This document shows, one piece after another, positions 1 through 64,000 of a stretch of DNA of 64,000 nt (position 1 is its first letter; each line of letters opens with the position of its first letter). The notes under the pieces were generated by a model. It was not told the DNA's origin. It ran no database searches and saw only the letters and a list, made by a program, of their open reading frames with translations. The DNA lies in the NCBI RefSeq assembly GCF_015352955.1, contig NZ_JACYOX010000011.1, forward strand, positions 1-64,000, given 5' to 3'. This DNA is from Noviherbaspirillum soli (lineage in GTDB: Bacteria > Pseudomonadota > Gammaproteobacteria > Burkholderiales > Burkholderiaceae_D). The position numbers were made by a program, and so were the translations under genes.

Positions 1-134
1 CCGTTAGACTGTCCATGAGCGCCTCCTGCTTCGTGGCGATTGATCGGTGTGCAAACCCAATCTTACGAAGCGCAACGGAGGCGCTCAATCATGTCTACAA
101 AGAAAATCCTTATCCCGAACTGAGGTTGTATTAG

Positions 135-466
135 GATGCTGACCTATTCGAAAATAGCAACGCTAAGCCAACCGTGTGGGTCACCACTTCAATGTTGGCA
201 AAGCGGCGCAGGGTGGCGCGGTCATACAGCGCTTCCTCGCGCGTCAGCTCAACCAGATTGAATCAGTGTTGCAGGGAATGCGCCGCATGCGCTCCAGCCC
301 GGTCGGCAGCCGCCCATTTTCCCTTCTAATGATAATGGCTCTGCGCCCCAAAGTGCGTAGCAGGGACGACCCGGTTTATCGTCTCCAAAAACGCATCGCG
401 CCGGGTCGGTTTGCGATGCCGTTCAAAAACCTGATCTGCTGCCATTGCCAAAGTTTCCTGCTTCAC
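135..466 (-). pseudogene. IS5-family transposase N-terminal relic
   Basis: Read on the minus strand from a GTG at 466, the sequence gives VKQETLAMAADQVFERHRK followed by a TRRDAFLETINRVVP stretch, the usual beginning of IS5-group transposases. The frame is then lost. Further on another frame gives FNLVELTREEALYDRATLRRF, again IS5-like, with a stop where the family has Trp (QH*FNL). There is no complete catalytic domain and no terminal repeats were found, so this is a decayed 5' fragment. Confidence 0.7.
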
Positions 467-708
467 CGTTAGCGGCCTCGGTCGTTGTTATTGCTCTTAT
501 CATGGCAATACGGTATCAACCGTACACGGATACAGCGAAGCGTTAAGCGCTTCGGGGGAGTGGCACTTGGAACAGCGCTGTTTCTCAATTGAAAGGGAAT
601 GTTACTGTAAAACTTACGACATCTCAGCCGGTTAATACTGAGCCTTATAAGCTTTGTTGGTACCGGCAGTTTACCTATTCGTCTTTGAGTTGCTCATCGG
701 CGCAAACT

Positions 709-1134
709 TTATTGAACGCATAGTGCCGGGTGTAACTGCGTGGCAACGACCACTTCCCGGCCAAATGTATCAACCTCGATGTCACTAAAGTTACCGGTGA
801 GAGAATCGATGATAGCTGCTTGGCACCCCCCATCAGAGGCGAGAACGTTCGCCACTTGGCCATGAAAAGCGCCATAGCTCACGACATTCCTGCCAGGCGC
901 CAAACAGAACGCTGTATTTTCCTGTTTAGTTTGGAAGTTGTATAAACAGCCGGTGTCGTCAAAAAAGGCGAACAAATGTCCCGCACCGTCAATCACACGG
1001 TCACCTCCGCTGCTATTGGCCCAGACAATAAATTGAGGCGCCGCTACGCTAACTTCGGCAGCGCCAGAGCCCCCGCCACATCCGCTAACGACCAGGGCAA
1101 TCACAGTGATAAAGGCAACGCTTAGGTTTTTCAT
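709..1134 (-). CDS. small lipoprotein of unknown function
   Basis: The 141-residue product starts MKNLSVAFITVIALVVSGC, a type II signal peptide with lipobox VSGC at about residues 16-19, followed by a Gly/Ser linker. It should therefore be a lipid-anchored envelope protein. The mature part has several Cys residues and looks like a small beta-rich domain with no motif I recognise. It stands alone: neighbours on both sides are non-coding or IS relic. Confidence 0.6.
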   Translation of the reverse strand: MKNLSVAFITVIALVVSGCGGGSGAAEVSVAAPQFIVWANSSGGDRVIDGAGHLFAFFDDTGCLYNFQTKQENTAFCLAPGRNVVSYGAFHGQVANVLASDGGCQAAIIDSLTGNFSDIEVDTFGREVVVATQLHPALCVQ

Positions 1135-1740
1135 GGTTTATCCCAGAAGTACTACGGCAGGTGAAAAAACAGCCAATTGCGCTTGGTAAAAGAATAACAT
1201 CAGCGTGGTGGTATAGGTTGGTCATAAACAAGGTGTCGGAACTTCCTCAAACTTCACCCACCCTCCAAGCGGAGCAACAGATTCTGGCACTATGTCATGG
1301 CCGTATTGATCTTAGTCTTGCGACCTTCACTATGACTGCTGTAGGCAGTTCCTGTACTGTTTCATAAGTCACCAGTGGAGTCGCCCGTCCGGAGCGTTGA
1401 TTTTGCAGTTCAGCGTATTCCGTGCTTTTATTAATTCGGGATTTCCATTTGCCGCAGCGCTGAGTTAGAACCATCGCCCTGCACCATGCCAGAACTATTA
1501 GGTAACTTGCGGTCAAGGATGAAGGGGCTCATTCTTCTGTGAAGACAACGCTGCTCATTGTTGCCTACTGTCTCAAGGTGGGCTTAGGATTGACGACCTC
1601 GGGCTACGGCAGCAGGCTGTTTTTGCACGCCCCTGTACAGAGGAAAATCTTGGCCTTGATATCGGAAGCAAGCAGTTAATGCATATCTGAACAAGCAGCG
1701 ATATACTATAAAAAGTCGTTATTTATACCTGGGGTAAGTA

Positions 1741-1851
1741 ATGACGAGATGCCAATGGTGCTGGTACACCATTGGCATCGCTTTGCTCTCCTTTGTGCTA
1801 GCCATTCTCTTGCACTTCCTCTTTCTGAACTTCAGCATCGAGCTAGTCTAA
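1741..1851 (+). CDS. possible 36-residue membrane microprotein
   Basis: ATG at 1741, preceded by GGGGTAAGTA, opens 36 codons ending TAA at 1849-1851. The product begins MTRCQWCWYTIGIAL and continues with an almost unbroken hydrophobic stretch ending FLNFSIELV, enough for one membrane span. The first codons overlap a perfect 13-bp hairpin (1748-1760 with 1767-1779), which would hide the start of the frame in mRNA. It may equally be a chance frame over an RNA hairpin. Confidence 0.3.
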   Translation: MTRCQWCWYTIGIALLSFVLAILLHFLFLNFSIELV

Positions 1852-2188
1852 TTTTTTGATTCCATTGATTACGCACGCCGCGCATTCATACCCACATTAG
1901 AGAATAAATGGCGAGGTCAAGTGTCAGCGACGGCGATCCTTCGCCTGGAAACAGAAACGTGAACTTGGGAGACTTGCTTCCCCTTTGCCATAAATTGCAG
2001 CCGCGCTGCCACAGCGTGGCTGCAGTTCTCAGCTATGCAGCAACGGCATATGAACCTGCAGAACCGTTGGCCACGACTTTAACGTCGATCCGAACCTGAA
2101 AAAACCAGGGTGTATTGCGAAAATGCAGTTTTGCCTTTTAACAAGCAGTAGCTCTTTGGTGCAGCTTGTTAAGAATCCATCAAAAACG

Positions 2189-2213
2189 ATTGCGAATCAT
2201 TCTCATTCGCAAT
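2189..2213. promoter_or_regulatory. Fur box upstream of the TonB receptor
   Basis: ATTGCGAAT, seven bases (CATTCTC), then ATTCGCAAT: a perfect 9-bp inverted repeat matching the GCGAATCATTCTC style of betaproteobacterial Fur boxes. It lies 110 bp before the receptor start, so the receptor operon should be repressed when iron is plentiful. Confidence 0.8.
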
Positions 2214-2322
2214 ACAATTCTGACATATTATAGATACATTCCAGTGGTTCACAATCTTTTGAAAGCCAGCCAGAGGATTAGCCCTTAGCCAGCCATCGCA
2301 CCTCACCAAATAAGGGCTTTTT

Positions 2323-4431
2323 ATGGTATTTACTAAAACCCGGCTGGCATGCCTGGTAGCGCTGGCTGTGCAGCAACTTTCAATTCACGCTCAAGCGCAA
2401 ACCGCGTCTTCCGCAGAACTTCCGGAAATCAAGGTTCAGGGTGCACGCGAGTTGCCGCCGAGTTACAACGCACCCACTGCTACCACGGCTACCAAAGTGG
2501 AAGCCCCCTTGCGCGACATTCCGCAAACAGTCAATGTGGTGCCCCAGCAGTTGCTGCAGGATCAGGCCGTGCGCTCAATGGAGGGGGCATTGAAATGGGT
2601 GCCGGGCATTGGCCTGTCGCATGGCGACGGCCAGCGTGACCAAGTTACCATCCGCGGCTTCACGGCCATTGCCGACCAGTTCGTTGACGGATTGCGGGAC
2701 GACGCACTCTATTTTCGCGACCTGTCCAATATCGAGCAGGTTGAAGTCATCAAGGGACCAGCTTCAGTCCTGTACGGACGTGGCTCATCTGGCGGGCTGA
2801 TCAATCGCATTACAAAAAAGCCTGGCATCGACAAGACGGAAGTGGTGGCCACCGTTGGCAGCTGGAACCAGCGACGCGGGGAGTTTGATCTGGCCCGCAA
2901 TTTCGGGGAAAGCGGTGTTTCCTTTCGGGTCACCGGTGCAGTCGAGCGCGCTGACAGCTACCGGGACCAGCAGTTTTTAAGGCGGGAAGCGCTGGCGCCT
3001 TCATTGATGTTCAAGTTCAGCTCGGATACCAGCCTGCTGCTGCAGGCGGACTATTTGTCAGACCGCCGGGTGACGGACTTCGGCATCCCGGCTTACCGCG
3101 GCCGGCCAGTTGATGTTCCCGCGCGCACCTACTATGGCGCAGCCAATGCAAGGAATACGGATTTCTCGGAGTCGAATGTCACCTCCCTGGGCTTCACGCT
3201 GAACCACCGCTTCAATGACCAGTTCTCCATCCGCAATGCCTTCCGCCGATATGACTATTCGCTGGACCGCAACAACACGCTGGTCGGTTCTGTCAACGAA
3301 GCGACGCTGCGCGCTTCCCTGAACCGCAGCAATGTCAAACGGGATGAAGACGGCTACTTCAACCAGACGGAACTCACGCAGAAACTGGACACGGCAGGGA
3401 TAAAACACCAGATCCTGTATGGAGTCGAGCTGGGCAAACAAAACAAGGACCAGTTGTTCCGTACCCGAAACAACATCGCGACGGTGGCACTGTTCAGCCC
3501 GGTTCCTCCCGTCGTGCCATTCCGTGTTACTGCTGCGCCTTCGACCGATAACTTGGGCATCATGAAGACAGCCAGCTTCTATATGCAAGACTTGGTGACC
3601 GTCTCGGAGCAGTGGAAGGCATTGGCCGGCGTCCGTTATGACCGATTTGAGCAAGAAACGGATGAACGGCGGCCTGGACAGCGTGACCTGAATCGGACTG
3701 ACCGGGCATGGAGCCCGCGCGTGGGCTTGGTCTATCAACCAACGCTGACCCAATCCTACTATGCGTCGGTGAGTAAATCGTTCCAGCCGTCTGGTGAAAG
3801 CTTTCCGTTGGCGTCCAACAATGCTGATATTGCGCCGGAAAAGACGACCAACCAGGAAATCGGTGCAAAGTTCGATCTGTTTGAAGGCAAAGCGTCGGCG
3901 ACTGCATCGTTGTTCCGGCTGGAGCGCACCAATATCAAGGCAACCGACCCGGTCACCAACCGACTTATCCCGATCGGTGTGCAGCGCACCGATGGCCTGG
4001 AACTAACCTTCAGCGGCGAGTTGCCAAGCGGCTGGCAGATTTGGTCCGGCTATGCCTACCTTGACGCTGCTATTACGTCGTCCATCGCCAGGGATGCGGG
4101 CCAGCCTGTGGAAGGCAAGCGTGCCACGCTGACGCCCAAGCATACCGCCAACCTGTGGCTTACAAAGAACCTGGGGCACGGCTTGCGGGCTGGTGCGGGC
4201 GTCAATTATGTCGCCGACCGCTTTGCCAATCCCGGCAATACCGTTGTCTTGCCAAGCTATACGACGGTCGACGCAATGGTTGCCTACAGAGTCGCCAAAT
4301 GGGATCTGCAGTTGAACATCAATAACTTGTTCAACCGCGATTACATCCTGTCCGGCCATGGAACGTCGCCCAACCTGAACCTTCCGGGCGCACCTCGTAA
4401 TGTGCAGATGACCGCCCGCTACGCATTCTAA
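2323..4431 (+). CDS. TonB-dependent siderophore receptor
   Basis: The 702-residue outer-membrane receptor should import a ferric siderophore using TonB energy. A signal peptide (residues 1 to about 26, ending AQA) precedes a plug domain with DIPQTVNVVPQQLL, VPGIGLSHGDGQRDQVTIRGF and VIKGPASVLYGRGSSGG motifs, all classic for the family. The remainder is a 22-strand barrel with a C-terminal TARYAF ending in the required Phe. A Fur box lies upstream. The next gene follows after 16 bases and the third after 2, so the three form one iron-regulated operon. Substrate cannot be read from sequence. Confidence 0.93.
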   Translation: MVFTKTRLACLVALAVQQLSIHAQAQTASSAELPEIKVQGARELPPSYNAPTATTATKVEAPLRDIPQTVNVVPQQLLQDQAVRSMEGALKWVPGIGLSHGDGQRDQVTIRGFTAIADQFVDGLRDDALYFRDLSNIEQVEVIKGPASVLYGRGSSGGLINRITKKPGIDKTEVVATVGSWNQRRGEFDLARNFGESGVSFRVTGAVERADSYRDQQFLRREALAPSLMFKFSSDTSLLLQADYLSDRRVTDFGIPAYRGRPVDVPARTYYGAANARNTDFSESNVTSLGFTLNHRFNDQFSIRNAFRRYDYSLDRNNTLVGSVNEATLRASLNRSNVKRDEDGYFNQTELTQKLDTAGIKHQILYGVELGKQNKDQLFRTRNNIATVALFSPVPPVVPFRVTAAPSTDNLGIMKTASFYMQDLVTVSEQWKALAGVRYDRFEQETDERRPGQRDLNRTDRAWSPRVGLVYQPTLTQSYYASVSKSFQPSGESFPLASNNADIAPEKTTNQEIGAKFDLFEGKASATASLFRLERTNIKATDPVTNRLIPIGVQRTDGLELTFSGELPSGWQIWSGYAYLDAAITSSIARDAGQPVEGKRATLTPKHTANLWLTKNLGHGLRAGAGVNYVADRFANPGNTVVLPSYTTVDAMVAYRVAKWDLQLNINNLFNRDYILSGHGTSPNLNLPGAPRNVQMTARYAF

Positions 4432-4447
4432 CTGACCCGGGAGAATT

Positions 4448-5182
4448 ATGCGTATGAAATCGATGGCAAGTATTGCAGCGGCAATTGTGTTGGTGTCTTC
4501 AACGAACGCCCATGCCCACTACCTTTGGATTGAAAAGGGCAGTACAGGGCATCGGCTGCATTTCGGTGAAGCGCAAATGCTTTTGAAGGAAAAAAGCCCC
4601 GGCCGACTCGATACTTTTCAGGAGCCCCGTGCCCTTGCCGCCGATTCAGGAAGCACAACATTCAATACCGTTCCGGTGACGCGCGTCGGAGACCATTTTG
4701 CGCTTCGGACAAAGCCGCATGCACGAGCCGTCGTGGTATCGGAAGAATCCATGCCGGTGCGCGACCTCACCAAAAACGGCTTGGGTGTTGCAAAAACAAA
4801 TTACTACGCGCGCTATGCGCCGTCAGTTATCGTCAAGAGTGATGACTTTCATCTTCCCGTTGACGTCGCTACAGTCGGCAAGTCAGACGCCAGAGTGCTG
4901 ACCATTCTCTACCGTGGGCAGCCAATCAAGGGAGCAAAGGTACAAGTAATTGCTCCGAATACATGGATGCAGGAGCATGAGGCGCAAGCCGACGGGACAG
5001 TGCAAATCAATACGCCATGGCGTGGCCAGTACGTCGTGCATGTTTTGCATGTGGACAAAACGCCGGGGGAGTACGGTGGCCAGAAGTACGATACGGTACG
5101 TAATCATTACACCCTAACGTTTGTGCAGGACAATGGGACTCGTGCTGGTCCGACAATCCCGCCCAAGCAGACGATGGAATAA
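4448..5182 (+). CDS. DUF4198 family periplasmic protein
   Basis: The 244-residue product has a signal peptide cleaved near NAHA, after which the mature protein begins HYLWIEKG, characteristic of DUF4198 proteins. These occur beside metal or siderophore receptors and are thought to be periplasmic metal-uptake accessories; the exact function is unknown. A GREEN-type repeat is not present, but a C-terminal Ig-like part (GAKVQVIAPNTWMQEH) is visible. ATG codons at 4448 and 4454 are both possible; a GGGAGAA ribosome site favours 4448. It is the second gene of the Fur-box operon. Confidence 0.75.
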   Translation: MRMKSMASIAAAIVLVSSTNAHAHYLWIEKGSTGHRLHFGEAQMLLKEKSPGRLDTFQEPRALAADSGSTTFNTVPVTRVGDHFALRTKPHARAVVVSEESMPVRDLTKNGLGVAKTNYYARYAPSVIVKSDDFHLPVDVATVGKSDARVLTILYRGQPIKGAKVQVIAPNTWMQEHEAQADGTVQINTPWRGQYVVHVLHVDKTPGEYGGQKYDTVRNHYTLTFVQDNGTRAGPTIPPKQTME

Positions 5183-5184
5183 GC

Positions 5185-5892
5185 ATGCACATCAGTGCCG
5201 ACCGAAGCGTCTCGGAGCAAGCCGTCACGCACTTGCTGAATAAGCCGTTGTTGCGGCCGCTAAAGCGGCAACGCAGCAGGCGGGCCATTTTTCTGACATG
5301 GCTGCGCAAAATTCATTTGTATGTAGGTTTATGGGGCGCTGTACTAGGCTTGCTATTCGGCGTTACCGGCATTCTGCTGAACCACCGGGCAATTCTGAAG
5401 ATTCCGGTCGAAAAAACCGTGCAGCGGACGGCACAGCTTGCATTGCGGGAAAAGACGCTTAATTCTCCGGAGGAGATGGCTGCTTGGCTCAAGACCGAAC
5501 TTCGTTTTTCGTCGGCGCAAGCGGTCCAAGTAAAACGTCAGCCTGCGCAAGAAGTAATTTGGGCAGACCGGCCGCTCATGCAACCGGAACGCTGGACAGT
5601 GGCTTTACATAGCCCGCACCGCGCTGTGACTGCGGAATACTTTGTCGGGAACCGTGTCATCAAACTGGAGCATTTAGACGCCACGCCTGTCGGTACCCTT
5701 ACTCGTCTCCACATGTCGGTCGGCGTCAGCGCATTCTGGGTGCTGCTGGCAGATACGATTGCCGGCAGCCTGATCCTATTGTCGCTCACCGGCCTGCTGT
5801 TGTGGACACAATTGCACACTATACGTACGATCGCCGTGTCAACCACCATGGGGGCGCTCACTGCCGCGGTGTGGTTAACTTGGGCTATCTAA
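5185..5892 (+). CDS. PepSY-associated transmembrane protein
   Basis: The 235-residue membrane protein starts two bases after the DUF4198 gene. RKIHLYVGLWGAVLGLLFG at about residues 41-60, followed by TGILLNHR, is the signature of PepSY-associated TM proteins, which accompany ferric siderophore receptors and may include inner-membrane reductases. A periplasmic loop of about 110 residues is followed by LTRLHMSV and two more hydrophobic spans at the C-terminus. As third gene of an iron-controlled operon, a role in handling the imported chelate is inferred. Confidence 0.75.
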   Translation: MHISADRSVSEQAVTHLLNKPLLRPLKRQRSRRAIFLTWLRKIHLYVGLWGAVLGLLFGVTGILLNHRAILKIPVEKTVQRTAQLALREKTLNSPEEMAAWLKTELRFSSAQAVQVKRQPAQEVIWADRPLMQPERWTVALHSPHRAVTAEYFVGNRVIKLEHLDATPVGTLTRLHMSVGVSAFWVLLADTIAGSLILLSLTGLLLWTQLHTIRTIAVSTTMGALTAAVWLTWAI

Positions 5893-6060
5893 TATGACCA
5901 GTGGACTGCCACCTCTGGGTAGCGCTCTAATAATTTCGGGTTGCCATGAGCGCTCCTGCGAAAAGTAGCTATTTCGCAGCAAAACTTGGTGCAGACGGTA
6001 GAAATTACCACTTGAAAGCACTGCTTGGTTCATTTAGGCATTCCTTATCGGAGATAGAAA

Positions 6061-6303
6061 TTGAAAAGAGACCGTAATAAAAATACGGCCCCCCCAAAGA
6101 CTATTCTTGTGCCATTAATCCTGACCTGCTTACTAGGTTGCGAAGAGTCTGCGCAACAGGAAAATGTGCGTTTTGCTAAGAATCGGGTTGACTTATGTAT
6201 GGACTCCGTAAGAAAGGAGAGTAACGAAGAAGTCCAAAAACTAGTGAGTTCCGCATGTGAAATATTGCAGACTGAATTAGATAAATTAAAAAATGAAAAT
6301 TGA
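6061..6303 (+). CDS. small lipoprotein-like hypothetical
   Basis: A TTG start preceded by GGAGATAGAAA gives 80 residues. A basic stretch leads to VPLILTCLLGC, a credible lipobox, and then a short charged, helical mature part with two further Cys (DLCMDS, SSACEI). Base composition is distinctly AT-rich compared with the neighbouring operon, suggesting separate origin. No family recognised. Confidence 0.45.
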   Translation: MKRDRNKNTAPPKTILVPLILTCLLGCEESAQQENVRFAKNRVDLCMDSVRKESNEEVQKLVSSACEILQTELDKLKNEN

Positions 6304-6913
6304 AGAAAGAGCATTGCACTTTATATTTAAAGCCGCCGAGCTTATTCGTTTGTTAGAAAAATAAATACTAGCTGTGTATCCCATGCGGCGGTAAAGTTTT
6401 CCTTGGTTGATTCACCATCTGTGCCGTCACAAGCCCGGCATATGCGCGGCTTTCTAAGGCAAGGAATACGGGGAAAAGTGGCGATCCTAAGCAAAAAGCA
6501 CGTTCGCTGGAACACATTTGATAACAATCTTCTAAAACTTGAATCTGGGTGAAAAATATTCATCTTTTTGATGATTAATCTTCATCGCTTTTTTAGTGCT
6601 CAGAGACAATTTATGCATTGCGCTTTAGCGAAGTTCCAGAAGACAATCGGTCCGCTATAAAACTGAAGCGTTTAAAATTGTTAGTTCACTATTGCCGCGC
6701 CTTACGAAACTAATGTTATAAGCATCCATGACACCTGCTTGACCATCGCGCATTTTGAGGCAGTATAAATCTGTAATTAGTCAGCTAAGGAATGGCTATA
6801 CGATCAGCATCATTATACTGCGCTACTAATGACGCGATGGCTCATGTCAAACAGTAGCAGCACAATTCAGAAATTGGCGTCCGTTTGAATAAAAAAATTG
6901 AAGGAGACAATCG
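6304..6913. other. AT-rich gap without a recognisable gene
   Basis: About 600 bases of low GC between the small lipoprotein gene and the lactate permease. Open frames in it are short and unsupported. I see no repeat or RNA gene. The last bases carry the AAGGAGA ribosome site of the permease. Confidence 0.6.
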
Positions 6914-8593
6914 ATGTGGCAGCAAGTATATGACCCCTTGGGCAGTTTTGCCCTGTCCACCATCGCGGCCGGCATACCGGTCGCGGTACTGCTGGCGGCG
7001 CTGGCGTTTTTCCATATGAAAGCCCATCTTGCTGCCGGCCTGGCGCTGCTGGTGGGTATCGGCATTGCCGGATTCGTGTTCGGCATGCCGGTGGCGATGG
7101 CAGGCAAGGCTGCTGGCTATGGCGTCGCAGCCGGTCTGTTTCCGATTGGCTGGATCGTACTGAACATCATCTTTCTTCATCGCCTGACAACCCTGAACGG
7201 TTACTTCAAGGCGCTGCAGAACAGCATCAGCGGGGTGACCGAAGACCGTCGCCTGCAGTTGCTGCTGGTTGCCTTCTGCTTCGGCGCCTTTTTTGAAGGC
7301 GCCGCCGGCTTCGGCACGCCGGTGGCAGTGACCGGCGCCATCCTGATCGGCCTGGGCTTCTCGCCGCTGGCTGCATCCGGCCTGGCACTGATCGCCAACA
7401 CCGCACCCGTGGCCTATGGCGCGCTCGGCGCACCGGTGCTGGCGCTGTCGGCCGTGACCGGCCTGGACCTGCTGCAATTGTCCGCGATGATCGGCCGCCA
7501 GCTGCCGTTCTTCTCGGTGCTGGTGCCGTTCTGGCTGATCTGGGCCTTCGCCGGCTTCCGCGGCATGCGCGAAATCTGGCCAGCCATCCTGGTTGCCGGC
7601 GTTTCCTTCGCGGTCCCGCAATTCATCGTGTCGAACTATCACGGCCCGTGGCTGGTGGACGTGATCGCTTCCATCGTGTCGATGGGTACCCTGACGCTGT
7701 TCCTGAAAGTCTGGAAGCCGAAGAAAATCTGGACCTCCACCGCCATCGTCAATCGTCATGACACCTCGATGGACGACATCGCCGCCAGCGGCATGGCTGC
7801 CGGCGCCGTGGAAGCCGGCGGTGCTGCGCACATCAGCATGGTGCGCGCCTGGGCGCCGTGGGTAATCCTGTCGGTGTTCGTGTTCATCTGGGGTACGCCC
7901 GCGTTCAAGAAGATCATGGACGGCCTGTGGGCATGGAAATTCGCCATTCCCGGCCTCGATCAGATGGTTGTCAAGATGCCGCCTGTGGTCAGCAAGCCTT
8001 CGCCGGAAGCTGCGGTGTTCAACTTCAATGTGCTGTCGATGGCTGGTACCGGCATTCTGGTGTCGGCGCTGACCGCCGGCCTGATGATGGGCTACTCGTT
8101 CACCCGCCTGCTGAAGGAATATTGGGAAACCATCAAGCTGGTCCGTTATTCCCTGCTGACCATCTGCGCGATGTTCGGCGTTGGCTACTTGACCAAGTAC
8201 TCCGGTCTGGATGCAACGCTAGGCCTGGCATTTGCCCATACCGGCATGTTCTATCCGATGTTCGGCACACTGCTTGGCTGGCTGGGCGTGGCGCTGACCG
8301 GTTCCGATACCGCCGCCAACGTGCTGTTCGGCAGCCTGCAGCGCACCACCGCCGAGCAGTTGGGCCTGCCGCCGGTACTGATGGCCGCCGCCAACAGCTC
8401 GGGCGGCGTGATGGGCAAGATGATCGACGCGCAATCCATCGTGGTAGCCTCCACCGCCACCAAGTGGTACGGCCATGAGGGCGATATCCTGCGCTATGTG
8501 TTCTTCCACTCAATCGCGCTGGCCATCCTGGTTGGCTTCCTGGTGACGCTGCAAGCGTATGTCGCGCCATTCACACACATGGTGATTCGTTAA
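6914..8593 (+). CDS. lctP: L-lactate permease, LctP family
   Basis: The 559-residue inner-membrane protein imports lactate (and probably glycolate) with protons. The whole length is typical of LctP, with 12 or more hydrophobic spans. Family signatures are visible: GAFFEGAAGFGTPVAV near residue 120, NTAPVAYGALGAPV near 160, TGSDTAANVLFGSLQ near 470 and NSSGGVMGKMIDAQS near 495. A strong AAGGAGACA ribosome site precedes the ATG. No lactate dehydrogenase gene is adjacent. A 24-bp palindrome after the stop is a likely terminator. Confidence 0.95.
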   Translation: MWQQVYDPLGSFALSTIAAGIPVAVLLAALAFFHMKAHLAAGLALLVGIGIAGFVFGMPVAMAGKAAGYGVAAGLFPIGWIVLNIIFLHRLTTLNGYFKALQNSISGVTEDRRLQLLLVAFCFGAFFEGAAGFGTPVAVTGAILIGLGFSPLAASGLALIANTAPVAYGALGAPVLALSAVTGLDLLQLSAMIGRQLPFFSVLVPFWLIWAFAGFRGMREIWPAILVAGVSFAVPQFIVSNYHGPWLVDVIASIVSMGTLTLFLKVWKPKKIWTSTAIVNRHDTSMDDIAASGMAAGAVEAGGAAHISMVRAWAPWVILSVFVFIWGTPAFKKIMDGLWAWKFAIPGLDQMVVKMPPVVSKPSPEAAVFNFNVLSMAGTGILVSALTAGLMMGYSFTRLLKEYWETIKLVRYSLLTICAMFGVGYLTKYSGLDATLGLAFAHTGMFYPMFGTLLGWLGVALTGSDTAANVLFGSLQRTTAEQLGLPPVLMAAANSSGGVMGKMIDAQSIVVASTATKWYGHEGDILRYVFFHSIALAILVGFLVTLQAYVAPFTHMVIR

Positions 8594-8620
8594 TCCGTTA
8601 GGCACAGTGGTCTGGAAAGA

Positions 8621-8644
8621 CTGAACCGCCCCGGGGCGGTTCAG
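8621..8644. terminator. perfect palindrome after lctP
   Basis: CTGAACCGCC, CCGG, GGCGGTTCAG form an uninterrupted 24-bp palindrome 28 bases past the permease stop. It lacks a strong T run, so it is a probable rather than certain terminator between lctP and the convergent bacterioferritin genes. Confidence 0.5.
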
Positions 8645-8757
8645 ACCGGGGTATTACATGCAGCCGGCTTTCGCTGGGTTGCCGCGCGCACTTGGTGTGA
8701 GTCTGATACGCACGTTGCCGGCGCCACTCATGCGGCGTCGGCAAGATAAGTATCAGA

Positions 8758-9237
8758 TCAGTCTTCCTTCTCGCCCATCTGCGATTGCAGGTAATTCTGC
8801 AGCCCAATGTCCTGCATCAGGCGTTCCTGGGTTTCCAGCCAGTCGATCGAATATTCGCAGTGTTCCAGCAGTTCTTCCAGCAGGTCGCGGGTCACGTAGT
8901 CCTGGGTGGATTCGCACAGCGCGATCGCCTGGGTCAGCACCGGATGGAAGCTGCGCTCGTATTGCAGGTCGCAATTGAGGCATTCGGCCGGGTCCTCGCC
9001 GATCAGCAGTTTGCCCAGGTCCTGCAGGTTGGGCAGGCCATCGAGGAACAGGATGCGCTCGATGAGCTTGTCGGCTTCCTTCATCACCCGGATCGACTGC
9101 TTGTATTCATACTTGTCCAGCCGCTCCAGTCCCCAGTTGCGGAACATGCGCGCATGCAGGAAGTACTGGTTGATCGCGGTGAGTTCGTTCTTGAGGACCT
9201 GGTTGAGTGTGCTCAGGACCTGAGGATTGCCTTTCAT
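8758..9237 (-). CDS. bfr: bacterioferritin, haem-binding subunit lacking a ferroxidase centre
   Basis: The 159-residue product starts [19 protein letters not shown] and follows the bacterioferritin fold throughout. Aligned by position with E. coli Bfr, the haem ligand Met52 is kept, as are Glu18 and Glu94. Four di-iron ligands are changed: residue 51 is Val, 54 is Glu, 127 is Cys and 130 is Ser. It should bind haem but not oxidise iron on its own. Its start follows the stop of a second bfr gene by 15 bases, with an AGGAGAAAAG ribosome site between, so the two are co-transcribed and probably co-assemble. Confidence 0.9.
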
Positions 9238-9252
9238 ATTCTTTTCTCCTGT

Positions 9253-9738
9253 TTAAGTGGGGGAGGACGCATCCATCTGGCTCTGCTGATAATTCTGCAG
9301 GCCAACCAGTCTGATCAGTTCCATATGCTGTTCCAGCCAGTAGGCATGATCCATCTCGGTGTCTTCGAGCTGCACCAGAAGCATGTCGCGGGTCACGTAG
9401 TCCTTCACCCTCTCGCAGGCGGCGATTGCCTTCCTCAGTGCGTCGGCGACATGGTATTCCAGGTCGAGATCGGCCTGCAGCATGTCGGGTACGGTGCGGC
9501 CGATGTTGAGCGGGTCGCGCTTGCTGAGGTCGGGCGTGCCGTTGAGGAACAGGATGCGCTGGATCAGCGCGCGCGCATGCTGGCGTTCATGGTCGGACTC
9601 GTGCAGGCTCATGTCGGCCAGACGGTTCAGGCCGAGATGCCGGTAGATCTCGCCATGGATCAGGTATTGGTCGACCGCGGTGAGTTCGCCGGTGAGCAAA
9701 CTGTTCAGGACACCAATAATTGCTGTATCACCCTGCAT
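9253..9738 (-). CDS. bfr: bacterioferritin, ferroxidase subunit lacking the haem Met
   Basis: The 161-residue product starts at ATG 9738 (MQGDTAIIGVL), because an in-frame upstream GTG lies within the GGAGAG ribosome site. Ferroxidase ligands are complete: Glu18, Glu51, His54, Glu94 and a Glu128-x-x-His131 pair (one residue offset from E. coli). Position 52, the haem axial Met, is Arg. It is the mirror image of the downstream subunit, as known for two-subunit bacterioferritins of Neisseria and some pseudomonads. Role: iron storage and detoxification. Confidence 0.9.
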   Translation of the reverse strand: MQGDTAIIGVLNSLLTGELTAVDQYLIHGEIYRHLGLNRLADMSLHESDHERQHARALIQRILFLNGTPDLSKRDPLNIGRTVPDMLQADLDLEYHVADALRKAIAACERVKDYVTRDMLLVQLEDTEMDHAYWLEQHMELIRLVGLQNYQQSQMDASSPT

Positions 9739-9889
9739 AACACTCTCCACCGTGAAATGACAACATTGACATGTTGCAGGCGATCCGGTAATCGGGCAAC
9801 TTTGGCATTTTAAAGCTCTTAATGGAATAGGCGTATCCTTCCTGAAACGGCATTGAAGGTCGGATTCAACCGGTCATCGCAACACTAGA

Positions 9890-10545
9890 TTGTCGAAAAG
9901 ATTTTAGGTACTCGTCTAATGCTTCGGCCGGTGTCTTCCAGCCAACCGTTCCTGGGCTGGAATTCAATGTGTTAGCCCCGGCCTCGAGTTCTCGAGCGCT
10001 CCAACGAGACAGGGCTGTATCCTTCGGGAAGTATTGCCGCAGGAGGCCGTTCGTTTTCTCGTTCGTGCCGCGCTGCCATGGACTGTGCGGGTCGGTAAAA
10101 AACGCTGCATTCCGGACTCGACCGTAAAGCGGGCGTGGTCAGAGAGTTCTTTGCCACGATAACAAGGCGATACTGCCACTACCGGGCAGCATTTCAGCCA
10201 CGGCCTTCGCGAGCGCGTTGGCCATTGGACGGGCTGTAGCCAGCCAGCGCAGGGCCATTCTTTGTTCTGGGAATCAGCCCGTAACCTGCCTCACGAGGCA
10301 GGTGAACAAGCATGGTGAATGGACTTAAGCGATCGAGCAGCCTTCTAGTCGCGGGCCGATCCAGGCGATGATCAGGTCATCCTCCCAATGTCCCGGCAAA
10401 GCGCGATCCTGCGCTTCAGAGGGCCGGTTAGAGATGATCACATCCTCGCTAACGTGCGCTCAGGCCTCCGCTTGTGCCCTGGGCTTAGCCGCGTGCAACG
10501 CCCGCCAGTGCGCACAGCTAACCAGTTAGCACTTGAACGCCACTA
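9890..10545 (-). pseudogene. IS30-family transposase relic
   Basis: Minus-strand segments read PHSPWQRGTNEKTNGLLRQY, FPKDTALSRWSARELEAGAN, WKTPAEALDEYLK near 9890-10110 and [20 protein letters not shown] near 10395-10450. Both are diagnostic for the DDE domain and C-terminus of IS30 transposases. Frames are broken between them (a stretch giving LVHLPREAGYGLIPR is out of register) and the N-terminal HTH is missing. It is dead, and explains the otherwise gene-free stretch before the dehydrogenase. Confidence 0.8.
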
Positions 10546-10859
10546 ACTCTTGGATATACATGACGGAGTGAATGGTTTCGTGAAAAATGCGTAAGGATTT
10601 GTCATCCGGAAAGAGCGAGTGAGTATCTGCTGGGTTGCCCGTATCTGCATGCGTATTCTAGATCCACCATTTGAGAGGACATACAGCAGAATTTTTAGAC
10701 GTTCAAGCCTCGGCCAGTTTTGTGGCTTGGCTGCGTTATCTGAAATAACAAATAGGAAGAGTTGATTTCCTTCAAACCTTGAACGAGAGAAACAGATTAG
10801 GCTTGCTTGCAGTAACGCATAACTTCAACAAAAATACCTAAAACTTTGATGGAGACAAG

Positions 10860-12113
10860 ATGAACTTCAAGGGCCCTATCGTCGCTTCAGTCGTTGCATT
10901 TTCTGTACCGCTGGCCGCCATGTCGCAGGACAACATGAAGAAGCTGGAGAACTTCCAGTCCACCGGCGCCAATCTCAATATGGAGACCATTCCCCAGACG
11001 GGCGCCAAGGCCGAGGCAATCCGGAACAATCTGAAGAACGTCAAGCTGCCACCGGGCTTCAAGATCGACCTGTATGCCATCGTGCCCGACGCGCGCCACA
11101 TGGCGGTTGGGCCGTCAACCGGCATCCTGTTCGTTGGCACCCGCAAGACCCAGGTCTGGGCCGTCACCGACCGTGCAAAATCGCGGGTTGCAGACGAAGT
11201 GAAACCGTTCTCGCCTTCCATCAGCATGAAGGTGCCCAACGGCGTGTGCTTCTCGCCGGACGGCATTCTGTATGTGGCCGAACATAACCGGGTGCTGGCA
11301 TTCCCGGCCGCCGAGTTCTTCTATGAGGGGCCGGATGTGGCCGCGGCCACCGTGGTGCCGCAGGGGCAACTGATCCCGGTGGAAGAGGAAAGCTTCAATC
11401 ACGGCGCTCGCACCTGCCGCATCGGCCCGGATAACAAGCTCTACATCACCATGGGCAATCCGTTCAATGTGCCGGCCAAGGACAAGCTGCCGATCTATGC
11501 GAAGACGGGCATGATGGGCATCCTGCGCATGGACCGGGACGGCAAGAACCGCGAGGTGTTTGCGCAGGGCGTGCGCAATTCCGTGGGCCTGGACTTCAAT
11601 CCCAAGGACAAGACCCTCTGGTTCACCGACAACCAGGTTGACGGCATGGGCGACGACACGCCGCCGGGCGAGATCAATCGGGCGACCAAGGCCGCCCAGC
11701 ACTTCGGCTTCCCCTGGTATGGCGGCGGCAAGGTCCGCACCGTGGAATACAAGGATGACAACCCGCCGGCCAACGTCGTCTTTCCGCAGGTCGAAACGGC
11801 CGCGCATGCAGCCGACCTTGGCATGACGTTCTACCGGGGCTCCATGTTCCCGGCCAAGTACCAGGGCGGCATCTTCAGCGCCCAGCATGGCTCGTGGAAC
11901 CGCACCACGCCGGTCGGCGCCCGGGTGCTGTTCACCTCGCTGAAGGCTGACGGCACCGCCGACAAGACCGAAGTGTTTGCCGAAGGCTGGCTGACGCCAA
12001 ACAAGGAGTACCTCGGTCGCCCGGTGGATGTGGCGATGCTGCCGGACGGATCGCTGCTTATTTCCGACGACTATGCCGGCGCGATTTACCGGGTGTCCTA
12101 TGCGGCGCAATAA
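10860..12113 (+). CDS. PQQ-dependent sugar (sorbosone-type) dehydrogenase
   Basis: The 417-residue exported protein has a signal peptide ending near AMS, then a six-bladed propeller of the glucose/sorbosone dehydrogenase family. Typical motifs are LPPGFKIDLYA, NGVCFSPDGILYVAEHNRV, FNHGARTCRIGPDNKLYITMG, GVRNSVGLDFNP, LWFTDNQVDGMGDD and QHGSWNRTTPVGARV. It should oxidise a sugar or alcohol in the periplasm with PQQ, passing electrons to the cytochrome encoded immediately downstream, whose start overlaps its last codons. Substrate unknown; no pqq genes are present here. Confidence 0.85.
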   Translation: MNFKGPIVASVVAFSVPLAAMSQDNMKKLENFQSTGANLNMETIPQTGAKAEAIRNNLKNVKLPPGFKIDLYAIVPDARHMAVGPSTGILFVGTRKTQVWAVTDRAKSRVADEVKPFSPSISMKVPNGVCFSPDGILYVAEHNRVLAFPAAEFFYEGPDVAAATVVPQGQLIPVEEESFNHGARTCRIGPDNKLYITMGNPFNVPAKDKLPIYAKTGMMGILRMDRDGKNREVFAQGVRNSVGLDFNPKDKTLWFTDNQVDGMGDDTPPGEINRATKAAQHFGFPWYGGGKVRTVEYKDDNPPANVVFPQVETAAHAADLGMTFYRGSMFPAKYQGGIFSAQHGSWNRTTPVGARVLFTSLKADGTADKTEVFAEGWLTPNKEYLGRPVDVAMLPDGSLLISDDYAGAIYRVSYAAQ

Positions 12114-12432
12114 GCTGGCGCCTGTTGTGCTGCTGGCGGCCGTGTTTGCTGCCGCCAGCAGCCCGCTTCAGGCCGCGGACATGGCCGCCGCCAAGGGTAA
12201 GGCCGGCCAGTGCTTTGTCTGCCATGGCGCCGACGGCCTGGCCAAGGTGCCGGATGCGCCCAATCTGGCAGGTCAGAATGAAGGGTATCTGATCAAGGCG
12301 CTGAAGGACTACAAGTCGGGCAAGCGCGAGAATGAAATGATGAACGCCATGGCCAAGAACCTGTCCGATCAGGACATCGCGCTGGTGGCTGCCTACTTCA
12401 GCGGCATCGCGATCACGGTCAAAGCACCCTAA
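12100..12432 (+). CDS. class I c-type cytochrome
   Basis: The start ATG at 12100 overlaps the dehydrogenase stop by 14 bases, indicating translational coupling. The 110-residue product has a signal peptide (LLAAVFAAASSPLQA), one haem site CFVCH and a later Met ligand in the NEMMNAMAKNLSDQDI region, as in cytochromes c553/c4. It is the likely electron acceptor of the upstream dehydrogenase. Confidence 0.88.
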   Translation: MRRNKLAPVVLLAAVFAAASSPLQAADMAAAKGKAGQCFVCHGADGLAKVPDAPNLAGQNEGYLIKALKDYKSGKRENEMMNAMAKNLSDQDIALVAAYFSGIAITVKAP

Positions 12433-12508
12433 AGCGAGGCGCGTATTCAGTGTCTGCAAGCAATGCCGGCTGCGCATGCCGCATGGGGTCGTTCCGCACA
12501 GCCGGGCA

Positions 12509-13140
12509 TCATCGCCATATCTTTATGATGTCCCGTAGCATTTGGAAGGCTTGAGACCGTTGCCCGTCATGGGACAGTACATAAGGCAAGCCGCGCCGTG
12601 TGAGGGTCAGCGTAAATTCGATATGGTCACCATAAAAGGTATCGGCCACGATGGCCTTGAACCGAATGCCAGCAGTCGGGGCGGACTCGATGAGCGTGAT
12701 CGCCAGTTGGGGCTTTGTATGGAAGGCCGGATCTTGTTTACTCAGTTCGAAGCGGTCACCCTGCGTATAGGGCAGCGCATGCAATGGGTAGTAATGCTGC
12801 TCGTCGGCCCACAAGGTAGTTAGCCCAACAATGCCGTTGTCGAGTTTGCAGACCGAGTCCAGATATTGACGGCCGACATGATCGGTTGCCAATCCCTTCT
12901 TGCGGTCGCCGGTGTCGTCCGGCACCAGTACGCCCTTGTTATTGGGGGCGGTTGCCGGTTCATTGCGGATCAATTCCACCGTCCGCGCGGCAAGTGCACT
13001 GGCATCCCAGACCGAATCGGATAGAAAGAATTGGAGTTGCTGCACTTTGGCACTTTGCGCCTGCACCCATGGCTCTGCGCCGGCAATGGCCGTTAAGGTC
13101 TTCGGTCGGTCGCGTGGTAGCAATAGGCCGGCCAGGTAAG
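12509..13140 (-). pseudogene. truncated IS701-like transposase
   Basis: The frame remains open from the IS border at 13140 (reading YLAGLLLPRDRPKTLTAIAG) through SDSVWDASAL, GVLVPDDTGDRKKG, NGIVGLTTLWADEQHYYPLH and FKAIVADTFYGD, all typical of IS701-type transposases. The N-terminal part is absent: the sequence beyond the other end of the adjacent IS does not continue it. The C-terminus is also cut, ending DIIKIWR. It is a fragment of a second, different element of the same family. Confidence 0.8.
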
Positions 13141-14580
13141 TAGCACTACTCTGCCATGTTATTCAAGCTGATGCAGGTGGATGGTGGCGCCGCAATCAGG
13201 ACACCGAGCGCAAATGATGGGACGCAGCGCGGCGATAAGGGCGCGGCGTACTGCCGGTAGTGATGGCTGGGGTGGCGGCCCCGGTGTTTTGGATGCTGGT
13301 TTTTTCCCCCGCCTGTAAAGCACTGGTTAGACGTCTGTGCTGCAGATAGGTGAACGCAATCATCGTCAATAACGCATGATGGTGTAGTCCCAACCAGGAT
13401 CTGCCTTCGTAATGGTCCAGCCCAAGTTCGTCCTTGAGTTGCTGATGCGCCTGCTCGCATGCCCAGCGTGCCTTGATTGCGCGTACCAGGGTCCTGCGCG
13501 GCGTGTTGGGCGGGTGGTTGGTAAAGTAATATTTGCGCTCGCCGCTGGAGCGCGCTTCGCACACCAGCCATGCAGCCTGCCCAGGAAGATGCTGCCCATG
13601 CGATATCAGATCACCATCAGCAACGCGCACCTGCACAGCAGCAAAGCGCGTGCTGAGCATGCCCTTGGTGCCGCGGCGCCAGGAACAGCGCCGCAGTGCC
13701 TTGGGGCCCAATGTTTCAATCATCTGCACGACCGATACGCTCGGCATCGAAGGTTTTGCATGCTTGGCTGGGCGCCCCACCGGAGGATTGGCGGGCATAT
13801 CAAGCGCCACATCAGCCGGGTAGACCTTCTGTGTCGGCTGCACACCCACTGCCCAACGTAGCCCGCGCTGTGTCAGCCCGGCACGGAATTCTGCCGAACT
13901 GCCATAGCCGGCATCGGCCAGGACTGTGTCAAAGCGCACACCGTCCGCCAATGCAATATCGATCTGCGCCAGGGCAATATCGCCTTTGGTTTCAAACGAG
14001 ATCGATTCGGGCACCTTGGTTTCTGCACGCCGCGCTTTATCCTGCGCCCAGTCTTTGGGCAAGTACAGCCGCAAGGCAATCGGTATCGGCACCTCCTGTT
14101 GCGCCAAAGTGAGCGAGACCAATACCTGGCAGTTCGCCTGCTTGCCGAGTACGCCGCAGTGCTGCCGCTTGACGCCGACCGAGTGCTTGCCCTGCTTGGG
14201 CAGCGCCGTGTCGTCCACGATCAGCACAGCGTCCTCGCCGCCTACCAGGGCGTCAGCCGTCTTACGCAGCACCTGTTCCAAAGGGGCAGTGGACCAGGGC
14301 GAAGTCGACACGAAGTGGTGGAGTTGCTGCGTCTGCCCAGGGCACACACGTTCGGCCATTGGCTCGACACTCTTGCGTGCCCCTGGACCTATAAGTCCTT
14401 GCAAGTATAAGGGTGCCCAGGAACGTTGCTCGGACCGCTGAAAAACCGCCAGGAATGGTTCAAGCCATTCCTGAAAATCCTCATTCCAATCGGCACTAAT
14501 CGGAATCACGGTATCCATGAATATTCCTCCAGACCGGCATATCCAGAAATTCTACGCTTTGACATGGCGGAGTAGTGCTA
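13141..14580 (-). mobile_element. IS701-family insertion sequence
   Basis: The element is about 1,440 bp. Terminal inverted repeats are TAGCACTACTCTGCCATGT at 13141-13159 and its complement ACATGGCGGAGTAGTGCTA at 14562-14580, 18 of 19 matching. The flanking bases do not match, so no target duplication is visible. That, and the missing half of the transposase next to it, indicates a deletion or recombination after insertion. It abuts merR on the right. Confidence 0.85.
13196..14518 (-). pseudogene. IS701-family transposase with C-terminal frameshift
   Basis: A 440-residue frame begins MDTVIPISADWNEDFQEWL and carries VDDTALPKQGKHSVGV (first catalytic Asp), VLADAGYG (second Asp) and RWACEQAHQQLKDELGL (Glu region). 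After residue about 405 the frame leaves the family. The alternative frame past a G5A6 run near 13305 restores PPPQPSLPAVRRALIAALRP and a CARCPDC zinc pair, ending HLHQLE before the left terminal repeat. A one-base indel in the homopolymer (or slippage) therefore changes the tail; the catalytic core is intact. Confidence 0.75.
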
Positions 14581-14663
14581 TCTAGTGTAATCGATGCCCA
14601 GCACACAAAGCTCAACGTAGCCGCGCTGCCGCCTACAGAGTGGCATGTGGTACGGCTTGGCGC

Positions 14664-15062
14664 TCAGCTATGGCTCAGCGACTCGATAATTGGGCAAGTC
14701 ACTGCAGTCGGACCAACTTCACACTGTTTGACCAAGATTTTTAATGTCGTACGAATACGATTCAAGTCCTTGATTCTTTCTTCAACGAGTTGCAGCTTGA
14801 GCACTGCGGCGTCATGCGTCTGCTTGCATGCATTGGACTGCTGAAGAGCCAGTAATCCAATGACTTCCTCCAGGGAGAAGCCTAATGTTTGCGCCCGTTT
14901 GATAAACCGGACGCGCTCGATAGCGGCTTCATCGTAGTACCGGAAGCCTCCTAGTGCTTTGGGTGGTTCGGCCAGCAAACCGCGGCGCTGATAAAACCGG
15001 ATGGTTTCCACATTCACTTCAGCAGCGGCAGCTACTTTGCCAATAGTAAGTTTATTTTCCAT
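14664..15062 (-). CDS. merR: MerR, mercury-responsive regulator
   Basis: Starting at MENKLTIGK (ATG 15062), the 132-residue product has the winged-helix DNA-binding part (NVETIRFYQRRGLL, GFRYYDEAAIERVRFI), a long dimer helix and the three mercury-binding cysteines: NACKQ, KQCEV and TCPII. It should repress and, with Hg(II), activate the divergent mer operon through the operator just upstream. Confidence 0.93.
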   Translation of the reverse strand: MENKLTIGKVAAAAEVNVETIRFYQRRGLLAEPPKALGGFRYYDEAAIERVRFIKRAQTLGFSLEEVIGLLALQQSNACKQTHDAAVLKLQLVEERIKDLNRIRTTLKILVKQCEVGPTAVTCPIIESLSHS

Positions 15063-15079
15063 AACTTTTTCTAAAAGGA

Positions 15080-15111
15080 TTGACTCCGTACTATGGTACG
15101 GCATCTATAGT
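15080..15111 (+). promoter_or_regulatory. mer operator/promoter
   Basis: TTGACT (15080-15085) and TATAGT (15106-15111) are 20 bp apart, or 19 bp if the hexamer is read CTATAG. Between them lies the dyad CCGTAC-TATG-GTACGG (15086-15101). The overlong spacer with a central dyad is the mark of MerR-type activation; Tn501 has the same CCGTAC/GTACGG arms. Confidence 0.9.
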
Positions 15112-15139
15112 ATGGTCTCAAACCTTAATTTTGGACCCT

Positions 15140-15496
15140 ATGGATACGGATAAGCTTACAAAAACGACATTGGTCAGCGGTGCGGTCGCTGCACTGGCGG
15201 CATCCGCCTGCTGCCTTGGTCCACTGGTGTTGGTTAGCCTAGGCGTTGGTGGTGCCTGGATAGCGAACTTGACCATGCTGGAGCCATTCAGGCCCATCTT
15301 TATCGGCATCGCCTTGCTATGTATGGTGCTCGCCTACCGCAAGATTTATCGAGGTCCAGCTGCCGATGACTGTGCCCCTGGTTCAGTCTGCGCTATGCCA
15401 CAGACCAACACAAAGTACCGGGTACTGTTTTGGGGGGTGTCCCTGCTGGTCCTGGTCGCGTTGGCGTATCCGTATTTCGTCACCTTGCTCGATTGA
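15140..15496 (+). CDS. merT: MerT, mercuric ion membrane transporter
   Basis: The 118-residue protein starts at ATG 15140 (MDTDKLTKTTLVSG). Three hydrophobic spans are visible. The vicinal Cys pair ASACCLGP in span 1 receives Hg(II) from MerP, and a second pair in the loop (DDCAPGSVCAM) hands it to the reductase. Transport precedes reduction by MerA encoded downstream. Confidence 0.92.
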   Translation: MDTDKLTKTTLVSGAVAALAASACCLGPLVLVSLGVGGAWIANLTMLEPFRPIFIGIALLCMVLAYRKIYRGPAADDCAPGSVCAMPQTNTKYRVLFWGVSLLVLVALAYPYFVTLLD

Positions 15497-15509
15497 GGAT
15501 TACCCCATT

Positions 15510-15629
15510 TTGAAGTTTCGCTGGATTCTTGGCACGCTGGCAGCCGGCTCGCTTTTTTATGCTGCGATGCTCTTATTTCTGCTGTTCATGCCGCGCATAG
15601 GCTGCTGCCCCATCGTTTTTACTCATTAG
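15510..15629 (+). CDS. 39-residue membrane ORF with Cys-Cys tail
   Basis: Between merT and merP, a TTG codon at 15510 preceded by GAGGATTACC opens 39 codons: a hydrophobic helix (ILGTLAAGSLFYAAMLLFLL), then FMPRIGCCPIVFTH. The 13-base gap to merT and 8-base gap to merP fit a gene rather than a spacer. The vicinal cysteines suggest a mercury-binding role like MerF or MerE, but I recognise no exact family. Confidence 0.55.
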   Translation: MKFRWILGTLAAGSLFYAAMLLFLLFMPRIGCCPIVFTH

Positions 15630-15637
15630 GAGAAATC

Positions 15638-17567
<1,930 letters not shown>

Positions 17568-17579
17568 CGGGACGCTGTC

Positions 17580-18227
17580 ATGAAACACATAAGTAAGCGC
17601 CGCGTTATCGCAGTCGCCGGCCGCACGGTTTTAGGTGCAGCCGTCGTCTTGTCGGGTTGGTTGATGCAGCCCGCTTATGCCTACGACTCAGTCAGGTTGG
17701 CTGCCGCATTGGACGGATTGAATGCCCAGACGTTTCCAGACTGGGAAAGGCAGGCGCGTGCAGGCGCCCCTGTCGCGCAGAACGTCGTAGGAATGGCGTA
17801 CAAGTATGGCGACGTTGTACCGCAAAACCATGCGCGGTCATTGCACTGGTTTGAACAGGCTGCACAGCAAGGCGATGCGGACGCGCAGTTCAACCTCGGG
17901 CGGATCTATGGCAAGGCAACAGGCTCCGTCTATGGAAAGCAGCGGGCCGTACCACGCGATGATGCTACCGCCGCGTTTTGGTATCGCAAGGCGGCTGAGC
18001 AAAACTATCCACTGGCCCAGCTCAATCTGGGGCAGATGTATGCCGAGGGTGGCCCGTCTTTCCCGCGTGATTTAGGCCAGGCATATTTCTGGACGCAGCT
18101 CGGCGCCGTTGACGGTGACCAGGCTGCTGCAGCTCAGCTGGCCGGTTACCTGAGCGAGATGCGCCCAGCCGACAAGAGCCGCGCACAGCAGTTAGCGGCC
18201 GAATGGAAGCAGCGTCAGCCGCAGTAA
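17580..18227 (+). CDS. exported Sel1-repeat protein in the mer operon
   Basis: The 215-residue product has a signal peptide ending QPAYA and three Sel1-type alpha/alpha repeats: GMAYKYGDVVPQNHARSLHWFEQAAQQGDADAQ, shown here in pieces as GMAYKYGDVVPQ and SLHWFEQAAQQGDADAQ, then DDATAAFWYRKAAEQNYPLAQ and QAYFWTQLGA. Such repeats bind proteins. It starts 12 bases after merA, so it belongs to the operon. A role in mercury resistance is not established; a periplasmic scaffold is possible. Confidence 0.75.
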   Translation: MKHISKRRVIAVAGRTVLGAAVVLSGWLMQPAYAYDSVRLAAALDGLNAQTFPDWERQARAGAPVAQNVVGMAYKYGDVVPQNHARSLHWFEQAAQQGDADAQFNLGRIYGKATGSVYGKQRAVPRDDATAAFWYRKAAEQNYPLAQLNLGQMYAEGGPSFPRDLGQAYFWTQLGAVDGDQAAAAQLAGYLSEMRPADKSRAQQLAAEWKQRQPQ

Positions 18228-18263
18228 AGCGGCATACCAACCGATTTTATCAAGGACAACTCA

Positions 18264-18653
18264 ATGCCTTCCTTACCCAACCGACCATCATTTTGGCAAC
18301 GCAATCTCGACAAGATTGGTATTGGCGGCGCCGCTTTTGCCGCCCTATGTTGCATCGGTTTACCTGCCTTGCTGTCCATCGTATCCGCCATTGGCCTTGG
18401 CTTTTTGGTCAACGACGCTGTTCTGCTACCTCTCTTAATTGCGTCATTGGCGATTGCGTTATGGGGACTGTACAGCGGCACCCGCCATCACCATCAGTGG
18501 CGTGCCTTTGCGATTGGAGTTGTGGGCGCGATATTGATGGGGCTGTCGATGTGGCGCGGCAACGGTACCTATGCCGCCTTCGGTATTGGAGCCTTGGTTC
18601 TGGCAAGTCTCTTGAACATCGTTTTGCGGGTGCGGTCAGCGCAACGTATCTAA
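18264..18653 (+). CDS. MerC-like mercury transport membrane protein
   Basis: The 129-residue protein has about four hydrophobic spans. The first carries a vicinal Cys pair (AALCCIGLPALLSIVSAIGLG), a layout shared with MerC. A His-rich loop (TRHHHQW) follows. It would be a second inner-membrane Hg(II) importer besides MerT. The assignment rests on the Cys pair, topology and operon position. Confidence 0.65.
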   Translation: MPSLPNRPSFWQRNLDKIGIGGAAFAALCCIGLPALLSIVSAIGLGFLVNDAVLLPLLIASLAIALWGLYSGTRHHHQWRAFAIGVVGAILMGLSMWRGNGTYAAFGIGALVLASLLNIVLRVRSAQRI

Positions 18654-18726
18654 TCCTGGCGCGGGTGGCGTTGCAGAACAACCGCCCAGCGTGTCTCGCT
18701 GTACAACTAAGGAAAGGAAACATCTG

Positions 18727-18963
18727 ATGGAAGATCAAGCAAAAAAATCATGGTCTATGGGCTTTATTTTATTTGCAGGATTGCATCTTCTCTGTTGCGG
18801 GCTGCCTCTTTTACTGCTGGCGGGCGTGTCCTTCAAATTCGTCTCGCCAATGTGGCCAGTTGCTGGTGTCGTCCTGGCTTTGCTTGGTATCGGCGGTTTT
18901 ATCTGGTACGCCAAGCGCGGTTGTGCCACCTGTCCTCGTAATGGAGGCAGCATCAAGCAATGA
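18727..18963 (+). CDS. small two-span Cys-pair protein, MerF-like
   Basis: The 78-residue product starts at ATG 18727 after AAGGAAAGG. Two hydrophobic spans are present. The first has HLLCCGLPLLL; after the second comes a CxxC pair (KRGCATCPRN) on the cytoplasmic side. MerF has the same size and two Cys pairs, so a third mercury transporter is likely, though the sequence is not obviously orthologous. Confidence 0.6.
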   Translation: MEDQAKKSWSMGFILFAGLHLLCCGLPLLLLAGVSFKFVSPMWPVAGVVLALLGIGGFIWYAKRGCATCPRNGGSIKQ

Positions 18964-19098
18964 CGGTTGCAATTGTTCTTCGCCTATCATGAAATAAAGT
19001 TGCACATTTAACAGATCAATTCATGGTCATCGTTCGCGCCCTGTCATTCAAGAATGATGCATTGCCAGGGTTCTACACCACAGAATAGGAAAACTACT

Positions 19099-20445
19099 AT
19101 GGCAAAGCAGTATGACTTAGTCGTCATCGGTGCCGGTACGGCTGCGATGACGGGAGCAATGCGGGTTCGCGCTGCGGGCAAGCAAGTGGCCGTGATCGAC
19201 TATCGTCCTTTTGGTGGCACCTGCGCACTGCGCGGCTGTGATCCAAAGAAGATGCTTATCAGCGGCGCGGCGGCGGTCGACTATGCAAGACGAATGGCAA
19301 CCCATGGTGTTGAAGGTAGTGTCGAAATCGCTTGGCCGGCATTAATGGCCTTCAAGCGTACCTTCACCGACCCTGTGCCCGAAAAGATGGAGCAGCGGTA
19401 TCAAGATAAAGGAATCGACACCTTTCATGGCAAGGCGCGATTTACCGGCAGGAACACGCTAGAGGTTGCCGGAGAGATCCTTGAAGCCAAACATATCCTG
19501 ATTGCCTCGGGTGCCGAGCCAGCCAAACTTGGCATTCCTGGAGAGGAGCACCTGATGGATAACGAAGGCTTCCTCGCATTGGAGACGCTGCCACAGCGCA
19601 TTGTGCTAGTCGGGGGTGGCTACATTGCTGCCGAGTTTTCGCATATTGCATCCCGGGCGGGGGCAAAGGTAACGATTTTGCAGCATGGAGATCGCATCCT
19701 CAAAGAGTTCGATACCGATCTAGTAGGGTGGCTCATGGTGTCCTTTACTGCTTTGGGTATTGATGTCCGCACGAAGACTTCAGTCGAACGCATCGAAAAG
19801 GTCCTCAACGGCTACCAGGTTTTTTCCTCGAGCAGTGGGACGCAGTCAATGATTGAGGCAGACCTCGTCGTGCATGCAGCCGGGCGGGTGCCTGACTTTG
19901 AACCGCTCGACCTGGCCGCCGGTGGCGTGGAGGTGGACAACGGCAGACTGAAGCTCAATGAGTATCTGCAGAGTACGTCCAATCCATCGGTCTACGCGGC
20001 CGGTGATGCTGCCCGTATGGGCCCGCCGCTTACCCCGGTATCCAGCCATGATGCGAAGGTCGTTGCTGCGAACATCCTGAACGGAAATCAGAAGACACCT
20101 AACTACCAGGGTGTGCCAAGCGTCGCATTCACCATCCCGCCGATTGCATCAGTCGGCCTGACAGAAGCCAAAGCACGGGAAAAAGGCGTGAAGTTCCGGA
20201 TGCAAAGCCAAAGTACGCCAACCTGGTTTACTGCCCGGCAGCAGGCCGAGCCGGTCTACGGATTCAAGGTGCTGGTGGACGAAGTTAGCGACCACATCCT
20301 CGGAGCGCACTTGGTTGGACCGCATGTGGACGAGGTCATCAATATATTTGCACTAGCTATGCGCCATGGTTTGACGACGAAAGACTTAAAGACCACCATG
20401 TTCGCCTATCCGACGGGAGCGTCCGATATCGGCTCTATGTTGTAA
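19099..20445 (+). CDS. MerA/glutathione-reductase-like flavin oxidoreductase
   Basis: The 448-residue protein starts MAKQYDLVVIGAGTAA (ATG 19099, ribosome site AGGAAAAC). The FAD motif, the redox pair GGTCALRGCDPKK (about residues 38-50), the NAD(P) motif VLVGGGYIAAEFSH and the second FAD motif VYAAGDAA are intact. The C-terminal segment that normally holds the His-Glu proton pair (HPTxxE) reads YPTGASD, and there is no terminal Cys pair, so it is neither a standard mercuric reductase nor a dihydrolipoamide dehydrogenase. Its place after the mer genes suggests thiol redox support. Confidence 0.8.
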   Translation: MAKQYDLVVIGAGTAAMTGAMRVRAAGKQVAVIDYRPFGGTCALRGCDPKKMLISGAAAVDYARRMATHGVEGSVEIAWPALMAFKRTFTDPVPEKMEQRYQDKGIDTFHGKARFTGRNTLEVAGEILEAKHILIASGAEPAKLGIPGEEHLMDNEGFLALETLPQRIVLVGGGYIAAEFSHIASRAGAKVTILQHGDRILKEFDTDLVGWLMVSFTALGIDVRTKTSVERIEKVLNGYQVFSSSSGTQSMIEADLVVHAAGRVPDFEPLDLAAGGVEVDNGRLKLNEYLQSTSNPSVYAAGDAARMGPPLTPVSSHDAKVVAANILNGNQKTPNYQGVPSVAFTIPPIASVGLTEAKAREKGVKFRMQSQSTPTWFTARQQAEPVYGFKVLVDEVSDHILGAHLVGPHVDEVINIFALAMRHGLTTKDLKTTMFAYPTGASDIGSML

Positions 20446-20511
20446 GTTCTATTGTGAAAAATCGCTTCAGCATCACGCGCACTAAGGCAACATTGTTTAT
20501 GGGGAATAAAT

Positions 20512-21015
20512 ATGCTTAATATTCAGCGGTTATGCAGCATGGCGGGAGTCGTGCTGTTGTTCAGTATGCTGTCGCATAGCTATGCACAGCAGTCTTCGCC
20601 TAGCAGTTCCTCTAAAGGGTCGACCAGTCTTTTCGCCAGCAGCAAAGAGGAGGAACTGCTGGATCCAGACGTGGCGTTCAAACTCAAGATAAGTGTAAAA
20701 GGACCAACCACAATACTGGCTGAACTGACCCCGGCAACCGGGTATTACATGTACAAAGACCGGATTCACTTTGCGGTCAAAGATGCCAGTGGTGTCAAGA
20801 TTAAAGCGGTGAAGCTTCCTGTAGGTGATATCAAGACAGACCAGTTCTTCGGCAAGATGGAGACCTACAAGAAACCGGTTCAAGCAGAGATCACAGTAGA
20901 CTGGCCTAGCCAAGTCAAGAACTTTGCCTTGATAGCAAGTTATCAAGGATGTCATGAAAAGCTGGGGGTATGTTATGCGCCTATCGATAAGAGTGTCACT
21001 TTAACGCTGCCGTGA
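20512..21015 (+). CDS. stand-alone DsbD N-terminal (nDsbD) domain protein
   Basis: The 167-residue exported protein has a signal peptide ending SYAQQ, a Ser-rich linker, then a DsbD-alpha fold with the redox pair YQGCHEKLGVCYAP. In DsbD this domain receives electrons from the membrane domain and reduces periplasmic partners. Here the membrane and thioredoxin domains are absent, so it must be loaded by another protein. It closes the mer-associated gene group before the IS91 element. Confidence 0.8.
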   Translation: MLNIQRLCSMAGVVLLFSMLSHSYAQQSSPSSSSKGSTSLFASSKEEELLDPDVAFKLKISVKGPTTILAELTPATGYYMYKDRIHFAVKDASGVKIKAVKLPVGDIKTDQFFGKMETYKKPVQAEITVDWPSQVKNFALIASYQGCHEKLGVCYAPIDKSVTLTLP

Positions 21016-21241
21016 TCATGGATGCAAACTGCAGCCATAGCCGAAGCAGCAATGACCGCTTACCGCTTCATGTCAGACATTGGACAACCATGGATGAGGG
21101 ACTGCAAAGGGTCGGAGGACTAAACCGCTCGCGCGGTAGGAGGCTGCGCGCCGGCGCCGGTGGTTGAGATAGAAGCACAGCGTGGCTGTTTCCTATGCTG
21201 GGAACGAGGCAATCCGCCTCGTTTCCGACAGGAGCAGAGCC

Positions 21242-22117
21242 ATGACCCCCTCGACTCAAGCCATTTCGCCGCTGCGCCAGCGCATGATCGACGACATGCG
21301 GATGCGCAAACTCTCCCCCAAGACCCAGACTCACTACCTTCGCGCCGTACGGCAATTTGCCGGCTATCTGGGGCGGTCGCCTGACACGGCCACCGTCGAG
21401 GATTTGCGGCGCTATCAATTGCACCTGGTCGACCATGGCGTCTCGCCGATCTCGCTCAATGCGGCGATCACGGGACTGAAGTTCTTCTTCACCATCACGG
21501 CCGACCAGGCCGGGCTGATGGCCAGGATGCAGCCGGTGCGGGTGCCGCGGACTCTGCCGGTGGTACTCAGCCGTGAGGAAGTGGGCCGTCTGATCGTTGC
21601 CGCCGGCAACCTCAAGCATCAGACGGCACTCTCGGTCGCCTACGGTGCCGGGTTGCGCGCCAGCGAAGTCATTTCACTCAAGGTCAGTGACATCGACAGT
21701 CAGCGCATGACCCTGCGCATCGAACAGGGCAAGGGCCACAAGGATCGCTATGCGATGCTGCCGCCGGTGCTGCTCGAGCGCCTGCGCGTTTGGTGGCGCG
21801 TGGCCCGCGCACAGGGCAAGATGCTTGATGCCGGCTGGCTGTTTCCCGGCATGAACCCGATCGAGCCGCTCACTACCCGTCAGCTCAACCGCGCTATCCA
21901 TGCCGCTGCAGAAGCTGCCCGGATCGACAAGCGGGTCTCGATGCACACGCTACGCCACAGTTTTGCAACGCACCTGCTGGAGCAGAAGGTCGATATCCGT
22001 GTCATCCAGGTCCTGCTTGGGCACAAGAAGCTCGAGACCACGGCGCTGTATGCCCAGGTCGCCACCGACATTCTGCGCGAAGTCGTCAGTCCGCTGGAGG
22101 CCGTGCGGCCCGGATAG
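21242..22117 (+). CDS. tyrosine recombinase of the IS91 element
   Basis: The 291-residue product starts at ATG 21242 (AGGAGCAG ribosome site), MTPSTQAISPLRQRMIDDM. A SAM-like N-terminal domain precedes the catalytic domain with GAGLRASEVISLK (Arg I), HTLRHSFATHLLE (His-x-x-Arg), LGHKKLETTALYAQV (His and Tyr nucleophile). It belongs to the integrase type that accompanies many IS91 transposases. Its exact task there is unknown. Confidence 0.88.
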   Translation: MTPSTQAISPLRQRMIDDMRMRKLSPKTQTHYLRAVRQFAGYLGRSPDTATVEDLRRYQLHLVDHGVSPISLNAAITGLKFFFTITADQAGLMARMQPVRVPRTLPVVLSREEVGRLIVAAGNLKHQTALSVAYGAGLRASEVISLKVSDIDSQRMTLRIEQGKGHKDRYAMLPPVLLERLRVWWRVARAQGKMLDAGWLFPGMNPIEPLTTRQLNRAIHAAAEAARIDKRVSMHTLRHSFATHLLEQKVDIRVIQVLLGHKKLETTALYAQVATDILREVVSPLEAVRPG

Positions 22118-22126
22118 GGCCCGGCC

Positions 22127-23320
22127 ATGGGAGCGCCTGGCCTAGAGGTCGCGGATATCTTCCGCGTCCACGGGCCGGCCTGGCGCCAGGATCAGCACGC
22201 TCACCTGAGCCTGGGTCAGCGCAAGGTCATGTCGGCCATCGAACAGTGCCGCACCGCGGCGCTGGGCGGCCATGTGCTGCGCTGTGACGCCTGCGAGCAG
22301 GTCGAGATCGCCTACAACTCCTGCCGCAACCGGCACTGCCCGAAGTGCCAGGCCACTGCCGCACGGCGCTGGCTCGAAGCCCGTCAGGCCGACTTGCTGC
22401 CGGTGGCGTATTACCACGTGGTGTTCACCTTGCCGGCCCCGATCGGCGCGATTGCCTATGCCAACAAGGCGGTGATGTACGGCCTGCTGTTCGATATTGC
22501 TGCCGAAACCCTGCGCACCATTGCCGCCGATCCGCGGCACCTGGGTGCACAGATCGGTGCCACCCTGGTGCTGCACACCTGGGGCTCGGCGCTGACGCAC
22601 CATCCCCACGTCCATGGCATCGTCCCCGGCGGCGGGCTGTCGTCGGACGCGGAGCGTTGGGTCGCCTGCAGGCCGGGCTTCTTCCTGCCGGTGCGCGTGC
22701 TCTCGCGGCTGTTCCGCAGGCGCTTCCTTGAGGAACTCGGCCGGGCGCATGACAGCGGCCAGCTGCAGTTCTTCGGTGAACACGCCGCGCTGGCCGATGC
22801 GGCGGCCTTCGCCGACTGGCTCGCGCCGCTGCGCCAGTGCGAGTGGGTGGTCTATGCCAAACGCCCGTTCGCCGGGCCGGCGGCGGTACTGGCCTATCTG
22901 TCGCGCTATACGCATCGGGTGGCCATTTCCAATGGCCGACTGGTTGCCATGGACGAGCACGGCGTCACGTTCCGCTGGAAGGATTACCGCGCCAAGGGCA
23001 AGACGCGTAACAAGACCATGACGCTGGAGGCGCATGAGTTCATGCGCCGGTTCCTTCTCCACGTCCTGCCTGGGGGCTTTCACCGCATTCGTCACTACGG
23101 CCTGTTTGCCAATGCCGGACGCCGGGCGAACCTTGCGCGGGTGCGCGCGTTGCTGGGATGCGAAGCGTCCGAGGCCACACAAGCGCCGCAGGCGGCGCCG
23201 GCTGAATCAATCCGGCCGACATTCGTCTGCCCGTGCTGCGGTGGAGCGATGCGCATCATCGAGACCTTCCTGTGCCACCAGCCGATCCGTGCGCAAGCCC
23301 GGTCGCGAGGTCCGCCATGA
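22127..23320 (+). CDS. IS91-family HUH transposase
   Basis: The 397-residue product has an N-terminal zinc-binding region (CDACEQ, NSCRNRHCPKCQ), then HHPHVHGIVPGGG with the HUH metal motif and YLSRYTHRVAISN with the catalytic Tyr region. A later CPCCGG pair sits near the C-terminus. It begins nine bases after the recombinase stop. It should nick single-stranded DNA at the element ends. Confidence 0.9.
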   Translation: MGAPGLEVADIFRVHGPAWRQDQHAHLSLGQRKVMSAIEQCRTAALGGHVLRCDACEQVEIAYNSCRNRHCPKCQATAARRWLEARQADLLPVAYYHVVFTLPAPIGAIAYANKAVMYGLLFDIAAETLRTIAADPRHLGAQIGATLVLHTWGSALTHHPHVHGIVPGGGLSSDAERWVACRPGFFLPVRVLSRLFRRRFLEELGRAHDSGQLQFFGEHAALADAAAFADWLAPLRQCEWVVYAKRPFAGPAAVLAYLSRYTHRVAISNGRLVAMDEHGVTFRWKDYRAKGKTRNKTMTLEAHEFMRRFLLHVLPGGFHRIRHYGLFANAGRRANLARVRALLGCEASEATQAPQAAPAESIRPTFVCPCCGGAMRIIETFLCHQPIRAQARSRGPP

Positions 23321-23595
23321 CCGAAGGCATCTGTTCCTGCCCAACCCGCTCGTTGCTGCTTCATCGGCTACCGTCGATAGGGCAAGGCGTTGCCGTACGC
23401 CGCGAAAGCACCGTTTCCGGCCGCGCCCAGCGCCAAATAATGCAGCGGCGTCATTCAGTCACCGGACATGGGTGTGATCGCGCTGCGCAATGTGCCTGCC
23501 GGATCGTCGCGCTCAACCCGACTCCGCGCATCCAAACCCCATAACGACCGCCGCTAACCCGACCGTGCCGGAGCATTCCGCGGTTTCCTCCCCCG

Positions 23596-23673
23596 AGGGT
23601 TGTACGACGCCTGCCCGCTCGGCTTCGCTGTGCCTCGCCCGTCCTACGTTAAGGGCAGGCATCGTACAACCCT
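23596..23673. repeat. large hairpin at the 3' end of the IS91 element
   Basis: Arms of 21 bases at 23596-23616 (AGGGTTGTACGACGCCTG plus CCC) and 23653-23673 match at 20 of 21 positions around a 36-base loop. Strong subterminal hairpins mark the ori or ter end of rolling-circle elements, or it may be a terminator. Confidence 0.65.
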
Positions 23674-23817
23674 AAACAACAGCCGGCATCCGCAGATGCT
23701 CTTGCTATGACCGGTAGCCGCCCGCTAGCAGACCTTACTGAAGATACCAATGGTCCGGGTCCGAAATCGAAAGGGTCGCTAATAACGAATTCGACATGCA
23801 AGGGAAAACCGATCCTG

Positions 23818-25127
23818 TCAGTTTGCTATCGCCTTCGGCAATTCCGTCCACCTGGTCGTGAAGCACTGGGACTTGTTTTCGGCGCGTGCTATCCAGCGCT
23901 GCGCAGTCCCCGCGGCAGCCACCTTTACCGTGTCGCGGCCAAAACGGGTGTTGAGCCCATCGAGAACCGACATGATGACCGCCGAATGCCTTGTGTTCTC
24001 TTCTACCGCGTCAAATAGGGACCGTTGGATTGTGCCGGCCGGCGATATGTCGAGCAGCATCACGCCACACTTCTTGTATAGAAATCCATTCTTGAAAATC
24101 GCACTCAAACCCATCGCCGCAGCAGAGGCAAGCTCGCGCGTGTCCGATGTGGGGTAAGGCAAGGGGATAGTGACGGCATTGCTGTACTGCGGATCGTTTG
24201 GACGAAACTGGTTTGTGTGGATGAAAACCTGCAGCACCCCGCACACGGAATGCTGCGCACGGAGCTTCTCTGCCGCCCGGCTTACGTAGGTCGCCAAAGC
24301 CTCCATCAGTTCCTCTTGTGTGGCAACCGTCGCGCCGAAGCTCTTCGATGAGATGAATTGCTTTTTGGCGGGCGCCACTTCCTTAAGGTCCATACAGGGA
24401 GTACCTTGCAGCTCAGTGACCGTACGCTCCATCACGACCGAGAAATGCGCTCGGATCGTCTTTGGCGAAGTACGGCGCAAATCCTGAACCGTATGGATGC
24501 CCATGCCATGCAGCTTCTCTGCAATACGACGTCCAACCCCCAAACCTCGCCGACATCGATGGAAGACAGAAGGAGGTCGAGGTCGGCAGGGGGGTAGGCG
24601 GTCAGGTCAAATACACCGCCGAACTGGGGATTCTTCTTTGCGATGTGGTTCGACAATTTGGCCAGGGTGCGGGTCGGCGCCATGCCGACACATACCGGGA
24701 TGCCGGTCCATTGCCTGACACGCATTCTGATGGCCTTTCCCATGGCAGTAAAACTCGGCCATAGAAGCCGCATTTGATCGACGCGCAGGAAGGACTCGTC
24801 AATGCTGTATACCTCATAGTCCGGCGAGAACTGGCTGAGTACTTGCACGACCCGGGCGCTCATATCGCCATAAAGCGTGTAATTGCTGGAGAGGCCAACA
24901 AGCCGATGCCGGCGTACCAGATCCTGCAACTGAAACCATGGCGTGCCCATCTTGACGCCTAAATCCTTCGCCTCCTGGCTGCGCGCTACGGCACATCCGT
25001 CGTTGTTGGAAAGTACGACAAGCGGGCGGCCTTCCAGGCGGGGATTAAAAACACGCTCACAGCTGCAGTAGTAATTGTTGCAGTCGACAAGCGCATAAAG
25101 TGCTCCGCTTGTGCGTTGCGTGGTCAT
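23818..25127 (-). pseudogene. umuC: umuC, DNA polymerase V catalytic subunit, frameshifted
   Basis: The N-terminal frame from 25127 shows the Y-family polymerase core (ALVDCNNYYCSCERVF, LSNNDGCAVARS, YSIDESFL) to GEVWG. The following residues fit only the next frame (GVGRRIAEKLHGMGIHTV, then KSFGATVATQEELMEAL and the C-terminal domain) to 23818. The break is at a G5 run near 24540: one more G would restore TGG-GGG-GTT-GGA and a single protein of about 435 residues. The start overlaps umuD by ATGA. As written, translesion activity is lost; a sequencing deletion is possible. Confidence 0.88.
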
Positions 25128-25591
25128 GTCAGCTTGCGAACGACGCCAACGACTACCCCAAAGACAATCAGCTCTTCAGCCTCTCCCAACAGAATCGTCT
25201 GATACAAATGATTTTCCGGACGCAGTTCGATGCCATCCGAGGTGATATGCACCCGCTTGACGGTGTGTTCCCCGTTGAGGATGGCGACGATGATGTCGCC
25301 ACTTTTGGCTTCGACCGCCCGATCGACGACAATCTTGTCGCCATCAAAAATCCCGGCGTTTTTCATCGAGTCGCCGCAGACGTCGAAAATGAATGTTGCA
25401 GCCCGATGCTTGACCAGGTACTCATGCAAGTCCAGACCGCTTTCGCAATAGTCTGCCGCTAGCGACGGAAAACCGGCCGGGCATTTGACCCTGAAGGCCG
25501 GAATCATTGAGTAACCGGTGGGCTTCAGAGGCCAGATAACAGGCACGAGCGTATGCAGCTCGGCCAGATTGACGAGATCGCGATTGGACAT
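25124..25591 (-). CDS. umuD: UmuD, SOS mutagenesis protease-like subunit
   Basis: The 155-residue protein starts MSNRDLVNLAELHT at ATG 25591. It has the self-cleavage region KCPAGFPSLAADY (Ala-Gly bond), catalytic Ser in CGDSMKNAGI and Lys in GEHTVKRVHI. Self-cleavage on RecA filaments yields UmuD', the partner of UmuC in polymerase V. A LexA box lies directly upstream and umuC overlaps its stop. Umu operons are common on conjugative plasmids. Confidence 0.9.
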   Translation of the reverse strand: MSNRDLVNLAELHTLVPVIWPLKPTGYSMIPAFRVKCPAGFPSLAADYCESGLDLHEYLVKHRAATFIFDVCGDSMKNAGIFDGDKIVVDRAVEAKSGDIIVAILNGEHTVKRVHITSDGIELRPENHLYQTILLGEAEELIVFGVVVGVVRKLT

Positions 25592-25607
25592 TGAGTTTGG
25601 GAAACAA

Positions 25608-25623
25608 CTGTACTTTTGTCCAG
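25608..25623 (-). promoter_or_regulatory. LexA box of umuDC
   Basis: CTG, ten bases (TACTTTTGTC), CAG matches the CTG-N10-CAG LexA consensus and lies 16 bases before the umuD start codon. It explains SOS control of the operon. Confidence 0.75.
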
Positions 25624-25833
25624 TATAGGGAGCCAAAGTGTTTCCCGCAAGGCGCGATGTTGCTTCCTATTGATCTGTTACTACTGCCGAACACGAAAAG
25701 ACACATTAATCTCGGGAAATAAAGTTGTTTCTCCTATAGTATGTTGCTAATCGTATAACGCTCACGCAAACCGAGGATGGCCGTGCACGATCATGAAGAG
25801 AATGCCTGGAGCGTCTGAGAGGGTCGGGAAAAA

Positions 25834-26349
25834 ATGATGATTTTGAAATTGGTATTGGGCTTGGCGCTGATCTGGTTCATCCTTACCTTCCTCCTGGTCA
25901 TCCATGAGTACGGGCATGCGTGGGTCATGCGTCGGCTTGGCATGCGGGTCGACAAGGTCGTCATTGGTGCGGGGCCGCTTCTTTTCGCAACCGCACAAGA
26001 AGAAATCCGCCTGCTGCCTTTCATCGGCATGGCCATCAGCGACGACTATGCGAAGGCTTCGGTGCGGGACCGGGCGATTGCCGCGGCCGCCGGACCGGCA
26101 TCCTCCCTTCTTCTCGGCCTGTTGCTGCTGCTGGCCAACTGGATCGTGCCTTCCTGGGCGACGCTGATCGCCGCCAAAGGCTCGTTCCTGCTGGCCGCGA
26201 TCAACATGATCCCGCTGCCGCCATTCGACGGTTTCACCGTCGTGGAAGCGTTTCTGGCCAGGCGCGGCGTGCAGATCAATGAGGGCCAGCGGCGCCAGCT
26301 TTTCACAATCGGCATTGGCACCATGGTTGTACTGACTCTGGTGCTGTAA
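25834..26349 (+). CDS. M50 site-2-type metalloprotease-like membrane protein
   Basis: The 171-residue product begins with a hydrophobic helix carrying HEYGH at about residue 24 (zinc ligands and catalytic Glu) and has NMIPLPPFDGF near residue 130, supplying the third zinc ligand Asp. Two or three further spans are visible. These intramembrane proteases cut regulators or leftover peptides; the substrate is unknown. It has no PDZ domain. Confidence 0.82.
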   Translation: MMILKLVLGLALIWFILTFLLVIHEYGHAWVMRRLGMRVDKVVIGAGPLLFATAQEEIRLLPFIGMAISDDYAKASVRDRAIAAAAGPASSLLLGLLLLLANWIVPSWATLIAAKGSFLLAAINMIPLPPFDGFTVVEAFLARRGVQINEGQRRQLFTIGIGTMVVLTLVL

Positions 26350-26481
26350 CCCCCTAGCAAGTACGAACCACGCAAACAGACAAGGCTGTCAGCATTGCGC
26401 TGACGATCAGTTCTGCTATCTTTGCCTGCTCCATTAACTTTGCATCCCCGTTCGCCATAGCGCGAACGCTCTTTCCTATCC

Positions 26482-26691
26482 ATGGCAACCGAAACTGTTA
26501 GCGAACAGGCAAAGCGGCTGGCGCGTGAATGGACCCCTTTCAATCTTCGCGCCAACAAGAAAATTCTCGACGCCTGGGGCGACCCGGCCGAACCGCCCGT
26601 TCTGGTCCGGGAAATCCATGCCGAGATCTCCCGGGCCGATCCAGTCAAGGGGCAGCGGTTCTACCGGGAGTTTCTTCGTCCGTTTGATTAA
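26482..26691 (+). CDS. 69-residue hypothetical protein
   Basis: Begins MATETVSEQAKRLAREW and is charged and mostly helical, without signal peptide or recognised motif. It sits between the protease gene and a hairpin shared with the chemoreceptor gene on the other strand, 20 bases past its stop, which supports it being an expressed unit. Confidence 0.5.
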   Translation: MATETVSEQAKRLAREWTPFNLRANKKILDAWGDPAEPPVLVREIHAEISRADPVKGQRFYREFLRPFD

Positions 26692-26710
26692 CCGACGAAG
26701 CGCGCAATAT

Positions 26711-26744
26711 AAAGCCCTCGTATCCATGTCGGACCGAGGGCTTT
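26711..26744. terminator. bidirectional terminator
   Basis: AAAGCCCTCG and CGAGGGCTTT form a perfect 10-bp stem around a 14-base loop, between two convergent genes (stops at 26691 and 26775). A/T ends on both sides make it usable in either direction. Confidence 0.75.
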
Positions 26745-26774
26745 GCATTGAGGAGGCCAGCGACTGGCCAGAAG

Positions 26775-28505
26775 TTAGAACTCTTCCCAATCCCCGCCAG
26801 ACGTTGCCGGCGCAATGGCCTGCTTCGGGCGCGAGACCGGGGCTGCTACCGCCCGTCCCGAGGACGGCGTGATGCGGACGGCCGAGGCAGTCGGCTCCAC
26901 TCTGCGCGGCGCCAGCCGGGCTGTCGAGGCCAGGACCGGGCCACCGACCACTGCATTCTGCTGTCCAGCGTTAAGCTTGAACGCCGAAACGGTTTTGACG
27001 AGGCTGCTGGCCTGGTCACGCATGCTTTCAGCCGCCGCCGCAGCTTCCTCGACCAGTGCAGCATTCTGTTGCGTTGCTTCGTCCATTAACGCGACTGCCT
27101 GGTTCACCTGTTCGATACCCATGCTCTGCTCCTGGCTGGCGGCAGTGATTTCGGCCATGATGTCGGTGACCCGTTTGACGCTTTCCACCACTTCATCCAT
27201 CGTTGCGCCGGCCTGATCGACCAGTTTGGTACCGACGTTCACATTGGTGACCGACGTATCGATCAGGCCCTTGATTTCTTTTGCCGCGGCCGCGCTGCGC
27301 TGCGCCAGACTACGCACTTCCGAGGCAACCACGGCGAAGCCACGTCCCTGCTCGCCAGCACGCGCGGCTTCCACGGCCGCATTCAATGCCAGGATGTTGG
27401 TCTGAAAGGCGATGCCGTCGATGACAGAAATAATATCGACGATCTTCTTTGACGAAGCATCGATTGCGCCCATTGTCTCCACAACCTGCGCCACAGCAGC
27501 GCCGCCGCGTAACGCAATGTCGGACGCCACGACCACAAGCTGGTTGGCCTGGCGCGCGTTGTCGGCATTCTGCTTGACGGTCGACGTCAATTCTTCCATG
27601 GAAGCGGCAGTTTCCTCCAGCGAGCTTGCCTGTTGCTCGGTGCGGGAAGACAGGTCCTGGTTTCCAGAAGAAATCTGTCCGGAAGCGGTGGCAATGGCAT
27701 CGGTGCCGGTTCGTACTTCGCTGACGATCAGGGTCAGCTTGTCGCGCATCGCCTTGATCGCAGCCATGAGGCTGTGTTCGTCGCCAGCGCGAAGCGGAAT
27801 GTCTGTCGTGAGATCGCCGGTAGCAATCCGTGCTGCCGCCTCTGCAGCATGGCTTGGCTCACCGCCGATGGCGCGTTCAACACTGCGAAGGATCGACCAG
27901 CTAATGGCGGCCAAGGCGACACCAATTGCGAACAGCAGCCCGATTGACTTCAACAGATCGGTTTTGAATACCGCGTCGAGATCATCCATATAGACGCCGG
28001 TCATGAACGTCCAGTCCCATGGTTTATAGGTGCTGTTGTACGCCAGCTTGGATATCGGTTCCTTTTCGCCCGGCTTGGCCCACAGATACGTGGTGAATCC
28101 GCCGCCCGCTTGCGTGGCCTTCAGCGCATCGAGGTAGACCGCCGTGCCGTTTGGGTCCTTGAAGGTCGCCACAGCCGTACCAATCAGCTCGTTCTTGATC
28201 GGATGCATCAGCACTGTCTGGGAATCGATGACCGTGAAATAGCCGCTGGTGCCATAACGCAGAGCCTTGATCCGGGCGAGCGCCTGTTTTTTCGCATCAT
28301 CGACGGCGATTTTTCCGGAAGTCGCCAGTTCACCGTACTCCTTCGCAATCGATACTGCCATGTCGGATACCGCGATCAACTGCGCTTTGCGTTCATCGAG
28401 GCGCATCGTGCGAGTCTGAAATATATTGACGCTCATTACAGCGAGAAGGCAAAGCAAGCTCAGGCACAGTGGCAAGAAGAGCTTTTGGCGGAAAGTGAGC
28501 TTCAT
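26775..28505 (-). CDS. methyl-accepting chemotaxis protein with Cache sensor
   Basis: The 576-residue receptor has an N-terminal span (about 10-30), a periplasmic single-Cache-type domain ([18 protein letters not shown], near 85-100, and [15 protein letters not shown] near 165), a second span near 190-207, a HAMP region and a long coiled-coil signalling domain. The hairpin tip [19 protein letters not shown] lies near 365-385. The tail ends DWEEF, resembling the pentapeptide that tethers CheR/CheB. No che genes are nearby, so it must join chemotaxis machinery encoded elsewhere. Confidence 0.93.
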
Positions 28506-28824
28506 TCGTTACATCCTGGGTGGAGATAGGACTTCAGTTAATTTTGTACGCAAATTCAGCGAAACGGCTGTGTAAGTCCGCCGGTTCAACTTTGGCAATA
28601 TATGGACACTACTTTCAACCGGAGGAGGAATTGAGTGAGCATGCTTGTGAAATAACGCACGCTGCGCAGAGCCATGCGCCAATCTGCATTCGACTTCCTA
28701 CTGCACCTGGAAGTCACTTCCAGCAGGAAATTTCTTTCTGATACCCCCTGTCGGGATGCCCTTATATCGACACGTGATCAGAATTCTTTAAACGATTTTT
28801 CCTCGTCTTCGGGACCGGGAAGGG
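28506..28824. other. gap without a recognisable gene
   Basis: About 320 bases between the chemoreceptor start and a hypothetical gene. It should hold the chemoreceptor promoter, but no clear elements, repeats or RNA genes were seen. Confidence 0.5.
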
Positions 28825-29178
28825 TTAGACAATCGGTGCTGCATTCATGTGACTGTCGACTACGTTGCGCAGAATGGCGACGAACTTCGCCAGTTCCTCT
28901 TCGGAGCGCCCAGTGATGGAAAAGCCGGGGTAGACGGCCCCCCGGCTGCCGCTGCTTGAAGGCAGATGGCGCAGTTCGTGGCCCGCGCTTTTGATCAGCA
29001 CCTCGGCAGACGCTGCCAACGAAGTGGGGGTGATGTAGAAGTGGTCGTTCTGGACCTTGCCGATCCGGGGCGTGCCGAACTTTGCCCTGAACTCCGGCCG
29101 CCTGTCGAAAACGGCCACCCACTTCTCGCGCACCTCGGTCTCGAACTGCGCCTGACTCAATACATGAATGATATCCAT
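28825..29178 (-). CDS. 117-residue hypothetical protein
   Basis: Starts MDIIHVLSQAQFETEVREKW with balanced charge, no signal peptide and no membrane span. Features include RIGKVQNDHFYITPTSL and a GRSEEELAKFVAILRNVV helix at the end. No family recognised. It is the first of a series of minus-strand accessory genes. Confidence 0.55.
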   Translation of the reverse strand: MDIIHVLSQAQFETEVREKWVAVFDRRPEFRAKFGTPRIGKVQNDHFYITPTSLAASAEVLIKSAGHELRHLPSSSGSRGAVYPGFSITGRSEEELAKFVAILRNVVDSHMNAAPIV

Positions 29179-29285
29179 CGATGCCCAGAAAGTTGACCAT
29201 AGGAAAGCATGCGCAGTGTAGCAGCCGATCCTGTGGCAATGCTATCGGGCCGGTAAAAGGAAGAAAGTGGTTGTTTTGCCACGAC

Positions 29286-29319
29286 AAAAAGAAACGCCCT
29301 GATCGAAATGATCAGGGCG
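29286..29319 (-). terminator. intrinsic terminator after the split PAPS-reductase-like gene
   Basis: CGCCCTGATC (29295-29304), loop GAAAT, GATCAGGGCG (29310-29319): a perfect 10-bp stem, followed on the minus strand by TTTCTTTTT. It lies 12 bases past the stop of the gene ending at 29331. Confidence 0.88.
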
Positions 29320-29330
29320 CGGGTACGACA

Positions 29331-30163
29331 TTAAGCAGCGAGTGGTAGCTCCGTTTGTGCGGAGTGCGTCGTCGCCTTGTTGGCCCATACTTTCCGGGCC
29401 GCTTCGGGCAGCTGGTTGAAAGGGATTGCCTTTTCCAGCAGAGCTTTGATGTCATAGTCCAGGGTTGCGCCCAGACGGTCCTTGAACGCCGTGCGTTTCA
29501 GCACTTCGTCATGTTTTGCTACCTGGGCATGGGACAGCGTGATGACCCCATACTGCACATAGAACTTGTAGGCCTGTGTGATACCTCCCCTGTTATAGGA
29601 AGCGTCATACATGGCCAGCATGTTCTCCAGCTCGAAGTCGAGAAGCATTGCCGCGGATTCCTGATCGACCGTGAACGACTGTTCGGTCTCCAGATCCCAC
29701 GCCGCTGTTCCGTCCTTCAGGATGCGCAGGTCCGGCGTACAGCCGCTTCCTTCGGTCAGCGCTTCGACATAAGCATCCCGCATCCCCGTCCAGGCAGAGT
29801 CAGGGGCACTGGTGTCCCAGTCCTTGCCCACATGCAGGAACTTCGCATCAGGCATAGGCGTTTCCTTGAACGGTACGACATCGGGAATGTCGAACCGTAT
29901 GCCCTTGTCGTAGATCGAGCGGTAATCGTCCCAAATGGCAAAGGGACGGGCTATGCCGTTCAGGCTTTGTAATGCATCGATGGCAATCATCATTTCCAGA
30001 GGAAGCAGCGTGAACTTCCTCTTCTCCCCGGCACGACGGGCTCGCACCCCCTCATCATGGTCTAGCTGCAGCATATACCGGGTGATATTGCGGATCTCAC
30101 GCGGATGCAGCGTATCGGGTTGAATGATGATGTGGCCTTCTTCGATCGTGCGACCGACCCAGG
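29331..30163 (-). pseudogene. 3' part of the IS-split PAPS-reductase-like gene
   Basis: From the IS border the frame reads AWVGRTIEEGHIIIQPD and continues about 277 codons to ELPLAA. It has no good start codon of its own outside the IS. Removing the IS joins HWAQ from the other side to AWVGRT in the same frame, so this is the C-terminal half of one gene of about 610 codons. The segment resembles the C-terminal part of large PAPS-reductase-domain proteins on plasmids. It ends at an intrinsic terminator. Confidence 0.7.
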
Positions 30164-31791
30164 CCGTGTAAAAACGGCATCCACAAGGGTGCATGCGTCG
30201 ATAGCAAGAATTGGTTGTCGATTCAGATGGTTCTGTGGATAGAGAAGCAGCGTGTTGCTGCCGAAGGCCCGTCAGGCCTTGGCCGGTATCATCATTAACT
30301 CATTGCCCATGATGCTGAGGAGCCGCTTAAAGTTATAAGCAAGTACATGCAGGCTCATTTCCGTGCTGACCCCGGCAAGGGTCTTTGTCAGGAAATGCGT
30401 GGCACCCATCCATGATTTGAGGGTGCCAAAGGGATGCTCCACCGTTTGCCGTCGCAAACGCATTTGCTCAGGGGCTTTGCTGAGCCGTTCCTGCATGGCG
30501 TCTATGACGGCTTCATGCTCCCAGCGTCTAATGCGGCGCTCCGGGCCGGTTGTACAGTCGGGCTTGAGCAGGCAGCCTCTACACGCCGGCGTCGCGTACA
30601 CATTCATGATCAAACCTTTGTCCAATGTGTCGAAGCGGCGGGTCATTGTATGCCCGGCCGGACAGCGGTACTCGTCCCGGTCTGGCATGTAGACGAAGTC
30701 TTGCTTGCCGAAGCGGCCGTCCGCCTTGGCGCCTGATGTGAGGGGCTTCGGAACGTAGGTAGCGACGCCAGCCTGGTCACAGGCGAGGATTTCTTCACCG
30801 CTGAAATACCCACGGTCTGCAACGACAGCCAACTTCTCAATACCAGTCGCTTCCCGAGCTTGTTCAGACATGTTCGCCAACTGGCTCCTGTCATTGCCGA
30901 TGTTGGTGACTTCATGAGCGACGATGAGGTGATGTGTGGTATCGACTGCAGTCTGCACGTTGTAGCCGACCATTCCCGTGCCACGGCCGCTGGTGGCCAT
31001 GGAGCGGGCATCGGGATCGGTTAGAGATATCTGCCCATCAGGCGCATCCGGAAGGCGTGCCTCAACCTCCTTCAGCGCTTGCATTTGTTCTTTGAGCAGG
31101 GTGATCTTGTCTTGCAGTCGGACCGTCTTTGCCGGCGCCTCTGCTGGCTCCGTGCGGTCGATTGTGTCCAGCATGCTGAGGTAGCGCTCGATACTCTCCT
31201 CGATCTGCTGCAGGCGTGCCTGCACCTTTGCCTTGGTAAAGTTCCGGTCACGGTTATTGACGGCCTTGAACTTGCTGCCATCAATCGCTACGAGCTGCTG
31301 CGTGAACAGGTTCAGATTACGGCACAACAGCACAAACTGCCGACAGACGTTGCGTATGCCGACGCCATTATCCTTGCGAAAGTTGGCAATCGTCTTGAAG
31401 TCCGGTGTCAGCCGACCCGTCAGCCACATCAGTTCAATGTTGCGCTGGGCTTCGCGTTCCAGGCGGCGACTCGATTGAATGCGGTTCAGGTAGCCATAAA
31501 TGTAGAGCTTCAACAGGTCGGCAGGATGGTAGGCAGGACGACCAGTGTCTGCAGGCGTCACACCTTCAAACCCGAGTGTCGCCAGGTCCAGTTCATCGAC
31601 AAAGACATCAATTACCCTCACTGGGTTCTCGTCTGTCACATAGTCATCCAACTGCGCAGGAAGCAAAATGCCTTGCGCCCGATCGCTGCCTTGGATGAAG
31701 CGCTTCATTGGCCACCTCGACACTAGTGAAAGACATCAGTGTGACAGCCCACGGCACAATTCGTTTACTAAAAGCCCGCGTTTTTACACAC
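30164..31791 (-). mobile_element. IS1182-family element inserted in a palindrome
   Basis: Ends carry GTGTAAAAACG at 30166-30176 and CGTTTTTACAC at 31779-31789 as inverted repeats. The flanks are CCCAGG on one side and CCTGGG on the other; rejoined they give the palindrome CCCAGGCCTGGG, cut at or next to its centre. No target duplication beyond at most two bases is visible. Exact end bases are uncertain by one or two. Confidence 0.8.
30272..31708 (-). CDS. IS1182-family transposase
   Basis: The 478-residue protein starts MKRFIQGSDRAQGILLP. It has the N-terminal IS1182 domain (GRPAYHPADLLKLYIYGYLN), catalytic Asp regions VAIDGSKFKAVNN and VVADRGYFSGEEI, a Cys-rich insert (CRGCLLKPDC) and RRQTVEHPFGTLKSWMG with the Glu. 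The frame is full length, so the element may be active. Confidence 0.93.
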   Translation of the reverse strand: MKRFIQGSDRAQGILLPAQLDDYVTDENPVRVIDVFVDELDLATLGFEGVTPADTGRPAYHPADLLKLYIYGYLNRIQSSRRLEREAQRNIELMWLTGRLTPDFKTIANFRKDNGVGIRNVCRQFVLLCRNLNLFTQQLVAIDGSKFKAVNNRDRNFTKAKVQARLQQIEESIERYLSMLDTIDRTEPAEAPAKTVRLQDKITLLKEQMQALKEVEARLPDAPDGQISLTDPDARSMATSGRGTGMVGYNVQTAVDTTHHLIVAHEVTNIGNDRSQLANMSEQAREATGIEKLAVVADRGYFSGEEILACDQAGVATYVPKPLTSGAKADGRFGKQDFVYMPDRDEYRCPAGHTMTRRFDTLDKGLIMNVYATPACRGCLLKPDCTTGPERRIRRWEHEAVIDAMQERLSKAPEQMRLRRQTVEHPFGTLKSWMGATHFLTKTLAGVSTEMSLHVLAYNFKRLLSIMGNELMMIPAKA

Positions 31792-32785
31792 CCTGGGCCC
31801 AATGCCGCCTGCTCCAGTCCTTCTCGATAGCGCGCAGATAGCTGTTCAGGCGATTCAAGCCACGTAAGTACTCGTAACGGGGTTCCAGTGCGATCATGGC
31901 TGCCAGCGACATGTCTTCGGCCTTCAAACAGGGAAAACATCCATGCCTGGCGCCACAGCCGCCCTTCTTCTGCTTGCCTTCATAGATACTCTGCGCCACC
32001 ACCGCACACGACGTTCCCGCCGAGTGCGCATAGATGCGAAGCGTTTCCTTGAAGTCCGAGTACGACTGGCGCAGGCCGGAACTGCACTCGCCCAGATACT
32101 CGAATACATCATCTTCCGACCAATAACTCACTGGGCAAAGAACAAGCTCTCCATCCTTGTTGCGTACCGGCGTTTCGGCCCTTGCGCCATTCTGCTTCAT
32201 CCGCGCTGCCCTGACTTCGGACTCTTGGATGCGCATGCCCAGGCAGGTAACCGGCTCGGGCATTCCCTTCTCTGCAATCGTGCGAAACAGCTTCTTCCGA
32301 TAAGATTTCTGTGGGGAAATTTTAAGATCAACGGTACAGTCATTTCCCCCTGATGCCCAGCTTGGAATGCCCCGCCCTGACAAGATTTTGACCTGGAAGG
32401 TGGAGAGCAGCGGCGGCGTGACGAACTTCCCAAAAAAACGGATGCCGTGCTCTTTTGCGTACGCATGGAGCTTGCCCATTTCCTTCTTGGCCATGGCATG
32501 AACTTCAGGATTTTCCACTAAGGTGTCGGCCGATGTCGCTACCACCAGTGGCTTGCCACCGGCCGCGGCGAAGTCCCTTGCGGCATTCATGACGATGGAC
32601 ATGACAGCTGAACTGTCCTTTCCAAAACTTGTTGCGATCACGATGGGCCGGCCTTCTTCGAACAGGTCCATGATGACCCCGGTAGCTGACGCCACCCGGT
32701 CATCGAGCGACATGGTGATGTCTTCCATGCGGAAGAGTTGAAGCGTTTGATACTTTGCTGCGTGACTGACTGCGTTGGTATGCAT
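31792..32785 (-). pseudogene. 5' part of an IS-split PAPS-reductase-like gene
   Basis: The frame from 32785 includes the PP-loop ATP-pyrophosphatase signature IVIATSFGKDSSAVMSIVM near residue 55, VATSADTLVENPEVHAM, and a Cys-bearing segment (CGARHGCFPCLKAEDM). It runs to HWAQ at the IS; the stop now used lies in the IS end. PAPS-reductase-like domains of this type occur in DndC and in plasmid or phage proteins of unknown function. The start may be MHTNAVS (32785) or MEDITMSLDD a little inside. Function, if any, is presumably lost. Confidence 0.75.
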
Positions 32786-32877
32786 GATCTCTCCTTTGAA
32801 AGAAGGCGTTGGTTGCCTTGACAGGAGGGAAATGACTTACACGGCGACGGAAGAAAGGGTGATCAGAAAAACGAAAA

Positions 32878-32906
32878 GCCGGGCGCGACATGAAAGTCGG
32901 CCCGGC
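32878..32906 (-). terminator. intrinsic terminator
   Basis: GCCGGGC (32878-32884) pairs with GCCCGGC (32900-32906), extended inside by CGAC/GTCG; the minus-strand side continues TTTTCGTTTTT. It serves the gene ending at 32952. Confidence 0.82.
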
Positions 32907-32951
32907 CTGCTTACATAGCAATTCAACCACAAGGGAAAGCCCTCGATATTG

Positions 32952-33245
32952 CTAATCTTGTTGGACAGTGACGAACTCAACCTCCACCATTTCGTCCGCG
33001 CCGAAGCTGTCCGGCCCGTTCGGGTCTGATCCGATCGATGCCATTTGTGCATGTGTGGCCGATACCTTCACGAAGTCTTCGCCGCATTGCGGGTCAAAGA
33101 ACGTGCCGTCGATTGTCACCCGGCAGAAAGGGATCGTTGTCTTCTGGCGGGGAACCACTGCCACCGGGGTATATGCCGCCGCCTTGTCAAACCCTTTCAA
33201 TAGATTTGCATCAGGGATGGCACTGCTCGTAGGTACGTTTTGCAT
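32952..33245 (-). CDS. 97-residue hypothetical accessory protein
   Basis: Starts MQNVPTSSAIPDANLLKGF at ATG 33245, preceded by AGGAGATTTTT. The sequence is acidic at the end (ADEMVEVEFVTVQQD) and includes PFCRVTIDGTFFDPQCGEDFV, resembling a small beta-rich fold. No family recognised. It has its own terminator downstream and another gene's terminator upstream, so it is a one-gene unit. Confidence 0.6.
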   Translation of the reverse strand: MQNVPTSSAIPDANLLKGFDKAAAYTPVAVVPRQKTTIPFCRVTIDGTFFDPQCGEDFVKVSATHAQMASIGSDPNGPDSFGADEMVEVEFVTVQQD

Positions 33246-33346
33246 CAAAAAATCTCCTGTAGAAGTTAAACCACGTTGGCGTGTATTGAAGATGCCAAAC
33301 GACGTTCTATAAGCTGGCATGCGTTGCTCCGGAAGCGTAAAGAAAA

Positions 33347-33375
33347 ATCCCCGGCCTCTAAAGAGAACCGGGGAT
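33347..33375 (-). terminator. intrinsic terminator of the DUF4942 gene
   Basis: ATCCCCGG and CCGGGGAT around a 13-base loop, followed on the minus strand by TTTTTCTTT. It lies about 50 bases past the stop at 33427. Confidence 0.85.
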
Positions 33376-33426
33376 GGGTGAGTTAAGAAATGACCTGGCA
33401 AGGAAAGGCGTGGAAGCCCTGCCCTG

Positions 33427-34980
33427 TTAGTCTCGCGTCAGCACAAGGATCACGACAGCGACCTGTGTGCCTTCGAAGCGGTTGTCGAAGACTTCGCTCC
33501 ATTCGTGTGTCCAGCCTTCCATCAGCGTCTTGTTGCGACGGCTGGCCGGAAGAATGGCGACGATCTTGCCTCCATCAGCTAACAGCGTTGATGCTTTCCT
33601 GACGTGCTCAGCATCTCTGCCTTCGCTAAAGGGTGGGTTGAGGCAGATACGGTCGAACTTCGTTGGTGGATTCCACCGCAAAAAGTCCTCGCATACCGTG
33701 TTGTACCCCTTGCTCTCCAGGACCTTGCAATGCAGTTTCGAGATCTCCACACAGGTCGTGCGGTCCTTCGGCAAGTGCTCGGCGATGCTGCCAAGGCCTG
33801 CGCTGGGTTCCAGCACCGTGTCGTTCTCGCCAATGGCAGCCAGTTCGGCCACCATCGACGCCAGGCATGCCGGCGTTGGGTAGAACTGATGGGTTTTCTG
33901 GTCGGGAATCCGGCCGGTCCGCATCAACTCTTCCAGCACCGCCTGGATCGGATAGTCGAAGGACCATTCGCGCATGCTGGCGCTTGGCACACCGCCCAGA
34001 TACTGCAGAACCGCTACCGTGCGATGGTTTGCCTTGACGTCGTTGCTCCAGAAAGACAGAACCTGCCCTGTCCGGTCAACCCGGCCCCGCGACAATTCTG
34101 CCAAAACTTCAAACGGCACCAGGTCATGCACCATCGTGAAGTCCTTTGGCGCCCGTGGCGGTTTCGTTCGGAACTTGCTCGGGATAGCGGTCGGATGCAG
34201 CCACGCCAGGACCTGGTTGAGGCGGTAGGCGATGTCGGGATGCACTTCGAGGTGCGCCGTGCCTTTCATATACAGCCGCATGCGAAACGCACCACCATCG
34301 AAGCTCTTCCATTCCCCGTACTGGCCGTTGCGGTACATGTTTCTCAAGTCCTCGTCCGTCACGTTGCCAAAAGGCGCATCCCGACCCATGAATTTCGCCA
34401 TAACTACGCGAAGGTCATGAATGTAGTTTGCCCGGTCGTAGTTCAAGGTGCCGTATGAGGTTCGCAGGTACGCGACTATCATCCGCTTTCCGAAGCCCTC
34501 CGGCGCGTTGGTCACATGCTCGCCCGACAAGGCACGAAACAGGCCATCGACGCGCTCGGCAAAGAACTGCGAGCGCTGGGCCAGCAGATCGCCAATGGTC
34601 GACTTGACCGAGTCCGGCTCAAACGCCGGCGTCTTATGGCTGCGGATCTGCTCGTTCCATGCATTGCGTTTTTCTGCAGGCATGGTTTCGAGGACATCGG
34701 TCAGTGACATTGCCCGCGCCCAGAAGCTCGCATCGAGCGCGCGGACAGCCGGCTCGATAGCAAACAGACTGGCTGCACTGATGCTGCTGATCTGCTGCTC
34801 AACCTGTGCGCCGCACATGAAAAACCGCATGACGCCGCCGGTTTCGTTGGCGACATAGGCAGCAATGCGCTCCAGATCAGCGCGGTTCTTGCGATACTCG
34901 GATAGAAGCGCATCGATCGGGGTAAAGACGGACAGCTGGTTTTGTTGGCCGGAAAACAGCTCGGGTTCATTCATGTTCAT
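33427..34980 (-). CDS. DUF4942 protein with adenine-methyltransferase-like domain
   Basis: The 517-residue protein combines an N-terminal DUF4942 region (EWKSFDGGAFRMRLYMKGTAH and DIAYRLNQVLAWLHP, about 225-265) with a C-terminal Rossmann domain. That domain has QFYPTPACLASMV, VLEPSAGLGSIAEHL (SAM site, about 395-410) and LNPPFSEGRD, the NPPF motif of N6-adenine methyltransferases. Such proteins are common on conjugative elements and may protect plasmid DNA from restriction. No restriction partner is adjacent. Confidence 0.85.
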   Translation of the reverse strand: MNMNEPELFSGQQNQLSVFTPIDALLSEYRKNRADLERIAAYVANETGGVMRFFMCGAQVEQQISSISAASLFAIEPAVRALDASFWARAMSLTDVLETMPAEKRNAWNEQIRSHKTPAFEPDSVKSTIGDLLAQRSQFFAERVDGLFRALSGEHVTNAPEGFGKRMIVAYLRTSYGTLNYDRANYIHDLRVVMAKFMGRDAPFGNVTDEDLRNMYRNGQYGEWKSFDGGAFRMRLYMKGTAHLEVHPDIAYRLNQVLAWLHPTAIPSKFRTKPPRAPKDFTMVHDLVPFEVLAELSRGRVDRTGQVLSFWSNDVKANHRTVAVLQYLGGVPSASMREWSFDYPIQAVLEELMRTGRIPDQKTHQFYPTPACLASMVAELAAIGENDTVLEPSAGLGSIAEHLPKDRTTCVEISKLHCKVLESKGYNTVCEDFLRWNPPTKFDRICLNPPFSEGRDAEHVRKASTLLADGGKIVAILPASRRNKTLMEGWTHEWSEVFDNRFEGTQVAVVILVLTRD

Positions 34981-35108
34981 GCTTTTCTCCTGAAGGTGAG
35001 GATTTATGTGAAGTGGGAATCACGGCGCCGGCGCTTGCCGGAATTTGCGTTGCAGGAGGAAATGCAGAACAGGAATCAGGAAGGCACGATCGAAGCGGCA
35101 AAGAAAAA

Positions 35109-35142
35109 GCCCGCGTCGATCCTCGAAGAGGAAAGCGCGGGC
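35109..35142 (-). terminator. intrinsic terminator
   Basis: GCCCGCG (35109-35115) pairs with CGCGGGC (35136-35142), with CCTC/GAGG inside the loop, then TTTTTCTTTG on the minus strand. It is 18 bases past the stop of the gene at 35160. Confidence 0.87.
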
Positions 35143-35159
35143 TGTGGTGGGTTAGTCGG

Positions 35160-35807
35160 TTATGGCTGTGCAACAAGTGCGTTCCCCAGTGCAAACTCGG
35201 CCCTGGCAGCGGCATCCCGGGAGGCAAACGTATAGTCGCCGGGTTCGCCGAGTTCATTACGCCGGCTGTCGCAAGCGATTCGCCACTTCTTGTCAGGATA
35301 GTTATTGGTCACGCAGCCACATGCGCCGCTTGGGTAACGAACGTTGTCGACGTACCAGCCGCCATGACGCCAGCGGGAGTACACCGGCATCCATTCCTGC
35401 TTGTCGTCGGTACCAGGCGTACTGACCGGGGTCGCGTTGTGGTTCATGTGTTCGTAGGCGGCGCGAACTGCGTCGTCACGGATCGGGTGATCTTCGGATG
35501 CGAAGTCATCCTTCTCAAAGTAGTAGCCCATCAGGTCAGAACGCAGGATTTTGTAGTCCTCAGCCCTTGTCTGTCGCTCCATCGTCTCGACGGAAACTTC
35601 AGTGATGGCGCATGAGACGGAAGTCCCGGTCACGGCATCGCCCGGCTCGGATTCGGCCAGGTAGGTGCGAAGCGTTGCGAGTGCCGATTGACGTTCTTCC
35701 AACTTGATGCTTTCCGCCTCGTTGACTGGAATGGCTGCGACCTGTCCAAGATAGCGAGCGCTCATGTCGAGAAGAATAGCGATAGCATTACGGATAGTTG
35801 ACTGCAT
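35160..35807 (-). CDS. 215-residue hypothetical accessory protein
   Basis: Starts MQSTIRNAIAILLDMSARY at ATG 35807. The N-terminal half is helical; the C-terminal half has RWRHGGWYVDNVRYPSGACG, then CVTNNYPDKKWRIACDSRR and a FASRDAAARAEFAL helix, suggesting a small domain with paired Cys. No named family recognised. It is a one-gene unit with its own terminator. Confidence 0.6.
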   Translation of the reverse strand: MQSTIRNAIAILLDMSARYLGQVAAIPVNEAESIKLEERQSALATLRTYLAESEPGDAVTGTSVSCAITEVSVETMERQTRAEDYKILRSDLMGYYFEKDDFASEDHPIRDDAVRAAYEHMNHNATPVSTPGTDDKQEWMPVYSRWRHGGWYVDNVRYPSGACGCVTNNYPDKKWRIACDSRRNELGEPGDYTFASRDAAARAEFALGNALVAQP

Positions 35808-35954
35808 GTTAAAAGTCCTTGTGAAGTTGGATAACGATATGAGCCCTTGCAGACACCAGGGTATTGACCGTGCCTTCAGTGATGGCGCACAAGGAAATGC
35901 AAGGAGTTGGCAGGATCGATAGGCACAGGGCGCAGCACCAAGGGGAAATGCAAA

Positions 35955-36449
35955 ATGCGAAGTTGGACAGGGATAGAAATTGCAGCGGAACGTGAACGTC
36001 TGGAGCGCGAGGCCGCATCGATCCTGGGGCACATGCTGTTCGAGTACTCCAGGCTGGATATGGATTTGGGTTTGATGCTGGTATGGGCTGACGATGGCAA
36101 AAGGCTGGAGAAGTTAACCACCGAGCACAACGAGTCAAATTTCTACTATAAGCTCCGTTTCCTCGAAAAAGAGGCCTCGATCAAATATGCGAATTCGCCC
36201 GATGCACTGACGGCTCATGCAGGCTGGCTCGTAGATGCGCATAAAGTACGGGAGTGTCGAAACAAACTTGTTCATGGCCGCTGGGGGATCGAACCGACCA
36301 GACGGCAGGTTGTCAACGTCGTGGGATTGCCGACCTCACCGGAACAAACTGCCTACCCTTACACAATCCGAGACCTTCAAGCCGAACTGGATGGCATCAA
36401 GGCCTTGCGCGCCAGTTTGGACGCCCTTAGAAAGGCTTGGCCCATCTAG
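35955..36449 (+). CDS. HEPN-like helical protein
   Basis: The 164-residue product starts MRSWTGIEIAAERERLE at ATG 35955 after AAGGGGAAATG. It is almost all helical and has RNKLVHGRW near residue 105, matching the Arg-x4-His signature of HEPN RNases and their relatives. HEPN proteins are often toxins or defence effectors; no clear antitoxin or MNT partner is next to it. It is one of few plus-strand genes in this stretch. The match is a short motif only. Confidence 0.5.
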   Translation: MRSWTGIEIAAERERLEREAASILGHMLFEYSRLDMDLGLMLVWADDGKRLEKLTTEHNESNFYYKLRFLEKEASIKYANSPDALTAHAGWLVDAHKVRECRNKLVHGRWGIEPTRRQVVNVVGLPTSPEQTAYPYTIRDLQAELDGIKALRASLDALRKAWPI

Positions 36450-36479
36450 ATGTGATGCCACTTTCTTTACGGAGCTGCG

Positions 36480-36908
36480 CTATCTAGCCAACGAGGCATC
36501 GTCTTTGCTCCCGGCCATGATTTTGATGACCTCGGGAGAAAATTCTGAAACGGATAATGGTTTAACCAGGTATTTGGATATGCCCAACAGGTTGCTCCGG
36601 TAGACATCCTCCTGTGACCTGGATGCGCTGAGAATGAAGACAGGGATTTCAACAAGCATGGGGGTGCTGCGTATGTGTTTCAGGACTTCAAAACCATCGG
36701 TATTGGGCAGCTTCAGGTCCAAGACAATCAGCGATGGGTTTCCAGTCGCCCTTTTTGCATACCGGCCTTCGCAGGCAAGGTATTCCAATGCTTCCTGACC
36801 ATCTTGTACGACATCGATTGGCCCAGCAAACCCACATTGCTTGAGGACTTTCTGTGTCACATAACTTGCAATGTGGTCGTCTTCAATAAGTAGCAGATGA
36901 CAGGGCAT
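36480..36908 (-). CDS. single-domain response regulator
   Basis: The 142-residue protein is one CheY-like receiver: acidic pair IEDDH, phosphoacceptor Asp in IVLDLKLPNTDGFEVL, Ser in FILSASRSQED and Lys in YLVKPLSV. The spacing resembles Rcp1-type receivers that pair with phytochrome-like or hybrid kinases. It has no output domain and no kinase beside it; the only kinase in the window is 15 kb away. Confidence 0.9.
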   Translation of the reverse strand: MPCHLLLIEDDHIASYVTQKVLKQCGFAGPIDVVQDGQEALEYLACEGRYAKRATGNPSLIVLDLKLPNTDGFEVLKHIRSTPMLVEIPVFILSASRSQEDVYRSNLLGISKYLVKPLSVSEFSPEVIKIMAGSKDDASLAR

Positions 36909-37066
36909 TTGCTATTTTAACATTATTTTCTTCCCATCAACATAACTGAGTTCGTGGCAATGTTCTGCTTCATTCATCACCGCCGAAGGGTAAGTATTGG
37001 CCGAACCCAGATTTGCACCACGATTTTCAACGAAGGCTTCGAGTAACTTCGCTGCATGAAAAAAGA

Positions 37067-37095
37067 ATCGCCCACGATCCGAGGTCGTGGGCGAT
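37067..37095 (-). terminator. intrinsic terminator
   Basis: ATCGCCCACGA and TCGTGGGCGAT form a perfect 11-bp stem with a 7-base loop, followed on the minus strand by TCTTTTTTC. It serves the gene ending at 37132. Confidence 0.88.
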
Positions 37096-37131
37096 GGACT
37101 ACGTTTATGGGCTATGGTACCTCGTGAACGA

Positions 37132-37572
37132 TTATTGGATATATCCTGCTGCGCGAGAGTATCCTGCGTCGCCTGGGCCGAGGTAGATCAGCTCGACGTC
37201 TTCCGCGAGACACTGGCCGCCGGCGAAAGTAAACCGCTCGCCTGCCTGGATGGCTTTGACCGCATCTGCCCACTTCTTGAAGACGACAAATCCCCACTTT
37301 TCACCCTCCTTCATGGCGAAGCGTGAGAACTGTACTGCGCGCTTGAACTTGATGACCGCGTGCATCATGTCGGCCTCTGTCGTGCGTTGGGACCAGTCGG
37401 CCACGACCAGGTCAGCGGCGTCCTCTACCGGAATGACCAGTTGGGCATAGCCGGCGTAGTCCACGAAATGAATCATGTCCATGATCCAGCCTTGACGCGG
37501 CGTGCCATAGAACGTGCCGCTGGCCTGAACGCCGTTTGCTTCGATTTCTGCGACGGTATATTGCGTTTTCAT
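37132..37572 (-). CDS. 146-residue hypothetical accessory protein
   Basis: Starts MKTQYTVAEIEANGVQASG. A central stretch of alternating hydrophobic residues (GYAQLVIPVEDAADLVVADW) and FAMKEGEKWGFVVFKKWADAV suggest an alpha/beta fold without signal peptide. No family recognised. It is a one-gene unit with a strong terminator. Confidence 0.6.
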   Translation of the reverse strand: MKTQYTVAEIEANGVQASGTFYGTPRQGWIMDMIHFVDYAGYAQLVIPVEDAADLVVADWSQRTTEADMMHAVIKFKRAVQFSRFAMKEGEKWGFVVFKKWADAVKAIQAGERFTFAGGQCLAEDVELIYLGPGDAGYSRAAGYIQ

Positions 37573-37679
37573 ACATTCCCTTTTGAGTAGGCAAATTGAG
37601 AGGTTTCCGGACGGGCCGGGTTAGCAGTTACCCATTGAAATGCGCAACACCGGCATGCAAGCGGGCAGGCCAAAGAAAA

Positions 37680-37706
37680 GCCCCCGATCCGGAAAAGATC
37701 GGGGGC
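37680..37706 (-). terminator. intrinsic terminator
   Basis: GCCCCCGATC and GATCGGGGGC form a perfect 10-bp stem with loop CGGAAAA, followed on the minus strand by TTTTCTTTG. It is 10 bases past the stop at 37716 and ends the DpdA-like/DUF6884-like operon. Confidence 0.88.
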
Positions 37707-37715
37707 GATACTGGG

Positions 37716-38399
37716 TTAGAAAAGTAGCCCAGCGTGTGCCGGCGCCAGTGGTTGCACGAACGCCTGCCGAATCGCTTCAGCGGGTCCGAGACGGACGTTT
37801 TCCAGTATTCGGGCGGCGATACTGCCCTTCAGATTGGTCATTGCCGCACCAAACTGCCCGGTGTGGCTTTGCTCGAGCAGCACCAGCTGGAACGCCGGCG
37901 AAAACCGTTTGACGGACCCCTTGCCGCACAGTGCCCATGTTGGCGAGTGCAGCTGCGTGACAGAGTCAAACTCGCACGCCTGCAGGTAACGATCGCCCAG
38001 AAGAATCAGGGTCATATCCGATGGCGCATCCAGAACTTCAAGGACGCTTTCCTGGATACCCAGCATGGTTGCCCATGCATGGCTTTCCTTCTTCTTCATC
38101 GTGTTGAACGTCATTTCGTAGGGAGCGATCAACTGCCCCTCTTCCACGACGCCATATCCGGCGCTCAGAATCGATATGCTGACCTTTGCGCCTTGTTCCC
38201 TGGCTGACTGAACGCCCCTCATCAAGCGGACATGCTGCTCGCCGGCGTACAGCATCCCTGCAGGCCGCATGCATTCGGCCAGTTCCGCTTCTCGGCTCCG
38301 AACATGGCTTTCGCCTTTTGCAAAGTCCTCCTGAGTGAGCTGGTTTGGGACCGAGACTGTCTTGAAACCGGTGCAGGAAGTGATGATGGAAATCTTCAT
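37716..38399 (-). CDS. DUF6884-like protein
   Basis: The 227-residue product starts MKISIITSCTGFK. It shows the pattern of DUF6884 domains: an N-terminal Ser-Cys near the beginning, MLYAGEQHVRLMRGV near residue 50, and SILSAGYGVVEEGQLIAPYE near residue 77 (family form ILSAKYGL...I.PYE.T). Such domains turn up with transglycosylase-type base-exchange enzymes, and the gene directly upstream (nine bases away) encodes one. A joint role in modified-base synthesis or insertion is inferred. Confidence 0.6.
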   Translation of the reverse strand: MKISIITSCTGFKTVSVPNQLTQEDFAKGESHVRSREAELAECMRPAGMLYAGEQHVRLMRGVQSAREQGAKVSISILSAGYGVVEEGQLIAPYEMTFNTMKKKESHAWATMLGIQESVLEVLDAPSDMTLILLGDRYLQACEFDSVTQLHSPTWALCGKGSVKRFSPAFQLVLLEQSHTGQFGAAMTNLKGSIAARILENVRLGPAEAIRQAFVQPLAPAHAGLLF

Positions 38400-38408
38400 C
38401 GTTCCTCC

Positions 38409-39647
38409 CTACGCGGCCAGTGCCAGCTCGTCAGCCTCGACGGCGCTGTCTTCGAACACGGTGGCAACTGCAACTGCCCTCATGCGCGCCGACAAGGCCT
38501 TCAATGCGGCTTCGCCAAACACCTGATTTAAGCCACAGGTCCAAAGCAAGCCCCATTCCGGATCGACCTCCTCGATGAGTTCCTTCAGACCTTCGTCGCC
38601 GGTCCGGTGCTGCCTGACCCATTCCTTCAGCCGTTTGGCATCGGTGACCCCATAGAAGCCCGCGATCGCCTTGACGTAGCGCTCCGACATCCAGCCTTGC
38701 CCGCACACCACTTCGGAAATCATCTCGGTCTGGTCGAATGATCCATCCCAAGCCTGATCCGAATGCGCTTCGATCAGCCTGGCATGCTCATGACTGATCG
38801 AAGGGGTGTTACTTCTGAGCTGGTTTGCGTCACAACTGACCTGGGCGCCGGGACAGTTTTCCAGGAAAGCGTATGCGATTTTGAACAAGGGCAGCCCCAT
38901 CGAAGCGCGGCCCAGGATATGAAATCGCCTGAAGCCGCGGATCGTTGCGACGTCAGACAAAGACATCGCCGCTGCTGCGCTTGGAATGCCGAGGGTGATC
39001 TCCCGGGTACCAAGGATGCCTGCAACCTTGTCAGCCGTTACGCCGGCTGGCGTCAGCCCCTTTTGCAGCGGGATGATGATGCTGACATTAGCACCGACAT
39101 AACCAAGGATCTTGCTGCGATGTTCCTGCAGCAGCGCCAGCGACCATTCTGGATGCGCCAACACGTCCGGCATGACCAGATGCAGGTTATGGAGACAGGC
39201 GGTCGGTGTCCCTTCCACCAGTTCGTCATAGACGGCAAACACCTTCTGGAAGTCGGCAAGCGGTGTCTCTGCTTTCCCTTCCTTCCACTTGGCGAACCGT
39301 CCGTAGGCGCCGCTGTCGACGAAGACTTTTCCTCCGCGTGACAAGTAGCTTTTCAGCAGATCCATGACGCGTGGCCGGACGAGGTCCGCAACGACGCCCA
39401 CATCCTTTCCCGCCATGGTCAATCCCAAGGCATCAAAGTAAGCGCTTCCGCCCGAATGAAACGTCGCACTGAAGCGCTCGGGACTGATGGAGTCGTTCAG
39501 GGCAAACAGGCCGCCCGTGATGACCGGGATGGTTTTCTGCAAGCGCAACGGCACTGCCTTTACTCTGACTCGTTTACTGTCTTCCGACGGTGCGCCGAAC
39601 ATATCCGTTTGCACGTTTATGGTCGCTACTGACTGCATTCCCTTCAT
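38409..39647 (-). CDS. tRNA-guanine-transglycosylase-like (DpdA-like) protein
   Basis: The 412-residue protein looks like a TIM-barrel transglycosylase: VFVDSGAYGRF at about residues 108-118 corresponds to the DSGG substrate-binding Asp of TGT; LVMPDVLAHPEWSLALL, VSIIIPLQKG, ITLGIPSAAAAMS and FHILGRASMG follow in the expected order, and QVSCDANQLRS may hold the nucleophile Asp. TGT zinc-binding Cys are not evident. DpdA enzymes insert 7-deazaguanines into DNA. It forms a two-gene unit with the DUF6884-like gene. The assignment is by motif order, not alignment. Confidence 0.55.
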   Translation of the reverse strand: MKGMQSVATINVQTDMFGAPSEDSKRVRVKAVPLRLQKTIPVITGGLFALNDSISPERFSATFHSGGSAYFDALGLTMAGKDVGVVADLVRPRVMDLLKSYLSRGGKVFVDSGAYGRFAKWKEGKAETPLADFQKVFAVYDELVEGTPTACLHNLHLVMPDVLAHPEWSLALLQEHRSKILGYVGANVSIIIPLQKGLTPAGVTADKVAGILGTREITLGIPSAAAAMSLSDVATIRGFRRFHILGRASMGLPLFKIAYAFLENCPGAQVSCDANQLRSNTPSISHEHARLIEAHSDQAWDGSFDQTEMISEVVCGQGWMSERYVKAIAGFYGVTDAKRLKEWVRQHRTGDEGLKELIEEVDPEWGLLWTCGLNQVFGEAALKALSARMRAVAVATVFEDSAVEADELALAA

Positions 39648-39972
39648 GTGTTTCTCCCTGGTCTGGTATGCCCTTGCGAGGGGCGTTCATTGAGCTGATT
39701 GCCAAAGCCTGTTTTCCGGTTTCCCGGAGTCGGCCTGGTGCTAGTGATGAGTCACACAGGAATGGAAATGCAGGATGCTGTCAGGGGGCGACAATTTCTT
39801 TGCGCAAGGAGACGCTGGTCCAGCCGCACCTGGAGCGCCGGGAGGCACGGTGCGAACGAGAGAAATGCCTAATAACAGTTGTCGCTTAATACCAAACGTA
39901 TTCATATTGACTGTGTTTGTATTATCGATATACTGAACGCCTCCTTAACTGCATTCAACGGCGTTACTCTCA
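39648..39972. other. divergent intergenic region with a sigma-70 promoter
   Basis: No gene seen. It separates the DpdA-like gene (minus) from the pair ending in the Mom-like gene (plus). A good plus-strand promoter is present at 39907-39934: TTGACT, 16 bases, TATACT. Its transcript would start near 39941, about 30 bases before the first ATG. Confidence 0.6.
39907..39934 (+). promoter_or_regulatory. promoter of the Mom-like gene pair
   Basis: TTGACT (39907-39912) and TATACT (39929-39934) with a 16-base spacer, five of six matches to each sigma-70 hexamer. Confidence 0.6.
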
Positions 39973-40287
39973 ATGGGCTACCTTAATCCTCTGCTGGACC
40001 TTCCTTCTGCAAAAGCACTGCTCGATCGCCCTTTGGATGAGCGGCTGGCTCTTGCAGCGATCTTCCGCGACCTTCGCACGCAAGCGAACGTCGAAGCGGA
40101 AAGGTCTTGGGCCAAACGCAAGGGTCCGATGGCGGCTTACTGGCGTTCGGTGTCTACTTATGCGCGGCACACGGCGCACGCTCTTAGCCAATCGAATCCC
40201 GCTGCCATTCCTGTGCAAACCACCCGGCCTGCTGAATCGGCGGACAGCCATTGCACATCCGATGCGGCCGCGGAGATCTTCCAATGA
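39973..40287 (+). CDS. 104-residue hypothetical overlapping the Mom-like gene
   Basis: Starts MGYLNPLLDLPSAKALLD. Helical, basic in the middle (AERSWAKRKGPMAAYWRS), with a disordered tail and a single Cys. Its stop overlaps the Mom-like start (ATGA), so the two are translationally coupled. In phage Mu the com gene likewise overlaps mom, but Com is a zinc-finger protein and this product lacks the Cys cluster. Confidence 0.6.
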   Translation: MGYLNPLLDLPSAKALLDRPLDERLALAAIFRDLRTQANVEAERSWAKRKGPMAAYWRSVSTYARHTAHALSQSNPAAIPVQTTRPAESADSHCTSDAAAEIFQ

Positions 40288-41189
40288 ATGCCGGTTTCCC
40301 CTACGGCCCTGCACAGGCATGCCAGCGCTGGACAAAACGCCGCGTGAGTTTCAGGCCAGCCGGGGAGCTGTTCAACCCGGACAGGCATGAGGTCGTCCTG
40401 TTGAATGACACCGACGCGAAGGCGTTCTGTGCCGAGCACCACTACGCTGGAACACTGCCGCCCGCCAGATTGCGTGTCGGCCTCATGCGCAAGATGGCAT
40501 TTAGCCCGGATGCCCTTGTCGGCCTCGCCGTGTTTAGCGTCCCCATGAAAAATGCAGTGCTGGAAAAGTACCTCAAGGCGGACATGGAAACCGGTGCGGA
40601 GCTGGGCCGCTTCGTGTGCACGGAGGCGGTCGAAGGCAATGGCGAATCATGGCTTATCCGCGCGGCCTGCCGCCTGCTGCAAAGGGAAACCAAAATACGG
40701 TCCATCGTGAGCTATTGCGATCCGCTGCCACGCACGGATGAGTTCGGCCGCATCACAAAATATGGCCATGTCGGGACAATCTACCAAGCTTCTTCGGCGA
40801 AGTTTCTTGGCCGCTCGTCCCCGCGCACGTTGGTTCTTTCGCGCAGTGGGCAAGTGATTAGTGAACGGGCATTGTCAAAGATTCGGGCGGGTGAAAGCGG
40901 TGCTGCCTATGCGTATCGCCAGTTGCTGGCCGCCGGCGCACCGGAAAGGGAATGGGGCGAAGAACCGGGCGACTACGTTCGCCGCGCGCTCAGTTCGGGG
41001 GCCTTCACCAAATTCCGCCATCCTGGTAATTATGTGTACGGCATAGGATGCGGGAACAAGCTGGAACGCCGTCTTGCCAGTTCACGCCTGGGACCAGGCC
41101 TGCCCTATCCCAAGGCTGAGCTGGTATCCATCGCATCACGCAACGACTGGGTACCTTCAAACATGGACTTCAACGTGTTTGCCGCCTAG
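40284..41189 (+). CDS. Mom-like GNAT-type DNA modification protein
   Basis: Starting at ATG 40284 (MNAGFPYGPAQACQRW), the 301-residue protein has the layout of Mu Mom relatives: HHYAGTLPPARLRVGL, LVGLAVFSVPM, ELGRFVCTEAVEGNGESWLI, then IVSYCDP and YGHVGTIYQASSAKFLG, matching the SYAD...GH.GTIYQA.N pattern. Mu Mom turns adenine into N6-carbamoylmethyladenine and so protects DNA from restriction. The same chemistry here is inference. It is expressed from the promoter at 39907 after a short coupled gene. Confidence 0.65.
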   Translation: MNAGFPYGPAQACQRWTKRRVSFRPAGELFNPDRHEVVLLNDTDAKAFCAEHHYAGTLPPARLRVGLMRKMAFSPDALVGLAVFSVPMKNAVLEKYLKADMETGAELGRFVCTEAVEGNGESWLIRAACRLLQRETKIRSIVSYCDPLPRTDEFGRITKYGHVGTIYQASSAKFLGRSSPRTLVLSRSGQVISERALSKIRAGESGAAYAYRQLLAAGAPEREWGEEPGDYVRRALSSGAFTKFRHPGNYVYGIGCGNKLERRLASSRLGPGLPYPKAELVSIASRNDWVPSNMDFNVFAA

Positions 41190-41219
41190 ATCAGGGATTC
41201 GCATCTCACTCCGGTCCTG

Positions 41220-41300
41220 TTACTTGCTTCTCAAGGACAGAAACACCACCACGGCGAAAAACCCGCCGATGAGCAGCAGTATGTAGTCGAGCGGACTCAT
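41220..41300 (-). CDS. 26-residue membrane microprotein, copy 1
   Basis: ATG at 41300 with AGGAGAAATC upstream opens 26 codons ending at TAA 41222-41220. The product starts MSPLDYILLLIGG, continues with a hydrophobic helix and ends LRSK. A second 26-residue ORF at 41433-41513 begins MSPLDYMLIGIG and ends LRGK: same length, same first six residues, same basic end. Such conservation supports both as genes. One membrane span with basic C-terminus; function unknown. Confidence 0.65.
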   Translation of the reverse strand: MSPLDYILLLIGGFFAVVVFLSLRSK

Positions 41301-41364
41301 GATTTCTCCTAATGGATGCATGAGACCTAGTTTAGTCCAAAGACATTTGACTCGCAGAAAAGAA

Positions 41365-41394
41365 AAAGCCTACCTTTGCGAAAAGGTAGGCTTT
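41365..41394 (-). terminator. intrinsic terminator between the two microprotein genes
   Basis: AAAGCCTACCTTT and AAAGGTAGGCTTT form a perfect 13-bp stem with loop GCGA, followed on the minus strand by TTCTTTTC. It ends the unit of copy 2 before copy 1 starts. Confidence 0.85.
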
Positions 41395-41432
41395 GGTATT
41401 GCGCTTATAGCGTGTGCTGGCAAGGAGCCAGA

Positions 41433-41513
41433 TTACTTCCCTCTGAGTTTGAAGTAGACGGGAATCAGAAAAAACACGCCAATGCCAATCAGCATATAGT
41501 CAAGGGGGCTCAT
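41433..41513 (-). CDS. 26-residue membrane microprotein, copy 2
   Basis: ATG at 41513 overlaps the stop of the upstream 80-residue gene (ATGA), with GGAGAACTC as ribosome site. The product begins MSPLDYMLIGIG, has a hydrophobic centre and ends FKLRGK. It is the paralogue of the ORF at 41220-41300 and is followed by a strong terminator, so it forms a two-gene unit with the gene upstream. Confidence 0.7.
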   Translation of the reverse strand: MSPLDYMLIGIGVFFLIPVYFKLRGK

Positions 41514-41752
41514 GAGTTCTCCTGTCGGTCGTTGTCAGTGCCGCTTTCGGTGGACACTTCAGTGCTATCTATCGAACACATTGTAACCAAGATAAGTCCC
41601 AAAGACACTACCTTCAGTGCATTCGGCCAGTGATTCAAATCGTTTGTAACAATCAAAGCAGCATTGCCGAGTAGTAACGCCCCAGCTGTTCTTCCTGCCG
41701 CCATGAAGTTATCAACGCTAAGGTTGTACTTTCGTTTTGGTTGTGACGCCAT
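41510..41752 (-). CDS. 80-residue membrane protein coupled to a microprotein
   Basis: Starts MASQPKRKYNLSVDNFMAAG; two hydrophobic stretches (TAGALLLGNAALIV and NALKVVSLGLILVTMC) follow a basic N-terminus, and the tail is polar. Its TGA overlaps the ATG of the 26-residue ORF. No family recognised; a small inner-membrane protein by composition. Confidence 0.6.
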   Translation of the reverse strand: MASQPKRKYNLSVDNFMAAGRTAGALLLGNAALIVTNDLNHWPNALKVVSLGLILVTMCSIDSTEVSTESGTDNDRQENS

Positions 41753-41848
41753 TAATTTCCCGTTGCGGTTCTAAGTTGCTTAAGATGCAATAAAGCCGGT
41801 TTCTCGACGTGTCATTGCAGGCCGGAAATGCCACACACAAGCCGATAA

Positions 41849-42343
41849 TTACGTCGACTGTCGAGGAACGGCAGGGTGCTGGTTAGCCGTTGTAACAGGC
41901 CGGATACCTTGCGGCGTGTTGTCTTTCACGATCTGGACAATCTCGTTTCGATACCGGACAGGAAGGACGGCTAAGGCCAGTGCCGCGGCGGACGCCGGAT
42001 GGCGTTCTGCCTGGTCGACCACGAAACACCATGCCTCGAAGTCGTTTTGAAACACGGCGACCTCATCGCATCGCTGCAGGTCCGGCCGGCCATCCACATC
42101 AAAAATGTCCCAGCCTTCCCGGACCGCATCCTCGGCAAACACATTGCGCCAGGCACGGCGAGCTTCCTCTCCGGCCGCCTGATCTGCTTGCTCTGCCGTG
42201 GCATAGCCGCCCTCGCTGACGACGCCGGCTGCGTTGCGCCAGTAGAAATACGCTTTGCCGGATTCCGGCGGGTTCGACAGGATCGACCATCCCTTTATGC
42301 TACATGGATGCTCTGTCGGTTCCGCAGTCAGTACTGTTGTCAC
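41849..42343 (-). CDS. 164-residue hypothetical accessory protein
   Basis: A GTG start at 42343 follows AAAGGAGAGAGTA. The product includes GWSILSNPPESGKAYFYWRN and GGYATAEQADQAAGEEARR, with a Cys near each end of a compact domain and a Pro-rich tail. No signal peptide or named family. It precedes the PRTRC ThiF gene's terminator in the same direction but is a separate unit. Confidence 0.55.
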   Translation of the reverse strand: MTTVLTAEPTEHPCSIKGWSILSNPPESGKAYFYWRNAAGVVSEGGYATAEQADQAAGEEARRAWRNVFAEDAVREGWDIFDVDGRPDLQRCDEVAVFQNDFEAWCFVVDQAERHPASAAALALAVLPVRYRNEIVQIVKDNTPQGIRPVTTANQHPAVPRQST

Positions 42344-42470
42344 TACTCTCTCCTTTGTTGAATGAAATTCCCTTTGCAGGGGTTAAGGTGCGAGGAGAGA
42401 TGTCGAACATCGAACACGATGGAAAAGCGTTAATAAACTTTTCCCGATCAGAGGAACGGCAAAGAAAAAA

Positions 42471-42497
42471 CCCTCAGTCGAAAAATCGAACTGAGGG
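42471..42497 (-). terminator. intrinsic terminator ending the PRTRC B-A-ThiF operon
   Basis: CCCTCAGT (42471-42478) pairs with ACTGAGGG (42490-42497), extended by CGA/TCG; followed on the minus strand by TTTTTTCTTTG. It lies 39 bases after the ThiF stop. Confidence 0.87.
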
Positions 42498-42535
42498 CGT
42501 GGGGTTTAGTTAGACCGAGAGAGCTGGCTGAGCAA

Positions 42536-43384
42536 TTACGCCGCAACCGGCTGCTCCTGCGGCTTCTTTTTGGCGCGTGAGGCCCTTGGCTTCTTTACCG
42601 GCGCGGGTGCCGAGGGAACGACATAGCCGAACCGCTTCCAGACCTCTTCGCTGACCTGCAGGGGGGAAGTTCTCCCCGACTTCAGGTTCACAAAGATGCC
42701 GTGGCAGGCGATCTGTCCATGCTGGAAAAGCTCCGTCAGGATATTGCAGGCAAACATCGCCACCGAGGTGTTGATGAACAGCGACTGCTTTTCGAGTGCG
42801 TCAGCCAGAGAGCAGCTGGGCACGTCGTCTGTGGCGTCCTGGGTAGGATCGATCAGTTCCGGGTACAGGTCCGCAGCGTGTGGCAGCCGCGGCACTTTGC
42901 GTTCCTTGGCGATCTGTGGGCAGACCTCGCCCAGCACCACCTGACCGTCGCCGAGACGATTGCCGCAATCGAGCCAATACTGCACCCGGTTGCGTTGCGC
43001 CGCCTGCAAAATTGCCAGACGTGCCTTGCGGTTGTCCACGCAGCCAATGACGATCTGCGCTTTCAGCACGCTGTTGCTATCTATCCGCTCTACCCGACTC
43101 GACCAGTTCAACTGGAAAGCCAGGTTGATGCGATTGATGATCGTTGCCGCCTTTGCCGAACCGATATCGCCCGGATAGAACGACTGCCGGCCGACGTTGG
43201 CTTCGCTGACGGTATCGTCATCCCAGAGCGTGACATGCAAGCCGCCAGGATGGCCGAGTGCGATCAACGCCAGATGCAGCCGCACCAGGTTGTTCATCAA
43301 CTGCGACCCGGTGCCGCCGGCGCCGATGACGGCAACCTGTACCTGCCTGTTGAGAAGCTGGGGATGGATTTGATGGATTGCCAT
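42536..43384 (-). CDS. PRTRC system ThiF protein (E1-like)
   Basis: The 282-residue protein starts MAIHQIHPQLLNRQVQVAV at ATG 43384, which overlaps the protein A stop by one base (TAATG). It has the ATP-binding VIGAGGTGSQL, WDDDTVSEANVGRQ, VIGCVDNRKAR and a Cys in DDVPSCSLADAL (Cys191), placed like the thioester Cys of E1 enzymes. It should adenylate the C-terminus of a ubiquitin-like protein; PRTRC C is the obvious candidate. A basic Ala/Lys-rich tail follows. Confidence 0.92.
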   Translation of the reverse strand: MAIHQIHPQLLNRQVQVAVIGAGGTGSQLMNNLVRLHLALIALGHPGGLHVTLWDDDTVSEANVGRQSFYPGDIGSAKAATIINRINLAFQLNWSSRVERIDSNSVLKAQIVIGCVDNRKARLAILQAAQRNRVQYWLDCGNRLGDGQVVLGEVCPQIAKERKVPRLPHAADLYPELIDPTQDATDDVPSCSLADALEKQSLFINTSVAMFACNILTELFQHGQIACHGIFVNLKSGRTSPLQVSEEVWKRFGYVVPSAPAPVKKPRASRAKKKPQEQPVAA

Positions 43385-43995
43385 TATTGTCCCTCCCACT
43401 TGTTGCCCATGTCGATGTACAGGCCATTGGCGCACAGGCGAAACCTGCACTCGATGTCGCCATCGAGCTTGCCAAACACGCCAGCGACCTTGAACTCGCC
43501 ACGGTCATCACGGTTGTCTTCGGAAGAGAAGAATGCCGGGAGGCGACCATGGGAATGCAGGTCGACCACCAGGTGCTCGTTGTCAGCCAGCGCGGGCCGG
43601 TTAAACGCCACCGATGCGTTGGACACGGACGTTGGGACCATCTTGACCAGCTTGCACTGGTCGGTCTCATCGTTCCAGATGATCCAGGCAGCACATTCGA
43701 GCGGACAGACGTCACGGGCGAAAGAGATGAACTCCTCGACCAGACGGCCCGGCACTTTCTGCACCTGCACCACGGGCTCGACCGCGCCGTAAGGCATGGC
43801 AACCTGCGCCTGCTTCGCCAGATTCCAGCGAAGATAAAGCCATGCCCTGCGTGCTTCCAGCCAGAGGCCGTCAGCCGCTGCAAGGAAGCGGTGGCCATGA
43901 CGCGCCATTGGGACAAAGGGTTCATGGCGAGGCACCATGACAGTCGGTGTGGCTGACTGCAAAACAGCATCGATACGGTTAAGCATGGTTAGCAT
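43384..43995 (-). CDS. PRTRC system protein A (JAMM-type peptidase)
   Basis: The 203-residue protein carries DLHSHGRLPAFFSSED, an intact JAMM motif (His-x-His, seven residues, Ser-x-x-Asp), preceded by PLECAAWIIWND. JAMM enzymes remove or mature ubiquitin-like proteins. It begins three bases after protein B ends and overlaps ThiF by one base, so the three are translated together. Metallopeptidase activity is inferred from the motif. Confidence 0.9.
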   Translation of the reverse strand: MLTMLNRIDAVLQSATPTVMVPRHEPFVPMARHGHRFLAAADGLWLEARRAWLYLRWNLAKQAQVAMPYGAVEPVVQVQKVPGRLVEEFISFARDVCPLECAAWIIWNDETDQCKLVKMVPTSVSNASVAFNRPALADNEHLVVDLHSHGRLPAFFSSEDNRDDRGEFKVAGVFGKLDGDIECRFRLCANGLYIDMGNKWEGQ

Positions 43996-43998
43996 TCC

Positions 43999-44712
43999 TT
44001 ATTGGAGTTTATGGATTAATTTTTGGGCGGTGACATTCGTGCTCACCAGGACTTCATTGGGAAAAGTGGTGAACTTCCCGTCGAGCATGTCGCGCCAGAA
44101 GGCAAAGCAGCCGTGTTCCCAGAGGACCAACTGGTTCAGTCCGTGGATGTTGGGATGGGTAAAAGCACTTTCGAAGAAGGCCTTCGTCCATGCATCCGGG
44201 TTGGTGACGGCTTCCTTGGTTGGCGTGCGCGTGGAGCCGGTACAGATAGCGCCACCGGACCAGACGTTGAAGTACGGCGAAACGTACAGGGCCGTGTCAG
44301 CCGTTGGACGTTTGTTCTCTGCGAGCGCAAAGACATACCAGCTTGCCCCCTTCACCACGAACAGCAGCGCGGGATGCGGCACGATGGCTGCGCGCTTTCC
44401 CAGTTCCTTGCATTTGAAAGCAATGCGCCGGGACTTGGCTTCTTCCCACCACACCATGCAGTCGTCGGTTAGTGCGATGACGTTCGGGTGCAGCAGTTCG
44501 AGCGGCTTGCGCACGGCTTCCTTGACGCATTCCAGCATGTCGAGCAGGCCGGCCTTGGTCGCGCCGCGCCCTTCGCCAATGACTGGACCGGCAGCGGTCT
44601 GGACCACGGCATTGATCGTGACCAGGTCGACGCTGTCCGGGTTGGCCCCGTACATCAGAATGGCATGCTGCAGTGAATAGGACGGGGTGGACTGATACAG
44701 GTTGACGTTCAT
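43999..44712 (-). CDS. PRTRC system protein B (E2-like)
   Basis: The 237-residue protein starts MNVNLYQSTPSYSLQHAI. The region SPYFNVWSGGAICTGS resembles the (P)F.NV...G.VC.G active-site segment of E2 conjugating enzymes, placing the putative catalytic Cys at residue 157. This family is classed as a prokaryotic E2 (Prok-E2_D). It is the first gene of the B-A-ThiF operon. The substrate of conjugation is unknown. Confidence 0.9.
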   Translation of the reverse strand: MNVNLYQSTPSYSLQHAILMYGANPDSVDLVTINAVVQTAAGPVIGEGRGATKAGLLDMLECVKEAVRKPLELLHPNVIALTDDCMVWWEEAKSRRIAFKCKELGKRAAIVPHPALLFVVKGASWYVFALAENKRPTADTALYVSPYFNVWSGGAICTGSTRTPTKEAVTNPDAWTKAFFESAFTHPNIHGLNQLVLWEHGCFAFWRDMLDGKFTTFPNEVLVSTNVTAQKLIHKLQ

Positions 44713-44966
44713 GGAAACCTTTCAAAAAGAGGCATTGAGGAGTTCCGCAGGGAGCGCGGATTGGCTATGTGCTGGAGATATGTCGAACGCCGGGAAATAA
44801 GCAGGAATACGGGAAATGCCCTTCGGTTGCGCAGCGCAAAAATGTTCATCCTGACAATTTGTTACAACCCGGATAGAACCTTAGGCGGAAGGAGGGACTC
44901 AATTGAGGGTGCTTCTGATGAGTACGCAGCTTCAAGAAACACCAACGAACTACAAGGAGAAAATCC

Positions 44967-45728
44967 ATGCGACGCAAAACCGAACGATTCTCTTACCTGA
45001 TCGCGGCCTTTATCACCGCAGCCTCCGCAACGGCATTTGCCCAGACCAGCACGACGCTGGGCACAGGTGGCAGCACGGCCGGCAACGGCAGCGCCAGCTC
45101 CACGCTAGGCACCGGCGCAAGCACCGCGGGTGGTGGCAATTCCGGCAGTTCCAGCACGCTTGGCACAGGCGCAAGTTCGGCCGGCAACGGCTCGACCGGA
45201 TCAGCGATTGGCACTGGCGGCAGTAATGCTGGTAGCGACCTTTCCTCGGGCAGTTCCAGCACCGTGGGCACTGGCGCAAGCTCCGCAGGCAATGGCTCGA
45301 CCGGATCGGCCATTGGCACTGGCGGCAGTTCTGCCGGTCGCGACCGTTCCTCGGGCAGTTCCAGCACTCTGGGCACCGGCGCAAGCTCGGCTGGCAACGG
45401 TTCGACCGGATCGGCCGTTGGCACTGGCGGCAGCAGCGCAGGCAGGGGATCGACTGGATCGACCGTTGGCACGGGAGGCAGCACCGCAGGGGCCGGTTCC
45501 TCGGGGTCCACGGTTGGAACCGGAGGCAGTTCGGCCGGTTATTCCCGCGATAGCGGCGGCATGAACCCGCGTACTTCCGGATCGTCCGCATCAGGCACCA
45601 CTGCCTCCGGCAGCGCCATGATGGATGACGATCGCGGCGGCAGAAAGGGCCACAAGGAGCACAAGGAGCACAAGGAACACAACGGGAAAAACTGCCCGCC
45701 GGGCCTGGAAAAACAGGGCCGCTGCTAA
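44967..45728 (+). CDS. exported Gly/Ser/Thr repeat protein
   Basis: The 253-residue protein has a signal peptide ending TAFAQ, then low-complexity repeats of the type LGTGASSAGNGSTGSAIGTG. A unit of 35 residues (105 bp) occurs at least three times in tandem from about 45158 to 45470. The C-terminus is quite different: a basic (KEH)-type run and NCPPGLEKQGRC with two Cys. It is a probable secreted or surface protein; the gene lies on the plus strand inside the minus-strand PRTRC cassette. Confidence 0.75.
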   Translation: MRRKTERFSYLIAAFITAASATAFAQTSTTLGTGGSTAGNGSASSTLGTGASTAGGGNSGSSSTLGTGASSAGNGSTGSAIGTGGSNAGSDLSSGSSSTVGTGASSAGNGSTGSAIGTGGSSAGRDRSSGSSSTLGTGASSAGNGSTGSAVGTGGSSAGRGSTGSTVGTGGSTAGAGSSGSTVGTGGSSAGYSRDSGGMNPRTSGSSASGTTASGSAMMDDDRGGRKGHKEHKEHKEHNGKNCPPGLEKQGRC

Positions 45729-45831
45729 CGGCTTGTCGCGTGTTCCGATAGCCTCATCGCCGATGGGGCATTTATGACATGAATCTGCGCCGCACAACGG
45801 AAGCTTTCCGTGTGCGGCACAAGGAGAACGA

Positions 45832-46356
45832 ATGATGAAGACCAGACTTGGCATGAGCCTGCTCGCCGGCGCCATGGCGCTTGCGGCTTCTACGACCCTG
45901 TACGCGCAGGGAGCCACCTCGGGCAGTACCAGCACCACTGACAGCAGCGGCTTTGCTGCAGGCCGCCATGCGGATGGCGGTACCGGCGTTCGCAAGGCAC
46001 AGAGCAGCAGCACGACCAGCACGAGCGGCGTGAGTACAGGCGGCTCCAGCAGCGCCGCCGGCAGTTCCAGCACATCCGGCAGCGGCGGCAGCGCAACCGC
46101 TGGCAGCGGCGTCAGCGCCTCGACGCTAGGTACGGGCGGCTCGTCGGCCGGAACGCAGAACAGCACGGGCGGCACGGCCACCAGCGCAACCGGCACCGGC
46201 AGCAGCGCGACTGCCACGGGCCCTAGCGGCAGGAGCACTTCGAGTTCGTCGGGCAGCAGCGCGGACCCTGCGCCAGGCGCGTCCGGGTATGCGCACGATA
46301 AAGCGCATTCCTCGACGCACGGCAAAGACGCTGCACCCGGCCAGCGAATGAAGTAG
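45832..46356 (+). CDS. second exported Ser/Gly/Thr-rich protein
   Basis: The 174-residue product has a signal peptide ending TLYAQG and a mature part of Ser, Gly, Thr and Ala, sharing STLGTGGSSAG with the preceding gene, then a His-containing tail (YAHDKAHSSTHGKD). Ribosome site AGGAGAACG. It is a divergent relative of its neighbour. Overlong antisense frames here come from the repeat composition. Confidence 0.7.
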   Translation: MMKTRLGMSLLAGAMALAASTTLYAQGATSGSTSTTDSSGFAAGRHADGGTGVRKAQSSSTTSTSGVSTGGSSSAAGSSSTSGSGGSATAGSGVSASTLGTGGSSAGTQNSTGGTATSATGTGSSATATGPSGRSTSSSSGSSADPAPGASGYAHDKAHSSTHGKDAAPGQRMK

Positions 46357-46606
46357 GCACAGACAGGCTAGGACGGTTCCTAGTCTTCGAGAACGCTCAT
46401 CACTCTCATCTCTGCACCATGCAGAAATGAAAAGCCCTCAGCAGGACCGGCGCAGGAGGATGGTGCTGTGGCCGACTTGCGCCGAAAAGCAGGATGGCAG
46501 AAATTCCAATGAATACCTGTTCAGGCAGATCAGTTCAGACCACGAATTGTTACAATAGAGAAACTTTTATTTGTGGTGCTGTCAAACTGAATGTAGGAGC
46601 AAGTGG

Positions 46607-47722
46607 ATGATTTGCAAAAACGCGGACAGCAAAGCCGAGGCCATTGCTACCCTGGAGAGCCTCCTTGCGCGCGCTACCCCTGACAAAAAAGCATTGATAG
46701 ACCGTGAGTTGCGCATGATGCGCGCCGGCGTAAAAGGGGAGCAGGAGGCTGCATACCTGATCGATTTCCAACTCAAAGAAAGTAAGAACACTGCCGTCGT
46801 CCATGATTTGCGAGTGCAGCTTGGTGATGGCCGCGTCGCCCAGATTGACCATTTGCTGATTCATCGGACGCTTCGCTTCTACATCCTGGAGACCAAGCAT
46901 TTCTCTCATGGTGTAAAGATCACCGATGAAGGCGAATTCCTGCGCTGGAACGACTGGAAGAAGACCTATGAAGGTATACCATCGCCGATCGAGCAAAATG
47001 AGCGTCATGCGGCGGTGCTACGTACGCTACTGAGCAAGCTTGGCCTCGGAGAACCAAAGATCGAGTCGATGATTCTGATCGCGCCCCAGGCGCGCATTGA
47101 CCGTTCCAAGCGGTTCGATAGCGCCAGAGTCGTCAAAGCTGACCAGTTTTTGACCGCGATGCAAAAGAATCTCGACAATACCAACATCTTTGGCCTGCTC
47201 GGCGGTCTGGCAAAGGCGTCGTTTTCTGAATCGATCGGTGACATCGCGAAAAAGCTCATCCGCTTGCATCGGCCAATTACCATTGATTATGCGGCCAAGT
47301 TTGGCATGGCCAGCAGTTCGAGCGTTCCGGTTACCCCGCCCCTCTCTGCAACCCAATTCGGCCATTCCACACTGGCTCCGGCACCTGCCGCTGCCCAAGT
47401 AGCGTCAGCCCCAAGTGTCGCCGGTATGGAGGCACAGTTCGGCCAGTCGGCATCGCCGCTGCCGAACACGACGCCTGCGGCGCAGACTCCAGCCGTTTCC
47501 CCAACCGGTTCCTGTCGCAAATGCCAGGGTATGGACGTCTCGGTCCAGTATGGCAAATACGGTTATTACTTTAGATGCGCCAGCTGTGACGGCAATACGC
47601 CGATCAAGCTCGATTGCGGCAAGGAAGGACATAAGGAACGGTTGCGCAAAGACGGCCTGCGGTTTTACCGGGAATGTGCGGATTGCCAGAGCAGCGCAAT
47701 GTTCTTTACCAATCGACAGTAA
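46607..47722 (+). CDS. NERD-domain nuclease-like protein with zinc ribbon
   Basis: Starting at ATG 46607 (AGGAGCAAG ribosome site), the 371-residue protein has a NERD domain: GVKGEQEAAYLIDFQL, then AQIDHLLIHRTLRFYILETKHF near residues 80-101 with the Asp...Glu-x-Lys nuclease core. A Pro/Ala-rich linker follows, then a zinc-ribbon-like end with CRKCQG, CASC and CADC. NERD proteins are linked to DNA processing and defence. It sits inside the PRTRC cassette and converges on PRTRC F. Confidence 0.82.
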   Translation: MICKNADSKAEAIATLESLLARATPDKKALIDRELRMMRAGVKGEQEAAYLIDFQLKESKNTAVVHDLRVQLGDGRVAQIDHLLIHRTLRFYILETKHFSHGVKITDEGEFLRWNDWKKTYEGIPSPIEQNERHAAVLRTLLSKLGLGEPKIESMILIAPQARIDRSKRFDSARVVKADQFLTAMQKNLDNTNIFGLLGGLAKASFSESIGDIAKKLIRLHRPITIDYAAKFGMASSSSVPVTPPLSATQFGHSTLAPAPAAAQVASAPSVAGMEAQFGQSASPLPNTTPAAQTPAVSPTGSCRKCQGMDVSVQYGKYGYYFRCASCDGNTPIKLDCGKEGHKERLRKDGLRFYRECADCQSSAMFFTNRQ

Positions 47723-47738
47723 GCAGAAAGAAAAAAAA

Positions 47739-47762
47739 GCCCTCAGTTCGGAAACTGAGGGC
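47739..47762 (-). terminator. terminator between NERD and PRTRC F genes
   Basis: GCCCTCAGTT and AACTGAGGGC with loop CGGA; eight T follow on the minus strand. It lies between convergent stops (47722 and 47819) and serves mainly the minus-strand F gene. Confidence 0.85.
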
Positions 47763-47818
47763 TTGGTTGGAGTTGAAGAAGAATGCCGGGGCAGGCGTCG
47801 CAGGTAGCGCGGCGCCGG

Positions 47819-48910
47819 CTAGCATCCATGGCGGTAATTGCCGTTACTGAGTTGCAGAAGTAGCGTCTCGATCGTTTTGACCAGCCTGAAGCCGTCCAGG
47901 ATCCCTTTCCACCATTCCCCAAACGCCTCGGTATCGTCCTGGTAGACGAGCTCAAGATGCGAGGACTGCGTGTAGTTGTCGCTGCAGTTGTTAGCCATCT
48001 GGAAGAAGTCATCCAGAATCATCCCCATCTGATCCTCGGAACTGAAGCGGATGACTGCCAGGGTGTAGACCGGTTCGTGTTCGCTGTAGCTGAACTCGCC
48101 CAGCTTGTGCGACCCATCCTTGTAGGCTTCGGCAAGCGCCAGCGTTGATTGCAACACCTCCTTTGCCCAATCCGGCGTCGACACCTTGTTGATGATGTCT
48201 TCCACCTGCAGCGGCGTGAGTTTCAGTTGCGGGCAACCTGCCCACTTCGGCACCCCTTCCAGCAGCGTTTCCTTGGTCGGCAGGCCTTCGAAGTTCGGGT
48301 CTTCCTCTTCGTCGTCCCCGTTTTCGCCCTGCTCGCCTCGTTCGTCAAAGTAGTACATGAACGGAACGTTTTCGAACACATGGTTGAACGTGAACAGGAG
48401 CATGCTCGCGTACCCGGCCCATTGCAATGCGGCGCATACCGTTTCTCCCAGCCCTGGACACAGTGCTTCCAGTGCCAGGATGCGTTCGCCGATGAAGACG
48501 GTTGGAATGGCGCCGGTATCGACCGTGAAGTGGAATCGGCTGCCGGCCGGTTTCGCTTCATGATCCTCCCGCATTTCCGCATACTCCTGTATATCGCCGT
48601 CGTTGATATCGACCGACAGCTCGAACAGGGTCGGCTCGCCAAGAACTTCATCAATCCCGCGGCTGACCGCTTTCTTGATCACGCCCTCGATGGTTTCATC
48701 GGCAAGCAGATCGTCTTCCCGAATCACCCCGATACGCCCCAACTGGCTGGCCAGCAGGACGATCGACGCATGGGTGGCCTGAGTGAAGCAATCGGGCACC
48801 TGCGGGGCGATCTTGGGGAGGCTTAGAAGAAAGGGGGCAGAAACTGCGGTGCTGGCTGCAGGACCGGCCCCTTGTTGGATGCCAAAACTGTTTTCGTAGC
48901 CTTTGAACAT
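47819..48910 (-). CDS. PRTRC system protein F
   Basis: The 363-residue protein starts MFKGYENSFGIQQGAG and has LLSLPKIAPQVPDCF, GVIREDDLL, an acidic stretch (GENGDDEEEDPNF) and HVFENVPFMYYFD, matching the PRTRC F family. No enzymatic motif is evident and its role is unknown. It lies between proteins C and B; the usual neighbour B is displaced by the plus-strand insert. Confidence 0.85.
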   Translation of the reverse strand: MFKGYENSFGIQQGAGPAASTAVSAPFLLSLPKIAPQVPDCFTQATHASIVLLASQLGRIGVIREDDLLADETIEGVIKKAVSRGIDEVLGEPTLFELSVDINDGDIQEYAEMREDHEAKPAGSRFHFTVDTGAIPTVFIGERILALEALCPGLGETVCAALQWAGYASMLLFTFNHVFENVPFMYYFDERGEQGENGDDEEEDPNFEGLPTKETLLEGVPKWAGCPQLKLTPLQVEDIINKVSTPDWAKEVLQSTLALAEAYKDGSHKLGEFSYSEHEPVYTLAVIRFSSEDQMGMILDDFFQMANNCSDNYTQSSHLELVYQDDTEAFGEWWKGILDGFRLVKTIETLLLQLSNGNYRHGC

Positions 48911-48941
48911 AGTGTCATTTCCTTCTGGTCAAATGAAAAAA

Positions 48942-48961
48942 GGGGGGAAGAATTTCCCCCC
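48942..48961 (-). terminator. hairpin between PRTRC C and F
   Basis: GGGGGGAA and TTCCCCCC with a short loop; the minus-strand side continues with six T. It would attenuate transcription between protein C and protein F. Confidence 0.75.
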
Positions 48962-49022
48962 TTCGCGTTGTTGGCATCGTCAAGCTTCTGACGAACCCAA
49001 GCATCGATGGGGGTCATGTTGC

Positions 49023-49232
49023 TTACCCTTTGGCGCCGGCCGTCTTGACGAACTTGTAGAGGAGCTTGTCGCCCTTGTCTTCAGGTCCTTCCACGGTGGC
49101 GTTGGTCAGTTCGGGAAACGTGGCACTGTAGATGTCACGCACTTCGTCGACGCTGAGGTTGTTACCCGGGCAGGGAAGCTCGGTACCGTTGTAGGCAAAA
49201 ACCCGGGCCAGACTTTGAACTTGCAGAGCCAT
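49023..49232 (-). CDS. PRTRC system protein C (ubiquitin-like)
   Basis: The 69-residue protein starts MALQVQSLARVFAYNGTEL and has PGNNLSVDEVRDIYSATFPEL and VEGPEDKGDKLLYKFV, the pattern of the prokaryotic ubiquitin family Prok_Ub. The last residues are TAGAKG, a C-terminal Gly as needed for E1 activation. With ThiF, B and A nearby it is the likely modifier of the cassette. Confidence 0.9.
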   Translation of the reverse strand: MALQVQSLARVFAYNGTELPCPGNNLSVDEVRDIYSATFPELTNATVEGPEDKGDKLLYKFVKTAGAKG

Positions 49233-49250
49233 TTCGATTTCCTTGGTTGA

Positions 49251-49703
49251 TTAAGCAAAAATGTTGATTGCGGATTGGCCAACATCGGGCGTTGCTGCGG
49301 GAGCGCCGTCGTTGCTGGTGCTGCCCGTGGTGCTTTGGCCCTGGTCATCATCGTCGTCGCTGGAAGGCGCCGGCGAGGATGCGGTGCTGAGCTTGCCTGC
49401 TTTCTTGATGGCGGCGGTTGCCTTGGATGCGAATTCCTTGCGGCCCGCTTCCAGGACTGCCTTGGTGGCTTCCACTTGTTCCACGACCGAAAGACGCGCG
49501 GTCGAGAACTGCGTGAGCGCCTCCACGAAGCCGGCATCAAGTTCCTCGGCAGTGCCGGTGAGCTTCAACGGCTGCGCCAGGGCTGCGGAATCGCCAGCGG
49601 TAGGCTTGGGCATCACGACCACGGTCAGGTTGTTGCCTTGTCCGGTAATGCTCATGGACAGGGACGGGCTTTGGGACAGCAGCTGCTGGAGTGCGACGAA
49701 CAT
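49251..49703 (-). CDS. PRTRC system protein E
   Basis: The 150-residue protein has a folded N-terminal part (LSMSITGQGNNLTVVVMPKP, LKLTGTAEELDAGFVEAL) typical of PRTRC E and a disordered acidic tail (SSDDDDDQGQS). It sits 18 bases before protein C. Function unknown. Confidence 0.87.
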   Translation of the reverse strand: MFVALQQLLSQSPSLSMSITGQGNNLTVVVMPKPTAGDSAALAQPLKLTGTAEELDAGFVEALTQFSTARLSVVEQVEATKAVLEAGRKEFASKATAAIKKAGKLSTASSPAPSSDDDDDQGQSTTGSTSNDGAPAATPDVGQSAINIFA

Positions 49704-49781
49704 GGAATTTCCTTTGAAGTGGATGGCGCCCGAACGGGCATTGGGAGAAAAGAGGAGAACGGCGGATGCCGTTCCCGGTTG

Positions 49782-51458
49782 TTACTTCGCGTATTGCATC
49801 GAGCGGGGGACGAGTCCCTTGTACTCGAAGCCGTCGACCTTCAGCAGTGCCTTGATGATGTCGTCTTTCTTCTGGCCGAGGATTTTGGAGAATTGCTTTC
49901 CAAGCTTGGCTTTGAGTCCGATTTCTTCACACAGCACTTCGATCTCGCTCTTGGTGAGCAGGTCCAGAAACTCGGCGTTCAACTGCCAGTGAGCCTTCAG
50001 GTCCAGTTCCAGGAACTGCATGATTTCGATCAGGCGACGTTCTTCGATGGCGTCCATGGCGGAGGTGGTAATCCCCATGGTCATCATCTTGCGATAGTCC
50101 TCGGTGAGTTTCCCCGCCGCGTCGATCGCCTTGGTCAGCCCGGTTCCGGTAAAGGTTGCGTTGGTGCCGGACAGCTTGCCCAGTCCTTCGGCGAGCTTGC
50201 CGCTGTTGACGTGCCGGAATTCACCGGTCGCCGCCATCGACAACATGACCAGCAGGTTTTTCTCGGGGTTCTGCATCAGCTCCTTCTTAGTGAAGGTGCG
50301 CCATTGCTTGACCCGATATTCCTTGACGCGCGTGGAGTCCTGCACCGTGACCGGTGCCGTCGTCTTCGTCGTTGTCGTGGTTGCCGCCTTCGCCGTGGTG
50401 CCCGAAGGCTTGGCGCCGGTTGTCGGTTGGGTTTCCTTTGCAGGAGCCGCCGCCGCCTTTTCCGCGCTGATGCGCTTGGCCAACATCTTGCTGTTGCAGG
50501 CTGTATCGAAGCACTGGTTCTTGTACATCTTCCCCATGGCGTCCGGTATGGCGCTGACTGCGGCACCGTAGTTCTTGCAGGCGCGGCAGGCATTGGCCTG
50601 TTCTTCGCCCACGCCGGTCGCACCTTCTGCCACCAGCTTGATGATCGTGTACTGATCACCTGGTCGAACGATCCTGACTTCAGGGAATTCATCGGCAAGC
50701 GACTCCTTCCTCTTCACCAGTTCGGCTTCTGTCTTTTCGGTGTAACAAGCGCCGTTGGTACAGGAGCCGGTTCCAACCGCTTCGCCGAAGAGCGCCTGCT
50801 GGTTGTCCGAGTTGTGCCGGCAGCCAGCGCAATCGGTTTTGTCGAAGATCGCCGCAGCCATGCTCTTGGAGATGCTTTGCAGCTGCTGCTTGACCGCGCC
50901 GACCGTCAGGTTGTGCTCCAGGATGGCCGACAGCGCCTTGTCCTGAACCGCCTTTTCAGCCGCCGCGAGCAACTCGGCATGACCCAGTTGGATCTTGCGT
51001 TCGTTGAGTGCGGTGCGAACCGCTTCCGAACAGTTGGTCAGCGCCAGGCGCTTGACCAGCGTCGCACGCGACCAGCCCAGACGCTTTGCTGCCTCGTCAT
51101 GGTCACCGGCACAGCTTCCCAACACGCGGGCGGCTGCGACAGCTTCCTCGGTCGGCGACATCTGTGCGCGCTGCACGTTTTCAATCAGGGAGACTTCGTC
51201 GGCCTCGGCGTCGGTCATATCCTTGACCAGCACCGGGATTTCATAGTCGTCGCCCTTCACTTTCTTTGCAGCGCGATAGCGGCGTTCGCCAGCCACCAGT
51301 TGATAAGCATCCCCGAAAGGACGAATCAAAATGGGCTGGATCACACCTTGCGATGCCACCGAAGCTTCGAGTTCCGCCATTTCTGCCGGGTCGAAGTAGG
51401 TGCGGGGATTACGGCCCATGGAAATACGGCCGAGGGACATCAGGGATGGGTGAGTCAT
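49782..51458 (-). CDS. PRTRC system ParB-family protein
   Basis: Starting MTHPSLMSLGRISMGRNP (ATG 51458, GGAGAATTGAA), the 558-residue protein has a ParB/sulfiredoxin N-terminal domain with LVAGERRYRAAKK and LIENVQRAQMSPTEEA, then an HTH (AKRLGWSRATLVKRLAL). A Cys-rich middle (DCAGCRHNS, GSCTNGACY, ACRACKNYG) could bind metal. A Thr/Ala-rich linker and the C-terminal PRTRC domain follow. It is first in the cassette. Plain ParB proteins segregate DNA; here no ParA is seen. Confidence 0.9.
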   Translation of the reverse strand: MTHPSLMSLGRISMGRNPRTYFDPAEMAELEASVASQGVIQPILIRPFGDAYQLVAGERRYRAAKKVKGDDYEIPVLVKDMTDAEADEVSLIENVQRAQMSPTEEAVAAARVLGSCAGDHDEAAKRLGWSRATLVKRLALTNCSEAVRTALNERKIQLGHAELLAAAEKAVQDKALSAILEHNLTVGAVKQQLQSISKSMAAAIFDKTDCAGCRHNSDNQQALFGEAVGTGSCTNGACYTEKTEAELVKRKESLADEFPEVRIVRPGDQYTIIKLVAEGATGVGEEQANACRACKNYGAAVSAIPDAMGKMYKNQCFDTACNSKMLAKRISAEKAAAAPAKETQPTTGAKPSGTTAKAATTTTTKTTAPVTVQDSTRVKEYRVKQWRTFTKKELMQNPEKNLLVMLSMAATGEFRHVNSGKLAEGLGKLSGTNATFTGTGLTKAIDAAGKLTEDYRKMMTMGITTSAMDAIEERRLIEIMQFLELDLKAHWQLNAEFLDLLTKSEIEVLCEEIGLKAKLGKQFSKILGQKKDDIIKALLKVDGFEYKGLVPRSMQYAK

Positions 51459-51735
51459 TTCAATTCTCCAATCAGTAGTCATTAATGAACAAATACGGTT
51501 ACCAGCTAATGCCGATTTCTACCTTGCTCATGGGGATGCACTACACGCGGTGATAACCGGGCAGGAAAAGGACTGGCTGATTGGTGCTTCGGGAAAGCTC
51601 AGGGTGTTCAACGCGCAGCGGCGGATGGTGAAGCGATGCATCTGCTGCAAGCGCATCTGTTTGCGTCCTGACAACTTCAATGCGCATTAAATGTTTAACA
51701 TTTAGCAATGTCTACCTATTGATACGGAATGAGTC

Positions 51736-52023
51736 ATGGACCAGAACCGCCCAGTCGAGACGCAGCCGGGATACGACCCTGACAGGTTGCTTGATGCAAT
51801 GCTAGAAAAACTTCAGTTGAAGAATGACGCGGCCCTGTGCAGGGCACTCGAGGTCGCGCCGCCGGTGATCAGCAAGATCCGGCATCGCCGCTTGCCTGTG
51901 GGCGCTTCGCTGTTAATCCGCATGCATGAGGTGACGGATATGTCGGTGGCTCAGTTGCGTGAAATACTGGGGGATCGCCGGCAGAAGTACCGGCTCAGTG
52001 ATGTGCAGGGCAAGCCAAAATAA
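51736..52023 (+). CDS. small HTH-like protein, paralogue 1
   Basis: The 95-residue product (MDQNRPVETQPGYDPDRLL) contains QLKNDAALCRALEVAPPVIS followed by KIRHRRLPVGASLLIRMHEV, which looks like a Cro/XRE-type helix-turn-helix, and ends DRRQKYRLSDVQGKPK. A close paralogue lies at 53948-54244 on the other strand. A transcription regulator role is inferred. Confidence 0.7.
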   Translation: MDQNRPVETQPGYDPDRLLDAMLEKLQLKNDAALCRALEVAPPVISKIRHRRLPVGASLLIRMHEVTDMSVAQLREILGDRRQKYRLSDVQGKPK

Positions 52024-52080
52024 GCCTAGGGCATCGCGAAATAAGTAGTGGCTGGTAAGTTATAGATTGCGTGTGCTCGC

Positions 52081-52152
52081 GTCAGATAAGGTGCAGTGGC
52101 TTGGACTTCATCTGACAGCTAGTGTCAGATTTGATCAGGACTTCGATCTGAC
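52081..52152. repeat. four heptamers in alternating orientation
   Basis: GTCAGAT at 52081, ATCTGAC at 52110, GTCAGAT at 52124 and ATCTGAC at 52146. The middle two form an 8-bp inverted repeat (ATCTGACA/TGTCAGAT) with a 5-base centre. They lie between two convergent genes, where no promoter is expected; a protein-binding site such as a parS-like site is possible. Confidence 0.6.
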
Positions 52153-52268
52153 CAATAGACCTTGGCCCGGTTTATTTTCCCAAGGTTTGTTAGAAAAATG
52201 AATTAAAGAAACTCGTGCCGCGAAATTCCCAAGTTCAGCCAAAAAAACGGACATAGAAAATTAATCTA

Positions 52269-53783
52269 TTAGCGAGTTGTCGAAATCTTGCCAAGCACTT
52301 CTGCGAGGTGTGTAATATTTACTGGCTTAGCGAAATGGTAGTGGAACCCGGCTTTTTTGGCGAGTTGACTATCGTCGTTTCTTGCATATCCAGTGATCGC
52401 AATGAACTTCGCGTTTGAAGCGTGCGGTAATAAGCGTAACAGCCGAAGCAGTTCGTAGCCATCGACTTCGGGCAATCCAATGTCGAGCAGGTACACGTCA
52501 AAATCATCAGCATGCGCCAAGTCGAGTGCCTGTTTTGCATGGTAGGCGACGGCAACAGTATGGCCCTCTTGTTCAAGCAGGCTAGCCAATCCCTGTGCGG
52601 CGTCGCGGTTGTCGTCGACGATTAAAAGGTGCAGGGATTGAAGGCCTGCCGATTGCTCCGCTGAGGGGTGATCGGTTGGCGCAGGAACAGTTATAGGCCT
52701 CTGCGATACGACTGCCTTCTTCCAATGCGGCAGTCGGATGGTAAAGGTGCTGCCTTGGCCCAGCCCTTCACTGTAAGCAGTGACAGTACCACTATGCAAA
52801 AGAATGACCTTTTCCACCAACGCCAATCCAAGACCTAGCCCGCCTTCCGCTCGGTCTGAATTTCTTTTGGCCTGCACGAACGGCTCGAACACATGCGGCA
52901 ACAACTCACGGCTTAGCCCCTTTCCGTTATCCTTGACCCGCAATTCGACATGGCCTGCGTCGATGCGTAGGGTTACGGTAATGAGACCACCTGCAGGTGT
53001 GTACTTGGCAGCATTGCCCAGCAAGTTCGCTACGGTTTGTACTAAACGCGTATGGTCGCCGCAGACGCATGCCGGTTCACCAGAGGTTTCGAGAATTAAT
53101 TGATGCGCCTTCACATCAAACATGCATTGCGTTTGGTCGATTGCGCCATGCAAGATCTCATTCATATCGACCGGCTGCTTATCGATAATAACCAGGCCGC
53201 GAGTGAGTCGTGAGACATCGAGCAAGTCATCCACCAGCTCGGTCATGTGCTTGACCTGTCGCATGATGACGTCACTCGCCGCAGACAAGCGTCGCCCATC
53301 GAGTTGGGTGAACTTCAGTAATTGCCCAGCCGTACTAATGCCGGCGAGCGGATTTCTTAGCTCATGCGCGAGCATCGCAAGAAATTCATCCTTCCGTTCA
53401 TTTTCTACCTGTAGCTGCTGCGCCTGCTGTTCTGCCTTGAGCTGTAGGTCCCTAAGCCTTTTCCCAAGCAGGCTCAAAACTAATCCTATACACAAAAAGG
53501 TGATGACAATGACAGCGCCGGCACTGTCTTCAATCCGGAAGCTGTAATAGGGGGAAATGAACAGATAAACGCTGATCATCGCACTGGTCACGGTGGCAAA
53601 AATGGCAGGCCCAAAGCCACCATAAGATGCGGCTATCACCACTGGGATGGTAAACAGGACAACCGGAATTGAGCTACCGAGTATTGGGTCAAGCCCATAA
53701 CGCAGCGCCGCAGCGAGGATAACCCCTATCAATGCAATGAGATAGTGCTTCAAAACAATGCCACGCTTCAGTTGGTTTGACAT
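52269..53783 (-). CDS. hybrid histidine kinase with DUF4118-type membrane domain
   Basis: The 504-residue protein starts MSNQLKRGIVLKHYLIAL. Four N-terminal spans resemble the KdpD/DUF4118 module. A coiled linker leads to HisKA (FLAMLAHELRNPL, phospho-His), then HATPase motifs NLLGNAAKYTP, VKDNGKGL and GGLGLGLALV. A C-terminal receiver has IVDDNRDA, phosphoacceptor LLDIGLPEVDG and FAKPV. It has no transcriptional output; it may pass phosphate to another receiver such as the one at 36480. Confidence 0.92.
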   Translation of the reverse strand: MSNQLKRGIVLKHYLIALIGVILAAALRYGLDPILGSSIPVVLFTIPVVIAASYGGFGPAIFATVTSAMISVYLFISPYYSFRIEDSAGAVIVITFLCIGLVLSLLGKRLRDLQLKAEQQAQQLQVENERKDEFLAMLAHELRNPLAGISTAGQLLKFTQLDGRRLSAASDVIMRQVKHMTELVDDLLDVSRLTRGLVIIDKQPVDMNEILHGAIDQTQCMFDVKAHQLILETSGEPACVCGDHTRLVQTVANLLGNAAKYTPAGGLITVTLRIDAGHVELRVKDNGKGLSRELLPHVFEPFVQAKRNSDRAEGGLGLGLALVEKVILLHSGTVTAYSEGLGQGSTFTIRLPHWKKAVVSQRPITVPAPTDHPSAEQSAGLQSLHLLIVDDNRDAAQGLASLLEQEGHTVAVAYHAKQALDLAHADDFDVYLLDIGLPEVDGYELLRLLRLLPHASNAKFIAITGYARNDDSQLAKKAGFHYHFAKPVNITHLAEVLGKISTTR

Positions 53784-53947
53784 GCTAGTGGCAAGATTGG
53801 TGTAGAAGATTGTCAAAAAATTACGAATAGCGTATCAGCGTTCCTGAGTGTCGACAAATATCATCGCTTTTGGAGTCCTGCCAGTTAAGCTCCACGTTAA
53901 AACGCACGTAACCTATATGGCTTGACTGTCTCACCGGGGAATACTCA

Positions 53948-54244
53948 TCAACCTTCCTTCGGCTTGCCTTGTACCAGGCTGATCCGGTACTTCTGGCGCC
54001 GGTCACCCATCAGGTTACGCAGTTCGCGCACTGGCAGGCCAGACACCTCATGCATGCGGATAAGCAGCGCTGCGCCGACCGGCAATCGCCGGTGCCGGAT
54101 CTTGCTTAGCAAGGGCGGCGCTATTTCCAGCAAACGTGCCAGGGCCGCGTCATTCTTTAATTCGAGCCTCTCAATAAGCGCGTTGAGCAGATTGTCGGGG
54201 TTATAGTTGACAGGATTTGGCTGTGCAGGCGAAGTTTGTTCCAT
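53948..54244 (-). CDS. small HTH-like protein, paralogue 2
   Basis: The 98-residue product (MEQTSPAQPNPVNYNPDNL) shares LKNDAALxRxLExAPPxxSK, IRHRRLPVGAxLLIRMHEV and GDRRQKYRxSxVQGKPK with the protein at 51736. The two flank the hybrid kinase on opposite strands, facing each other. Confidence 0.72.
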   Translation of the reverse strand: MEQTSPAQPNPVNYNPDNLLNALIERLELKNDAALARLLEIAPPLLSKIRHRRLPVGAALLIRMHEVSGLPVRELRNLMGDRRQKYRISLVQGKPKEG

Positions 54245-54336
54245 TGGAGGGATAACAGCGGCTCTGAAAGAACCAAATAATATCCCATAGGCAACTTATG
54301 AGGCCAAATACTCATCCCGGCTGTATCCTTTGCGCC

Positions 54337-55084
54337 TCAAGCGACAAAGGGGAGCAGGCGGCGCGCGCGCCGGGTAGTTGTCCCTTTTTCGCCTCCATAG
54401 GCTAGAACGGCCACGGCTTCCAGAGTGTCGCGCAAGTCGCCGGGCTTGGCCCCTTTAGAAATCCAGGCATGCGCCGCCCGTACGACGGGCGATCTCTTCA
54501 AAGACGTCCCTGGCTTTCTGGTCGCCTGTCGAGGCATCGTGAAAGAGGATGGCCCGGACACCGCGCAGACGAAGCGCGTCGGCCTGTTCAAGGGCCGCGG
54601 CAGGCGCTTCCTCGAAACAGTCGCCGATGTAGAGCAGCATCTTGAAGCCGGCGTGGGTGCGCACTTGTTCCATCAGGTTCACCAGCGCGGTCCCGCCTGC
54701 CTGGCAGTGCACTGCCGCAGCCTGATCGCGGAACAGGCGCGCATCTGACGAAAATCCGGTGAACGTGTGGACCCGGCCGCCACCATGGACAGCCAGGGCG
54801 ACATCCAGTTGTCCCGGCAAAGCGGTAAACAGCGCATCGGTGACCTCGCGTGCCGTGTCCCAGGCGGGCTCTCTGGAGGCAGTTGCATCGAACGCAAACA
54901 CCAGCCGCGGCCGCTGCTGCGGCGCGATCGCAGCGGTCAGCAGGTCAGCGCGTCGGAGACCATCGGCCAGCAGCCTGGCCGGCGTCGCGGCCCGGATAAG
55001 GTCCAGTGCCTTGCTTTTCTTTCCGGCGCCAGAGGACTTTCCCACGCGGGCCGGCAGCTTCGGGGAATCGTTCGCGTCAGTCAT
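54337..55084 (-). pseudogene. von Willebrand A-like protein with 3' frameshift
   Basis: From ATG 55084 (overlapping the J-protein stop, ATGA) the frame shows RLVFAFDATASREPAW, a MIDAS-like DxxxS pattern, then QAGGTALVNLMEQV and LLYIGDCFEEAP, typical of vWA domains. It stops at ACLDF (54455). The +1 frame continues SKGAKPGDLRDTLEAVAVLA to 54337, looking like the true end. One extra T in a T3 run near 54460, or a two-base loss, would explain this. The core domain is intact, so a slightly short protein may still work. Confidence 0.65.
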
Positions 55085-55878
55085 GCAGTTTCTCCCCGTT
55101 CCTGGCGAATCGTGCGATAGGCGGCTGCGGCTACGCGGGCAAACCAGTCGCTGACATTGGCTAGATCCGGATGGACCCATTGCATGATGCGCCTGTATGA
55201 CTTGACGATGTCGTCCATAGGCGCGTCACGCGGCACGCCGAGGACTTCATAAGGATCTGGCGTAGCGCCCTCGCCGCTCCCGCCCGCAGCCGCATAGGAG
55301 GCGCCCTGCTCGCGCCAGTCCGGCGCTGCCGCATCGATATCGAGCCCCTGTGTGCGCAAGGCGCCGAGGATCTCGATCAGCAGTAGGAGGCCAAGCTCCG
55401 CCAGATCGGTGCCGCCGCGCACGCCCATGAAGTCCTTTTTCAGTCGCCCGATGACTTCATTGCTTTTATTGACTTCGACCAGGATGAAGTCGCCCTCTTC
55501 ACCGGCGCTTGGCGGCCTGCCCGGAGGACGGCGGCAGTCGCTGTCCGGATCAACGCCCAGCCAGCTGCAGGCCTGTCGCATGATCAGCCGCTCGACTTCC
55601 TGCGACACACTCGACACCGGGCGCAGTCCCGCGGGCCTGGCATCCTCGATGAGGTATCCATTTGCCGCCTCGATGCACTGCCAGAGTGCTTCCGCGCGCT
55701 GCAGGTCGGACTCCCACTGTTGCACGGCGAGCTTGGAAATCCAGGTATAGGCGTCAGCCACGCTGCCGCGCATGCCGGCAGCCAGCTTGAACGCCACTTC
55801 GCTGAGGGCAACGGTCGTTGCTTTTTCAACCAGTACAAAAGGACCCCTGTCGGACACCACTTTTCCGCCCAAGGCCAT
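55081..55878 (-). CDS. protein with C-terminal J-domain
   Basis: The 265-residue protein has a long helical N-terminal part of unknown type and a C-terminal J-domain: DPYEVLGVPRDAPMDDIVKS, then YRRIMQWVHPDL with the HPD motif that stimulates DnaK. It is coupled to the vWA gene. The start ATG at 55878 coincides with the border of a truncated cation transporter on the other strand, so the 5' end may have been remade by recombination. Confidence 0.7.
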   Translation of the reverse strand: MALGGKVVSDRGPFVLVEKATTVALSEVAFKLAAGMRGSVADAYTWISKLAVQQWESDLQRAEALWQCIEAANGYLIEDARPAGLRPVSSVSQEVERLIMRQACSWLGVDPDSDCRRPPGRPPSAGEEGDFILVEVNKSNEVIGRLKKDFMGVRGGTDLAELGLLLLIEILGALRTQGLDIDAAAPDWREQGASYAAAGGSGEGATPDPYEVLGVPRDAPMDDIVKSYRRIMQWVHPDLANVSDWFARVAAAAYRTIRQERGETA

Positions 55879-56137
55879 GCTGCTCTTTGCCTATCGGAAC
55901 GGTGACTCCAACATGCGGGCCGTATGGCTCTGCACTCGCAATGACATGATTGGAAACGCAGCAGTGCTCTTAGCAGCCCTTGGCGTATTAGGAGCCGGCT
56001 CTGTTTGGCCAGACATTGTCGTGGCGGCTGTGATGGGCGTCTTGGGTGTAACTGCAGCCCGCTCTGTAATTGCGCACGCGCGCAGCGAGATGCAAGCAGC
56101 TCCGGCGCCAGTGACAATCGAACTGAAACGGAGGTGA
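55877..56137 (+). pseudogene. C-terminal fragment of a cation diffusion facilitator
   Basis: The 86 codons read MLLFAYRNGDSNMRAVWLCT, then RNDMIGNAAVLLAALGV and WPDIVVAAVMGVLGVTAA, the last membrane spans of CzcD/DmeF-type metal efflux proteins. The first four spans and the signature His/Asp pair are missing, so it cannot transport. It marks the broken left edge of the metal-resistance island. Confidence 0.78.
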
Positions 56138-56140
56138 ATC

Positions 56141-56485
56141 ATGACTCCTGCACTGAAGGATGCCTTTGAACGCGAAATGACCGAGGCCCGGCGTCTCTAT
56201 CGGGACGGCTAGCTAGACCAAGCATACAAGCACCTGGAAACCGCCCACGTTCTTGGCCAACGTCATGTCATACCCCATGTCCGTTTGCACTGGCTGATGC
56301 TGAAAATCGGCCGGCGCCGGCGTTCCATGGCCGAGGTCTTTGGTCAGGCAATCCGCATTGTCTTCGGCGCGCTGGGTTCCGCCGTCGGCGTGGTCCCGAC
56401 CGGCAACACCGGCGGCACGAATATCAGCATGTTCAAGCGCGTGCCTATCGCACCGGCCATTGCACGCAAGCTCGACGGCGAGTAG
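56141..56485 (+). pseudogene. DUF3703 gene interrupted by an amber codon
   Basis: From ATG 56141 (GGAGGTGAATC) the frame reads MTPALKDAFEREMTEARRLY-RDG, then TAG at 56210, then LDQAYKHLETAHVLGQRHVI, RLHWLMLKIGRRRRSMAEVF, GALGSAVGVVPTGNTGG and a natural end at 56485. One G-to-T change of a Glu codon accounts for the break; the remainder of the DUF3703 protein is intact. This family accompanies metal efflux genes, as here with the transporter fragment three bases upstream. Confidence 0.75.
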
Positions 56486-56513
56486 CTTCACGCGATAGCC
56501 TTGAAATTCCGCG

Positions 56514-56693
56514 CTAGCTAGCCATCATGCCCCGGCACATTCCCATCATCGAGGAGAGTAGCCCATGGAGCGAGGAGCCACCCATCATGGCACCGTGCAT
56601 AGAAAGCATGCCTACCCCGCCTAGCACTACTAGCGCTCCTATCACGGCTAGCGTGATGACCACTATCCGTACTGCCCCTGACCGCATGTCCAT
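56514..56693 (-). CDS. small Met-rich membrane protein
   Basis: Starting MDMRSGAVRIVVITLAVIGA at ATG 56693, the 59-residue product is one membrane span followed by a Met-rich tail (MLSMHGAMMGG, SSMMGMCRGMMAS). Such tails bind Cu(I) or Ag(I). It is divergent from the copper efflux operon and its exact family is not recognised. Confidence 0.6.
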   Translation of the reverse strand: MDMRSGAVRIVVITLAVIGALVVLGGVGMLSMHGAMMGGSSLHGLLSSMMGMCRGMMAS

Positions 56694-56764
56694 TTCCACA
56701 CTCCTCCGCTTGCCTTGGTTTGGCAGCAAATTCGTTAGGAGGTTCGCTTCCACTAGGTGGCTGC

Positions 56765-56795
56765 TTGACCTTCCTACCGGAGGAAGGCGTAGAGT
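56765..56795 (+). promoter_or_regulatory. MerR-family (CueR-type) promoter of the copper operon
   Basis: TTGACC (56765-56770), a 19-base spacer and TAGAGT (56790-56795), with the dyad CCTTCC-N7-GGAAGG (56769-56787) in the spacer. The long spacer and the ACCTTCC...GGAAGG arms resemble CueR sites. No cueR-like gene is in this part of the window, so the regulator must be elsewhere. Confidence 0.75.
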
Positions 56796-56850
56796 ATGGG
56801 CCGGTTTATAATGTTCTCTACACTATGCACGTTTGAAATTTCCGTAGCCC

Positions 56851-57231
56851 ATGCGCAATCTCTTTCCATCTCTCTGTCGGCTGATAGCCTGCTTCCTGGT
56901 CATGACTGTCCTGACCTACGGAATCGCAATGGCTGCCTACGCGTGCCCTCAGCTCGCGCCGGCGCCGGTGGAAGAAATGGTCATGGAAGGGATGCCCTGC
57001 GCTGAAATGGACAAGAAAGAACCTGTCCTTTGCGCGGAGGAGCAATCCGGCGTCCAGTTGGCGCTCGAGCACCTGGCCACGACGTCGGCGCTGGGCCCGC
57101 TTACCATTACCTCTGTCATACCGGCACCGTCGCCGGTCGTCCCGCCTGTCCTCGCTGCCGCGCAGGGCAACGTTCCTCTTGAGTCTGGAACGGACCCGCC
57201 ATACCTCCAGACACTGCGACTTCGCATTTAA
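56851..57231 (+). CDS. exported protein of copper-type operon, unknown function
   Basis: The 126-residue product has an N-terminal signal/anchor (LCRLIACFLVMTVLTYGIAMA), then a short Cys/Met-containing stretch (YACPQL, VMEGMPCAEMDKK, VLCAEE) and a Pro-rich tail. It is the first gene after the CueR-type promoter and 70 bases before the efflux genes. Cys/Met content suggests a metal contact, which is inference. Confidence 0.6.
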   Translation: MRNLFPSLCRLIACFLVMTVLTYGIAMAAYACPQLAPAPVEEMVMEGMPCAEMDKKEPVLCAEEQSGVQLALEHLATTSALGPLTITSVIPAPSPVVPPVLAAAQGNVPLESGTDPPYLQTLRLRI

Positions 57232-57301
57232 CCTGAGCTTCTGCTGATTCACCGGCCGGCACCTTGCCGTGGCCGGTACACGTCCCATCACAGGAGAATT
57301 C

Positions 57302-58618
57302 ATGTTTTTTAGCGTAAAAGCGTCGCCGGCGTCCAATGGCCGCGTGCGCCACCTCTACCACTTGGGCGCCCTCGTGGCGATTGCCATCATTCCGGCGTTC
57401 AGCCACGCTCAAAGCTCGGTCCTTACCCTGGACCAAGCGCTTCAACTGGGCGTCCAGCGCTCTGCCTCCAGCCAGGCAGCCGTGGCCTCCGTGCAGGCGA
57501 GTCGGGAAATGGCTGCAAAGGCCGACCAGTTGCCTGACCCAATGCTGAAATTCGGCATCGACAACGTGCCGGTCAACGGGCCGGATAAGTTCAGCCTGAG
57601 TCGGGACTTCATGACTATGCGCCGCGTGGGCATTGAACAGCAGTGGGTATCCGCCGACAAGCGCACCGCCCGGGCTGAACGTGGCCAACGTGCAGTTGAT
57701 GCCGAAGAAGCCAGTTACTTGACCAACGTTGCCAAAGTCAGGGAAGAGACGGCCGTTGCCTGGATAAACCTGTTCTTTGCTCAGCGTTCCCTCGCATTAC
57801 TCAAGGCTTTGGAGTATGAAACGAACCAGGACCTGACGACTGGTCAGGCGGCGCTGCGAGGCGCGAAAACTGGCGCTGCCGATGTCCTTCAAGCCCAGCT
57901 GGCTTTGTCGCAGGCGCAGGACCGCACCCGGAAAGGCGAGCAGATGCTCAAAAGTGCCAGGACGGCATTGTCCCGCTGGGTGGCCGTACCCGTGGAGTCC
58001 GTGACTGGCTCCCTGCCACCATTGACCTCCCATGTCCCAAATCTGCCGGTCGACGAGTTGGAGAAATACCACCCGATGCTGTTGAGCGCACGTCGCGCCA
58101 TCACCCTTGCTGATGCAGACACCGCTGTCGCCACGAGAGAACGCAGTCCCGATTGGAGCTTTGAAGCTGGCTATGCGCAGCGGGGCAGCCAGTATTCCAA
58201 CATGGTCTCAGTCGGCGTGACCATCCCGCTGCCGGTGAACCGGGCACAGCGGCAGGACCGCGATATCGCCGAAAAGTCGGCACTCGGCACCAAAGCCCGG
58301 ATGCAGTATGAAGAGGCCCTACGCGAGCTGCGGGCAGAAATTCAAGACCAATCCCTGACCCTGTCCAGCCTCCAGGAGCGGGGGGCACAGCTGAAAAAGG
58401 AGCTTCTGCCCGCGGCGAACCAGCAGGTCGAGTTGGCCATGGCGGCATACCGGTCGGGTACGGGCAGCTTGGCGGCAGTATTCAATGCAAAACGGATGGC
58501 CTTGGACGCCCAGATGCAAGTGCTGGACGTTGAAAAGGAAGCGGCTACCACTTGGGCCAAGCTCGAATACCACGTCATTCCACACAGTCAAGTCGCCACA
58601 GGGAGAGCTGAGCAATGA
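57302..58618 (+). CDS. cusC: outer-membrane factor of heavy-metal RND efflux (CusC type)
   Basis: Starting at ATG 57302 after AGGAGAATTC, the 438-residue TolC-family protein has a signal peptide ending FSHAQ and two repeated halves with SQAAVASVQASREMAAKADQ and DPMLKFGIDNVP typical of metal-efflux channels. It forms the exit duct. It overlaps cusB by ATGA. The lipid-anchor Cys of E. coli CusC is absent. Confidence 0.85.
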   Translation: MFFSVKASPASNGRVRHLYHLGALVAIAIIPAFSHAQSSVLTLDQALQLGVQRSASSQAAVASVQASREMAAKADQLPDPMLKFGIDNVPVNGPDKFSLSRDFMTMRRVGIEQQWVSADKRTARAERGQRAVDAEEASYLTNVAKVREETAVAWINLFFAQRSLALLKALEYETNQDLTTGQAALRGAKTGAADVLQAQLALSQAQDRTRKGEQMLKSARTALSRWVAVPVESVTGSLPPLTSHVPNLPVDELEKYHPMLLSARRAITLADADTAVATRERSPDWSFEAGYAQRGSQYSNMVSVGVTIPLPVNRAQRQDRDIAEKSALGTKARMQYEEALRELRAEIQDQSLTLSSLQERGAQLKKELLPAANQQVELAMAAYRSGTGSLAAVFNAKRMALDAQMQVLDVEKEAATTWAKLEYHVIPHSQVATGRAEQ

Positions 58619-60153
58619 AATCGAATTTCGCATTGAAAGGGCTGGCCTTGGCTCTCGCCGGCGCAGGACTGGCATACGGCGGCTACTGGGCAGGAACTCA
58701 TCAGCAGGCTCCTGCAACCATGACTTCTACCCCAGCGCCCATTGCCGCGACTGGCGACAAGGTTGACCCAAAGACAGGACGGGCGGTGCTCTACTGGCAC
58801 GACCCTATGGTGCCTGGGCAAAAATTCGACAAACCGGGACGGTCTCCCTTCATGGACATGGACCTGGTCCCGGTATACGCCGACGAAGCATCTGCAGAGG
58901 GCGGCGTAAAAGTCAGCTCAACCCTGCAGCAAAATCTGGGCATTCGCTTCGCCACTGTTCGCAAAGAAGAAACGCGAGAGTCGTTCGACGTGGTTGGCAC
59001 GACTCAGTTCGACGAAAGCATCTCTGAAGTCGTTCAAAGCCGAGTGACCGGCTACATCGACCGGCTTTATGCTCGCGCGCCCATGCAGCGCGTCAAGCGC
59101 GGGGAGCCGGTGGCCTCGCTGTTTGTGCCTGACTGGATTGGCCCCCAGGAGGAATACCTGGCGCTCAAGCGGTCAGGCAACGAGACGCTTGCCGCGGCGG
59201 CTCGCCAGCGGATGCAGGCACTTTCAATTCCGTCCGGTCTGATTGCGCAGACGGAGCGTACCGGGCAGGCGCAGAGCCACCTGACGCTGACGTCGCCAGT
59301 CACCGGCGTCATCACTGAGTTGGCGGTGCGTGAGGGCGCAATGGTGTCCCCTGGTATGACCGTGGCCAAGGTCGCCGGCCTGAACAAGGTCTGGCTGGTT
59401 GCGGAAGTGCCGGAAGCCCTGGCCAGTTCAGCACGGGCTGGAATGTCGGTAGAAGCGGCGCCCGCCGGCGACACAAATCGGAAGTACACCGGTAAGGTGC
59501 GCGAAATTCTGCCTGGCGTCAGCACGACCACGCGGACTGTGCAGGCCCGCCTTGAGCTAGACAACCGGGACGGCAGCCTCACGCCGGGAATGCTCATGCG
59601 CGTCCGCCTCGGCGCCGACAAGTCGGTTACCCGGCTGCTGGTGCCGACTGAGGCTGTCATCGCTACCGGAAAGCGGTCGGTAGTCCTAGTCGCCGGCGAC
59701 CATAACAGCATGCAGCCGGTCACCGTCACAACCGGTCGTGACATCGGGGACGATACCGAAGTCCTGAGCGGGTTGGAGGAAGGCCAAAAGGTCGTCGCTT
59801 CAGGGCAGTTCCTGATTGATTCAGAAGCCAGCCTCAAGGGCGTCCTCCCGAAGTTAGCCAGCGCAGCGCGAGCACAGGGAAGTTCGGTTTCAGAGCCAAC
59901 CTCCACAAGCATGTCACCGGTCTACCGCGGTGTCGGCAAGGTCGAGAAGGTGTCCCCGAAAAGTCTCACCTTTTCCCATAAGCCGATTCCCGAGTTGAAA
60001 TGGCCGGCGATGACCATGGACTTTGCCAAGCCCAGTCCGGACGCGTTTCCCCACGCCCAAGTGGGCCAAGAATTCGAGTTCTCGTTCAAGGAAGGAAAAG
60101 ATGGCAGCTACCTGCTCGAAACCGTCACACCAGCCGGCGGAGGCAGGAAATGA
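58615..60153 (+). CDS. cusB: periplasmic adaptor with fused CusF-like domain (CusB type)
   Basis: The 512-residue adaptor has an N-terminal anchor, a heavy-metal-binding segment ([30 protein letters not shown]), then barrel-sandwich and beta-barrel domains ([20 protein letters not shown]). From about residue 435 a CusF-like domain is attached, with [16 protein letters not shown] holding the Trp and Met ligands for Cu(I)/Ag(I). Overlaps with cusC and cusA show a tightly coupled operon. Confidence 0.9.
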
Positions 60154-63100
60154 TTGCCCGGATTATTCGAGCGTCCATTGCCAACCGGTTCTGGGTGCTG
60201 CTGGCGGCGGTCGCTATCCTGATATTTGGTGCGCGAGCGGCACTTACCGTACCCGTCGACTTTTTGCCGGAGCTTGGAGAGACGCAGGTCATAATCCGGG
60301 CGCCGTTCCCCGGCAAATCTCCCCAACTCATAGAGGACCAGGTCACCTACCCGTTGACGACCGCCCTGTTGTCAGTCCCGGGAGTGAAAACGGTTCGAGG
60401 GTACTCGTTTTTTGGAGACTCCTTTGTCTACGTAATTTTCCAGGACGATGTTGACCTGTATTGGGCACGGTCCAGGGTGCTGGAATACCTAAGCCAAGTA
60501 CAAAGCCGGCTGCCACAGGGCGTGCGTGCCGAGTTGGGTCCGGACGGAACCGGGCTAGGCTGGGTCTACGAATACGCTCTGGTTGACCGCACTGGCCAAC
60601 ATGACCTGAGCCAGCTGCGCGCGCTGAATGACTGGTTTCTGAAGTACGAGCTCAAGACCGTTCCGAACGTCGCGGAGGTCGCTAGTATCGGCGGCATGGT
60701 CAGGCAGTACCAGGTCGTGCTTGACCCGGATAAGCTGCGGGTCTTCGGCATATCCCACGCCAAAGTGCTGGAAGCACTGGGCAAAGCCAACCAGGAGACT
60801 GGCGGCTCGGTTGTCGAAATGGCGGAAACTGAGTACATGGTCCGCTCCCGCGGCTACTTGCGCACTTTGGAGGACTTCCGCAGTGTGCTCCTGAGCACCA
60901 GTGGCGCCGGGACGCCGATCACCCTGCGAGACGTTGCCACAGTCCGTCTCGGTCCAGAAATGCGCCGTGGCATTGCCGAACTGAATGGTCAAGGCGAGGT
61001 CGCCGGCGGCGTAGTGGTCATGCGCTCTGGGAAAAACGCACTGGAGACCATCGAAGGAGTCAGAGAACGCCTGGAGACGCTAAAAGGCTCGCTTCCCAAG
61101 GGCGTTGAAGTCGTGCCGACCTATGACCGGTCGAACCTGATAAACGCCGCCATACACAACCTCAGCAGCAAACTCGTCGAGGAGTTCATCGCAGTCGCCG
61201 CCGTCTGCGCCCTGTTTCTGTTCCACTTCCGCAGCTCGCTGGTTGCAATCGTGTCGCTGCCGGTCGCCGTCCTTACCGCTTTTATCGTGATGCGCTATCA
61301 GGGCATCAATGCGAATGTCATGTCACTTGCCGGAATAGCAATTGCAATCGGTGCTGCGACGGACGCGTCCGTCGTGCTGGTAGAGAGCGCCCACAAGCAC
61401 CTGGAAGCCTATGCCCATGCTCACCCGAACCGAAAAATAACGGATAAAGAGCGGTGGGAGATAGTCACGGCAGCCTCAGTGGAAGTAGGGCCTGCCTTGT
61501 TCTTTTCGCTACTTATCGTCGCGCTATCGTTCATTCCGGTATTCGCCTTGCAAGGAGAGGAAGTTGTTTGCCGGGCTGGCCTACACCAAGACGTATGCCC
61601 TAGCAGCAGCCGCTGGCTTAGCCGTTACCCTGGTTCCTGTGCTAATGGGCTATTTCATCCGCGGGCGGATACCCACCGAGGCGTCGAACCCTGTCAATCG
61701 AGGGCTCATTTGGGCATACCGGCCACTACTTGAGGCCAGCATTCGGCATCCATGGTGGACGATTGGTGTGGCTATGGTCGCGCTGGCACTGACCATCATT
61801 CCGGTCTCTCAGCTAGGGGGTGAATTCATGCCGGCACTCGATGAGGGAGACCTGCTCTACATGCCGTCGGCGCTCCCGGGCCTCTCTGCGTCTAAAGCCG
61901 GCGAGCTTCTGCAGCAGACTGACCGGCTCATCAAGACGGTGCCTGAGGTGGCCACGGTGTTTGGTAAGGCCGGGCGTGCGGAGTCGGCAACAGACCCAGC
62001 GCCAATGGAAATGTTCGAGACGACCATCCAGTTCAAGCCACGCGACCAATGGCGCCCGGGGATGACGCCGGAGAAGCTGGTTGAGGAACTGGACCGTGTT
62101 GTGAAGGTGCCTGGGCTTGCGAATGTTTTTATTCCGCCAATAAAAAATCGTATCGGAATGGTCTCCACCGGAATTAAAACCCCAGTTGGCGTGAAGGTGA
62201 CTGGCGCGGAGTTGGCGCAGATTGACCAGATTGCCTCTCAAGTAGAAAAGGCAGTTAAAAACGTACCCGGCGTCACATCCGCTCTGGCAGAGCGGCTCAG
62301 CGGCGGCCGGTACATCGATGTCGATGTTGACCGGGCACGGGCAGCACGGTACGGCCTCGCGGTCGCGGATGTGCAGTCGGTCGTCTCGTCGGCAATTGGC
62401 GGTGAGAACGTTGGCGAGGTCATTGACGGCCGCCAGCGCTTCCCTATCAACGTGCGCTATCCGCAGGCGTACCGGGATTCGGTGCAGTCGTTACGCGAAT
62501 TTCCTGTCGTGACCGACAAGGGCGCCCAGATTCGCCTGAGCGATGTGGCCAATATCACTGTCACCGATGGGCCGCCGATGATTCGAAGCGAAAATGCCCG
62601 GCTCTCCGGAGTAGTCTATGTCGATGTGCGTGGCACCGACTTGCGCTCGGCGGTCAATGCCATGCAGGCCGCCGTTGCCAAAGAAGTGAAGCTGCCTCCT
62701 GGATATTCAATCGCATGGTCGGGTCAATTCGAAAGCATGGAGCGCGCGGCTGAGAGACTGCAAACCGTCATTCCGTTGACGCTAGTGGTCATCTTTCTTC
62801 TCCTCTATCTGGCATTCCGGTCTGTGCCTGAAGCCGCCTTGCTCATGCTGACCGTGCCCTTTGCGCTTGTCGGGGGCTTCTGGTTCATCTGGCTCCTAGG
62901 CCATGCGGTATCGGTCGCCACAGCCGTTGGCTTCATCGCGCTTGCCGGCCTGGCTGCAGAGTTTGGCGTGGTTATGTTGGTCTATTTGAGGAATTCTCTT
63001 CAGCACCGATTGGACGCCGGGCGACCGTTGACCAAGGAACTGATTCTGGAAGCGATACGGGAAGGTGCCGTGCAGCGTGTCCGCCCGAAAGCCATGACAG

Positions 63101-63336
63101 TGGCCGTCATTCTGGCTGGGCTCATCCCACTGATGGTGGGGCAAGCCGCAGGCCATGAAGCCATGGGAAGACTTGCGGCGCCCATGGTTGGAGGCATGCT
63201 CACCGCGCCTCTGCTTTCTCTGTTCGTCATCCCGGCGGCTTGGCGCCTTCTCCAAGAATTCAAGCTGCGTCAAGCGACTCGCCACGCAGCGACCCACCCT
63301 GAATTACAACCACAGCCTGAAGGAGTAGAACTATGA
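60150..63336 (+). pseudogene. cusA: cusA, RND copper/silver efflux pump, frameshifted
   Basis: From ATG 60150 the first 470 codons encode a typical CusA/CzcA N-terminal half ([37 protein letters not shown]). At about 61557 (LQGEE) the frame is lost; the +1 frame carries on with [19 protein letters not shown] through GGEFMPALDEGDLLYMP to 63336. A five-base deletion in a GGAGAGGAAGGAAAG-like run fits. The intact pump would have about 1,060 residues. As written no full transporter is made. It overlaps cusB and the cusF-like gene. Confidence 0.88.
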
Positions 63337-63695
63337 AACACCGTTTTTTAAGAGCCGCTGTCGTCCTCGGATTCGCCGTATTTGCCCTCAACGCTCAGGC
63401 CCAACAAAGTCATAAAGACATGGAGATGAGCGGCATGAACATGGACTCGCCGAAGCCTGCAAGCCTGGCCATGAATGAGGCAGTAGTACAAGCGATCGAT
63501 ACGGCCGGGAAATCTGTGACAATCAAGCACGGCCAGCTGAAGAGCAAGACGGTCGAGATGCCGCCGATGACAATGACTTTTCCCGTAGAAAACGCGTCTT
63601 TGCTTTCGACGGTCAAAACTGGTGACAAGGTCAAAGTGGCTGTTGACAATGTAAAAGACCAGCCGACGGTTACGTCGCTGACCGTGCAGAAGTAG
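63333..63695 (+). CDS. cusF: CusF-like periplasmic copper-binding protein
   Basis: The 120-residue protein has a signal peptide ending NAQAQ, a Met/His-rich linker (KDMEMSGMNMDS) and an OB-fold with IKHGQL...VEMPPMTMTFPV. The His and MTM ligands of CusF are kept, but the capping Trp is Met. It should carry Cu(I)/Ag(I) to the pump. It overlaps cusA by four bases. Confidence 0.87.
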   Translation: MKHRFLRAAVVLGFAVFALNAQAQQSHKDMEMSGMNMDSPKPASLAMNEAVVQAIDTAGKSVTIKHGQLKSKTVEMPPMTMTFPVENASLLSTVKTGDKVKVAVDNVKDQPTVTSLTVQK

Positions 63696-63790
63696 TCTCC
63701 CAACTACTCGAGTGTAGGAGGCATCCGTTTATAAACAGATGCCTATACTTGCTTTGGCTTTTTCGAATTTGTTTTTTAGGGAAATTTCGA

Positions 63791-63994
63791 ATGCGTACGA
63801 TGAGAAAACGCTCGCAGTTATGCACTCGCACGGCAAATCAAGAAGACCAGGTAATCCGCGTCGCTGCAGCGCGCAAAATGCACGACGAAATGGCTTCGCG
63901 TGCCGCTGATACGAAGAGTCACGAAGTCGTGCCCAAGGTTTTCAGCTCCATGACAAGGGAAGAAATTATTGCGACAATTCTCGGCAGAGCTTAA
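63791..63994 (+). CDS. 67-residue hypothetical protein
   Basis: Starts MRTMRKRSQLCTRTANQEDQ; basic and helical, ending FSSMTREEIIATILGRA. No signal peptide, no known motif. It follows the copper operon after about 95 bases, probably as a separate unit. Confidence 0.45.
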   Translation: MRTMRKRSQLCTRTANQEDQVIRVAAARKMHDEMASRAADTKSHEVVPKVFSSMTREEIIATILGRA

Positions 63995-64000
63995 CTGACG

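Follow-up and report, generated by a model that had tools for sequence, protein, structure and literature searches.

A TGT/DpdA-type barrel protein without the zinc motif and its DUF6884 partner: a candidate guanine-exchange module on a Noviherbaspirillum replicon

Known examples of DNA carrying 7-deazaguanines come from Dpd islands and phages, often with genes for synthesis of the base next to the genes concerned. In the sections of PMC11888242 that deal with Dpd islands, DpdA is accompanied by DpdB, a DndB-domain protein. TGT genes are also carried, together with GNAT genes, by the BRC (BREX-related capture) systems described in part of PMC12839542, and Mom is placed in the GNAT superfamily in a section of a paper on jumbo phages (PMC7824862). 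Here, a barrel protein family, as yet without a name and apparently distantly related to the DNA guanine-exchange enzymes, is described from a window of 64,000 nucleotides of Noviherbaspirillum soli (the whole stretch of DNA that was analysed), in which the barrel gene adjoins a gene for a DUF6884 protein (Table 1). No description of this family was found in the accessible parts of the open-access literature on DUF6884, DpdA, Mom and polyvalent proteins.

Table 1. Features of the barrel/DUF6884 locus and its surroundings (positions in the window)
Feature	Position	Strand	Details
DUF4942 protein, C-terminal DNA methyltransferase-like domain	33427..34980	-	PF13708 7.5e-27; phrog_6263 'DNA methyltransferase' 3.8e-170
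DUF6884 / YaaA / DpdC-like partner	37716..38399	-	ORF, 227 aa, ATG start
Junction	38400..38408	-	9 bases GGAGGAACG, barrel stop to DUF6884 start; from sequence
TGT/DpdA-like barrel protein	38409..39647	-	ORF, 412 aa, ATG start
Barrel protein layout			core ~ residues 55-300; helical C-terminal part ~ residues 305-400
Small ORF	39973..40287	+	104 aa; overlaps Mom ATG by 4 bases (ATGA)
Mom-family DNA adenine modification protein	40284..41189	+	PF25680, phrog_1384; divergent to pair
PRTRC genes (ThiF, protein A, Prok-E2 protein)	42536..44712	-	replicon context of pair

The pair is genuine and adjacent, as a preliminary description had it. The barrel gene comes first and the DUF6884 gene second, as separate genes with a gap of exactly nine bases, and the junction GGAGGAACG resembles a ribosome-binding site. 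In relatives this junction is a 9-base gap (L076), a 6-base gap (L077) or an ATGA overlap (L078), and the two genes are adjacent in all five Noviherbaspirillum-type loci, the four relatives filed both as L076-L079 and as L081-L084, of which L081 is from Noviherbaspirillum suwonense, being counted once. Against four related loci, dN/dS is 0.155-0.254 for the barrel gene and 0.208-0.378 for the DUF6884 gene, with synonymous sites near saturation for the two most distant of the four; all these values lie below 1, and both genes look functional.

The identity proposed for the partner is also borne out. It matches DUF6884 (PF21818, 4e-11, 43.6 bits against a cut-off of 30) and the PADLOC DpdC profile (1.7e-12), together with a match to PF03883 (1.5e-5) that lies below the cut-off, and the ILSA...APYE pattern originally read in it is present as ILSAGYG...APYE. 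The CxxxK and LSAxxG motifs, given for DUF6884 in a section of PMC11701544, are kept as CTGFK at residue 9 and LSAGYG at residue 78. Whereas DpdC profiles span about 300 residues, the partner has 227, and an activity on a nitrile base is putative here.

Taken alone, the barrel protein has no match in Pfam, NCBIfam, PADLOC or PHROGs at E up to 1, and Pfam TGT (PF01702) matches neither it nor any of the 27 members at the same threshold. Its sole sequence match in the PDB, a ferritin at E 0.34, was taken as chance. The motifs first read in it are nonetheless there: DSGAYGRF begins at residue 111, and six TGT landmarks recur in the same order across the barrel family, as DSG(A), PD, P(L)Q.G, GIPS, HxLG and DAN..R. 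These motifs are more than chance, because nine residues (D111, S112, G113, D161, G197, H243, L245, G246 and D273) are invariant across an alignment of 27 members, made up of the window protein and 26 others each 22-33% identical to it. The same order, with the corresponding DpdA motifs picked by eye, occurs in the DpdA of phage 9g, the DpdA2 candidate of nt-1 (an ORF taken as DpdA2 from its place and motifs), Nostoc DpdA and Paenibacillus DpdA, and the offsets from the first Asp are 50/84/109/132/162 in the window protein and 35/80/105/133/155 in Nostoc. The Asp of general acid/base type lies in D111-S-G in all 27 members, in DSGAF in 9g and in DCGAF in Nostoc. The Asp predicted to act as nucleophile, D273 in every member, lies near the barrel end after the H..G strand, and its place agrees with the nt-1 DpdA2 ORF in the profile match. 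H243 corresponds to residue 196 of 9g, the His of VHGFG, and the nt-1 ORF also has His there; a section of PMC6884629 gives a conserved His at position 196, in a protein numbering that is not stated, and a DpdA2 without that His.

Profile comparison points to the same relatives. The barrel family aligns with 9g DpdA over 86 columns in hhalign (94.8%, P 5e-8, against P 0.32 for the reversed control), and weakly with nt-1 DpdA2 (26.1%) and with the Nostoc/Paenibacillus domain (26.8%), for which the reversed control already gives P 0.0086. All these matches to characterised DpdA proteins are partial, none spanning the full length. At E up to 0.1, 16 of the 27 members match the profile phrog_887, 'queuine tRNA-ribosyltransferase', the best of them at 8.7e-8, and the matches span chiefly the half from DSG to PD (4 of 10 members tried, E up to 0.01).

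In the full AlphaFold2 model, 173 of 412 residues, mostly in the core, reach pLDDT >= 90, and the core modelled alone has a pTM of 0.86. VIA-align re-ranking of the full model brings DpdA 7ui4 to the top (Z 13.6, rmsd 3.2, 186 aligned), with DpdA or TGT structures making up 49 of the best 50 and one aldolase reaching Z 12.5; with the core model the best 50 are all TGTs (Z 12.1-12.9), and 7ui4 is not among them. The structural match to a TGT barrel on which the preliminary description had made its reading depend was found in this re-ranking, to 7ui4 and TGTs. Foldseek itself places other TIM barrels first (xylose-isomerase-like proteins, aldolases, OMP decarboxylase), with no TGT among the best 50 matches listed for the full or the core model, and TGT/DpdA reached the top only in the second look with VIA-align. 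Given this ranking and the aldolase at Z 12.5, the fold alone is not decisive.

A TGT fold, the preponderance of tRNA TGTs among the best 50 of both re-rankings and the position of 7ui4 outside the best 50 of the core model would also suit an enzyme acting on tRNA, that is, a plasmid-borne extra TGT or salvage enzyme changing queuosine-type bases and assisted by a DUF6884 protein that binds RNA or DNA. This is nevertheless quite unlikely: the host already has a full-length TGT, the partner is DpdC-like, relatives are plasmid-borne or form part of long viral proteins, one of which also has DNA methylase and helicase domains, and, judged by eye, a His occupies the place of the tyrosine in TGT YLMG, as in the HLLG, HLFG and HGFG of DpdA. 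DNA is the presumed substrate.

The base pocket departs from that of the known enzymes, with GIPS in place of the TGT/DpdA GG-L-A loop and PLQ.G in place of V/IQGG, so that its C7 side is probably remodelled. The zinc-site motif CxCxxC is present in Nostoc DpdA, Paenibacillus DpdA and the host TGT, absent from 9g DpdA and the nt-1 DpdA2 ORF, and found neither in the window barrel protein nor in any of the 27 members as cut, a count that covers the stretches, approximately the barrel region, to which the viral proteins of profile A3 were trimmed. As both the pocket loop and the zinc site differ from TGT, the family poses a question of enzyme mechanism. The two pocket replacements, along with a pyrophosphatase-type domain that accompanies the barrel in three of six viral proteins scanned whole (L017, L020, L023), could mean that the barrel exchanges another base or draws on a different precursor from preQ0, with DUF6884 acting on that product. 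However, the host has preQ0-pathway genes, and this reading is fairly unlikely.

With respect to base supply, a scan of 27 window proteins recognised no que gene, in keeping with the initial remark that preQ0 synthesis genes are missing here. Other contigs of the host encode QueC (C72), a QueD/PTPS-type protein (C16) and a full-length TGT (C43), and supply of preQ0 by the host is therefore plausible from gene content. A DpdC-like partner beside a DpdA-like barrel might recall part of a full Dpd restriction-modification island, but this is very improbable, as the window's own genome contains no DndB-type match (DndB/DpdB, PF14072, at E up to 0.001) and PADLOC gave no DpdD-K match among 10 neighbouring proteins. 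The barrel belongs to a separate TGT/DpdA subfamily without the zinc motif, in a genome with no DndB/DpdB match, and the pair is not a canonical Dpd system. The original label of a DpdA-like barrel stands for the TGT/DpdA-type fold and the invariant catalytic-type residues, and fails if strict DpdA is meant.

The surrounding genes are those of a PRTRC replicon (TIGR03736 2.1e-99, TIGR03735 4.7e-66, Prok-E2_D 2.5e-51). The divergent neighbour matches PF25680 (Mom) at 2.9e-17, with 63.5 bits against a cut-off of 27.1, and phrog_1384 (Mom-like) at 3.5e-24, and a Mom-type gene is present in three of the five Noviherbaspirillum-type loci. The Mom ORF opens at a TTG at 40251, ahead of the ATG at 40284. 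The small ORF before it has no Pfam match; a relative adjoins traJ on an IncP plasmid, and all 10 matches listed for the plasmid DNA nearest to 37700-41300 cover this ORF alone. The DUF4942 protein is possibly part of the same protective set as the pair.

In a set of 72,556 plasmid records, 54 contain relatives of the barrel at E up to 0.01, Pseudomonas accounting for 31 of these. Most of the relatives are labelled as hypothetical proteins, and the window protein itself receives no name from four annotation resources. The barrel is fused to DUF6884 on three of 10 plasmid loci (L008, L009, L010), and both share one protein in one of 31 viral loci (L033), where N6-methylase and SNF2 (helicase) domains are also over the cut-off and an ART-PolyVal match lies below it. 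In the other seven plasmid and 30 viral loci no DUF6884 was found beside the barrel, so the barrel frequently functions in its absence; both the DUF6884 and the Mom counts were made with home-made profiles (11 and 3 sequences), which may miss distant copies. Conversely, the examined flanks of the stand-alone DUF6884 relatives on two plasmids (L012, L016) contain no such barrel. Profile A3, built on 26 of the 31 viral loci (L025, L032, L040, L041 and L045 being excluded as near-copies or for long inserts; profile A5 has 24 of 31), detects the barrel in 4 of 145 genomes of the bacterial family, 3 of 4 of the genus and, with up to 6 candidates scored per genome, at least 1 of 369 of the class, the match being the window's own.

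The viral relatives were found in 31 IMG/VR loci, among which L031/L032, L024/L025, L040/L041 and L045/L046 look like near-duplicates or the same contig, and carry the barrel domain within long proteins with polyvalent-type domains. Some of these loci may be misfiled plasmids. No relative came up in a first IMG/VR scan that used only the window protein. Among 50,697 records of named phages, of which 9g DpdA, as a control, matches 236, none matches the window barrel or either of two viral family members. The best match among BFVD models, 25% identical and named ART-PolyVal-like, is from an uncultured phage and agrees with the viral side. Such long proteins, the lack of recognised base-synthesis genes beside the pair and the DUF6884 protein YfjM, which in a section of PMC11701544 is among the interactors of abasic and RNA-base lesions, would suit a DNA glycosylase-like effector that strips a base, without inserting one, from the DNA of the host or a competitor and leaves the abasic site to DUF6884/YaaA. 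This is unlikely, however: dN/dS below 1 on a resident replicon fits a toxin poorly, and conservation of the Q.G motif and of the Asp of base-recognition type is what a site that accepts a base should show.

The reading that we favour, and consider rather probable, is that the pair forms a compact module, encoded by an accessory, plasmid-like replicon, that exchanges guanine in DNA for preQ0 supplied by the host and serves antirestriction. The barrel protein would be a transglycosylase of the TGT/DpdA superfamily in which D273 attacks C1' of guanosine in DNA and guanine leaves, with D111 as general acid/base and D161, Q195 and G220 lining the base pocket. A 7-deazaguanine, most likely preQ0 from the host queuosine pathway, would then be inserted, and the DpdC-like DUF6884 protein may alter it, by analogy from nitrile to amide (dPreQ0 to dADG). 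The resulting base would shield the replicon DNA from restriction, alongside the Mom-type adenine modifier next door. More tentatively, and with somewhat less than even confidence, we propose an unnamed DNA-transglycosylase family that needs neither DpdB nor base-synthesis genes of its own and that lets plasmids and phages label DNA, incoming or resident, with a guanine analogue supplied by the host. On plasmids it would be made as a single gene, pair or fusion, and in phages it would form one domain within giant polyvalent (DarB-like) proteins, maybe injected with the DNA; here, together with Mom, modified guanine and modified adenine might coexist on one replicon. If such a lean family exists on plasmids and in viral proteins, base exchange in mobile elements is wider than annotation shows.

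Set against known systems, the window barrel is like DpdA 7ui4 in fold and like bacterial DpdA in the order of its D, D, Q/H, G, HxxG and D motifs, and its partner is homologous to the N-terminal domain of the annotated, DUF6884-fused DpdA proteins of Nostoc and Paenibacillus. Unlike bacterial DpdA, it has no single-sequence match to them and no CxCxxC, it has GIPS and DAN..R where DpdA has GGLA and FDSxSPLR, and there is no DpdB match in the genome and no restriction gene among the neighbours scanned. Of the phage enzymes, 9g DpdA aligns with the barrel family through the DSGAF and D.iGD blocks and nt-1 DpdA2 through HxLG and the second-Asp block, and both likewise lack CxCxxC. Their genes, in contrast to the window pair, sit among preQ0 synthesis genes, and no DUF6884 was found in 50,000 of the 56,702 bases of 9g or about 75,500 of the 247,511 of nt-1. 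The viral barrel relatives share long proteins with domains of the type found in polyvalent or DarB-like antirestriction proteins (covered in sections of PMC5512222 and PMC9144972), whereas in the window each domain has its own gene; the main text of the 2017 polyvalent-protein paper leaves TGT, TIM barrel, Mom and deazaguanine unmentioned. In BRC systems, GNAT-type and TGT-type DNA modification are proposed together in part of PMC12839542, and here Mom lies beside the pair. The scan of 27 window proteins recognised no STAND, HerA or PglZ gene, and BRC, as set out in the same part of that paper, has no DpdC-like gene, whereas the window has one, within a two-gene module accompanied by Mom on a PRTRC replicon.

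The preliminary description had named two adjacent genes nine bases apart, each with its motifs, and both are seen in the window sequence (gap GGAGGAACG). The gene for the TGT/DpdA-like barrel protein and that for its DUF6884/DpdC-like partner keep the same order in four related loci, with gaps of 9 bases in L076, 6 bases in L077 and an ATGA overlap in L078 (all Noviherbaspirillum-type relatives). Across the four loci the barrel has 94, 72, 53 and 49% amino-acid identity and the partner 87, 71, 45 and 45%, with dN/dS of 0.155-0.254 and 0.208-0.378 respectively, values which are only rough for the two most distant loci because dS there is 1.5-2.2. Four of the five pair loci (window counted) fall in three of the four genomes examined for the genus, and the fifth in another genus of the same family; relatives assigned by identity are Noviherbaspirillum suwonense, N. 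pedocola (two loci) and N. galbum.

Features of the window and of related barrel loci (locus prefixed where outside the window)
Feature	Coordinates	Strand	Basis or remark
DDE_5 transposase	13196-14518		
HMA-domain pyridine-nucleotide oxidoreductase (heavy metal)	15933-17567		
IS91-type Y2 transposase	22127-23320		
DUF772/DDE transposase	30272-31723		
DUF4942 + methyltransferase-like protein	33427-34980	minus	phrog_6263 3.8e-170
Partner, 227 aa	37716-38399	minus	ORF
Barrel, 412 aa	38409-39647	minus	ORF
Small ORF	39973-40287	plus	window sequence; ATGA overlap with Mom start
Mom-family gene	40284-41189	plus, divergent to pair	PF25680 2.9e-17
CusB/HlyD protein with CusF domain (heavy metal)	58615-60153		
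Viral barrel, DUF6884, further domains	L033:4795-12627	plus	domain scan
Viral barrel with pyrophosphatase	L017:5269-7035		
Viral barrel with pyrophosphatase	L020:5392-7641		
Viral barrel with pyrophosphatase	L023:1516-12681		
Cupriavidus plasmid barrel + LPD1, 2206 aa	L015:2664-9284		
Geoalkalibacter plasmid barrel	L003:5890-7259		

The barrel very probably belongs to the TGT/DpdA superfamily. AlphaFold2 gave a mean pLDDT of 73 for the full protein, with core blocks mostly >90, and modelled the barrel of the core alone confidently (pTM 0.86). The structural match to a TGT barrel, on which the earlier reading hinged, was found for the predicted model when the 1000 chains placed highest by Foldseek were re-ranked with VIA-align (differences within 1 Z being ties): the DNA preQ0 insertase DpdA 7ui4 came out on top for the full model (Z 13.6, rmsd 3.2, 186 aligned), and DpdA or TGT filled 49 of the best 50 rows, the remaining one being an aldolase (Z 12.5). 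For the core model the best 50 rows were all TGTs (Z 12.1-12.9), 7ui4 being absent from them. Foldseek's own ranking singled out TGT for neither model, so the superfamily call leans on fold and residues together.

In a 27-member alignment of the window protein and 26 relatives, S65-G66, G84, F109-V110-D111-S112-G113-A114, Y140, P160-D161, G197, P222, A227, H243, L245-G246 and D273 are invariant, with Q195 kept in 25/27 and R278 in 26/27. With motif patterns picked by eye and offsets counted from the first Asp, window residues D111, D161, Q195, G220, H243 and D273 lie at 0, 50, 84, 109, 132 and 162, and their counterparts at 0, 35, 80, 105, 133 and 155 in Nostoc DpdA, at 0, 35, 81, 106, 135 and 158 in Paenibacillus, at 0, 42, 69, 90, 124 and 143 in phage 9g, and at 0, 36, 96, 128, 159 and 190 in the Vibrio phage nt-1 ORF taken as DpdA2, His replacing Gln in both phages. 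In the host TGT the two Asp, the Gln and the last Asp lie at 0, 54, 103 and 180, and two by-eye patterns tried on it gave no match. By eye, TGT has the Tyr of YLMG where the barrel has the His of HxLG, whereas DpdA shares this His (HLLG in 7ui4, HLFG in Nostoc, HGFG in 9g), a sequence difference that leans towards DpdA over tRNA TGT. A passage of PMC6884629, a paper on phage DpdA, describes a conserved His at position 196, possibly this one, that is missing in DpdA2.

The single barrel sequence gave zero matches in Pfam, NCBIfam, PADLOC and PHROGs. Among the 27 members, 16 matched phrog_887 'queuine tRNA-ribosyltransferase' (E up to 0.1; best 8.7e-8), and the family HMM, run against 12 sequences, matched 9g DpdA at the DSGAF block (E 8.6e-6), the nt-1 ORF at the HxLG-to-Asp block (E 7.5e-4) and Nostoc DpdA (E 0.0051). 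The profile comparison with TGT and DpdA envisaged earlier was favourable for phrog_887 and, by hhalign, for 9g DpdA (94.8% over 86 columns; reversed control P 0.32), but not for the single sequence in Pfam, the nt-1 ORF (only 26.1%; reversed control P 0.29) or the Nostoc/Paenibacillus domain (only 26.8%), the last comparison (P 6.8e-4) being weak because its reversed control already gave P 0.0086.

The DUF6884-like identity of the partner agrees with Pfam (DUF6884 4e-11; YaaA 1.5e-5, below cut-off) and PADLOC (DpdC 1.7e-12), and the protein has both CxxxK and LSAxxG, given as DUF6884 motifs in a passage of PMC11701544. Six DUF6884 homologues were inspected at full length. The lowest E-value belonged to a stand-alone protein (Pelobacter plasmid locus L012), and the next three were long proteins with the domain at or near the N-terminus, including two that are annotated as DpdA (Nostoc, Paenibacillus).

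Barrel relatives occur in 54 of 72,556 plasmid records (tblastn, E up to 0.01; 31 Pseudomonas, 7 Vibrio) and at 31 IMG/VR loci (alignment-based scan); none was found in 50,697 named phage records, where a control query retrieved 236. With our own profile, DUF6884 adjoins the barrel in 5/5 Noviherbaspirillum-type loci and is fused to it in three of ten plasmid loci (first in Vibrio L009 and L010, last in Cupriavidus L008). In one of 31 viral loci (L033) both are in a single protein, with DUF6884 after the barrel and, further on, a below-cut-off ART-PolyVal match, an N6-methylase domain and an SNF2-helicase domain. DUF6884 was not found in the flanks of the other seven plasmid and 30 viral loci, and therefore the barrel is not dependent on it everywhere. 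Viral barrels lie inside ORFs of at least 1000 aa in 24/31 cases. Domain scans of seven whole proteins, six viral and one plasmid-borne, showed two with LPD1, one with LPD38 and three with InPase, all polyvalent-type domains, a class for which a passage of PMC5512222 proposes a role in the early phase of invasion; an excerpt of PMC9144972 places a large DarB-like protein in a phage virion. The pyrophosphatase domain precedes the barrel in L017 and L023 and follows it in L020. The L015 protein is of polyvalent type on a plasmid, and the L003 barrel is split between a pair of overlapping frames, owing to either a broken gene or a frameshift.

A PRTRC cluster lies beside the pair, and ParB is also encoded in the window; on an Azonexus plasmid the barrel directly follows PRTRC ThiF. 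The Mom-family gene is retained in 3/5 Noviherbaspirillum-type loci, and a three-sequence profile did not find it in any of the 10 plasmid or 31 viral barrel loci; combined with the pair, it would mean that a single replicon has modified adenine as well as modified guanine. About the first 70 codons of the small ORF are similar to a hypothetical gene next to traJ on the IncP plasmid pA1, and in phage Mu com overlaps mom similarly. The DUF4942 gene lies 2.7 kb left of the partner gene; two Pseudomonas plasmids (L002 and L005) likewise have annotated DUF4942 genes in the neighbourhood of the barrel. Three transposases between metabolic and metal-related genes make this a mosaic accessory replicon; the HMA-domain oxidoreductase is mercuric-reductase-like.

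In the proposed mechanism the barrel would exchange guanine in the replicon's DNA using host preQ0, the DUF6884 protein would perform a second step after this exchange, and the replicon would gain antirestriction. We somewhat favour this scheme, both for DNA being the substrate and for the pathway as a whole. For DpdC, a passage of PMC12839542 reports dPreQ0 to dADG conversion. As previously described, no que genes were recognised in the window (27 of its proteins scanned), and a genome-wide host search covering QueC, QueD-type proteins and TGT found a clear QueC, a QueD-type protein and one TGT on contigs other than the window's, with an additional partial QueC match to a 974-aa frame. The pocket loop is altered (GIPS for GGLA), and the inserted base may therefore not be preQ0.

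The DndB family had no match in the genome and, judged by the parts tested, the pair does not form a Dpd island. The barrel lacks CxCxxC, the zinc motif of TGT and bacterial DpdA, which is likewise missing from 9g DpdA and the nt-1 ORF, so that on this sequence motif the barrel would fall outside strict DpdA, and 9g DpdA with it. Its profile matches to characterised DpdA proteins cover part of the sequence and not its full length. The most fitting label for the barrel is a new TGT/DpdA subfamily that belongs to plasmids and, per the IMG/VR evidence, phages.
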